Shown in pieces: positions 1-34,641 of a DNA stretch of 34,641 nt. Where the stretch lies: NCBI GenBank assembly GCA_017515425.1, contig JAFWFU010000010.1, positions 1 through 34,641 of the forward strand, given 5' to 3'. Below the pieces are notes generated by a model, which saw nothing but the letters and a program-made list of their open reading frames with translations, was not told the origin of the DNA and searched no databases. Origin of the DNA: Mogibacterium sp. GTDB taxonomy: Bacteria > Bacillota > Clostridia > Peptostreptococcales > Anaerovoracaceae. A program made the position numbers and the translations under genes. How positions within the stretch are numbered: position 1 is the first letter of the stretch; each line of letters opens with the position of its first letter.

Positions 1-2291
1 AAGGAGAAGAATTCAGCTTCCTCCGCGATTTCATCAGCAGTCATGGCTGCACGGGGAACCTCTATCATAGTTCCCACCATATACTTCATCTGATCGCCCG
101 ACTCGGCAATAAGCCTGTCAGCCACTTCGGTAATAGTTTTCTTTACGAAGGAAAGCTCCTTGACATGACCGATTAGCGGAACCATGATTTCCGGAACTAT
201 ATCCAGTCCCTCTTCCTTCCTTACCTCAAGAGCAGCGGAGATGATCGCCTCTGTCTGCATCTCTGCGATTTCAGGATATGTGACGGCGAGCCTGCAACCT
301 CTATGTCCGAGCATTGGGTTGAACTCGTGGAGCTCCAAAGTCTTGTTGACTACCTTATCATAAGGAATGCCGAACTGCTCAGATACCTTCTTAATATCCT
401 CGTCCGTCTTAGGCAGGAACTCATGGAGAGGCGGATCGAGCAGCCTGATAGTGACAGGCATATCGCCCATTGCCTTGTAAATCCCCTTGAAATCCTCCTT
501 CTGATAAAGCAGAAGCCCTGCGAGAGCCTCTCTCCTTTCCTCTTCACTGTCTGCGAGAATCATGCGTCTGATTTTAGGAATTCTCTCATCTTCGAAGAAC
601 ATATGCTCCGTGCGGCAAAGTCCGATTCCTTCCGCTCCGAATTTCACGCCCTGCTCAGCGTCCTTTGGATTGTCGGCATTCGTCCTTACCTTGAGAGTCC
701 TCGCTTCATCAGCCCATTCCATAATCTGACCGAAGTCTCCTGAAAGCTCAGGCGTTACGGTCTTTATCGACTCGGCATATACCTTTCCGTCTGAACCATT
801 GAGGGAAATGCTGTCTCCCTCTTTATACACCTTGCCGCCCACGGTAAGGGTCTTTCCAGCCTCATCAACTATAATCTCCTTGCAGCCTGCAACGCAGCAT
901 TTACCCATTCCTCTGGCTACTACAGCCGCATGGGAAGTCATTCCGCCGCGCGCCGTCAGTATTCCTTCTGCGGCTACCATTCCTGCGAGATCCTCAGGGC
1001 TGGTCTCTTCTCTTACGAGAATTACCTTCTTGCCCTCGGAAGCAGCCACGGCAGCCTCATCAGCGTTGAAGCAAATCTGACCTGCGGCAGCACCAGGTGA
1101 TGCCGGAAGTCCTGTTGCAATCGCGGACGCAGCCTTGAGCTCCTCAGCGTCAAAGGTCGGGTGGAGGAGCTGGTCAATATGCTCAGGCTCTATTCTCATA
1201 ACGGCAGTATCTTCATCAATGACGCCCTCTTTTACGAGATCTACCGCGATTTTTACAGCGGCAGCCGCCGTCCTCTTTCCGTTTCTTGTCTGCAGCATAT
1301 AGAGCTTTCTATCCTCTACGGTGAACTCCATATCCTGCATATCCTTATAATGAGACTCCAGCGTGTCTGCAATCTTCTCAAATCTTTCATATACCTCAGG
1401 GAAGGCGTCAGCCATCTCGGAAATAGGCTGCGGCGTTCTGATCCCTGCCACGACGTCCTCACCCTGCGCGTTTACGAGGAATTCTCCGAAGAGCTCATTC
1501 TCTCCCGTCGCTGGGTTTCTCGTAAATGCAACGCCCGTACCCGAGTCATTTCCGCTGTTTCCGAATACCATGGACTGAATGTTTACGGCAGTTCCGAGAG
1601 AGTCGGAAATTCCGTTGAGCTTTCTATAGAGAATGGCTCTTTCGTCATTCCAGGATCTGAATACAGCGGCGATAGCCTCCAAGAGCTGATCCTTTGGCTC
1701 CTGCGGGAATTCGCGCCCAAGCTCCCTTTTCACGACTTCCTTATAGCCTTTGATAATCTCCTTCAAATCGTCAGTCGTAAGATCAACGTCAAATTCAACG
1801 CCTGACTTTGCCTTCTGACCGTCGAATACCGCGTCGAAATTCGACTTCTTAATCTCCATTACGACGTCGCCGAACATCTGAATAAATCTTCTGTAGCTGT
1901 CGTATGCGAACCTGTCATTTCCTGTCTTTTTGGCAAGGCCCTCTACTGCAATATCGTTGAGTCCGAGGTTCAAAATCGTGTCCATCATGCCGGGCATGGA
2001 AACAGGCGCACCCGATCTTACCGATACGAGAAGCGGGTTTTCCGTGTCGCCGAACTTCTTGCCCATTACCTCTTCGAGATCAGCAATATGCTGCCATACC
2101 TCTTCGATAATAGCCTCGTCTATCCTGCCGCCGTCGTCGGAATACTTCTTACAAGCCTCGGTTGTAATCGTAAAGCCGAAAGGAACGGGAAGCCCTATAT
2201 TCGTCATCTCAGCGAGGTTCGCACCCTTGCCGCCGAGAAGATTTCTCATATCTTTAGTTCCTTCGTTAAATGAATAAACAAATTTCCCCAT
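1..2291 (-). CDS. ppdK: pyruvate, phosphate dikinase, C-terminus cut by window edge
   Basis: This cytosolic enzyme interconverts pyruvate + ATP + Pi and PEP + AMP + PPi, a PPi-linked glycolytic step common in anaerobic Clostridia. The frame is open from ATG at 2291 to base 1, about 763 of the roughly 875 residues usual for the family. The N-terminal ATP-grasp domain opens with MGKFVYSFNEG and LLGGKGANLAEM. The swivelling phosphohistidine domain carries GGMTSHAAVVARGMG with the catalytic His at residue 454, and the start of the PEP/pyruvate barrel shows GIGLCRTEHMFF. The frame stops at EEAEFFSF, just where the family motif FSFGTNDLTQ begins, so the catalytic Cys near residue 831 lies outside the window. 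GGAGAG lies about 9 bases before the ATG. The neighbouring string phoH-ybeY-era-recO-glyS-ppdK is common in Bacillota. No PpsR-type regulatory kinase gene is seen between glyS and ppdK. Confidence 0.97.
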   Translation of the reverse strand, partial: MGKFVYSFNEGTKDMRNLLGGKGANLAEMTNIGLPVPFGFTITTEACKKYSDDGGRIDEAIIEEVWQHIADLEEVMGKKFGDTENPLLVSVRSGAPVSMPGMMDTILNLGLNDIAVEGLAKKTGNDRFAYDSYRRFIQMFGDVVMEIKKSNFDAVFDGQKAKSGVEFDVDLTTDDLKEIIKGYKEVVKRELGREFPQEPKDQLLEAIAAVFRSWNDERAILYRKLNGISDSLGTAVNIQSMVFGNSGNDSGTGVAFTRNPATGENELFGEFLVNAQGEDVVAGIRTPQPISEMADAFPEVYERFEKIADTLESHYKDMQDMEFTVEDRKLYMLQTRNGKRTAAAAVKIAVDLVKEGVIDEDTAVMRIEPEHIDQLLHPTFDAEELKAASAIATGLPASPGAAAGQICFNADEAAVAASEGKKVILVREETSPEDLAGMVAAEGILTARGGMTSHAAVVARGMGKCCVAGCKEIIVDEAGKTLTVGGKVYKEGDSISLNGSDGKVYAESIKTVTPELSGDFGQIMEWADEARTLKVRTNADNPKDAEQGVKFGAEGIGLCRTEHMFFEDERIPKIRRMILADSEEERREALAGLLLYQKEDFKGIYKAMGDMPVTIRLLDPPLHEFLPKTDEDIKKVSEQFGIPYDKVVNKTLELHEFNPMLGHRGCRLAVTYPEIAEMQTEAIISAALEVRKEEGLDIVPEIMVPLIGHVKELSFVKKTITEVADRLIAESGDQMKYMVGTMIEVPRAAMTADEIAEEAEFFS

Positions 2292-2340
2292 AACTATACT
2301 CTCCGTTTTACTAATCTGTAATCTCCGTTTATCAAAATGC

Positions 2341-2366
2341 GAATCCGGGATTTGTTGCCCGGATTC
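2341..2366 (-). terminator. perfect 9-bp hairpin in the ppdK leader
   Basis: GAATCCGGG and CCCGGATTC pair perfectly around an 8-base loop. On the minus strand the hairpin is followed only by GCATTTTG, a weak U-tract. It lies downstream of the putative ppdK promoter and about 50 bases before the start codon. It could be a leaky terminator or attenuator for ppdK, or a stabilising 5' stem. Confidence 0.5.
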
Positions 2367-2380
2367 ATAATAACCCCGAT

Positions 2381-2409
2381 ATTCTAAACTCATTCCGCAG
2401 AAAAAGCAA
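2381..2409 (-). promoter_or_regulatory. putative ppdK promoter
   Basis: On the minus strand TTGCTT (2409-2404) is followed after exactly 17 bases by TAGAAT (2386-2381). This is a reasonable sigma-A type promoter about 90 bases before the ppdK ATG, upstream of the leader hairpin. Confidence 0.5.
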
Positions 2410-2589
2410 GCTTTTGCAAAACTCTCTTTATATTGACTCCAAAATCGTTCTACTTCCAAACATTCAAACCGCAATCTATTCAATCATCTTAACGAATTTG
2501 CCACTTGTGTTCTTTAAATGTTTACATATTGCTTAAAAATAATAGAAATGAATAAAACCAGCTTACATACAATATAGCCAAACCTAACG

Positions 2590-2694
2590 CTATAACAAAG
2601 GCTTTGGTATATTTTTTTCTTTTATATTTCGAACAATATTAACTCCAGCTACGAATGTTACTACACATCCAATTACCGCATCGAATAAAAGCAT
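2590..2694 (-). pseudogene. small membrane peptide gene, copy 1, frameshifted
   Basis: The ATG at 2694 is preceded by GGAGAG at good spacing. The product is a 34-residue peptide starting MLLFDAVIGC, with one hydrophobic helix and a basic end (RNIKEKN). It is a diverged copy of the 56-codon gene at 2745-2915 (MLLFDTVIGC...). After residue 27 the similarity continues in another frame: AFVIALGLAILYV against ALIIALGLAILYV in copy 2. Restoring one A to the A7 run at 2612-2618 would give a 57-residue protein ending near 2522. I do not recognise the family. A longer in-frame start at 2781 exists but has no ribosome site, and the paralogue starts at the MLLFD methionine. It may be a pseudogene, a truncated functional peptide, or an assembly error. 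Confidence 0.6.
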
Positions 2695-2744
2695 ACTATT
2701 TCTCTCCACATAACTACATATCAGGTTAATCGCTGTCGCAATCT

Positions 2745-2915
2745 TCATGCCGATATAAAAAATATCAGCAGATAAGACCATCTTACATACAATATAGCCA
2801 ACCCTAATGCTATAATCAACGCTTTCATGTATTTTTTGTGTTTTATATTTCTAACAATACTAAATCCAGCTATAATTGTTACTGTGCATCCGATTACAGT
2901 GTCGAACAAAAGCAT
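2745..2915 (-). CDS. small hydrophobic membrane peptide, copy 2 (56 aa)
   Basis: The ATG at 2915 follows GGGGGAGCAAG, a very strong ribosome site. The product starts MLLFDTVIGC, with a hydrophobic stretch at about residues 6-20, a basic hinge (VRNIKHKKYMK, residues 21-31) and a second hydrophobic stretch at about 32-56 (ALIIALGLAILYV...). That is two predicted membrane helices with a positive loop and no enzymatic motif. I do not recognise the family. Its short length, strong initiation site and tandem duplicate resemble type I toxin or holin-like peptides, but this rests on architecture only. A plus-strand extended -10 sequence lies inside its 3' half, and a terminator with a strong plus-strand T-tract lies beyond its 5' end. 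Confidence 0.6.
   Translation of the reverse strand: MLLFDTVIGCTVTIIAGFSIVRNIKHKKYMKALIIALGLAILYVRWSYLLIFFISA
2808..2816 (+). promoter_or_regulatory. possible antisense extended -10 element
   Basis: The plus strand reads TGCTATAAT, an extended -10 consensus, inside the 3' half of the copy 2 peptide gene. No good -35 is visible. The equivalent place in copy 1 reads CGCTATAAC, a poorer match. A transcript from here would run across the start of copy 2 to the terminator at 3043-3090. Confidence 0.3.
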
Positions 2916-2984
2916 CTTGCTCCCCCTCTGTCTACTTTTTGTTTATCACTTCAAACCTTTATCTTCAAAAATCTTCTTTGCTGA

Positions 2985-2993
2985 ATTATATCA
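2985..2993 (-). promoter_or_regulatory. extended -10 promoter of the small-peptide pair
   Basis: On the minus strand TGATATAAT gives a consensus -10 with an upstream TG. It lies about 70 bases before the copy 2 start codon. No convincing -35 was found. Confidence 0.4.
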
Positions 2994-3037
2994 TGTAACA
3001 TAGTCTTTTTATACACAAATCACCTCGGATTGCGCGC

Positions 3038-3090
3038 AAAAAGACTCGGCGTTTGGGTTTCTCCTCAGTCTGCCGAGTCCTTTTTATTTT
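3038..3090. terminator. bidirectional rho-independent terminator
   Basis: GACTCGGC (3043-3050) pairs with GCCGAGTC (3072-3079). On the minus strand the stem is followed by TTTTTGCGCG, suited to ending glyS transcription. On the plus strand it is followed by CTTTTTATTTTT, a stronger T-tract, although no plus-strand gene precedes it. Confidence 0.8.
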
Positions 3091-3176
3091 TATCCTTTTT
3101 CAAATCTTCGTTAAGACTACATAAAACGACCTAAACTATTGCATATGCAGGGTTCAGCTCTCAATTCCGTCAGTTC

Positions 3177-4613
3177 CTAGAAACGCAGCCTTTCCTCTAT
3201 ATAGGCTTTGATCTCTGAAATCGGCACTCTCACCTGCTCCATGCTGTCTCTGTCTCTTATGGTGACGGATTTATCCTCCGCGGTGTCGAAATCGACGCAT
3301 ATGCTGAAAGGCGTCCCTATCTCGTCCTCTCTCCTATATCTCTTGCCGATAGAGCCGGAAGCGTCATACTCGACCATGAAGTATTTGCTCAGCTCTTCAT
3401 ATACGGGAAGCGCCACGTCCTCAAGCTTCTTTGAAAGCGGCAGTACGGCAGCCTTATAAGGTGCGAGCGCTGGGTGAAGTCTCAGCACGGTTCTCATATC
3501 CTCTTTGCCATTTCCGTCAGTCAGGACTTCCTCATCATAGGCGTCAACCAGGAATGCGAGGACGAGCCTCTCCACTCCCACCGACGGCTCTATGCAGTAG
3601 GGCACATATCTCTCATTCGTCTCAGGGTCGAGATAGCTCATATCCTCGCCCGAGGTAGTCTGATGTGCCATGAGGTCATAGTCAGTACGGGAAGCCACGC
3701 CCCAAAGCTCTCCCCAGCCGAATGGGAATAGATACTCTATATCCGTGGTCGCATTGCTATAATGCGACAGCTCCTCTTCGCTATGGTCTCTGAGCCTCGT
3801 ATATTCCTCGCTGAGCCCTAGGCTTTTCAGGAAGCCCGCGCAATAGTCCTTCCAATATGCGAACCAATCCAGCTCCGTGCCCGGCTTGCAGAAAAATTCA
3901 AGCTCCATTTGCTCGAACTCTCTGACCCTGAATATGAAATTCCCCGGCGTTATCTCGTTACGGAAGGATTTTCCCACCTGAGCTATGCCGAATGGTATCT
4001 TCTTGCGAGCCGTTCTCTGGACGTTCTTAAAATTGACGAATATACCCTGAGCCGTCTCCGGTCTCATATATATCTCAGCGGCGGAGTCCTCTGTTACGCC
4101 CTGGAAGGTCTTGAACATGAGGTTGAACTGCCTTATTCCCGTAAAATCCGACTTTCCGCATGACGGGCATTTAACGCCCTTCTCCGCGATAAAGGCTTCC
4201 ATTTCTTCCTTGTCCCAGCCGTCGACAATCGCCTCATCATCAGGCTTTTGCTCCTTTAGATAATCCTCGATAAGCTGATCGGCTCTGTATCTGGTCTTAC
4301 AGGATCTGCAATCTATGAGAGGATCGCTGAATCCACCTACATGACCCGAAGCCACCCAAGTCTTAGGGTTCATCAGAATTGCGGCATCAAGCCCTACATT
4401 CATAGCAGACTCTCTGACGAATTTCTGTCTCCATGCGTCCTTTATATTATTCTTGAACTCCACGCCGAGGGGACCGAAATCCCATGTATTGGCAAGCCCG
4501 CCATAAATCTCCGAGCCTGGGAAAATATAGCCTCTATTCTTGCAGAGCGCAATAATCTTCTCCATTGTAACGGCTCTCTCCGTTACAGGTATATCCTTTT
4601 TATCAATCGCCAT
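3177..4613 (-). CDS. glyS: glycyl-tRNA synthetase (dimeric, single-chain type)
   Basis: This class II synthetase charges tRNA-Gly with glycine using ATP in the cytosol. Its 478 residues match the alpha2 form found in many Clostridia and in eukaryotes rather than the split GlyQ/GlyS tetramer. The N-terminus ([26 protein letters not shown] at residues 24-50) is diagnostic. Two CxxC pairs at residues 102/105 and 149/152 form a probable zinc knot, followed by RQFNLMF. Later come [14 protein letters not shown] and, near residue 345, [14 protein letters not shown] (motif 3). The anticodon-binding domain fills the last 100 residues. The ATG follows AGGAAGG. The 100-base leader shows no obvious T-box. 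It is probably co-transcribed with the gene at 4717-5385. Confidence 0.97.
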
Positions 4614-4716
4614 ATGACTTCCTTCCTAAAGTGAAAATTTCTTTATTTATTGCAATTCTTCTGATTGCTAATTTCTGTCAGTTCTAATGACTGCATTTTG
4701 ACTGCAATCCTTATAA

Positions 4717-5385
4717 CTACAGCTCTTCCTCGTTTTTGAATTCTTCCTCTGCTGCGAATTTGAATTCCTCGGCTTCCGCGTCAACCGCCTCGCCCTCTCC
4801 TTCATTCGGCTTGCATTTCTCAGCCACATCATCCACAATGCTCTTCACCTTATCGGCAGCAGTCTTGGCAGTCTTTTCGATTGAATCCATAATCTCATCA
4901 ATCTTGCCGCTCTTTTCAAAATCATTGATTTTATCCACGCCCTTTTGCGCGACTTCCTTCGCCTTATCATATGCGCCTACTACCTTGCCGTTGATGTCGA
5001 CAAACTCTCCCTTGTCGGTTACGAAGTCAATACTGCATTTGGTGCCAAGCGCAGCCACTACTCCGAGGATTGCACCCCAAGGCACGAGAACCGCACCGAT
5101 AACCCCAGCCGTGAGCGGGAAGTTCACGATTACCTTTTCGTCCTTCTTGACGAGGATTTTAGACACATTACCCTTGTCAATAATCTTCTTCATCTTGATG
5201 AAGAGCGGGTTTTCCCTAAATGGTTTGCCGGCTGCATAGGCATAGTTCTTATTCATGGATTCCTCAACCGCTATGATTGCGTCCACCACGCTGCCCTCAG
5301 CCTTCTCGAGAGCTTCCTTAGCCTCCGCATAGGTGCAGCCCGTCCTATCCTTTACCAATTCGATTTTTTCAAGATTTATTTCCAT
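4717..5385 (-). CDS. UBA-like / DUF4342 domain protein
   Basis: The N-terminal 35 residues (VKDRTGCTYAEAKEALEKAEG) are a UBA-like or EF-Ts-like three-helix motif. The middle has the FPLTAGVIGAVLVPWGAI hydrophobic segment typical of DUF4342, one likely membrane-associated stretch. The last 90 residues are charged, apparently helical, and end in a Glu-rich tail (EEEFKNEEEL). The molecular function is unknown. I chose the ATG at 5385, giving 222 residues, because GGGAGGG lies 6 bases ahead of it and it begins one base after the recO stop; an in-frame ATG at 5418 would overlap recO and has no ribosome site. The tight spacing indicates translational coupling within the recO operon. Confidence 0.85.
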   Translation of the reverse strand: MEINLEKIELVKDRTGCTYAEAKEALEKAEGSVVDAIIAVEESMNKNYAYAAGKPFRENPLFIKMKKIIDKGNVSKILVKKDEKVIVNFPLTAGVIGAVLVPWGAILGVVAALGTKCSIDFVTDKGEFVDINGKVVGAYDKAKEVAQKGVDKINDFEKSGKIDEIMDSIEKTAKTAADKVKSIVDDVAEKCKPNEGEGEAVDAEAEEFKFAAEEEFKNEEEL

Positions 5386-5386
5386 T

Positions 5387-6145
5387 TTATCCCTCCCCAT
5401 ATGGTTTACCAAGTACATTTACATCAAGATAACGCTCGGTATAGTTAGCGAGAATCTCCCTCGCCGCATTGGCATCTTCCTTCTTCATGTCGATTTTTTC
5501 AAATGCCTTTAGCGGTTTGGATTCAAAATATCGAAGCACATTGATTATATCGAAGCTGGGCTTGTAAATCAACGAAGCTCCGCCCTGATTTTCAACTTCC
5601 GCACATTCGGGGCAGACAATTCCCCCCGACGATACCGATAGCATTCTCGGCGCCTGAATATCCGCAAGAGCTCTGCCGCAGTTTACGCAGCATTCAAGCT
5701 CCGGCATAACACCGAGCATTCTTAGCGACTTAACGATAAAGGCGAAGAGAAGGGTCTCCGCGCTGCTCTTGGCGACGGCGACGGAATCGAGAAATTCCAG
5801 GCTCAGCTTAAAAAGAGCCGGCATGGCAACCCCCTCGTCCAATACCTTCTCCAAATACTCCAAAAAAGCAGCCGCCGTCATATAGCGGTTTATATCCTCG
5901 CCTATCGAATAATAGCTGTGAAGGACGCTCGCAGAATTTATGCTATAGGCTTCCCTTCCCTTGAATATATCGTATTCAGCGTGGGTAAAGGGTCTCAGAG
6001 CGAGCGCCGCCTTGCTCTTGCTCCTTTCGTTGATTGACGTGCCTGCGGAGAGCTTTCCATACTGCCTCGTAAAGATCACGATCATGCGCCTGTTATTCGC
6101 GATTTTTCGCTGCCTCAGCACTATGCCTTCCGCACTAACAATCAT
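5387..6145 (-). CDS. recO: DNA repair protein RecO
   Basis: RecO mediates loading of RecA onto SSB-coated single-stranded DNA in the RecFOR pathway and anneals complementary strands. Its 252 residues are the usual length. The N-terminal OB fold begins with EGIVLRQRKIANNRRMIVIF. The C-terminal helical domain carries a four-cysteine zinc finger: CVNCG at residues 153/156 and CPEC at 178/181. The first 11 bases overlap the end of era, and its stop is one base from the next start, so era, recO and the DUF4342 gene are translationally linked. Gene order and length agree with family expectation and nothing looks damaged. Confidence 0.96.
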   Translation of the reverse strand: MIVSAEGIVLRQRKIANNRRMIVIFTRQYGKLSAGTSINERSKSKAALALRPFTHAEYDIFKGREAYSINSASVLHSYYSIGEDINRYMTAAAFLEYLEKVLDEGVAMPALFKLSLEFLDSVAVAKSSAETLLFAFIVKSLRMLGVMPELECCVNCGRALADIQAPRMLSVSSGGIVCPECAEVENQGGASLIYKPSFDIINVLRYFESKPLKAFEKIDMKKEDANAAREILANYTERYLDVNVLGKPYGEG

Positions 6146-7046
6146 CCTTATATCCCCAATTTCTTATAATGCGCTCGGAGTCGCGCCAATTCTCCTTGAC
6201 CTTCACCCAGAGGCTGAGATATACCCTGCCCCCGATAAGTCTCTCTATATCCTTACGCGCAGCCTTGCCTACGCCCTTTAGCTTATTCCCGTTCTTTCCG
6301 ATAATAATACCCTTATGCGATTTCTTCTCGCAGTAAATCACAGCGCCTATCTCGGTGATGTCCTTTTCGTCCTCAGCCTCTTCGAAGCTTTCAATCTCAA
6401 CGAAAATGCCATGCGGGACTTCCTCTTTAAGATAGGTCATCAGCTTTTCCCTGATTATCTCGCTGACTATAAATCTCTCGGGGTGGTTCGTGGCAATATC
6501 CTCAGGATAATACATAGGGCCTTCGCTCATATATCCTGCCAGCCTGTCCCTGAGCATGATGATATTGTCGCCCTTGAGAGCCGAAACGCCGTATATATCG
6601 TCGAAGATCTTCGTTTCCTCGTATCTCTTATACAGCCTCAGATAGTCATCAGGGCTGATAATATCCGTCTTGTTTATGGCAAGCAGGCATGGGCAATCCA
6701 CATCTTGCAGCAGCTTAAGAACCGCCTCATCACCCCTGCCGAAGTCCTGAGTTCCGTCAACGATAAGCACGATAACGTCAACTCCATTCAAGGTGTTGAC
6801 CGCGGTCTCATTTATGGCTGTCCCGAGCTTATTATGAGGCTTGTGAATTCCCGGAGTGTCGAGGAAGATCATCTGAATGCCTTCTCCGTCCTCATATTCA
6901 AGGTCTGTATAAATGCCTGTTATTCTGTTTAGCGTCGTCTGCGGCTTGGCAGATGTAATGGCGATCTTCTCTCCTAGCATGGAGTTCATCAAGGTGGATT
7001 TGCCGACATTCGGTCTGCCTATTATTCCGATAAAGCCTGATTTCAT
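6135..7046 (-). CDS. era: GTPase Era
   Basis: Era is an essential GTPase that binds the 3' end of 16S rRNA and helps 30S subunit maturation. All G motifs are visible: GRPNVGKST at residues 10-18, DTPG at 63-66 and NKTD at 125-128. The C-terminal KH domain contains GIIIGKNGNKLKGVG, the RNA-binding GxxG loop. The length, 303 residues, is standard. The start ATG at 7046 has only a weak upstream AGGAAATAAAGAAAAG. About 100 bases separate it from ybeY; that spacer contains GCACGTC twice. The dgkA and cdd genes often found between ybeY and era are absent. Confidence 0.98.
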   Translation of the reverse strand: MKSGFIGIIGRPNVGKSTLMNSMLGEKIAITSAKPQTTLNRITGIYTDLEYEDGEGIQMIFLDTPGIHKPHNKLGTAINETAVNTLNGVDVIVLIVDGTQDFGRGDEAVLKLLQDVDCPCLLAINKTDIISPDDYLRLYKRYEETKIFDDIYGVSALKGDNIIMLRDRLAGYMSEGPMYYPEDIATNHPERFIVSEIIREKLMTYLKEEVPHGIFVEIESFEEAEDEKDITEIGAVIYCEKKSHKGIIIGKNGNKLKGVGKAARKDIERLIGGRVYLSLWVKVKENWRDSERIIRNWGYKDDC

Positions 7047-7147
7047 ATCTTTTCTTTATTTCCTATTTAATTCCCTAGCCTGCGCACGTCGTCTGCACGT
7101 CTGCTAAGGCTCCTCACAACACAATATACCGTAGTGACCGAAGAATC

Positions 7148-7651
7148 TTAATCGCCTATTGCGGATAATACCGCCTCTTCCTTCGCTCTCATCGTGCGCC
7201 GCTCCTCTTCATCAATATGGTCATAGCCTAAGAGGTGCATAATGCTATGCACAAAGAGATATAATATCTCCCGTTTCTCTCCCGTTCCGTATTCCTCAGC
7301 CTGCCTCAGAGCCTGTTCATGGCAGATAACCACATCACCCATAAGCAGGGCGGATTTTTCATCACGCCTCGCCATATCCCTGAGCATATCCTCACGGTTT
7401 TCATACTGCGGGAAGCTGAGGACGTCGGTCACCTTGTCCTTTCCTCTATAATCCCTATTGAGCGCCCTTATTCCCTCATCATCAACTATGCTCACAGCTA
7501 TCTCGACATCTATGCCAGGCATGGCTAAGCCGAGAGCCTCAAGCTCTTCTCCGAATTCACGCCCTAAAGCCTCATCAGCAGCCCTTCGGAAAAGCCCCTT
7601 CATCTCGTCCGTCAGAATGGCTCTTTCATCACTATATACAATCTCCGTCAT
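7148..7651 (-). CDS. ybeY: endoribonuclease YbeY
   Basis: YbeY is a metal-dependent single-strand RNase required for 16S rRNA 3'-end maturation and 70S ribosome quality control. The signature HSIMHLLGYDH gives the three zinc-ligand histidines at residues 135, 139 and 145. Upstream, the conserved YRGKDKVTDVLSFP lies at residues 68-81. The 167-residue length is normal. The ribosome site is poor (CGGA close to the ATG), so initiation may depend on coupling or on the 8-bp repeat leader. It sits between phoH and era, its usual place, and the three genes serve ribosome biogenesis and RNA metabolism. Confidence 0.97.
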   Translation of the reverse strand: MTEIVYSDERAILTDEMKGLFRRAADEALGREFGEELEALGLAMPGIDVEIAVSIVDDEGIRALNRDYRGKDKVTDVLSFPQYENREDMLRDMARRDEKSALLMGDVVICHEQALRQAEEYGTGEKREILYLFVHSIMHLLGYDHIDEEERRTMRAKEEAVLSAIGD

Positions 7652-7694
7652 TTTTCCGTATTCGCTTAATATCCTTCCTCGGCTCAGTGCTCCT

Positions 7695-7758
7695 CTTTAC
7701 TTCTTTACTTCTTTACTTCTTTATCTCTTTACCTATTTACTTCTTTGGTACTTTACTT
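7695..7758. repeat. eight tandem 8-bp units between phoH and ybeY
   Basis: The plus strand reads CTTTACTT three times, then CTTTATCT, CTTTACCT, ATTTACTT, CTTTGGTA and CTTTACTT, an unbroken 8-base period over 64 bases. The array fills most of the spacer from just after the phoH stop to about 44 bases before the ybeY start. The minus-strand transcript would be AAGUAAAG repeats, with no secondary structure. Confidence 0.85.
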
Positions 7759-7763
7759 AATTC

Positions 7764-8756
7764 CTATCTTCCGCTCACCTTATTCCCTCTTGAGGTGCCG
7801 GCTCTGACCTTGTTTTTATTATCGAAGGCGTCATAGGCTTTGATAATCCTCTTTACCAGCTCATGCCTGACCACGTCCACCTCGCTGAAATAATTAAACC
7901 GGATTCCTTCCACACCCTTGAGTATCCTCTGCGCCTCTTTCAGACCGGAGACCGTACCGCTCGGCAGATCCACCTGCGTAATATCTCCCGTAACCACCAC
8001 CTTCGAGTGAAAGCCCATGCGCGTGAGAAACATCTTCATCTGCTCGCGCGTGGTATTCTGCGCTTCATCAAGTATGATGAATGCGTTGTCGAGCGTGCGT
8101 CCTCTCATATATGCCAGGGGAACTACCTCAATAACACCTTTTTCTCTGAGCTTCGCCGCCGCGTCAATTCCAAGCACATCATAGAGCGCGTCATAGAGCG
8201 GTCTGAGGTATGGATCGACCTTTTCCTGCATATCTCCCGGCAGAAAACCGAGCCTCTCTCCCGCCTCTACCGCAGGTCTTGTCAGAATAATCCTCTCAAT
8301 CTCCTTATTCTTATAGGCGTTTATCGCCATAGCGCAGGCAAGATAGGTCTTTCCCGTTCCGGCAGGTCCGATTCCGAACACCATATCGGTCTTTCGGATA
8401 TTATCCACATATTCCTTCTGCGCCTGAGTCTTAGGTCTCAGAGGTCTACCCGTATGCGTATAGCAGACTATATCCCTTGATGTGGTCTTTTCATCGAAGG
8501 TCTTGCCGTCCGCTTCCATTTCAATCAGATAGTTCAGTCTCTGCGAATCGAGTTCAGGCTCGAGCGCCAATGCCTCTATAAGCCTTGCAATAATGCGCGC
8601 AGCAAGCTCAGGGTCTCTCCCCTTTATTGTCAGCTCCCCGTCTCTGAGGTTCATCTCCGTTCCCGTGAACCTCTCCACGGATCTTATATTTGCGTCATAA
8701 TTGCCAAAGAGACCTTGGACGTTTATTTCTTCGGGTATATTGAGCTTGTATTCCAT
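7764..8756 (-). CDS. phoH: PhoH family ATPase
   Basis: This cytosolic P-loop ATPase is a member of the PhoH/YbeZ family, linked with YbeY in RNA processing. A small KH-like domain occupies roughly residues 15-65. Walker A is GPAGTGKT at residues 130-137 and Walker B is FIILDEAQN near residue 228, with VTGDITQVDLP as the following motif. About 330 residues is usual. The ATG at 8756 is chosen over the adjacent TTG at 8759; AGAGGG precedes it. Its whole upstream spacer is an array of 17-bp repeats. Confidence 0.95.
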   Translation of the reverse strand: MEYKLNIPEEINVQGLFGNYDANIRSVERFTGTEMNLRDGELTIKGRDPELAARIIARLIEALALEPELDSQRLNYLIEMEADGKTFDEKTTSRDIVCYTHTGRPLRPKTQAQKEYVDNIRKTDMVFGIGPAGTGKTYLACAMAINAYKNKEIERIILTRPAVEAGERLGFLPGDMQEKVDPYLRPLYDALYDVLGIDAAAKLREKGVIEVVPLAYMRGRTLDNAFIILDEAQNTTREQMKMFLTRMGFHSKVVVTGDITQVDLPSGTVSGLKEAQRILKGVEGIRFNYFSEVDVVRHELVKRIIKAYDAFDNKNKVRAGTSRGNKVSGR

Positions 8757-8762
8757 CAATCC

Positions 8763-8880
8763 CTCTTTCGTTTTAATTACTCTTTTGTATTAGTGGCTCT
8801 TTTGTGTTAGCGATTTTTTGTATTGGACGCTCTTTCGTATTAGTGGCTCTTTTAAAATAGTCGTTCTTTCGACTTGATTT
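8763..8880. repeat. seven tandem ~17-bp units between yqeY and phoH
   Basis: The plus strand holds seven units beginning at 8763, 8780, 8797, 8814, 8830, 8847 and 8864, six of 17 bases and one of 16. The best pair is CTCTTTTGTATTAGTGG and CTCTTTCGTATTAGTGG. The array runs from the phoH ribosome site to one base from the yqeY stop, so it is the entire spacer. Confidence 0.85.
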
Positions 8881-8881
8881 C

Positions 8882-9340
8882 CTATTTCTTTCCCGAAAGG
8901 AAGTCCTTGACAGCCTTGTTTACAGCAGAGCCGTCGGCAGCGTCTTTTAGCTCCGCCATAACGCTCTTCATCAGGGTTCCCATATTCTGCATTCCCTCTG
9001 AAATTCCGAGCTTGTCCGCGATTTCACCTACCTTTGCCTTTATCTCTTCCTCGCCCATTTCCTCGGGGAGATATGATTGCAGGATTTCTATCTCCCTCTT
9101 ATATCCTTCCACCATATCATCTCTTCCCGCCTTGGCGAAGTCTGCGAGAGCGTCAACCCTCATCTTTACCTGCTTCTTGATAATCTTAAAGATGTCTGCG
9201 TCATCTTCGAGCTCGACCCTCTGGTCGACCTCGTACTGCTTAATCGCAGCCCTTACCATATTTACGGTCTCCTTCCTTACGGAGTCCGCCGCCTTCATGG
9301 CTTCCTTATAGTCTGTCATCAACTGTTCCTTGAGTCCCAT
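8882..9340 (-). CDS. GatB/YqeY domain protein
   Basis: This 152-residue protein matches the stand-alone YqeY family, related to the tail domain of the GatB amidotransferase subunit and thought to bind tRNA. Visible features are the N-terminal helix with MKAADSVRKETVNMVRAAIK, the middle LQSYLPEEMGEEEI, and the C-terminal MGTLMKSVMAELKDAADG, where GxLMKxV is the typical YqeY end motif. GGGAGGAG precedes the ATG at 9340. It follows rpsU, as in many Bacillota. It is separated from rpsU by a hairpin terminator and a 10-bp repeat array, so part of its expression depends on readthrough or a promoter not seen here. Confidence 0.93.
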   Translation of the reverse strand: MGLKEQLMTDYKEAMKAADSVRKETVNMVRAAIKQYEVDQRVELEDDADIFKIIKKQVKMRVDALADFAKAGRDDMVEGYKREIEILQSYLPEEMGEEEIKAKVGEIADKLGISEGMQNMGTLMKSVMAELKDAADGSAVNKAVKDFLSGKK

Positions 9341-9356
9341 ATCTTCTCCTCCCGTA

Positions 9357-9406
9357 TAGTCGTTCTTAGTGATCTCTAGTAATTCTTAGTAGTTCTTAGC
9401 AGTTTA
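9357..9406. repeat. five tandem 10-bp units upstream of yqeY
   Basis: The plus strand reads TAGTCGTTCT, TAGTGATCTC, TAGTAATTCT, TAGTAGTTCT and TAGCAGTTTA in an exact 10-base period. The array ends a few bases before the yqeY ribosome site. Confidence 0.75.
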
Positions 9407-9473
9407 TGTAAATCTGCATAAATTCTAAATACCTTCATATTTAATTATTATGATGAATATATCATCATATCAA

Positions 9474-9505
9474 GAAAAATGCGAACCGTATCACACAGTT
9501 CGCAT
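9474..9505 (-). terminator. rho-independent terminator after rpsU
   Basis: ATGCGAAC (9479-9486) and GTTCGCAT (9498-9505) form a perfect 8-bp stem with an 11-base loop. On the minus strand it is followed by TTTTTCTTG. It starts about 10 bases beyond the rpsU stop and would partly separate rpsU from yqeY. Confidence 0.8.
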
Positions 9506-9515
9506 AGGTCGTCTT

Positions 9516-9695
9516 TTAGTACTTGCGCGCTTTCTTGCGGGCAGCTTCAGACTTTTTCTTACGTCTAACGCTTGGTTTCTCGTAATGCTCTCTCTTGCGA
9601 AGCTCTGCCATGACGCCGTCGCGAGCACAAGATCTCTTAAATCTCTTAAGAGCGCTCTCCAAGCTCTCGTTTTCTCTGACGATTACCTGTGCCAT
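9516..9695 (-). CDS. rpsU: 30S ribosomal protein S21
   Basis: This 59-residue basic protein starts [20 protein letters not shown] and ends [11 protein letters not shown], with [16 protein letters not shown] in the middle. It is a full-length S21, a late-binding 30S subunit protein near the anti-Shine-Dalgarno region. The ATG at 9695 follows CAGGAGGTGAG, close to a perfect anti-16S match. A strong consensus promoter lies about 60 bases upstream and a hairpin terminator just downstream. The gene opens the rpsU-yqeY-phoH-ybeY-era-recO-glyS string. Confidence 0.97.
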
Positions 9696-9753
9696 ATTGT
9701 GTTCTCACCTCCTGACGTCATCTGTATTTTGCCGCCTTTGTCGCAGCGAACTG

Positions 9754-9782
9754 ATTTTACTACCGCAGAGAGGACTTGTCAA
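9754..9782 (-). promoter_or_regulatory. rpsU promoter
   Basis: On the minus strand TTGACA (9782-9777) is followed by exactly 17 bases and TAAAAT (9759-9754). This is among the best sigma-A matches in the window and fits a highly expressed ribosomal protein gene. Confidence 0.8.
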
Positions 9783-9820
9783 CACCACAGGCTAATTGCT
9801 TTCTATAGCTGCGCTTCCCG

Positions 9821-11284
9821 TCAGAATTGATTTTTAATCTCCTGCGTTATTCCTTCGCTCAGCATTTTCAATGCACCGCTGGCGGCATTTCCGGCGAGGG
9901 TACCGCCTACATGATTATTATTTGCATCGCTCATCATTGAATTGGAGAGCTTATATCTTGACCTCACAAACTCGTCACTACATCGCAAATCGCTGACTTC
10001 GGTTTTAGTCTCCTTCTCGTGATAATGTCTCGCCCCCTGGTTCCTATATCTGCTATACATGGCGAAGAAGAATATGAAGCCGGATAGGAGAAATGCCCAG
10101 GGCCACCATTCGTGCTCATTGGGGTCTAAAAGGTAAAAGCTTGTCAGCACTGTCGCCAAAAGCCCGAGGAGCTCCACAAACGCCGAGACTATCCAAAGCC
10201 TTGGCATATGTATCGGAACGCTTCCCATGGTCTCATTCGTCCTCGCATTGACTGCCACATAGTGAAGGAGACTTTTGCCGCCTTTTTTCTGATGATAGCT
10301 ATACAGCCATACGGGCAGATATGCCGCCATCCATTTTTGTCCTTTTATTTCGACCCTCTCGTTATCCCAGCGGACGCCCCTGTCGTAAAAATCCAATGTA
10401 TCATTAGCCGCATATCTGGCTATATCCTTGGTCTGCTCCCCCACAATTCCTTTTAATCCGTCGACATTGACGTCTCTCTTCTCGGAAGTGAAGCCCTTGA
10501 GATAATTGGAATCCCATTTTACGCAGTTCTCCGTGTCGAAGGGCATTATTGAATTGACGATATTAGTGGTTTTCTCCCTGCTGTTTACGTCAAGCTTATC
10601 CTTGCTGGACTCTATTGTGAGTCCGCTGACCGTCATGTCAAAGCTGCGTGAGACATCATATAAATCAGCGTCGTAATATGTATTCCTATCGTCTCCTTCT
10701 TTGACGGTATAGCGCCTGGTCTCGTGCTCTCCCTGTCCGCTAAACTCAGCGTGAGTATTGGCGTCCACCACCATATATGGGAAATAAACGCCCATTACAT
10801 TCTCTGTGGTAAACTCTCTTTTGAACCTAGGGTGAGCGAAGAACTTGCGGCTGCCGACAAATTTTTCAATGGAGCTTCGCGCCTCATCTCTGCCGAGCTT
10901 AAACGGCAGAACCGCATCAGGCACGGCGCCGTTCGGCACCTGAGAATTTATCGAAAGCGTATTTCTGCACCAATGACATCTCGCCTGAGTTGAATTATTC
11001 GTATCTATTACGACTTCCGCGCCGCAGCTGCCGCATTTGAGTGTTATGATATCCTCGGCGTCAGCCTTAATATCAACAGCACCTGAGCCTATATACTGCC
11101 CCTCGAGGCTCGCTATGTCGCGACCCTCCTCCGCAATATCAGGCTCAAATTCGTGTCTGCAAAAATTACATCTCAGCTTTCCGATTTCAGTGTTATATGA
11201 AATATCTGTCGCGCCGCATTTAGGACATTTGCTCTGTCCGTTTACAGCCCCTGCGTCAGTCCTTATAACCTTGTTGTCGTCCAT
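9821..11284 (-). CDS. double zinc-ribbon membrane protein (YdjG-like)
   Basis: Two zinc ribbons open this 487-residue protein: CPKC/CNFC at Cys 20, 23, 39, 42 and CGSC/CHWC at Cys 84, 87, 103, 106. A long soluble region follows, then two membrane helices at about 364-387 and 394-411, and a soluble tail with a Gly/Ala-rich segment. The enzyme activity, if any, is unknown. The gene begins two bases after the SPFH gene stop, so the two are coupled. In B. subtilis a zinc-ribbon membrane protein (YdjG) and an SPFH protein (YdjI) work with a PspA homologue at the envelope; no pspA gene is in this window. The assignment to that pair is by architecture and adjacency. Confidence 0.8.
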   Translation of the reverse strand: MDDNKVIRTDAGAVNGQSKCPKCGATDISYNTEIGKLRCNFCRHEFEPDIAEEGRDIASLEGQYIGSGAVDIKADAEDIITLKCGSCGAEVVIDTNNSTQARCHWCRNTLSINSQVPNGAVPDAVLPFKLGRDEARSSIEKFVGSRKFFAHPRFKREFTTENVMGVYFPYMVVDANTHAEFSGQGEHETRRYTVKEGDDRNTYYDADLYDVSRSFDMTVSGLTIESSKDKLDVNSREKTTNIVNSIMPFDTENCVKWDSNYLKGFTSEKRDVNVDGLKGIVGEQTKDIARYAANDTLDFYDRGVRWDNERVEIKGQKWMAAYLPVWLYSYHQKKGGKSLLHYVAVNARTNETMGSVPIHMPRLWIVSAFVELLGLLATVLTSFYLLDPNEHEWWPWAFLLSGFIFFFAMYSRYRNQGARHYHEKETKTEVSDLRCSDEFVRSRYKLSNSMMSDANNNHVGGTLAGNAASGALKMLSEGITQEIKNQF

Positions 11285-11286
11285 TA

Positions 11287-12477
11287 TTAAATCCCCAAAA
11301 CCTTAGCCTTTGCTGCGTCAAACTCCTCCTGAGAAATCGCTCCCATATCTAGGAGCTGTTTCAGCTTAGCCAGGCGTTCATATGGATCTTCCTCGGCTGC
11401 CTGCGGCTGCTGAACGGGCTGCTGCACAGGTTGCTGCACCTGCGGCGATGTTGGCTGCTGGTAAGCAGCCATCGCTGCGCCCGCAGCGTTCATGCCAAGC
11501 CCCATGAATGCCATGCCATCGCCGCCGCCATTCTCTCCGGCTGCCTGCATTCCTCTTGCCGCCGACTGCTGCATGAAGGAATTGCCTCTTGCGCCCATGA
11601 GAGCATCCGCCTTCTTGACGTCGCTGAGAAGAGCCTTGGTGTCCTCGTCATATTCAATGGCAGCGATAGCCACCTTGACGATTTCAATTCCTCTGTCGCT
11701 CTTCCACCTATAGCTCTCTTCAACTGCTGCCGAAAGAGAAGCCGCAAAGCCTATCTGATCGCTCTGGAGCTTGGTTATGCGATTGCCCTTGTCAGGGTCA
11801 TTTGTATAAAGTGAAAATGCTGTCGAGAGGCTTCCGACCAGCTCCGTGAATAGCTGTTCGCAGGCGGAATTATCAATATCCGCAAAGTCGAAAGGCTCTG
11901 AGCCCGGTCTTAAATACTGAACAGGCACGAAGTTTTTAACGAAGAGCAGCGGATCGACAATCTTGATTGAATACGTTCCTCTTGTAATAGCGCCAACCTG
12001 TGAATTCAAATACGCATCGTCCCAATATACCTCGGACTGAGTCCCAAATCTATTGCCCGGAATTTCCTTCAGATTGACATAGAATACAGCCTGCTCTGTC
12101 GCGGGAATTCCGCCGAATTTAAATCTCTCCCAGGACTTTGAAACGGTGGTCTCAAAATCATCTCCCGCAAAGAATGAGCCGGAGGCAGGATCGTCCGATA
12201 CGAATGTATATCCGCCGGGCTCTGAAATATATCCCGTAATGCCGCCGTCCTGCATGGTGATAAGTGCCGTGCCCTCGGGAACTACTATCTTGCTGCCATT
12301 GGTGATTATGCCCTCCGAAGCTCTGATATTCGAACCCCTTCCTGCGTCTCTTCCTTTATTCACGCCGGCAAAAACCGCAGCAGTCGGGGAAACTCCCTCC
12401 GCCGGAACGATAAATTCCTTCCACTGATCCGCAAGAGTGCCGGTGACTGCGCCTGCAAATGCTCTGATAAAACCCAT
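11287..12477 (-). CDS. SPFH/band-7-like protein with C-terminal SHOCT motif (YdjI-like)
   Basis: This 396-residue protein has an SPFH-type core at about residues 20-290, with FIVPAEGV near the start, VFYVNLKEIPGNRFGT in the middle and GIEIVKVAIAAI before the coiled region. A Gly/Ala/Met-rich stretch and a Gln/Pro linker (QQPVQQPVQQPQ) lead to a SHOCT-like end, YERLAKLKQLLDMGAISQEE. There is no signal peptide or membrane helix, so it probably attaches peripherally to the membrane through a partner, most likely the zinc-ribbon protein encoded next. AAAGGAGGAAAG gives a strong start at 12477. Annotated relatives are often called virion core protein; B. subtilis YdjI is the best-known. Confidence 0.85.
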   Translation of the reverse strand: MGFIRAFAGAVTGTLADQWKEFIVPAEGVSPTAAVFAGVNKGRDAGRGSNIRASEGIITNGSKIVVPEGTALITMQDGGITGYISEPGGYTFVSDDPASGSFFAGDDFETTVSKSWERFKFGGIPATEQAVFYVNLKEIPGNRFGTQSEVYWDDAYLNSQVGAITRGTYSIKIVDPLLFVKNFVPVQYLRPGSEPFDFADIDNSACEQLFTELVGSLSTAFSLYTNDPDKGNRITKLQSDQIGFAASLSAAVEESYRWKSDRGIEIVKVAIAAIEYDEDTKALLSDVKKADALMGARGNSFMQQSAARGMQAAGENGGGDGMAFMGLGMNAAGAAMAAYQQPTSPQVQQPVQQPVQQPQAAEEDPYERLAKLKQLLDMGAISQEEFDAAKAKVLGI

Positions 12478-12491
12478 ATCTTTCCTCCTTT

Positions 12492-12543
12492 AATCTTTTA
12501 GTTCAAACAATCTTTTAATTCAAAATATCCTTTAATCCAAAAA
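12492..12543. repeat. three tandem 17-18-bp units upstream of the SPFH gene
   Basis: The plus strand shows AATCTTTTAGTTCAAAC, AATCTTTTAATTCAAAAT and ATCCTTTAATCCAAAAA in succession. The first unit adjoins the ribosome site of the gene starting at 12477. The sequence is unrelated to the other arrays. Confidence 0.6.
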
Positions 12544-12647
12544 AAGTGACACGCGTCAAAATCCCTAAGATTTGTTTCTTCTTACATATCTATCTCTTCT
12601 AATTCATTTCTTAATTTATTGCCTCTAACCTATTTGTTTACTCTAAC

Positions 12648-13394
12648 CTAGATTGCGTCCCAATTTATAATGCTCATATCGAATACCGGACCCTCGTCGC
12701 TGCAATTCTTGCGTCCCTCTCTCGTCTCTATGAAGCAATCATCATAGTCTTCCGAATGCATTAAAACCGTGCTGCCAAGGCTGACCTGTCCTTCCTTAAC
12801 CTTAGCGGCAAGCTTTTTGAGCATATCCAGCGTGCCTCCGGCAAAGACATAGTCCGAATCCTTGACTATATCCTCCGCATGTCCTTCCCTGCCGTTGCTG
12901 CCGTCGAGGGTAACTATCTCTATTTCATTTACCAAATCCTTGAATGATTCGAGCAGATAAATATCTTTCTTGCTCGGATATTCAAGTATGGTCTTGCATT
13001 TCTTTCCTCTCATAAGAAGGGATCTGGCAAGTCCGACCATCTCGGGTATGCCGAGCCCGTTCGCTACTATACATACCTCCTGCGGTGCATCCTGGGAATT
13101 AAACCCCCTTCCCAGACCGCCGTTTATGAATACCTCATCTCCAGGGCTTAGCTCGGAGAGATCCCTGCTTATATCATCATCCGCCGGAAATACTATCGTG
13201 AATCTATTGCTGTCGAATTCGCAGACCTGATAGGGCTTTCGCCTGCCGTTCGCCTCTATAATCGCATATTGCCCCGGTCTTTTAAATCCACTCTCGCCGG
13301 CGTTGAAGGTCATTTTGAAAATGTTGTTTACAAGGTTCTCCTTGTTCTCAATCTTACATGTTTTCTTCATTTTTACAGATACGACGCTCTCCAT
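12648..13394 (-). CDS. PyrK-like FAD/NAD-binding reductase with incomplete Fe-S site
   Basis: The fold is that of the ferredoxin-reductase family: a FAD-binding barrel with KRPGQYAIIEANGRRKPYQV at about residues 38-57 and a nucleotide-binding half with VCIVANGLGIPEMVGLARSL. The end (CFIETREGRKNCSDEGPVFD) aligns with the C-terminus of PyrK, where four cysteines bind a [2Fe-2S] cluster. Here only two remain; the first two family positions are occupied by other residues (SEDYDDC). The protein may still transfer electrons through FAD alone. No pyrD or gltA partner is adjacent, unlike PyrK or sulfide dehydrogenase subunits. The start is uncertain: the ATG at 13394 has only AAAAAGAA ahead of it. 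Confidence 0.7.
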   Translation of the reverse strand: MESVVSVKMKKTCKIENKENLVNNIFKMTFNAGESGFKRPGQYAIIEANGRRKPYQVCEFDSNRFTIVFPADDDISRDLSELSPGDEVFINGGLGRGFNSQDAPQEVCIVANGLGIPEMVGLARSLLMRGKKCKTILEYPSKKDIYLLESFKDLVNEIEIVTLDGSNGREGHAEDIVKDSDYVFAGGTLDMLKKLAAKVKEGQVSLGSTVLMHSEDYDDCFIETREGRKNCSDEGPVFDMSIINWDAI

Positions 13395-13587
13395 TTCTTT
13401 TTATGGAAAGATTTTATCATAGAATTTGTGCATATTTTTGTACATTTCATGTTTTTTCTGATTTCGCCGCAACCTGCCGCATTCCGAGCCAGCCGTGTCT
13501 TGCACTCCGAGTTCCGTTTAGTTTGCTTTCCGCACCCTCTGCAACCTGCTCTCCGATGTCACTGTGATTGGAATTGTTTTGACCTTT

Positions 13588-14769
13588 TTACCCTTGCAGC
13601 TTGGGGATAATTATCTTGAAAATCGCCCCGGACGTTTCGCTAGAAGGTAGCAGTTTAATATCTCCACCATGGGCTTTTACAATCATTCTCGCTATGGAAA
13701 GCCCAAGCCCCGAACCCTCATCTCCCGGTCTGTATTCGCTGCCGGTCACCATGGGCTCAAAGACAGTCTCTCCGATATTCTGCGGAATTCCCTTGCCGCT
13801 GTCCCTGACTGTGATAATTATATCCTCTTCGCCCTCGTTTATCCTCACATATATCTTAACCCCACGCTCATTATGCTTCACGGAATTATTGACTATATTG
13901 TCGAATACCCTCTGCATTTGGTATGCGTCAAAGCTGCATATAATCTGCTTATCGGGGATATTCACCACCAGCTCGCAGCCCGCTATGTCGAGCTCCTCGT
14001 ATTTGGCAGCCAGATACTCCCTCACGAATTCGCAGATGTCGGAGTCCTTTAGATTAGGCGCAAAGCTCGGATGTTCGAGCCTCGAATACTCATAGAGCAT
14101 ATTGATAAGCTCCGACAGGCTCTCAGCTTTAGCCTCTATCGCCTTGATATACCTTGCGGCGTCTCCATTCGTCACCAGCCCGTCATTTATGGCGGCTGAA
14201 TAGCCCTTTATAACGGTAATTGGCGTTCTGAGATCATGGGAAATCCCCGCAAATATCCTTCTTCGCTCTTCCTCGGCAGCCTCCCTCTTTCGATTGCTGT
14301 CCCTCAGCCTCTCCGTCATATTGATGAAGTTCCAAGTTATCTCGTCAAGCTCCTTGAGCCTCGTGGTCGGAATCTCCACTTCCTTTCCCGTCAGAGTGAA
14401 GTCGCTAATCCCTTTGTTCAGCGCTTCCAAGGGAATGAAAATGTGCCTTTTTATCCTTCTCGCAAAGAAAAGCACTATCAGAATAAAGACAACTCCCACT
14501 ATGGTCCATGTAATCCTGTCTATATAGTCAATGGTCTTATATACCTCGCTAGGCCACATTTCCTGTTCGAGTATTCCGCTGCCAAACTTCTCTTCCAGCA
14601 GCCTGTTCTCCACATAATAGCTTCCCCAGGAAATGCCCGTGAGCATTATTATCGTAGCCAAAACCATCTCCACGAAGCTGCGGAGAATGAAGAAATACAT
14701 GCTTATGCCGCTTACCTTCTTGCTTCTTTTCACATCTACAGCCTTATTTCTTTTCAAATCTATAACCAA
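13588..14769 (-). CDS. sensor histidine kinase of the efflux operon
   Basis: This is a membrane sensor kinase with helices at about residues 28-50 and 86-104 around a short 35-residue extracellular loop. A HAMP-like linker follows, then the H box GISHDLRTPITVIKGY with the phospho-accepting His at 178, N box FDNIVNNSVKHN, G1 DSGKGI and G2 GSGLGLSIARM. The small external loop is typical of kinases that sense within the membrane or through an ABC permease. The 393-residue frame begins at TTG 14769, which overlaps the regulator gene by 26 bases; a GTG at 14733 preceded by AAGG is an equally plausible start. It is the last gene of the adaptor-ATPase-permease-regulator-kinase run. Confidence 0.93.
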   Translation of the reverse strand: MVIDLKRNKAVDVKRSKKVSGISMYFFILRSFVEMVLATIIMLTGISWGSYYVENRLLEEKFGSGILEQEMWPSEVYKTIDYIDRITWTIVGVVFILIVLFFARRIKRHIFIPLEALNKGISDFTLTGKEVEIPTTRLKELDEITWNFINMTERLRDSNRKREAAEEERRRIFAGISHDLRTPITVIKGYSAAINDGLVTNGDAARYIKAIEAKAESLSELINMLYEYSRLEHPSFAPNLKDSDICEFVREYLAAKYEELDIAGCELVVNIPDKQIICSFDAYQMQRVFDNIVNNSVKHNERGVKIYVRINEGEEDIIITVRDSGKGIPQNIGETVFEPMVTGSEYRPGDEGSGLGLSIARMIVKAHGGDIKLLPSSETSGAIFKIIIPKLQG

Positions 14770-15454
14770 GCCCTCTGACTGTTTTAAGGTATTCCGGCTG
14801 CCTCGGATTATCCTCTATCTTCTCGCGCAAATTCGATATATGCACCATGATTGAATGATCGTCATAGTCCTTGCAATATACGTCGTCCCCGTTCAGCCTC
14901 TCAAATATCTGCGCACGCGTGAAAACCCTTCCCGGATTTTTCATCAGCATGGATAAAATCATAAATTCGGTCAGGGTAAGTTGCAGCTCTTCTCCTCTTT
15001 TTCTGACACGAAACATCTCCGGCTCTATCTCGAGCTCTCCCGATTTGATATGCATTTCGGGAATATCCTCTGTTGTCGTCATTTGAGAAAAATTCTGTCT
15101 CCTGAATCCCGCGCGCACCCTCGCAACTATCTCGAGCGGGTTAAACGGCTTGGTCACATAGTCGTCTGCGCCTATGTCGAGCCCCATGATTTTGTCGCTA
15201 TCAGAATCCATTGCCGAGAGCACGATAATAGGCATATCCATGCTCAGCCTCAGCTTTCGTATAAGCTCAAAGCCGTTCATCTCGGGCATCATCACATCTA
15301 TGATTGCGAGTCCGAAGTCCTCCTTCATGGCGAGCTCGTATGCTAGCCTTCCGTTCTCCGCAGAGGCGACCTCAAAGCCCGCATTTTCAAGATAGAGACG
15401 CAGAAGCTCCACTATGTCTTTATCGTCTTCGGCAATTAGTATTTTGTTTACCAT
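14744..15454 (-). CDS. OmpR/PhoB-family response regulator of the efflux operon
   Basis: The receiver domain has acidic residues EDD at 9-11, the phospho-accepting Asp 53 in IIDVMMPEMNG, and Lys 102 in VTKPFNP. The C-terminal winged-helix domain includes LTLTEFMILSMLMKNPGRVFT and ends with the RGLGYRF signature. The 236-residue length is standard. GGAGAAAAG precedes the ATG at 15454. It lies 33 bases after the permease gene and overlaps the kinase gene. Three hexamers with an 11-bp period at 19030-19057, in front of the adaptor gene, are a likely binding site for this regulator, which would make the operon autoregulated. Confidence 0.95.
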   Translation of the reverse strand: MVNKILIAEDDKDIVELLRLYLENAGFEVASAENGRLAYELAMKEDFGLAIIDVMMPEMNGFELIRKLRLSMDMPIIVLSAMDSDSDKIMGLDIGADDYVTKPFNPLEIVARVRAGFRRQNFSQMTTTEDIPEMHIKSGELEIEPEMFRVRKRGEELQLTLTEFMILSMLMKNPGRVFTRAQIFERLNGDDVYCKDYDDHSIMVHISNLREKIEDNPRQPEYLKTVRGLGYRFEKK

Positions 15455-15487
15455 ATACTTTTCTCCGTAAATCCGTTCGCCACGGCT

Positions 15488-16741
15488 CTATTCGTATCTC
15501 AGAGCGTCTATCGGATTCATCTTAGCGGCTTTTCCGGCAGGATAGAGTCCGAAGAAAATCCCGAAGGCTGCCGAAAATACCACGCTTATCAATATCCATT
15601 TAACCGGCAGTATTCCGGGGAACTTCAAAGCCTTAGAAGCTTCAAGCCCGATAGCAACGCCGATCATCACTCCTATTGTACCACCTACCAGACACATTAC
15701 AATGGACTCGGTGATAAACTGCAATCTTATGGAGAAATTAGTAGCTCCGAGAGCCTTGCGCGTTCCGATTTCCCTCGTTCTCTCCGTTATGGATACCACC
15801 ATTATATTCATCACGCCTATGCCGCCGACCAGAAGGGAGATCGCTGCGATCGCCGATAATGCCAGCTTGATATTATTGAGCATATCAGTGGTCTCCTTTA
15901 TCACGTCCTGATTGCTGTAGCCATCCAAATAATAGGCGTCATTATCCTTATAGTATTTATTATTTACATAATCCTTTATTTCCACGCATAGCTGCAATGT
16001 ATCCTCCTCGGGAGTCGCAATCACCTGAAAGGAATCTATCTGATATTCCTCATTTATCTGTGAATATGCGGTCTTTATTGGGATATAGCAGTTCGTAGCC
16101 GACTTGGTAATGCTGAAATCATTGGCACTTTCCTTATGCTCATAGACTCCGACAATCACATATTCGCAGTATTTACCCTCTAATGTGCATTCAATCTGCT
16201 GACCGACAGCCTTCGCAGGGCTGCCATACAGCTTATCCGCGAGCTTGCTCGAAATCACCACAACCCTGGTCTTATCCTCATAATCCCTCTTGCTGAGGTC
16301 TCTTCCCGCCAGAAAAGTAAGCTTGTTCAGGCTCTCAGCAGCCGAATTTACGCCGACAATATTTATGCTCAAATCCTTACCGCTTCTTCCGATTTTACCG
16401 CTCCCTATATCTCTTTGAACGGCAATTCCCTTAACGCGCCCTTTGAAATTAGTGCAAATATCCTCGAATATCTCGTCGCTCACAAAGTCATAATCCTTCA
16501 TTTCGCGGAATTCGACGATTTCCTCGTCACTTTCTATATTCCGATTGGTGACATAGAATTCTATATTGTTCGCACCCATATCATTAAAGGCTTCGCTCAT
16601 GCTTTTATTCAGAGACTCACCCACTGTCATTATGGCGATTACCGAGGCGATTCCTATGACGATTCCGAGCATGGTAAGAAGAGATCTGAGTTTGTTGGCT
16701 CTAAGCTCTGCAAATGCCATGAGAATATTATCTTTAAGCAT
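15488..16741 (-). CDS. MacB-type ABC transporter permease
   Basis: This is a four-helix FtsX/MacB permease. Helix 1 (LRSLLTMLGIVIGIASVIAI) is followed by a large extracytoplasmic domain at about residues 50-280, then three helices, with the conserved SITERTREIGTRKALGA coupling segment between helices 2 and 3 and a PIDALRYE end. It moves substrate or transmits mechanical force across the membrane with the ATPase and adaptor. I chose the ATG at 16741, which has GGAAGAGGAC ahead of it and overlaps the ATPase stop by 8 bases; an in-frame start at 16765 lacks a ribosome site. The protein is 417 residues, normal for the family. Confidence 0.93.
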   Translation of the reverse strand: MLKDNILMAFAELRANKLRSLLTMLGIVIGIASVIAIMTVGESLNKSMSEAFNDMGANNIEFYVTNRNIESDEEIVEFREMKDYDFVSDEIFEDICTNFKGRVKGIAVQRDIGSGKIGRSGKDLSINIVGVNSAAESLNKLTFLAGRDLSKRDYEDKTRVVVISSKLADKLYGSPAKAVGQQIECTLEGKYCEYVIVGVYEHKESANDFSITKSATNCYIPIKTAYSQINEEYQIDSFQVIATPEEDTLQLCVEIKDYVNNKYYKDNDAYYLDGYSNQDVIKETTDMLNNIKLALSAIAAISLLVGGIGVMNIMVVSITERTREIGTRKALGATNFSIRLQFITESIVMCLVGGTIGVMIGVAIGLEASKALKFPGILPVKWILISVVFSAAFGIFFGLYPAGKAAKMNPIDALRYE

Positions 16742-17471
16742 GTCCTCTTCCCTTTCTCTCTCCAATAATCAGTCCGTCGCTCAGCGTAATCACCCTATCA
16801 GTCTCCTCGGCGAGCTCCGGTGAATGCGTTATGAGAACTATCGTAATGCCTCTTTCTTCATGCAGACTGTGAAATAAATCCATTATCATGCGCCCCGTTG
16901 CTGAGTCGAGCGCACCCGTAGGCTCATCTGCAAGGATTATCGCAGGGTCGTTTACGAGGGCTCTGGCTATCGCAACCCTCTGCTTCTGACCACCTGAAAG
17001 CTCGTCGGGATTATGCTCCATACGGTCTTTCATATCGACAAGCCCGAGCATTTCAACAGCCTTTCTCCGCCTTTCCTCATGCTTCACACCCGCATAGCAA
17101 AGCGGCAGCTCCACATTCCGAAGAGCGCTCATGCGCGGTATGAGGTTATAGGTCTGGAAAACGAAGCCAATCAGGGCATTTCGAATATGCGAAAGTTCCG
17201 TGTCATTCGCCCCCGCTATATCCCTGCCGTCAAGCGTATAGCTTCCTTCCGAGGGTCTGTCGAGCGCCCCGATAATATTCATCAGTGTTGATTTGCCCGA
17301 GCCGGACGCGCCCACTATGGAGATGAACTCCCCTCTTTTGACCTTTAAATCCACGCCATGCAATACCTCGAGCTCGTTCTCACGGTTCTCGAAATACCTC
17401 TTATATATTCCGCTGAGGTCTATTATCTCGGAAGAGGCGGCATTATTCAGAAAGTTTTTCTTATCCTTCAT
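16734..17471 (-). CDS. MacB/LolD-type ABC transporter ATP-binding protein
   Basis: All ABC motifs are intact: Walker A GASGSGKST near residue 54, the Q-loop in FVFQTYNLIPRM, signature LSGGQKQRVAIARAL, Walker B IILADEPTGALD and switch His in LITHSPELA. It powers the MacB-type permease encoded next. The ATG at 17471 shares its A with the TGA stop of the adaptor gene (TGATG), a coupling arrangement; the neighbouring TTG at 17474 is less likely. The length of 245 residues is usual, with a 20-residue N-terminal extension. Confidence 0.96.
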   Translation of the reverse strand: MKDKKNFLNNAASSEIIDLSGIYKRYFENRENELEVLHGVDLKVKRGEFISIVGASGSGKSTLMNIIGALDRPSEGSYTLDGRDIAGANDTELSHIRNALIGFVFQTYNLIPRMSALRNVELPLCYAGVKHEERRRKAVEMLGLVDMKDRMEHNPDELSGGQKQRVAIARALVNDPAIILADEPTGALDSATGRMIMDLFHSLHEERGITIVLITHSPELAEETDRVITLSDGLIIGERKGRGHA

Positions 17472-18949
17472 CAATACATCGCCTCACTCTCTTCGTCGAA
17501 TTCATCTGCGAGAGGCACTACGATATTTACGCCTTCCTCTATGCCCTTACCGCTGATTTCAGCATAATAGTCGGTTTTCATGCCGTATTCGACAGGCACC
17601 TGCTTTATATTTCCTTTGTCGTCCATCACCTCGACATATCGCTCCCCGTTTTCGTCGATTTGCACGCAGTTGTCGGGGACGGCAAGGCAGTCCTTTTTCT
17701 CCCAGACCTTCACGACCACCTTTGCAGTCATGCCGATTTTGAGCTTTTCATTCGGCTCATCAATAATCGCCTCTACCTGGTATTCCGCATTCGTAGAGCT
17801 GCTATCCATATTCGACGCAGCCACGGGCGTCTTTGCAACATGTATGAGGCTTCCATGAACGTCCTCCATATCCGCAGCTTTTACGGATATATCCGCTTCC
17901 TGTCCGTCCGCAAGACTGCTGATGTCGTATTGGTCGACCTTCGCGCTCACCCTATAGCTGCTGTCATCATTTATAACAGCGATAGCGTCACCCTTATATA
18001 CATCTCCGGGCTTTACCGCAACAGAGGTGACGACTCCGTCGATTTCGGAAACCACAACGCATTCGTCGAGATCCTTCTGAGCCTTTCTTAGCTCTTCCTT
18101 AGGGGCTGATACGCTTTCCTTTGCAGAAAGCTCCGCGGATTTGACAGCTTCCTTCTGCTCCCTGACATTTCTCGACTGAGACAGTTTGTCATCAGCTCTG
18201 TCCTGCTTTGCTTTCTCGAGGTTTTGCTTGGCAGCATTTTTATTCTCCTCGGCAGCCTTCACCTCGCCTGTGAGCCTCTCTACCTTTGCCTCAGCCTTTT
18301 CAAGCTCATCTTGAAGGTCAGGGTTTTGCGTTCCCGCAGGTTGATTGTTTATAGTATTTCTGATTGCATTTAATTCGTTCAGCGCAGTCGTATGCTGTGT
18401 GACCAAAGAGCTATGCTCGTTCACAGCCTTGGTATAATCAGCCTTGGCGCGCTTTACCTCTTCATTATTTCTTTTCGCATGAATATCCCTGTCCTCCTTG
18501 GCATTATTATAATTTCTTTTGGCGGACTCCAGCTCCATATCGCTTCTTATCTCCGTATTTCTGAGGTTTTGCTGAGCCGCTTTCTTGCCTGCGCGCATCT
18601 GCGTATCGTCGAGAACGGCGATTACGTCGCCCTTCCTGACCCTATCTCCCTCATGCACATTTACGGTCCTAATCTCCACCTCGGTAATGGGACTCGTCAC
18701 GGAATATGTTGCACCGCTCACCACCGTCCCCGATAGCGTAAGACTTTGAACTAAATCCATTTTTTCAACTGCCGCAGTTTCTATCGGCATATCCGTGCCG
18801 TCTGCTCCCGCATTCGACGCCTTAGATTTTAGCAATATGGTGACCGCCGCTGCCAAAACTAGCAGGAGCGCTATTATGATTGCAATCTTTCCGCGCTTTG
18901 TTATCCTTGTCTTTAAATTCCTGATACCTTTACCGTTTATACTTGCCAT
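17471..18949 (-). CDS. HlyD/MacA-type periplasmic adaptor-like protein
   Basis: One N-terminal membrane anchor (about residues 20-40, KIAIIIALLLVLAAAVTILL) precedes an extracellular adaptor. The barrel-sandwich half (VHEGDRVRKGDVIAVLDDTQ) comes next, then a long Lys/Glu/Ala-rich coiled coil at about 115-300, then the second lipoyl half (VSEIDGVVTSVAVKPGDVY), a beta-barrel and a membrane-proximal domain. In monoderms such adaptors partner MacB-like transporters that export peptides or antibiotics. AGGAGAAGG precedes the ATG. It is the first gene of the five-gene set, behind a promoter with direct repeats. The substrate cannot be told from sequence. Confidence 0.93.
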   Translation of the reverse strand: MASINGKGIRNLKTRITKRGKIAIIIALLLVLAAAVTILLKSKASNAGADGTDMPIETAAVEKMDLVQSLTLSGTVVSGATYSVTSPITEVEIRTVNVHEGDRVRKGDVIAVLDDTQMRAGKKAAQQNLRNTEIRSDMELESAKRNYNNAKEDRDIHAKRNNEEVKRAKADYTKAVNEHSSLVTQHTTALNELNAIRNTINNQPAGTQNPDLQDELEKAEAKVERLTGEVKAAEENKNAAKQNLEKAKQDRADDKLSQSRNVREQKEAVKSAELSAKESVSAPKEELRKAQKDLDECVVVSEIDGVVTSVAVKPGDVYKGDAIAVINDDSSYRVSAKVDQYDISSLADGQEADISVKAADMEDVHGSLIHVAKTPVAASNMDSSSTNAEYQVEAIIDEPNEKLKIGMTAKVVVKVWEKKDCLAVPDNCVQIDENGERYVEVMDDKGNIKQVPVEYGMKTDYYAEISGKGIEEGVNIVVPLADEFDEESEAMY

Positions 18950-19014
18950 ATGTTTTCCTTCTCCTGAATTATCCGTGCTCAGCTAGATGCCTATGCACCC
19001 TATCCTACCCTGCC

Positions 19015-19057
19015 ATTATAAACAGCCATTCTTAACGCTGTCCTAAGCTAACCTCAA
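19015..19057 (-). promoter_or_regulatory. efflux operon promoter with three 11-bp-phased hexamers
   Basis: Reading the minus strand, TTGAGG (19057-19052), TTAGGA (19046-19041) and TTAAGA (19035-19030) recur with an exact 11-base period. TATAAT lies at 19020-19015, and the -35 position 17 bases before it (GGACAG, 19043-19038) overlaps the second hexamer. Hexamers with 5-base gaps are the usual pattern for OmpR-family regulators activating from a weak -35. Confidence 0.6.
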
Positions 19058-19083
19058 GATTTCTTTACAAAATCTTCTTTGCA

Positions 19084-19113
19084 ATAAAAATGAGCTCCCC
19101 GCGAAGCTCATTA
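19084..19113 (-). terminator. rho-independent terminator of the isc operon
   Basis: ATGAGCT (19090-19096) and AGCTCAT (19105-19111) form a 7-bp stem. On the minus strand it is followed by TTTTTATTG. It comes directly after the decayed antitoxin reading frame. Confidence 0.8.
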
Positions 19114-19343
19114 AAAAGTATTCATATCAGCTTCCTTCAAGCTGGCTGCCACATACTCATCATAATCAGCATAGCTGTCTACAGCGCCTCTGTATGCGAG
19201 AATAGTTTTATAATCATTATTGGCAGATATTTGAAATGGAATAGCTTGATTTCTCACCGACTGTCTCAAAAAATATTTATGGCAGTAGTCATATTGATAC
19301 CAAGGCTGTCAAACAATGTTTCGGCATCTTTCTTTAAGTATTT
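19111..19343 (-). pseudogene. decayed RelB/DinJ-family antitoxin
   Basis: The minus strand encodes LKKDAETLFDSLGINMTTAI-NIF, stops at TGA (19268-19266), and resumes one base out of frame as FLRQSVRNQAIPFQI. Together these match the RelB/DinJ antitoxin core (AExxFxxLGxxMxxAIxxFLRQ, xxxIPF). Adding one T to the T6 run at 19268-19273 restores a frame through to a TAA at 19113, ending YEYV-like (YDEYVAASLKEADMNTF). The 5' end is missing: similarity begins within about 20 bases of the iscU stop and an in-frame stop lies just ahead. No toxin gene accompanies it. This is a relic, unless the T run is a sequencing error, in which case the start would still be unclear. Confidence 0.75.
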
Positions 19344-19361
19344 TTACAGCCCGTCTGAGGC

Positions 19362-19781
19362 TTAGTCCTCATGCGGTTCAAAGCCCACAAGGCTCTCGGG
19401 AAGCTCCCTGCCGTTCTTAGTATAATAGTCTATGAGCGCCACCTTGATAGCATCCTCTGCGAGAACCGAGCAGTGCACCTTCCTTGCCGGAAGTCCGTCG
19501 AGCGCCTCTACTACTGATTTATTCGTAAGCTCGAGAGCCTCATCAAGAGTCTTTCCCTTGATAAGCTCCGTAGCCATGGAGCTCGTAGCTATCGCCGAGC
19601 CGCAGCCGAAGGTCTTAAACTTGATGTCCGTAATCACATCATTATCCACTTTGAGATACATCTTCATTATATCTCCGCATACGGGATTTCCTACCTCGCC
19701 TACTGCGTCAGCATTCTCAAGAATTCCTACATTTCTCGGATTTTCAAAATGATCCATTACCTTATCTGTATATAGTGACAT
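19362..19781 (-). CDS. iscU: iron-sulfur cluster scaffold protein IscU/NifU
   Basis: This cytosolic scaffold assembles [2Fe-2S] clusters with sulfur from the cysteine desulfurase and passes them to apoproteins. The three ligand cysteines are at residues 35 (NPVCGD, with the conserved Asp 37), 60 (FGCGSAIA) and 104 (KVHCSVLAEDA). The length of 139 residues is typical of the NifU-like N-domain form in Clostridia. AGGAGGGAG gives a strong ribosome site at the ATG 19781. It follows iscS after a 160-base spacer holding a large hairpin. Confidence 0.97.
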   Translation of the reverse strand: MSLYTDKVMDHFENPRNVGILENADAVGEVGNPVCGDIMKMYLKVDNDVITDIKFKTFGCGSAIATSSMATELIKGKTLDEALELTNKSVVEALDGLPARKVHCSVLAEDAIKVALIDYYTKNGRELPESLVGFEPHED

Positions 19782-19850
19782 GTGAATCTCCCTCCTAATA
19801 CGTAAAGTTTTCTTTACATTTATAGTAAAATTAAATTTTTTCTCTGTTTA

Positions 19851-19927
19851 GATGATGAGCAAACACTCCGAAACGAGACCGGACCGAGCGAGAGCTCGGT
19901 CGAGGTGAGGAGTCGTTTGTCATCATC
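19851..19927. other. large imperfect hairpin between iscS and iscU
   Basis: The outer arms GATGATGAGCAAACACTCC and GGAGTCGTTTGTCATCATC pair apart from two single-base bulges. Inside, GACCGAGC and GCTCGGTC form a perfect 8-bp stem with a GAGA tetraloop on the plus strand. No T-tract follows on either strand, so it is not a simple terminator. It may be an mRNA processing or stability element, a REP-like palindrome, or a small structured RNA. Confidence 0.7.
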
Positions 19928-19940
19928 TCATATATATACG

Positions 19941-21137
19941 TTACATAGGTATGCAGTGTTCGCGCTTACCGTTTTCAAGGTCTTCCCAGTACGGTGACAT
20001 ACCTCTGTACCGTTCCACCACGCTATGCACCTTTTCAATTATATAATCAACCTCTTCCTCAGTATTATCCGTATCGAAGCTGAACCTCAGCGACCCATGC
20101 GCAGCCTCTACGGGAACGCCCATGCCCGTCAGAACATGCGAGGGATCCAGCGACTCGCTGGTGCAGGCAGAACCTGACGAGCAGGCAATGCCATACATAT
20201 CGAGATGAAGCAAAAGGCTCTCTCCCTCGACGCCCTCAAAGGAATAATTCACATTTCCCGGAAGCCTCTTAACGGGGTCTCCATTAAGCTGAGAATATGG
20301 TATATCGCTAAGTCCTTCAATGAGCCTGTCCCTCAAAGCGCTCACCTTCTTCATATTCTCTTCCATATGCTCGCAGCCTTCCTTGAGAGCCACAGCCATG
20401 GACGCTATCGCGGGCACATTGATCGTTCCCGCTCTCTTTCCTCTCTCCTGAGCGCCGCCTTCAATCACATTTACGAGCTTCACTCCGTTTCTCGCGTAGA
20501 GAGCACCGACTCCCTTCGGACCGTGGAATTTATGACCCGATATTGACAGCATATCTATATTCATAGCCTGAACGTCTATTGGCAGATGTGCTGCCGCCTG
20601 CACGGCGTCCGTGTGAAAGAGCACGCCCTTTGATTTGCAAAGAGCACCTATCTCCGCTATAGGCTGCACGGCTCCCATCTCATTATTTGCGAACATTATG
20701 CTGACTAAAGCCGTATCCTCTCGGATAGCGTCCTCTACGTCCTTCAGCCTCACAATTCCGTTAGCCTCAGGCACCAGATAAGTAACCTCAAAGCCCTCTT
20801 TTTCCAGCTTCGCCATGGTATGCAATATGGCATGGTGCTCTATATTGGTTGTAATGAGGTGCTTCTTCCCCTTAGACGCAAGCCCTCTTGCGGCACTTAT
20901 GAGCGCCTGATTGTCAGCCTCAGAACCGCCCGAGGTGAAATAGATCTCGTTCGCTTTGGCCGCATTTATACAATCCGCCACAGTCTGCCTCGCCTCGTCT
21001 AAGACCTCCTGTGTGCGCTGCCCGTCCGAATGCAGGCTGTTCGGATTGCCATTATAATTATCAAGGCATTCTATCAGCTTCGCCTTAGCCGCTTCACTCA
21101 TATATGTAGTGGCAGCATTATCCGCATATACTCTCAT
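19941..21137 (-). CDS. iscS: cysteine desulfurase
   Basis: This PLP enzyme converts cysteine to alanine and passes the persulfide sulfur to IscU. DNAATT near the start, HTDAVQAAAHLP and the PLP-lysine motif SGHKFHGPKG (Lys 203) are present. The active-site loop is SSGSACTSES, of the NifS/IscS type. I chose ATG 21137, giving 398 residues, because GAGGAAGAG precedes it and the family starts at MRVYADNAATT; a TTG further out at 21170 lacks a site. It lies 48 bases after iscR. Confidence 0.96.
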   Translation of the reverse strand: MRVYADNAATTYMSEAAKAKLIECLDNYNGNPNSLHSDGQRTQEVLDEARQTVADCINAAKANEIYFTSGGSEADNQALISAARGLASKGKKHLITTNIEHHAILHTMAKLEKEGFEVTYLVPEANGIVRLKDVEDAIREDTALVSIMFANNEMGAVQPIAEIGALCKSKGVLFHTDAVQAAAHLPIDVQAMNIDMLSISGHKFHGPKGVGALYARNGVKLVNVIEGGAQERGKRAGTINVPAIASMAVALKEGCEHMEENMKKVSALRDRLIEGLSDIPYSQLNGDPVKRLPGNVNYSFEGVEGESLLLHLDMYGIACSSGSACTSESLDPSHVLTGMGVPVEAAHGSLRFSFDTDNTEEEVDYIIEKVHSVVERYRGMSPYWEDLENGKREHCIPM

Positions 21138-21185
21138 CTCTTCCTCTCGTCCTCCATTTTTCAGTCTCAATAGTCGCTGGGCGTT

Positions 21186-21638
21186 TTAACTGCTCTCGCA
21201 TTGGTCGCAGTATTCGCCGAGCATTTTCCTGCGATTTCCTTCTATGATGTCCTCAAGCGTAATATTGCTGAGGTATTTCTCTATAATTCCGTCGAGCCCT
21301 GCCCAAAGCGGAAGCGTGCTGCATGTGGCAGCCTTCTCACAATGAATCCCGTCCTGCATTATGCAGTTTACGGGGGCGAGCGTCCCCTCGGTCAGCAGGA
21401 GTATTTCATTTATGCTGTAGTCGGCAGGCTTCCTCGTCAGTCTGTATCCGCCGTTCTTTCCTCTCAGGCTCTGGAGCATTCCGCCTTTATTAAGGACGGA
21501 TATTATGCTCTCAAGGTATTTCATGGAAAGCTGCTGCCTTTCGGCTATATCGGCAAGAGAGACAAATCCTTCTCCGCCGTTTCTTGCCAAATCCACCATT
21601 ACAGTCAGAGCATATCTGCCCTTTGTGGATACCATCAT
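21186..21638 (-). CDS. iscR: Rrf2-family regulator IscR
   Basis: This 150-residue winged-helix repressor probably senses Fe-S status. The DNA-binding domain starts MMVSTKGRYALTVMVDLA and includes SMKYLESIISVLNKGGMLQS. Three cysteines at 92, 100 and 106 (NCIMQDGIHC, ATC) sit where E. coli IscR has its cluster ligands. It heads iscR-iscS-iscU, the usual arrangement. AAAGGAGA precedes the ATG. An inverted repeat in its own promoter is a likely binding site, so the operon is probably autorepressed when clusters are plentiful. Confidence 0.95.
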   Translation of the reverse strand: MMVSTKGRYALTVMVDLARNGGEGFVSLADIAERQQLSMKYLESIISVLNKGGMLQSLRGKNGGYRLTRKPADYSINEILLLTEGTLAPVNCIMQDGIHCEKAATCSTLPLWAGLDGIIEKYLSNITLEDIIEGNRRKMLGEYCDQCESS

Positions 21639-21711
21639 ATCTGAAATCTCCTTTCCGAATCTGCCCTATTTCTAATACTCAGTCGGGCATATTCTTCTTT
21701 AATTCGCGCAA

Positions 21712-21740
21712 ATCCTACCATTTGGGTAGGAATAAGTCAA
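21712..21740 (-). promoter_or_regulatory. isc promoter with Rrf2-type operator in its spacer
   Basis: On the minus strand TTGACT (21740-21735) is followed after 17 bases by TAGGAT (21717-21712). Within the spacer and overlapping the -10 lies a perfect inverted repeat TCCTACC-ATTTG-GGTAGGA (21713-21731). A bound dimer there would block RNA polymerase. Confidence 0.75.
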
Positions 21741-21764
21741 CCCGCTATCATGTATTTTTTTAAT

Positions 21765-21798
21765 TTCAAAAGGGTCAGGTTTCTCTGACCCCTTTGAG
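21765..21798 (-). terminator. rho-independent terminator after the surface-protein gene
   Basis: CAAAAGGGTCAG (21767-21778) and CTGACCCCTTTG (21785-21796) form a 12-bp stem with a 6-base loop; on the minus strand TTTTG then AAATT follows. It ends the gene at 21836 before the isc promoter. Confidence 0.75.
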
Positions 21799-21835
21799 CA
21801 TTCGATTATAGAGCGTGATGTAATGAGTAAAAAAC

Positions 21836-23467
21836 TTATTTCACTTTCACCTTTCTTCCGCAAATCTTCTTCGTAAAGATTTTCTTATACTTTTTGACAT
21901 ATGTCTTATTGTCTTTCTTGGAACCGACCTTGACTTGTACCAGCTTTACCTTAGAACCTTTGAGTGCTCCTTTAACGCCTGCTTTTTTAAGGTTCTTGCT
22001 CTTGACTACAATCGTCGTCGCCTTGCTCTTGTTAAATGCTTTCTTATCGAGCGTGGCTATATTTGCTCCGAGTGTCACCTTCCTAATCTTCTTGCCCGTA
22101 AATGCCTTTGCACCTACGCTCTTTACCGCATAGTCTGCCCTATCTTTAAGCACTACTGAGTCAGGCACGCTTAGGTTCTTGGCATTCTTAGCCTTGATTA
22201 GCTTTACTTCTCCCTCCGCCGAAGCAGTCGCGACTTCGACTACGAGGTATTCGTTACCGTCAATAGTATATCTGTCGCCTTTCTTTACCTCGATTTCTGC
22301 TATCTTTGCAACGGCTTTGTCTAATTTTTCTTTCTTCTCTTTGTATGCAGCTTCTATGAGCAGTTTCTGTTCTTCTGTCAGCTTATCGTATTCCGCCTTT
22401 GCTTTTTCAATATTCTCCTTATCCTTAGTAATGCTTATAGCATTTATGTCCTCAGGAATCTTATCGATAAGTTCTGTCACTTTAGCTAAAGCGGCTTTGT
22501 CTTCTTCGCGAACTGCCAAATAGTACTCTTTGTTGACTTCCGGCGTTCCTGTAAATGTACCGCCAGTGTCCTTAAACATATCAAGAAATGCACCACCCCA
22601 CGGCTTTGTCGATATGACATACGGGATTATATATCCGGCTGATATGTCCTTCGTCTCAGAAATCTTTATGTTTTTGCATCCTTCAAACATCCCATTAAAG
22701 CTTAAATACTTGGGGAAATCCCCCGACAATTTCGTTGGCTTTGTCAAGGATGTGCAGCCCTTAAACATTCCGGCATAACATTGATCCGCAAACTCTGTTG
22801 CAGGCAGTTCCGGTGCTTCTTTAAGAGATGTGCAGCCCTCAAACATATTCATATAACATCCCTCGCCTAGTTTAGTTGCCGGAAGCGCGGGTGCTTTTTC
22901 GAGATTTACACAGTTCTTAAACATTCCCTCATAACAATGAAATTCCTCAGCATTTGCAGGCATTTCCGGTGCTGTTCTCAGCATCTTATTACCAGCAAAG
23001 AAGTGTTTAAACGCATTGGCTTTGATTGTTACCTTTTCACCTGCAGCCACTTTTTTATAATCAAGCAGGTTCTCTAACTTCCCCTCACAGTCAATTAGTG
23101 TATCAGAATCCTTGCTATATAAGTTTAACAAGACATCAAATTCTGAGATGCCTTCGCCCCTCAGATACAGCTTATTGCCTGCGCCACTTTCCATATCGAC
23201 CTCGGCTGTATCATATACTTTCCAATCACCTTCATTGCCTGTTGCAGAATATTCTAAGGTTCCTTCCCAACCTGCCCACATAAAGTAAGCGCTAAACGGT
23301 TTCGTCCCGGTAAAAGTGCCGCAGCCTTCCTTCGCTGCGGCATATGAATTCTCTGCTGATATGATGAGCATGAATGCAAGCATAGTGCAGAGAGTTGCGA
23401 TAATTGCGATAATTCTGCTTATAGAACCTCGCCTACCGCTTTTGATAGTAAGTTCCTGTTTATACAT
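21836..23467 (-). CDS. secreted repeat protein, DUF285/BspA-like
   Basis: A signal peptide (basic start, hydrophobic residues 18-38, likely cleavage after NSYAA) directs this 543-residue protein outside. Residues of about 155-285 hold five 26-residue repeats; three are nearly regular, each starting CY-x2-MF-x2-C and running to LPAT, with a degenerate unit before and another (FNGMFEGCKNIK) after. This is the DUF285/leucine-rich BspA style of surface repeat. A charged helical linker (EYDKLTEEQKLLIEAAY) follows, then a BspA-like C-terminal LRR region with SVGAKAFTGKKIRKVTLG. The last residues are very Lys-rich (KKICGRKVKVK). No LPXTG or S-layer motif is seen, so anchoring is unclear; the basic tail may bind the anionic wall. 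The function is unknown, possibly adhesion. AAGGAGGGAT precedes the ATG. Confidence 0.8.
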   Translation of the reverse strand: MYKQELTIKSGRRGSISRIIAIIATLCTMLAFMLIISAENSYAAAKEGCGTFTGTKPFSAYFMWAGWEGTLEYSATGNEGDWKVYDTAEVDMESGAGNKLYLRGEGISEFDVLLNLYSKDSDTLIDCEGKLENLLDYKKVAAGEKVTIKANAFKHFFAGNKMLRTAPEMPANAEEFHCYEGMFKNCVNLEKAPALPATKLGEGCYMNMFEGCTSLKEAPELPATEFADQCYAGMFKGCTSLTKPTKLSGDFPKYLSFNGMFEGCKNIKISETKDISAGYIIPYVISTKPWGGAFLDMFKDTGGTFTGTPEVNKEYYLAVREEDKAALAKVTELIDKIPEDINAISITKDKENIEKAKAEYDKLTEEQKLLIEAAYKEKKEKLDKAVAKIAEIEVKKGDRYTIDGNEYLVVEVATASAEGEVKLIKAKNAKNLSVPDSVVLKDRADYAVKSVGAKAFTGKKIRKVTLGANIATLDKKAFNKSKATTIVVKSKNLKKAGVKGALKGSKVKLVQVKVGSKKDNKTYVKKYKKIFTKKICGRKVKVK

Positions 23468-23519
23468 CAGATCCCTCCTTTTGATCTTCTAAATCAATAA
23501 AACTTTTGCGGGTTTCAAG

Positions 23520-23542
23520 GCGTATAATAGCCCTTTATACGC
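23520..23542. promoter_or_regulatory. 23-bp palindrome, operator-like
   Basis: GCGTATAA-TAGCCCT-TTATACGC is a perfect 8-bp inverted repeat in the space between two divergent genes (starts 23467 and 23730). No T-tract follows on either side, so an operator is more likely than a terminator. It probably overlaps the promoter of the surface-protein gene. Confidence 0.5.
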
Positions 23543-23600
23543 ACATCATACGAAATTTAAAGGATCTATTATTTGATGACATGCGCAATGCCCCCTCTAA

Positions 23601-23678
23601 TTTTGATTTTAGTGGAAAGCTTTTGATTTTGCCGGAAACTTTTTCAGTATTGCGTTTGATATTATCGGGGCTTATACT
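23601..23678 (+). promoter_or_regulatory. promoter with upstream 20-bp direct repeats
   Basis: TTGCGT (23650-23655), 17 bases, then TATACT (23673-23678) form a plausible promoter for the gene at 23730. Immediately upstream are two abutting 20-base units, TTTTGATTTTAGTGGAAAGC and TTTTGATTTTGCCGGAAACT (23601-23640). Two-turn direct repeats 10 bases before a weak -35 look like an activator site. Confidence 0.5.
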
Positions 23679-23729
23679 ATGGATGGGAAAATCTGAAAAG
23701 AAGTAATATATATAAGGAAGCAGTTTTAT

Positions 23730-25715
23730 ATGACAATTTTTTACAACATAATTGCATTTCTCGGTGGGCTCGCCATGTTCCTCTACGGTATGAGGGTCAT
23801 GGGCGACGGTCTTAAGAATTCATCAGGCGGAGCAATGAGAGAGGCTCTTGCCAGAGTTACCAACAAACCCTATATGGGCTTTATCCTCGGTATGCTCGTC
23901 GCATGTATCATACAGAGCTCAACCGCCACGATAGTAATTGCAGTCGGCTTGGTAGGTGCGGGATTTCTCACCTTTCATCAATCTATCGGCATAGTGCTGG
24001 GCGCCAATGTCGGTACTGCCATCACCGCGCAGATTATCAGACTCATGGACGTAAGCTCCGGAATGGACAGTCCCCTGTATTTCTTCAAGGCGGATAACCT
24101 CGCGCCCCTCGCGCTTGTAATCGGAATCACCATGATAATGTTTATCAAGACAAGTGCCTCCAAAACCGCCGGCTCGGTCGCCTGCGGATTCGGCATTCTT
24201 TTTATGGGTCTTATCTATATGAGCAATGTCGTCTCAGGTTTCGGCGAGTCGCTCAGCAACCTTCTCACGGCATTCGAAAACAATTATTTCCTCGGATTCC
24301 TCTCGGGTATACTTGTGACCGGAGTCGTCCAGAGCTCATCTGCCGTCGTCGGTATTATTCAGTCCATAGCCAGCTCCGTGGGAGTCACATTCAGTGCGGT
24401 ATTCGCTGTGATTATCGGTGTAAATATCGGAGACTGCGTCACGACCTACCTCGTAAGCAGCATTGGAGCCAAGCCAAATCAAAAGCGCACAGCCGTTGTT
24501 CATATCGTGTATAACGTATTCGCCGCCCTGCTCTGCTTCCTGATTATCTTTGTCGGAAGGACGAGCGGTATCATAGATGATGATTGGTGGAATAAGGTTC
24601 TCAATTCAGGCGGAGTCGCCAATATCCATGGGTTCTTCAGACTCGTTCCGGCGGTTGCACTTCTGCCGCTTACCGGACTCTTTGAGCGTATCACCTGTTC
24701 GCTTGTCAAGGAAGAGCGTATCGACGATGAGGACAAAAATGCGATTGCCGCACTCGACGCTCTTGATGAACGCCTATTTAACACGCCCGCTCTCGCTCTC
24801 GAACAGGTTGACCGCGTTGTTTGGGAGATGAGCGAAATCGCATGTCATAATTTCGACGCTGCCGTAAAGCAGATTTACGATTACGATCCTAAGCGCAATC
24901 AAAGAATAGAGGCTAGAGAAAATCTCCTCGACAGCATGACCGACGCCGCCAACAAATATATCGTTTCCCTATCGCCTCATGTCAGGCTCTACAGAGATAC
25001 GAAGAGGCAGAACTATACTCTCAAATCATTGATTTGTTACGAGAGGATTGGAGATCTCGCCAAGAATATCGCCAATGAAGTCGAGGAATTGAAATCAAGC
25101 GGCAAGGAGTTCTCGCCTACAGCAATGCAGGAACTCAGAATCGCCTTCGACGCGATATATGAAATCCTCGATATTACGGCAAGAGCTTATAGAACGAAGA
25201 GTTCGAGCCTCGCAGCTAAGGTGGAGCCTTTAGAAGAGGTCATTGACGATTTAGTGGAAGAGCTGAACGCACGCCATGTATATAGAATGGTAAACAATCT
25301 CTGCGACGCCTTCAAGGGTATTCAGTTCCAAACAATCCTAACCAATATTGAGCATATTTCCGATAAATGCAGCGACATCGCCGTTTATATCTTAGAGCGC
25401 GATAATAATGAAATCTTCGGGCAGGAGCATTCATATATACATGAGCTTCATATAAACAATGATGACGAGTACAAAAATAATTATAATAAGAAGCACGACA
25501 AATACTTTAAGGCAATCGAAGCCATATCCATGGTGTCAGCGCCCATAGATGATGATAAGGACGAGGACAAGGATAATGGCAAGAGCGGAAAAGCCGATAT
25601 GAAGGATATAAAGAAGGTAAAGACGGACTCAAAGGTGCCTTCGAAGTCGAAGGAGAAGTCCGAAAAGAAGACGAAGGAAAAAAGCGGCAATGATAACCTT
25701 GTTATTTTGATTTAA
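23730..25715 (+). CDS. Na/Pi cotransporter family protein with PhoU-like domain, paralogue 1
   Basis: The membrane half (about residues 1-320) has the two inverted QSS motifs of NptA/PNaS transporters, IIQSSTATIVIAVG and VVQSSSAVVGIIQS, each after a GxLxMFLYGM- or FLSGILVTG-like helix. A PhoU-like helical domain spans about 345-560. The family imports phosphate with sodium; the PhoU part probably regulates it. The last 75 residues are highly charged (Lys/Asp/Glu/Ser) and probably disordered, which the second copy at 29078-30844 lacks. The length is 661 residues. AAGGAAG lies 11 bases ahead of the ATG. It is the only plus-strand gene of the window, and its last 14 bases overlap the end of the convergent potD-like gene. 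Confidence 0.92.
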   Translation: MTIFYNIIAFLGGLAMFLYGMRVMGDGLKNSSGGAMREALARVTNKPYMGFILGMLVACIIQSSTATIVIAVGLVGAGFLTFHQSIGIVLGANVGTAITAQIIRLMDVSSGMDSPLYFFKADNLAPLALVIGITMIMFIKTSASKTAGSVACGFGILFMGLIYMSNVVSGFGESLSNLLTAFENNYFLGFLSGILVTGVVQSSSAVVGIIQSIASSVGVTFSAVFAVIIGVNIGDCVTTYLVSSIGAKPNQKRTAVVHIVYNVFAALLCFLIIFVGRTSGIIDDDWWNKVLNSGGVANIHGFFRLVPAVALLPLTGLFERITCSLVKEERIDDEDKNAIAALDALDERLFNTPALALEQVDRVVWEMSEIACHNFDAAVKQIYDYDPKRNQRIEARENLLDSMTDAANKYIVSLSPHVRLYRDTKRQNYTLKSLICYERIGDLAKNIANEVEELKSSGKEFSPTAMQELRIAFDAIYEILDITARAYRTKSSSLAAKVEPLEEVIDDLVEELNARHVYRMVNNLCDAFKGIQFQTILTNIEHISDKCSDIAVYILERDNNEIFGQEHSYIHELHINNDDEYKNNYNKKHDKYFKAIEAISMVSAPIDDDKDEDKDNGKSGKADMKDIKKVKTDSKVPSKSKEKSEKKTKEKSGNDNLVILI

Positions 25716-26769
25716 CCTTCTTCCAATAATCGCTATACAGCTCCGTCGCCTCGCTGTCGAGCGTTCTCAGCGACTCGCATTTCTCAATGATCTCATTTGT
25801 CGGAAATATCGCCTCTTCATTGAGATATTCCTCATCAATGAGTTCAAGCGCCGCCTCATTCGGCGTCGTATAGAATAGATAGTCGAAATTCTGAGCGGCG
25901 ACCTCAGCTTGGCAGAGGAAATTAATCCATTTCTCCGCATTTTCCTTATTCGTCGCCTCTTTCGGCACCACCCACGAATCTATGAAAAACTCCGTCCCCT
26001 CTTTAGGAACCACAAATTCCACATCTTCATTCAAATCCTTTGTATACATGTATTCGCCGTTCCAAACCACGCCGACAGCGGCAGAGCCATCAGCCAGCAA
26101 ATCTCTAGCCGAATCATTGGCATATTTGTATACGAGAGGTTTTTGAGCAATGAGTTCATCAGCAGCTTTTTTAATCTCATCCTTGTTCTCTGAGTTGAGA
26201 GAATAGCCGTTCTTCTTTAGACCTATCATAAAGGCATCCCTCACGCTGTCGGGCATTACCATCTGCCCCTTGAACTTCTCATTCCAAAGGTCGTCCCAAG
26301 AGTCAATCTCAATATCACCCACCATTTTGGTATTGTAGAGAATGCCCGAGACGCCAAGCTGATAGGGCACGGAATATTTGTTGCCCGGGTCGAATGACTC
26401 CGACTTTCTCATATAGACCTCGGATATATTGGCTAAATCCGGAATATTGGATTTATCAAGCTCTGCGAGCATGTCGTTTTCAGCCATTTTCTGTATCATA
26501 TAGTCCGAAGTGCATACGCAGTCATAGGTAGTCGCATTGTTTTCAAGCACGGTATACATCTCCTCAGCCGTATCATAGTAGTCAGGGATTACCATGATAC
26601 CCGTCTCCTCTTCGAACCTATCTATCAGCATGGGGTCGAAATAATCCCCGTAGCAATAGACATATACCTGGCCGTTTTCGCCGCTCCTGCATGATGTTGG
26701 AACAAAAACAGACGATACAATTATCATCATCATTATGAGAAATCTGCAAACAGCTCTTTTATTCTTCAA
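25702..26769 (-). CDS. potD: PotD-like spermidine/putrescine-binding lipoprotein, orphan
   Basis: This is an extracellular solute-binding lipoprotein of the polyamine PotD/F type. A signal segment rich in Met/Ile leads to the lipobox VPTSC, then a bilobed binding domain with YVYCYGDYFDPMLIDRFEEE, YDCVCTSDYMIQKM and WNGEYMYTKD. The best start is TTG at 26769, because GGAGGG lies 7 bases ahead. An ATG further out (26799) falls inside a terminator hairpin and has no ribosome site. No potABC genes accompany it here, so it must use a transporter encoded elsewhere or act as a sensor; the neighbouring two-component system lies upstream in the same direction. Confidence 0.88.
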   Translation of the reverse strand: MKNKRAVCRFLIMMMIIVSSVFVPTSCRSGENGQVYVYCYGDYFDPMLIDRFEEETGIMVIPDYYDTAEEMYTVLENNATTYDCVCTSDYMIQKMAENDMLAELDKSNIPDLANISEVYMRKSESFDPGNKYSVPYQLGVSGILYNTKMVGDIEIDSWDDLWNEKFKGQMVMPDSVRDAFMIGLKKNGYSLNSENKDEIKKAADELIAQKPLVYKYANDSARDLLADGSAAVGVVWNGEYMYTKDLNEDVEFVVPKEGTEFFIDSWVVPKEATNKENAEKWINFLCQAEVAAQNFDYLFYTTPNEAALELIDEEYLNEEAIFPTNEIIEKCESLRTLDSEATELYSDYWKKVKSK

Positions 26770-26787
26770 TCTTTTTCCCTCCGAAAG

Positions 26788-26829
26788 AAAACTCGTCATC
26801 TGCAGTGATAATTCATCACAGACGACGAG
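26788..26829 (-). terminator. terminator hairpin between kinase and potD-like gene
   Basis: CTCGTCATCTG...GTGAT (26792-26809) pairs with ATCAC..AGACGACGAG (26814-26829) around AATTC. On the minus strand it is followed by TTTTCTTTC and then the ribosome site of the potD-like gene. It either ends the kinase transcript or partly attenuates the next gene. Confidence 0.75.
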
Positions 26830-26857
26830 GCTATTGTAACATATTTTTTACTGCAAA

Positions 26858-28219
26858 TCACGACAGGGGCAGACTGATTTTGATGATAAAATCCCTGCCG
26901 TCAGAACTGCGCGCGCTCACGCTGCCGCCATAGAGAGATACTATAGCCTTTGCCATGGAAAGCCCTATGCCATGCCCGCCGGTTTGCGAATTCCGGGAAG
27001 CGTCCGTTCTATAAAATCTCTCAAATACATGGGGCAGGCTTTCGGGACTCAGCACTTCATCAACAAAGTTTTTTACCTCAAGCTCCGCATTCTTCCCCTC
27101 TCTTCTAAGCTTTACGCTAATCTCAGAGCCATTCGCCGCATACTTCACGGCATTGTCGAAAATGATAGAAGAGAGCTTTTCCATATCCTCGGCATTTCCT
27201 TTTGTAAATACGGGCTCCTCAATATCCGATACTATATCTACACCCTTTTCCTTTGCGAGCACGGCAAACGAAGCCGCCGATTCCGTCAGAATATCCGAAA
27301 GCGGAACATCACTCATAATAGGAGGGGATATTTCCTCCTCCATTCGTGATAGGTAGACGAGGTCATTTGTAAGGCTGGATAGCCTCTCCGCCTGGCTTTT
27401 TATTTCAGCCAAATCGCTTTTAATTTCAGCAACGCCCTCCGCCCCAAGCTCGGAAGTTTCAATTTTGCGAGCTTCTGCTCCAATTACACCGATTTCCGTC
27501 TCAGCTCCGCCGCCTTCTGCTCCATTTTTATCGACTTTCGCGGATTCGAGCACCATATTCATGAGGTCGATATTTGCCATGATAATCGACAGCGGCGTCT
27601 TTATCTCATGCCCTGCGTCAGTTATAAATCTCTTTTGTTTCTCATAGCTCTCCGCCACCGGCTTTACTATGCGCCCCGCGAAATACAGAATTATGAAAAA
27701 TACAACCAAGAGCCCCGCGAGAGACATCAATATGCTGGCTCTGAGGAAATCTCTATACGATTCGAGCACCCTGCCCCAGTCGAGGAAAACAATCTTGATA
27801 TATATATTTTCGCTGCTGATATTATATCTGAATTCTTCGATAAAACCGCTAGTCTTGCCCCTAGCCAAAGCTATATTCGCATATTCTATGGCATCCTCAT
27901 AGTCAATGGCTGAGATTCTATCGGTATTGATTTGAAGGACATTTCCATTGGTATCCGACAGAACCGTGAAAAATCTCGATTCCTCAGCTTCATCTCTGCT
28001 CAGACTCGGACCACCGCGCCCCCTGATACCAAAAAGCTCCGTAATAGGATCCCTCAGGAAGTTCTCAGAATTGGCTTGCAGCACCTCAATCCTGTCATCA
28101 GCGTCACTGACGACCTTGTTGTAGTTGATGATATTCATGCCGGACACTATGACCGCAAGCAGCAGCGTCAGCGAAATCATCGCAAGAGCTATAAATCTTA
28201 GTTTGAGTTTTTTTATCAT
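26858..28219 (-). CDS. sensor histidine kinase with extended dimerisation hairpin
   Basis: Helix 1 (residues 9-31), an extracellular domain of about 130 residues, and helix 2 (161-183) form the sensor. The kinase core has the H box TDAGHEIKTPLSIIMA with His 204, N box IIFDNAVKYAANG, and G2 GGHGIGLSMAKAIV. No HAMP domain is obvious. Between the two dimerisation helices lies an unusual insert at about residues 226-272, rich in Gly, Ala and Glu (KNGAEGGGAETEIG...). The 453-residue protein overlaps its response regulator gene by 4 bases (ATGA type), so they form a pair. Confidence 0.93.
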   Translation of the reverse strand: MIKKLKLRFIALAMISLTLLLAVIVSGMNIINYNKVVSDADDRIEVLQANSENFLRDPITELFGIRGRGGPSLSRDEAEESRFFTVLSDTNGNVLQINTDRISAIDYEDAIEYANIALARGKTSGFIEEFRYNISSENIYIKIVFLDWGRVLESYRDFLRASILMSLAGLLVVFFIILYFAGRIVKPVAESYEKQKRFITDAGHEIKTPLSIIMANIDLMNMVLESAKVDKNGAEGGGAETEIGVIGAEARKIETSELGAEGVAEIKSDLAEIKSQAERLSSLTNDLVYLSRMEEEISPPIMSDVPLSDILTESAASFAVLAKEKGVDIVSDIEEPVFTKGNAEDMEKLSSIIFDNAVKYAANGSEISVKLRREGKNAELEVKNFVDEVLSPESLPHVFERFYRTDASRNSQTGGHGIGLSMAKAIVSLYGGSVSARSSDGRDFIIKISLPLS

Positions 28220-28896
28220 TTTCTTTCTTCTTTTTCTAGCGAATATCCCGCATTTCTCATAGCCTTTATCCTTATATCGCTGCCTATTGAGGCAAGCTTC
28301 TTCCTAAGATATGAGATATACACCCATACAACATTGCTTTCCGTATCGCTGTCATATCCCCAGATATGATCCATGAAGATATCAACTGAGATTATATTCC
28401 CTGGGCGTGCCATTAAGAGCTCCATCATCTGAAACTCCTTATTGGCAAGCTTAATCGCTCCTGATGGCGTCGAAAGCTCAAAGTTCGCACGGTCTAAGGT
28501 GAGATTTCCAAGAGACAGCTTGCTCCCAGACTCCGCAGCAGGTCTCGTAATAGCCCTGACCGCAGCCAGCAATTCCTTTGCGTCGAAAGGCTTCGTCAGA
28601 TAGTAGTTCGCCCCCGTATCGAGACCCCGCACCTTGTCATCAACCTCCGATTTTGCAGTCAGCATTAAAACGGGAAGGTCGCTGCCGGATTCCCTTATTC
28701 TCCTGAGCACCTCTATCCCGTCCACCTTAGGCATCATTATATCCAATACAGCCGCGTCATAATTGCCCGCCTCAAGATAGTCGAGCGCATCCTGCCCGTC
28801 AAAGACAGCGTCGATAGAATAATTGCTATTTTCAAATATCTTGACGAGCGCCTTCGAAAGAGCCTTCTCGTCCTCAGCCAAAAGTATTCTCATCAT
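28216..28896 (-). CDS. OmpR/PhoB-family response regulator
   Basis: The receiver has AEDE at residues 7-10, phospho-accepting Asp 52 in VLDIMMPKVDG, Thr 80 and Lys 102 in LTKPFDAKE. The winged-helix effector domain includes LANKEFQMMELLMARPGNIIS and ends RNAGYSLE. The 226-residue length is standard. AGGAGATAA precedes the ATG. It is followed by the kinase gene. The target genes are unknown; the nearby Na/Pi transporters and the PotD-like protein are candidates. Confidence 0.95.
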   Translation of the reverse strand: MMRILLAEDEKALSKALVKIFENSNYSIDAVFDGQDALDYLEAGNYDAAVLDIMMPKVDGIEVLRRIRESGSDLPVLMLTAKSEVDDKVRGLDTGANYYLTKPFDAKELLAAVRAITRPAAESGSKLSLGNLTLDRANFELSTPSGAIKLANKEFQMMELLMARPGNIISVDIFMDHIWGYDSDTESNVVWVYISYLRKKLASIGSDIRIKAMRNAGYSLEKEERK

Positions 28897-28921
28897 TTAT
28901 CTCCTAATTCCGCTATCATGG

Positions 28922-28930
28922 ATTATAGCA
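28922..28930 (-). promoter_or_regulatory. extended -10 promoter of the second two-component system
   Basis: TGCTATAAT on the minus strand lies about 25 bases before the regulator ATG. The -35 position (TGCATA) is poor, typical of extended -10 or activator-dependent promoters. Confidence 0.45.
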
Positions 28931-29027
28931 CCATTTTACAGACATATGCAGACAGGCTTCCCTTGCATTGTTTGAGCGATTTCGCCTCATGCTCCCGTTA
29001 TGATAGGCTCTGATACTTAAATCAACC

Positions 29028-29062
29028 TAAAAAGAGACAGCGCATATATGATAGGCGCTGCC
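29028..29062 (-). terminator. terminator after the second Na/Pi transporter gene
   Basis: CAGCGC (29038-29043) and GCGCTG (29055-29060) pair around an 11-base loop, and CTCTTTTT follows on the minus strand. Confidence 0.75.
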
Positions 29063-29077
29063 GATTAAATGACGTAA

Positions 29078-30844
29078 TCAGTATTCGATTGCAAACTGTT
29101 TTTTATATTCCGAAAACTGAGTCTTGAACTGCTCGTTTTCTCTGAAATCAGGGTTCAGACGATACTCATGCAGTCCTATATCGCCAGATGCGGATTCGAG
29201 TATATCCACCGCCACATTGCTGCAATGGTCAGCTATTCTCTCATAATCCGTCAGCAAGTCGTTGAATACGAAGCCTATCTCGAGCGAACATTCCTGACGG
29301 CTGACCCTGTCAATATGTTTCGATTTGATCTCATCACAGAGGTCGTCTATTACCTCTTCCAAAGGATCTATCCTGATAGCCTTCTCAATATTGTTGTTTA
29401 TAAATGCATCTATTGTGAGAGAAGTAATCTCGCTTACAGCCTCTTCAAGTACATCGAGCTCTATCTTAGCCTTGTCGGTAAAAACTATCTTTTTCTCGTG
29501 GATCTCTTCTGCGGCTTCGCCTATATTTCTCGAATGATCGGAAATCCTCTCGAAGTCTGAGAGCACTCTGAGGTATTTGCTTATATCGGCGGACTGAGTA
29601 TGATTTAGATCGGCTGCCGTTATCTTGAGAAGATAGTTTCCCAGCTTATCCTCATATCTGTCAAGCACTCCTTCGAGGTCGAATACTTTTTTAAGCCCCT
29701 CCTTGCTGAACCCTCTTCTGACTGCAACCGCGCTTGCAACGCTTTCCAAGGCTTTCCCAGCCATTGAGTCAATGACTGACTTGCTCTGATTGATAGCCAG
29801 AGTCGGATGATTCAGGAATCTCGGCTCAAGCTTATCCATATCCGCTTTTTCAGCAGCAACTTCCGCATCCTCGGGGAATATCCTGCAAACTATTTTCTCC
29901 AGCAAACCAATAGCCGGCGAAAGCAGGACTACCACAGCCGCCCTGTATAGCGTGTTTAAAAGAGCAACGCCCACCATACTCATCTGTGCGCTCATGAAGC
30001 TAAACCCGATAATTGCATTTGCGATATAGAATATACCTCCGCAAAGCAGAGCTCCGAGGACGTCGATTATTAGATACACAAATGCAGTCCTCTTGCCATT
30101 TGTGCTGGCGCCGAGTGCGCTGAGCATGACCGGAACCGACGCACCGATACCTATACCCATGAGTATGGGAAAAGCCATATCAAACTCTACAGCTCCCGTA
30201 ACAGCTAGAGCCTGCAGAATACCTACCGCGGCGCTGGCGCTCTGAATGACGGCTGTTGCAACCGCACCTATCAGGACGCCGAGAAGTGGATTTGTAAAGC
30301 TTGTCATAAGCTCAATGAAGCGCTCATCCTCTCTAAGCGGAACAATGGCGCCGGACATCATGCTCATGCCGTACATCAGAACCGCAAATCCGAGCAGAAT
30401 TCCTCCCACATTTTTATGCGAGTTCTTCCTAGCGAACATCCAAAGCAGTATGCCTATAAGAGCAACTACGCCTGTAAGCATTTCCGTGCTAAGATAAGTC
30501 GCAATGCTTGCACCGGAACCGCCAAGGCTGTTTAGACAGAGTATCCAGCCGGTGATGCTAGTACCAAGTATTGCGCCAAGCACGATTCCTATCGCCTGTT
30601 TTACCTGCATCATACCAGAGTTTACAAAGCCCACTACCATTACAGATGTGGCAGATGAGGACTGTATCGCTGCCGTCACTCCTATTCCGAGCAAAATCCC
30701 CTTAATAGGGTTGCCTGCAAGTTTATACAGAACGGTCTCCATCCTGTTTCCTGCTACTTTCTTGAGGGAGTCCCCCATTACCGACATTCCGAAAAGGAAC
30801 ATCGCAACTCCGCCCAAGAGTGATATGATATTTGTTGAATCCAT
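29078..30844 (-). CDS. Na/Pi cotransporter family protein with PhoU-like domain, paralogue 2, behind a Mn2+ riboswitch
   Basis: This 588-residue protein has the same plan as the 23730 gene: a membrane half with paired QSS-type motifs (AIQSSSATSVMVVG and VIQSASAAVGILQA), then a PhoU-like domain at about residues 345-560, but no charged tail. The two proteins are clearly paralogous yet diverged. The ATG at 30844 follows GCGGAGGAT. The leader carries a yybP-ykoY-type aptamer and terminator, so transcription should be switched on by Mn2+. That regulation is usually attached to Mn exporters, so this copy may serve manganese/phosphate balance or transport something other than phosphate; this is inference. 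Phosphate import by sodium symport is the family annotation. Confidence 0.92.
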   Translation of the reverse strand: MDSTNIISLLGGVAMFLFGMSVMGDSLKKVAGNRMETVLYKLAGNPIKGILLGIGVTAAIQSSSATSVMVVGFVNSGMMQVKQAIGIVLGAILGTSITGWILCLNSLGGSGASIATYLSTEMLTGVVALIGILLWMFARKNSHKNVGGILLGFAVLMYGMSMMSGAIVPLREDERFIELMTSFTNPLLGVLIGAVATAVIQSASAAVGILQALAVTGAVEFDMAFPILMGIGIGASVPVMLSALGASTNGKRTAFVYLIIDVLGALLCGGIFYIANAIIGFSFMSAQMSMVGVALLNTLYRAAVVVLLSPAIGLLEKIVCRIFPEDAEVAAEKADMDKLEPRFLNHPTLAINQSKSVIDSMAGKALESVASAVAVRRGFSKEGLKKVFDLEGVLDRYEDKLGNYLLKITAADLNHTQSADISKYLRVLSDFERISDHSRNIGEAAEEIHEKKIVFTDKAKIELDVLEEAVSEITSLTIDAFINNNIEKAIRIDPLEEVIDDLCDEIKSKHIDRVSRQECSLEIGFVFNDLLTDYERIADHCSNVAVDILESASGDIGLHEYRLNPDFRENEQFKTQFSEYKKQFAIEY

Positions 30845-30904
30845 TAATTTTTTATCCTCCGCTTTTCTAAAGCATTTTTCTTTTGTACGCTTTTCTTATT
30901 TCTA

Positions 30905-30944
30905 TAAAAAAGAGGCTTATACCTGAATATTCGGCATAAGTCTC
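30905..30944 (-). terminator. riboswitch expression-platform terminator
   Basis: GAGACTTATGCC and GGTATAAGCCTC on the minus strand form a 12-base imperfect stem with a 9-base loop, followed by TTTTTT. Its 5' strand is the same sequence as the 3' strand of the aptamer closing helix, so the two structures exclude each other. Confidence 0.85.
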
Positions 30945-31029
30945 GCTTATTACAACATATTCCGGGGATTTGTCCCGTACTGACGAAATATGTCACGCAT
31001 CTCTGCGCAAGCTACTCCTTTTTTTAACC
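30933..31029 (-). ncRNA. yybP-ykoY manganese riboswitch
   Basis: The minus-strand leader contains the conserved pieces of this class in order: AAAAGGAGTAGC, a small hairpin CGCA-GAGA-TGCG, helix strand ACATATT, the loop TCGTCA (30986-30981), a GGG/CCC hairpin followed by CG, the closing strand AATATGT, and AGCGAGACTT. Known members (for example L. lactis yybP-ykoY) have GGGGAGUAGC, UCGUCA, CCG and AGCAAGACCUU at the same places. The outermost helix P1 looks weak here. A consensus promoter lies just upstream and a terminator overlaps the 3' end, an arrangement expected to turn the gene on when Mn2+ binds. Confidence 0.85.
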
Positions 31030-31034
31030 TGATA

Positions 31035-31063
31035 ACTATCACATATTTCACAATCCTTGTCAA
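31035..31063 (-). promoter_or_regulatory. promoter of the riboswitch transcript
   Basis: TTGACA (31063-31058) is followed after 17 bases by GATAGT (31040-31035) on the minus strand. Transcription would start a few bases before the aptamer. Confidence 0.65.
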
Positions 31064-31098
31064 CAGCATATTAGTGAAAACTATAATATTGCGCTCGT

Positions 31099-31200
31099 AA
31101 GACTTTTCGGCTAGTCGGCAAGATCGAGCCATGAAACTTTTCGGCTAACCTTCAAATTCGAGCCATAAAACTTTTTGTCTAATCTTCAAATTCGAACTGC
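31099..31200. repeat. three tandem 34-bp units overlapping the phosphatase gene end
   Basis: Units 31099-31132, 31133-31166 and 31167-31200 keep an exact 34-base period and share ACTTTTCGGCTA and TTCAAATTCGA-type cores. The last unit includes the final seven codons and stop of the phosphatase gene, so the copies downstream are decayed duplicates of the gene's 3' end. Confidence 0.85.
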
Positions 31201-31694
31201 GATAATAGCCCTGCGCAGCCCTCGGTCACATCGCGCCAAGTCGCATCGAAGTCGCCCGTATACCACGGGTCTGCCACCTCCTCGCCAGCCCTGTCAGCAT
31301 AATCCAGCATAAGGCTGAGCCTGCCCTCAGGCGCGTCGCCAAGCTGCCTTCTCAAATTGCGCAGATTGTTATGATCCATGCAGATGATTTTGTCATAATA
31401 ATCATAGTCATCACGCACTACGCGCCTCGACCTTTTAGCAGACACGCCAAGCTCATTGCCCTGCACGCCTATGCCATTCTCCGCGAGCTTTCTCCTCGCC
31501 TGCGGATATATCGGATTCCCAATCTCCTCATTGCTCGTCGCAGCCGACTCAATCACAAAATCCGCGCGCTCTCCGGCACCGCAGTTAACCCCCGTAACCG
31601 AATACCCCGCCTTTACAGCCATATCCTTCATAATAAACTCCGCCATCGGACTCCTGCAAATATTGCCATGGCAAACGAATAATATCTTTTTCAT
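31179..31694 (-). CDS. low-molecular-weight protein tyrosine phosphatase
   Basis: The P-loop CHGNICRSP (Cys 8, Arg 14) opens the protein and the general-acid motif DPWYTGDF (Asp 142) is near the end, the two hallmarks of the LMW-PTP fold. The length of 171 residues is slightly above the usual 150-160. In Bacillota such enzymes dephosphorylate protein tyrosine or arginine residues. Here residue 12 of the P-loop is Ile; YwlE-type arginine phosphatases have Thr at about this place, so tyrosine is the likelier substrate (inference). No capsule or tyrosine-kinase gene adjoins it. No clear ribosome site precedes the ATG, but a good promoter does. Confidence 0.94.
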   Translation of the reverse strand: MKKILFVCHGNICRSPMAEFIMKDMAVKAGYSVTGVNCGAGERADFVIESAATSNEEIGNPIYPQARRKLAENGIGVQGNELGVSAKRSRRVVRDDYDYYDKIICMDHNNLRNLRRQLGDAPEGRLSLMLDYADRAGEEVADPWYTGDFDATWRDVTEGCAGLLSQFEFED

Positions 31695-31731
31695 TGATTT
31701 TTCAACGCCTTTCTATGCCTTAGTATGCCAT

Positions 31732-31760
31732 ATAATACCTGCATAATGCCGAGTTTTCAA
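31732..31760 (-). promoter_or_regulatory. promoter of the LMW phosphatase gene
   Basis: TTGAAA (31760-31755), 17 bases, then TATTAT (31737-31732) on the minus strand, about 35 bases before the ATG. It remains intact next to the integrated element. Confidence 0.6.
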
Positions 31761-31835
31761 GGCTTCCGTATCATTAATCCGAAATTCCTCGAAACCCGCA
31801 TATTTCAGCATGTTGCGGCATATCTTGGTCTTCAA

Positions 31836-31957
31836 TGTTGGTAAATTGTTGGTATGGATGCCAACCTATGCCACATTTTACCAATGTTTGTCTGCCACGT
31901 AACATTTGCGTATCATGATTGCAATCATTACGAGCCGTACCAACATTTTACCAACGT
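31836..31957. repeat. inverted integrase arm-type repeats at the left end of the element
   Basis: TGTTGGTAAATTGTTGGTAT (from 31836, plus strand) recurs almost unchanged on the minus strand from 31957 downward (CGTTGGTAAAATGTTGGTAC). A third, single TTGGTAAAATG core lies between (31874-31884, minus). A 14-bp perfect palindrome ATGATTGCAATCAT is at 31915-31928. Position just beyond the integrase gene suggests arm-binding sites for Int near attL; the exact element boundary cannot be placed. Confidence 0.6.
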
Positions 31958-31982
31958 ATTTTTCGCTATTTTATACCAACAT

Positions 31983-33179
31983 TCAGATTATTTTCGACCT
32001 GCGAAGATCCTCCTTAGCGTCCTCAAATTTAATGTGCGTATAGGTGTTAAATGTAACACTTATATCCGAATGACCCATCAAATATTGAAGCGTCTTGGGA
32101 TTAATTCCGGACTTCGCCATATTGCTGCAGTAAGTATGTCTGCATACGTGTGGTGTTATTTTTGGTATTTCTTCCTTGTAAGTTTTATTGTACTTCTGTC
32201 TGATATGCTTGAAATAATGCTCCCAGTGCAGAGCTACCATAGGCATTCCGTTTTTGTCAAGGAACAGAAATCCGGATACACCGCCTACAACAGGCTCCTT
32301 ACTCGGCTTAGGTCTTCTTTCTATGATTGCCTTAAAACAGTCGCATACTTCGTCAGAAACAGGGATGACTCTGTCTCCTGCCTCCGTCTTGGGGTTCTCT
32401 ATGATGAGCTTCATATTAGACCCTCTCATAAGCTGACGCTCAATCCTAACAGTCTTAGCTTTGAAGTCTATATCATCAATAGTCAAACCACAGAATTCTG
32501 ATATTCTCATCCCTGTCTTAAAAAGAATAAACACTGCTTCATAGTATTTAGAGAAATGTCTGTCGTTCTTTGTGAACTCGATAAACTTTCTCTCTATCTT
32601 ACGAGGGACAGCATCTCTTCTGACAGAATCGTTGACCAGCACTGTAGCAAGTTCAAAGTCAAAAGGATTCTTTGGTATGAGATCATCATCCACGGCTATT
32701 CAAAATGCAGGCCTCAGAACACCACGTATATTATGGATAGTACTGTAGCTTTTTTTCTTTTCTTCCTGAAGTGATATGAGCCAGAGCTTTGCATCTGATG
32801 TCCTGACTTTATCAATCTGCCTACCGGCAAATGGATCCGTCTTGAGATAGTTAAGCACTGTCTTATATCCGGACATAGTGCTCTGCCTAACGTTACGTCT
32901 TGTCCGCGTATATCTGTCGACCAGATCATAGACTGTAATCTTACTTGCAGAATGGTGAAGCCCAAAGCTCTGCCTTTTGTAGTAGTCATCAATCATGTCT
33001 CTCAGAGCTTCACAATCTCTTTTACCTTCAGGAAGCTTGTCAGTACGTTCTAATCTCCAACTGTAGAAACACTTTTGTGTTCCATTCTCATAGAACGTGA
33101 ACCTGTATTTACCATCTTTGCTCTGGCTCTCTCCATTTCTTAGAATGCGATTTCTATTATCTCGCCTTTTAATGCTCAT
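31983..33179 (-). pseudogene. int: Tn916-type tyrosine integrase interrupted by one TGA
   Basis: The start at 33179 follows AAGGAGGAGC and gives MSIKRRDNRNRILRNGESQS, the Tn916 Int N-terminal arm-binding domain. The frame reaches RGVLRPAF, then TGA (32702-32700), then continues in the same frame as IAVDDDLIPKNPFDFELATV to 31983. Tn916 Int reads RPAFQMAVDDDLI at this place, so one codon became a stop with no insertion or deletion. All catalytic residues are downstream: Arg in TGMRISEFCGLT, HxxR in TPHVCRHTYC, His in LMGHSD and the nucleophile Tyr in NTYTH. The total is 398 codons, near the 405 of Tn916 Int. A GTG at 32693 could give a 236-residue catalytic fragment without arm binding. Unless the stop is read through, integration and excision should be impaired. 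Confidence 0.88.
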
Positions 33180-33266
33180 TATTTGCTCCTCCTTATTATT
33201 TATTAGGACGAGCCATTTGCATCGATATATGCCATTATACCATGGCATACCGATGCTCATCACTCC

Positions 33267-33479
33267 CTAAATTGCGTTTGTCTTATCTAGAAAATCTTCA
33301 AATTTTTTCCTTTTTATCAATTGCTTATTGCCGTTAAGGATGACAAACGAATTATCAGAGATATGTTCACTAACAATCTTTCTAAGTTTCTTTTCGCCAA
33401 TGTTAAAGTAAACAATTGCTTCATCGATAGTTAAAACATATTTCTCCCAGAGAGGTACTTCATAATTCTTTTCACTCAT
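33267..33479 (-). CDS. xis: Tn916-type excisionase
   Basis: This 70-residue protein (VPLWEKYVLTIDEAIVYFNI, then GEKKLRKIVSE and NGNKQLIKRKKFEDFLD) matches Tn916 Xis in length and pattern. It is a winged-helix DNA-bending factor that directs Int to excision. CAGGAGGAAC gives a strong ribosome site. It lies upstream of the integrase gene in the usual xis-int order, so a working Xis sits next to a broken Int. Confidence 0.92.
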   Translation of the reverse strand: MSEKNYEVPLWEKYVLTIDEAIVYFNIGEKKLRKIVSEHISDNSFVILNGNKQLIKRKKFEDFLDKTNAI

Positions 33480-33877
33480 TAAAAGTTCCTCCTGTTAATT
33501 TCATTATTTCTTTTAACGTGTACCGGACGGCTTTAGGTAGCCCACGGGAATCTCACCCTCGCATGGTTCTCATGTGACCCTACTCATTGCCTGCGACGCT
33601 TTTAACGCTCGGACTGTGACTATAAGGGAGTATCATTATGCCCACTACACATCACCGCCCATTGAGTTCCTACTTCAATTCCTCGATAGCATGTTTATCG
33701 CTCTTCCAATAAAAAGGAGTCATGGCGCACCTATCGCCTTGGCTCGTTGCAGTGGGAAAGTTATCCGTACCACTATGCTGCTCTGCCGTTATCTTGCAGA
33801 GCTTTCTTTGTCAAAGAACAATTATTTCCTTCTTAATGAATAAGCCGGTGGGAAGGAGACGAAGCACCGGCATCTAA
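33480..33877 (-). other. 400-base control region of the conjugative element, no confident gene
   Basis: I see no supported protein gene here. TTGACA near 33787 on the minus strand may be a promoter for xis-int. A 17-codon frame from the ATG in CGCCATGACTCC (MTPFYWKSDKHAIEELK) is possible but has no clear ribosome site. The part at about 33520-33640 is rich in short complementary segments (GTAG/CTAC closing CCCACGGG and GAGGGTGAG) and has CGTTAAAAG twice, suggesting folded leader RNA. Reading frames on the plus strand look spurious. Confidence 0.5.
33844..33871 (-). terminator. hairpin after the HTH_16 gene
   Basis: GCCGGTG (33844-33850) and CACCGGC (33865-33871) form a perfect 7-bp stem about 7 bases past the stop codon. 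The minus-strand tail CTTATTCATT is a poor U-tract, so termination may be partial and xis-int could be reached by readthrough. Confidence 0.5.
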
Positions 33878-34123
33878 TTAAATCTGGAAGGAAAGAACAG
33901 CTTCGATGCACTTGATAATCAGTTCATCGAGAATTTCCTGATCTACTGCATAACTTGATTCTCCATTTGGTTTCACAAACCTTCTTCTGGCTTGTGTCAT
34001 CATGAAGCTTTCATAATGTTGTAAAACGATTAGCATAGCTTCTGGATCACCAGCGTTTGCAGCCACAATGACATCGAATGGTAATAAGCCTCTTTCCTTG
34101 GAGTCGTTACTCATCTTTGTCAT
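33878..34123 (-). CDS. HTH_16 domain protein, Tn916 Orf8-like
   Basis: This 81-residue protein (GLLPFDVIVAANAGDPEAML, HYESFMMTQARRR, VDQEILDELIIKCIEAVLSF) matches the small helix-turn-helix proteins next to the sigma-like gene in Tn916-family elements. It probably works with that protein in regulating the element. I chose ATG 34123, with GAGGAAC ahead; it overlaps the preceding gene by 17 bases, indicating coupling. A longer frame exists but overlaps more and lacks similarity. Confidence 0.85.
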   Translation of the reverse strand: MTKMSNDSKERGLLPFDVIVAANAGDPEAMLIVLQHYESFMMTQARRRFVKPNGESSYAVDQEILDELIIKCIEAVLSFQI

Positions 34124-34541
34124 GCTTGTGTTCCTCCAAATACTGTTTAATTTTTTCGAGAGCACTATTCCTTCTGTGATTGACACTCCTTCTAGGCACA
34201 TTGAGCTTTTCAGAAATCTCATGGTCAGTCAGATTGTCGTAATAATACAGATGGACAACAGTGCGTCCCTTTTCAGGAAGACTTTCTATCGCTCTATCAA
34301 GAACGAACTTAGGAACAACTTGTCCCCCAACCAAGTAATGCGTTGGTTCCTCCTCAAAGAATTCCTCAACCATCTGAATCCTCTCTTGATCAAATGGTGA
34401 TAAATCCTCAAAGTAGTATTCATTCTCCCAGCGCTTCTTGTTCCTCCTTTTGACTTCCTTTGCTTTGTTCGCTATTGCTTTTTTGCAATAAGCATTGAAC
34501 TGGCATCGGATAAAAAATTGAATATGTTCATCTATTGACAT
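34107..34541 (-). CDS. sigma-70-like regulator, Tn916 Orf7-like
   Basis: This 144-residue protein has a basic N-terminal region (CKKAIANKAKEVKRRNKKRW) and a C-terminal region-4 helix-turn-helix (SLPEKGRTVVHLYYYDNLTD, EISEKLNVPRRSVNHRRNSA). It belongs with the sigma-factor-like Orf7 proteins of Tn916-family elements. ATG 34541 is preceded by GGAGGAGGTGGAG at ideal spacing; a GTG three codons earlier is unlikely. Its position beside the HTH_16 gene and xis-int fits the Tn916 regulatory end. The rest of the element, including any cargo, lies beyond the window. Confidence 0.88.
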   Translation of the reverse strand: MSIDEHIQFFIRCQFNAYCKKAIANKAKEVKRRNKKRWENEYYFEDLSPFDQERIQMVEEFFEEEPTHYLVGGQVVPKFVLDRAIESLPEKGRTVVHLYYYDNLTDHEISEKLNVPRRSVNHRRNSALEKIKQYLEEHKHDKDE

Positions 34542-34641
34542 AGACTCCACCTCCTCCCATACTCACAAAGTCGGTGATGTCCCCTTCCATAACCCTTCCA
34601 TGCACAAAAGTGCGAAAATAGAAAATTTTTGATAAAAAAAT

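Follow-up and report, generated by a model that had tools for sequence, protein, structure and literature searches.

The 34,641-base window analysed here, a contig of Mogibacterium sp., carries a short leader of the yybP-ykoY type ahead of PNaS-A, a gene encoding a Na/Pi-cotransporter-like protein with a PhoU domain (P0001). Taken as a whole, this arrangement is probably a metal-ON switch that brings the protein into the manganese-excess response. What a riboswitch controls is a main hint to what its ligand does in the cell. Placed ahead of phosphate-type transporters in dozens of genomes, a Mn2+-type switch would connect excess manganese with the handling of phosphate in bacteria, and it gives this uncharacterised PNaS clade with its divergent motifs a function that can be tested.

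A short aptamer ahead of PNaS-A

Along the minus strand, a promoter-like site, the aptamer, a terminator and the PNaS-A reading frame follow one another in this order (Table 1). The leader (30906-31063) contains TTGACA at 31063, GGAGTAGC, CGTCA...ACGGG...CCCCGG, AGCGAGACTT, and a hairpin followed by a T run, and all the motifs named in the first-pass annotation were found at these coordinates. The consensus promoter proposed there is present as a TTGACA-17-GATAGT site, but by itself it lies within chance, with two such sites found by a consensus scan against 1.1 +/- 1.0 expected. Of 25 related leaders, 12 match a strict TTGAC...TGTGATA-type promoter pattern, and the window copy is one of them. 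A second PNaS gene in the window, PNaS-C, had been described as having no such leader, and this holds: none was seen on reading its upstream region, and neither of the models R2 and R3 described below matched there.

Table 1 Features of the PNaS-A locus and of the second PNaS gene in the window
Feature	Position	Strand	Evidence
Promoter-like site: TTGACA, 17 nt, GATAGT, with TG before the second hexamer	31035..31063	-	10/12 consensus matches
Riboswitch aptamer, yybP-ykoY type without P4 (predicted)	30935..31026	-	R3 74.4 bits, R2 94.9 bits, covariation
Aptamer parts: weak P1.1, L1 GGAGUA/GAGA, P1.2, P2, P3.1, L3 UCAGUAC, P3.2			
Intrinsic terminator: GAG.A.CUUAUGCC...GGUAUAAG.C.CUC and U-run	30906..30944	-	Folded alone, -13.3 kcal/mol
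PNaS-A gene (P0001), 588-aa Na_Pi_cotrans and PhoU protein	29078..30844	-	Pfam, NCBIfam
PNaS-C, second PNaS gene, 34% identical to PNaS-A, no such leader	23730..25715	+	

The Rfam model of the class, RF00080, which the first-pass annotation had proposed as the check, gave no match on the window at its gathering threshold (45 bits), none on the leader at E <= 10, and across the whole host genome just one match of 11.6 bits, located elsewhere. As a control, the same model was run on E. coli K-12, where the mntP leader scored 41.6 bits against the threshold of 45 and the alx leader was not reported at E <= 1, although both are described as Mn-sensing riboswitches (PMC9603457; papers given by PMC number are cited here from excerpts). 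Because RF00080 fails on these controls too, its score does not decide membership, and it was dropped as the deciding test. The model spans 177 positions and the window leader has 92 nt and no P4. RF00080 overlooks this short P4-less form, and the number of class members in gut and rumen Firmicutes may therefore be underestimated.

Models built for this analysis gave a different picture. R1 and R2 were built from 26 PNaS leaders, with the window leader in the training set of R2, and R3 was built from 61 leaders of ATPase, GDT1, MntP, exchanger and TerC genes, none of them PNaS and none from the genus; the R3 leaders were found and aligned with the PNaS-trained R1 and R2, which makes the comparison partly circular, and the E. 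coli leaders are in no model. R3 matched positions 30935-31026 of the minus strand (E 1.5e-16), the only site at E <= 1 in the 34,641 bases with filters off. R1 and R2 each gave one strong site in the window, the next best reaching 11 bits. R3 also found 25 of the 30 PNaS loci L002-L031 and detected both E. coli leaders (mntP 37.3 bits, alx 22 bits). The PNaS-only model finds the leaders of cation transporters (see below) and R3 finds those of PNaS genes, and both results support the class.

The predicted fold was also assessed. None of 200 shuffles of 30902-31035 folded as well as the native sequence (z -3.4). Little variation exists among the 26 PNaS leaders, whose covariation is weak (three pairs with changes on both sides), so that this set alone neither proves nor refutes the fold, and wider leader sets were therefore taken. 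In the set of 90 leaders, of which 89 are distinct, standard pairs make up 95.5% of cells and compensatory change occurs at 25 of 25 modelled pairs, counts that lean towards the structure to which the alignment was fitted; none of 500 shuffled controls reached these values, and slid controls were at most 46.9% paired.

The invariant columns of the 26 leaders include L1 (GGAGUA/GAGA) and the A of L3. L3 consists of seven bases, UCAGUAC in 20, UCAAUAC in four and UCAAGAC in one of 25 PNaS leaders, and its closing pairs are U.G, C-G and G-C. In the X. oryzae riboswitch, Mn2+ is bound through N7 of an L3 adenosine (PMC6754395). By our own alignment, the A at the third base of L3 appears to correspond to the Mn2+-binding A48 of that riboswitch, and the L1 purines of the window leader to those described in the same paper. 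On reading, no room for P4 is left between P3.1 and P1.2, and the four-way junction feature is absent. From these comparisons, the yybP-ykoY assignment made in the first-pass annotation stands, and in silico the window leader almost certainly belongs to this Mn2+ riboswitch class or is very closely related to it.

Terminator and predicted direction of switching

The 5' strand of the terminator is the 3' side of L1/P1.1 in the window leader. Across the related leaders, the terminator starts with the GAGAC of L1/P1.1 and folds in 23 of 25, the other two being incomplete in the extracted sequence. With Mn2+ bound, the L. lactis and X. oryzae riboswitches keep P1.1 closed and so block a terminator that shares its 3' strand (PMC6754395, PMC11087558). 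Since the 3' strand of P1.1 and the 5' strand of the terminator are likewise one and the same here, metal should turn the gene ON, as had been predicted from the overlap with the closing strand of the aptamer. This overlap of helices, together with the precedent of L. lactis and X. oryzae, makes switching ON by antitermination very likely. The excerpt of a review on C. difficile riboswitches labels Mn riboswitches as OFF switches (PMC11477304), which conflicts with the ON behaviour from the experiments of PMC6754395 and PMC11087558.

At low Mn2+, the 3' half of P1.1 would instead form the terminator with the sequence after it, and transcription of the PNaS mRNA would end at the U-run. At high Mn2+, the metal would dock L1 onto L3, P1.1 would be held, the terminator would be blocked and the PNaS protein would be made. 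Judging from the class, the conserved L1 and L3, and the regulon, Mn2+ is quite probably the main effector.

Both competing helices are weakened in the window copy. P1.1 is weak across the PNaS leaders (74.6% of cells paired in 26 leaders), and in the window it has three of five standard pairs, with A.C at its top in place of the G-C present in the other 25 aligned leaders. The window terminator is the weakest of the 23 leaders with the terminator folded whole, and it has an A.C beside the same base as the A.C of P1.1. The balance between the two helices may persist, or the window copy may be a poor switch.

PNaS genes and other genes under the switch

The first-pass annotation had suggested looking for the leader at PNaS genes of related genomes, and such genes do share it. 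In 47 congeneric genomes, R1 gave 44 matches in 35 genomes, 31 of which lie 51-146 nt ahead of a PNaS gene, namely 28 before PNaS-A and three before PNaS-D, a type about 30% identical to P0001. A family-level scan of 296 genomes added eight PNaS pairings in three other genera: five PNaS-A genes in g83, a PNaS-D type (65% identical to PNaS-D) together with a type of 39% identity in g12, and one 39% type in g73. Four of the eight were identified by script, and four of those in g83 by reading coordinates. The pairing is conserved, and three PNaS types bear the switch. Three unplaced loci (L055, L070 and L090) are further examples of the pairing.

At the level of single genes, 28 of 41 PNaS-A entries in the genus (at least 50% identity, fragments counted apart) have the switch. 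The 13 entries with no detected leader include two cut at contig edges, one of which belongs to a split gene with the switch at its start. Two genomes (G020 and G032) have a switch-bearing PNaS-D followed by PNaS-A, and none of the ten genus entries in the PNaS class of 40-49% identity bears a switch. As side observations, one of the eight switch-bearing PNaS genes outside the genus (G462) contains an internal stop, and the relatives at L030 and L031 have lost the aptamer.

The remaining 13 of the 44 genus matches precede P-type ATPase (nine), CitMHS (three) and exchanger (one) genes, assigned by Pfam for one ATPase and two CitMHS and by similarity for the others. The host genome itself has a second copy of the switch before a P-type ATPase elsewhere in the genome; the leader of this ATPase likewise reads GTCAATACGG. 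The PNaS gene would thus act in the manganese-excess response alongside this ATPase. P-type ATPase genes are present in 39 of the 47 genus genomes and have the switch ahead of them in nine; 28 of the other 30 upstream regions gave no R1 or R3 match with filters off (two of these were shorter than 290 nt, at contig ends). A missing P-type ATPase does not explain why the switch stands at PNaS genes, since 39 of the 47 genomes have this ATPase.

An order-level scan with R1 returned 124 matches in 112 of 297 genomes at E <= 0.01. Of these matches 112 were examined, after eleven from the home genus and a single match at a contig edge had been left out; one of the 112 (G005) also comes from the home genus. 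The targets, taken as the best tblastn match in the 1,450 nt downstream, are P-type ATPase (54), GDT1/UPF0016 (28), MntP (13), Na/Ca exchanger (7), OAD_beta (5) and TerC/Alx (1), with four unclassified and none PNaS. The probe families were checked by Pfam, and E. coli MntP and Alx, taken by annotation, also served as probes.

Possible transport by PNaS-A and comparison with known systems

PNaS-A matches PF02690 (1.3e-54) and PF01895 (1.3e-24) over the curated cut-offs, in two Na_Pi_cotrans stretches and a PhoU domain, and scores above the cut-off of NCBIfam NF037997 (Na/Pi symporter). By sequence it matches solved structures of solute carrier family 34 member 2a (E 8.6e-14), in which the Asn of repeat 1 is present. 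The motifs of P0001 read QSSSATS/GAILGT and QSASAAV/GIGIGAS, and the combination of QSSS and GxNxG in both repeats is absent. Throughout clade-A (49-100% identity), both motifs are readable in 69 rows, and all 69 have lost the Asn of GxNxGT (repeat 1) as well as that of GxNIG (repeat 2); in 71 of 72 rows QSAS replaces QSSS in repeat 2. The 25 PNaS rows outside this clade mostly keep the Asn, in 21 of 23 readable rows for repeat 1 and in 19 of 25 for repeat 2, and PNaS-C retains the Asn that PNaS-A lost. These alignments indicate that PNaS-A is a clade of its own, and that the Asn of GxNxG may be a defining or functional residue of PNaS. Because both GxNxG Asn are absent and repeat 2 has QSAS, it is not assured that PNaS-A acts as an ordinary Na/Pi symporter. 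In the host genome (90% complete), no match to Pit (PHO4) was found, Nramp gave one partial match below the cut-off, and a PstB query gave 44 matches, all below the cut-off.

We tentatively favour the reading in which PNaS-A moves phosphate inward, driven by Na+ as in NptA, offsetting Mn2+-bound phosphate and buffering the metal under a PhoU gate. NptA of S. pneumoniae is a precedent for a Na+-driven phosphate importer (PMC4913102). E. coli PhoU is reported to bind Mn2+ and Mg2+ (PMC4913102, PMC12301784), and a PhoU domain of this fold, acting as the gate, could provide a second manganese input.

The main rival, which we regard as unlikely though far from negligible, is that PNaS-A itself exports manganese or a manganese-phosphate species and that the family name is misleading. 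It agrees with the 103 of 112 order-level matches that precede cation-transporter families, mostly of efflux type, with the complete loss of the clade-A Asn and the nearly uniform QSAS, and with the switch being commoner in the genus at PNaS-A (28 of 41 entries) than at the ATPase (nine of 39 genomes). However, the motif loss is seen regardless of the switch, in 31 clade-A rows with a switch and 37 without (four were too short), and the switch-bearing PNaS-D and 39% types retain the Asn, so that the factor in common is PNaS and not the altered motif. Because the Asn is lost with or without the switch and is kept in these two types, we think that phosphate handling may be the common theme of the switch-bearing PNaS types.

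Export of phosphate is a less probable alternative, in which PNaS-A would act like E. coli YjbB and lower cytosolic Pi under Mn2+ excess, averting Mn-phosphate precipitation. In E. coli, YjbB carries the annotation of a putative phosphate export protein, and its alignment with P0001 runs the length of the protein, but the two are only 23% identical and YjbB has YSSL where P0001 has QSAS. In addition, Na+ coupling favours import.

The ligand itself might differ: it is improbable, but conceivable, that a divalent ion other than Mn2+, for example Ca2+, is the main effector and that the gene belongs to a calcium-phosphate response. According to the excerpt of a review (PMC9495176), the yybP-ykoY aptamer of pneumococcal mgtA, which has a three-way junction, has a higher affinity for Ca2+ than for Mn2+, yet mgtA transcription is activated more by Mn2+ (PMC9495176). 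Variants of altered specificity are expected (PMC7266159), binding of Co2+, Cd2+ and Ni2+ by Mn riboswitches is noted (PMC11477304), and Na/Ca exchangers and Ca-type ATPases are among the switch targets here; against this, the PNaS leaders and the host ATPase leader agree in L3. Finally, the leader might resemble the class by chance or be a dead copy without regulatory function. This reading would fit the silence of RF00080, the weakened P1.1 and terminator of the window and the two relatives without the aptamer, but is highly improbable in view of the PNaS-free R3 match, the 31 genus PNaS genes with the leader and the covariation over 90 leaders.

The conserved pairing suggests that this rumen-type bacterium and many of its relatives adjust phosphate handling under manganese excess. 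More broadly, it is possible, if speculative, that in this bacterial family the Mn2+ switch controls, besides metal pumps, transporters of metal-binding anions (Na/Pi-type PNaS proteins and carboxylate permeases of CitMHS type), that excess Mn is handled partly via phosphate, carboxylate or a metal-anion complex, and that PNaS-A diverged for this task.

The riboswitch class and the PNaS family are both already known. Their pairing was not found in the literature searched, the scope of which did not extend to the gene lists of the founding papers (Dambach 2015, Price 2015) and Martin 2019, and the excerpts of PMC11477304 and PMC9495176 make no mention of it; it may already stand in some table. 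Compared with yybP-ykoY riboswitches (RF00080; L. lactis, X. oryzae), the window leader shares L1 GGAGUA/GAGA, the seven-base L3 with A as its third base, the P1.1-P1.2-P2-P3 order and a terminator overlapping P1.1, but differs in the lack of P4, the three-way junction, the silence of RF00080 and the PNaS target. The three-way junction is shared with the Streptococcus mgtA Mn2+/Ca2+ riboswitch (PMC9495176), whereas mgtA encodes a cation ATPase. SSRC10 (RF02617) aligns end to end with the leader, terminator included, at 26.9 bits, below its gathering threshold of 56; it may be the same element as the mgtA leader and is kept as a lead. At the protein level, NptA, YjbB and other Na_Pi_cotrans transporters with a PhoU domain resemble PNaS-A in PF02690 and PF01895, and PNaS-A passes the NF037997 cut-off, but, unlike them, it lacks the Asn in both GxNxG motifs and has QSAS in repeat 2.

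Scope of the Rfam model for the riboswitch class

The Rfam model of the yybP-ykoY class (RF00080, release 15, 177 positions) was also applied to two E. coli leaders. The mntP leader scores under the model's own gathering score, and the alx leader is not reported at E<=1.

Degenerate leaders and the surroundings of PNaS-A

By reading, the aptamer is mostly or wholly absent or degenerate in the leaders of the Na/Pi-cotransporter-like gene PNaS-A at loci L004/L033, L030/L102, L031/L060 and L064, but these leaders still have a site resembling a promoter and a hairpin resembling a terminator. In the window, the genes in the first row of the table follow PNaS-A in the same orientation, and the integrase-related ORFs are possibly one mobile-element integrase that has been interrupted.

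Other features of the window
Feature	Position	Strand	Basis
Response regulator, histidine kinase and PotD-like binding protein genes	25702-28896	-	
Neighbouring ORFs with Phage_integrase and Tn916-type integrase DNA-binding domains	31983-33263	-	Domain content
pemK RNA (RF02913)	33542-33639	-	Rfam match, 58 bits, above threshold

Other genes behind the riboswitch

Five of the 112 examined order-level matches to R1, our model of PNaS-gene leaders, precede OAD_beta genes (L120, L121, L222, L227 and L231; Pfam was run on the L120 protein only), which encode the beta subunit of a Na+-translocating decarboxylase; these five loci are from bacteria of a different family of the same order. At L289 and L296, a riboswitch-like leader (R1, 31-35 bits) is followed by a small-protein gene (MTTIYDRTKEI...); the first 80 aa of this protein gave no match in Pfam. 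The same riboswitch also precedes CitMHS-type (PF03600) permease genes, recognized by Pfam at L144 and L193 and by similarity at L194 (all three in the home genus), L307 (genus g74) and L319 (genus g12). These permeases constitute a further anion transporter family behind the riboswitch, besides PNaS.
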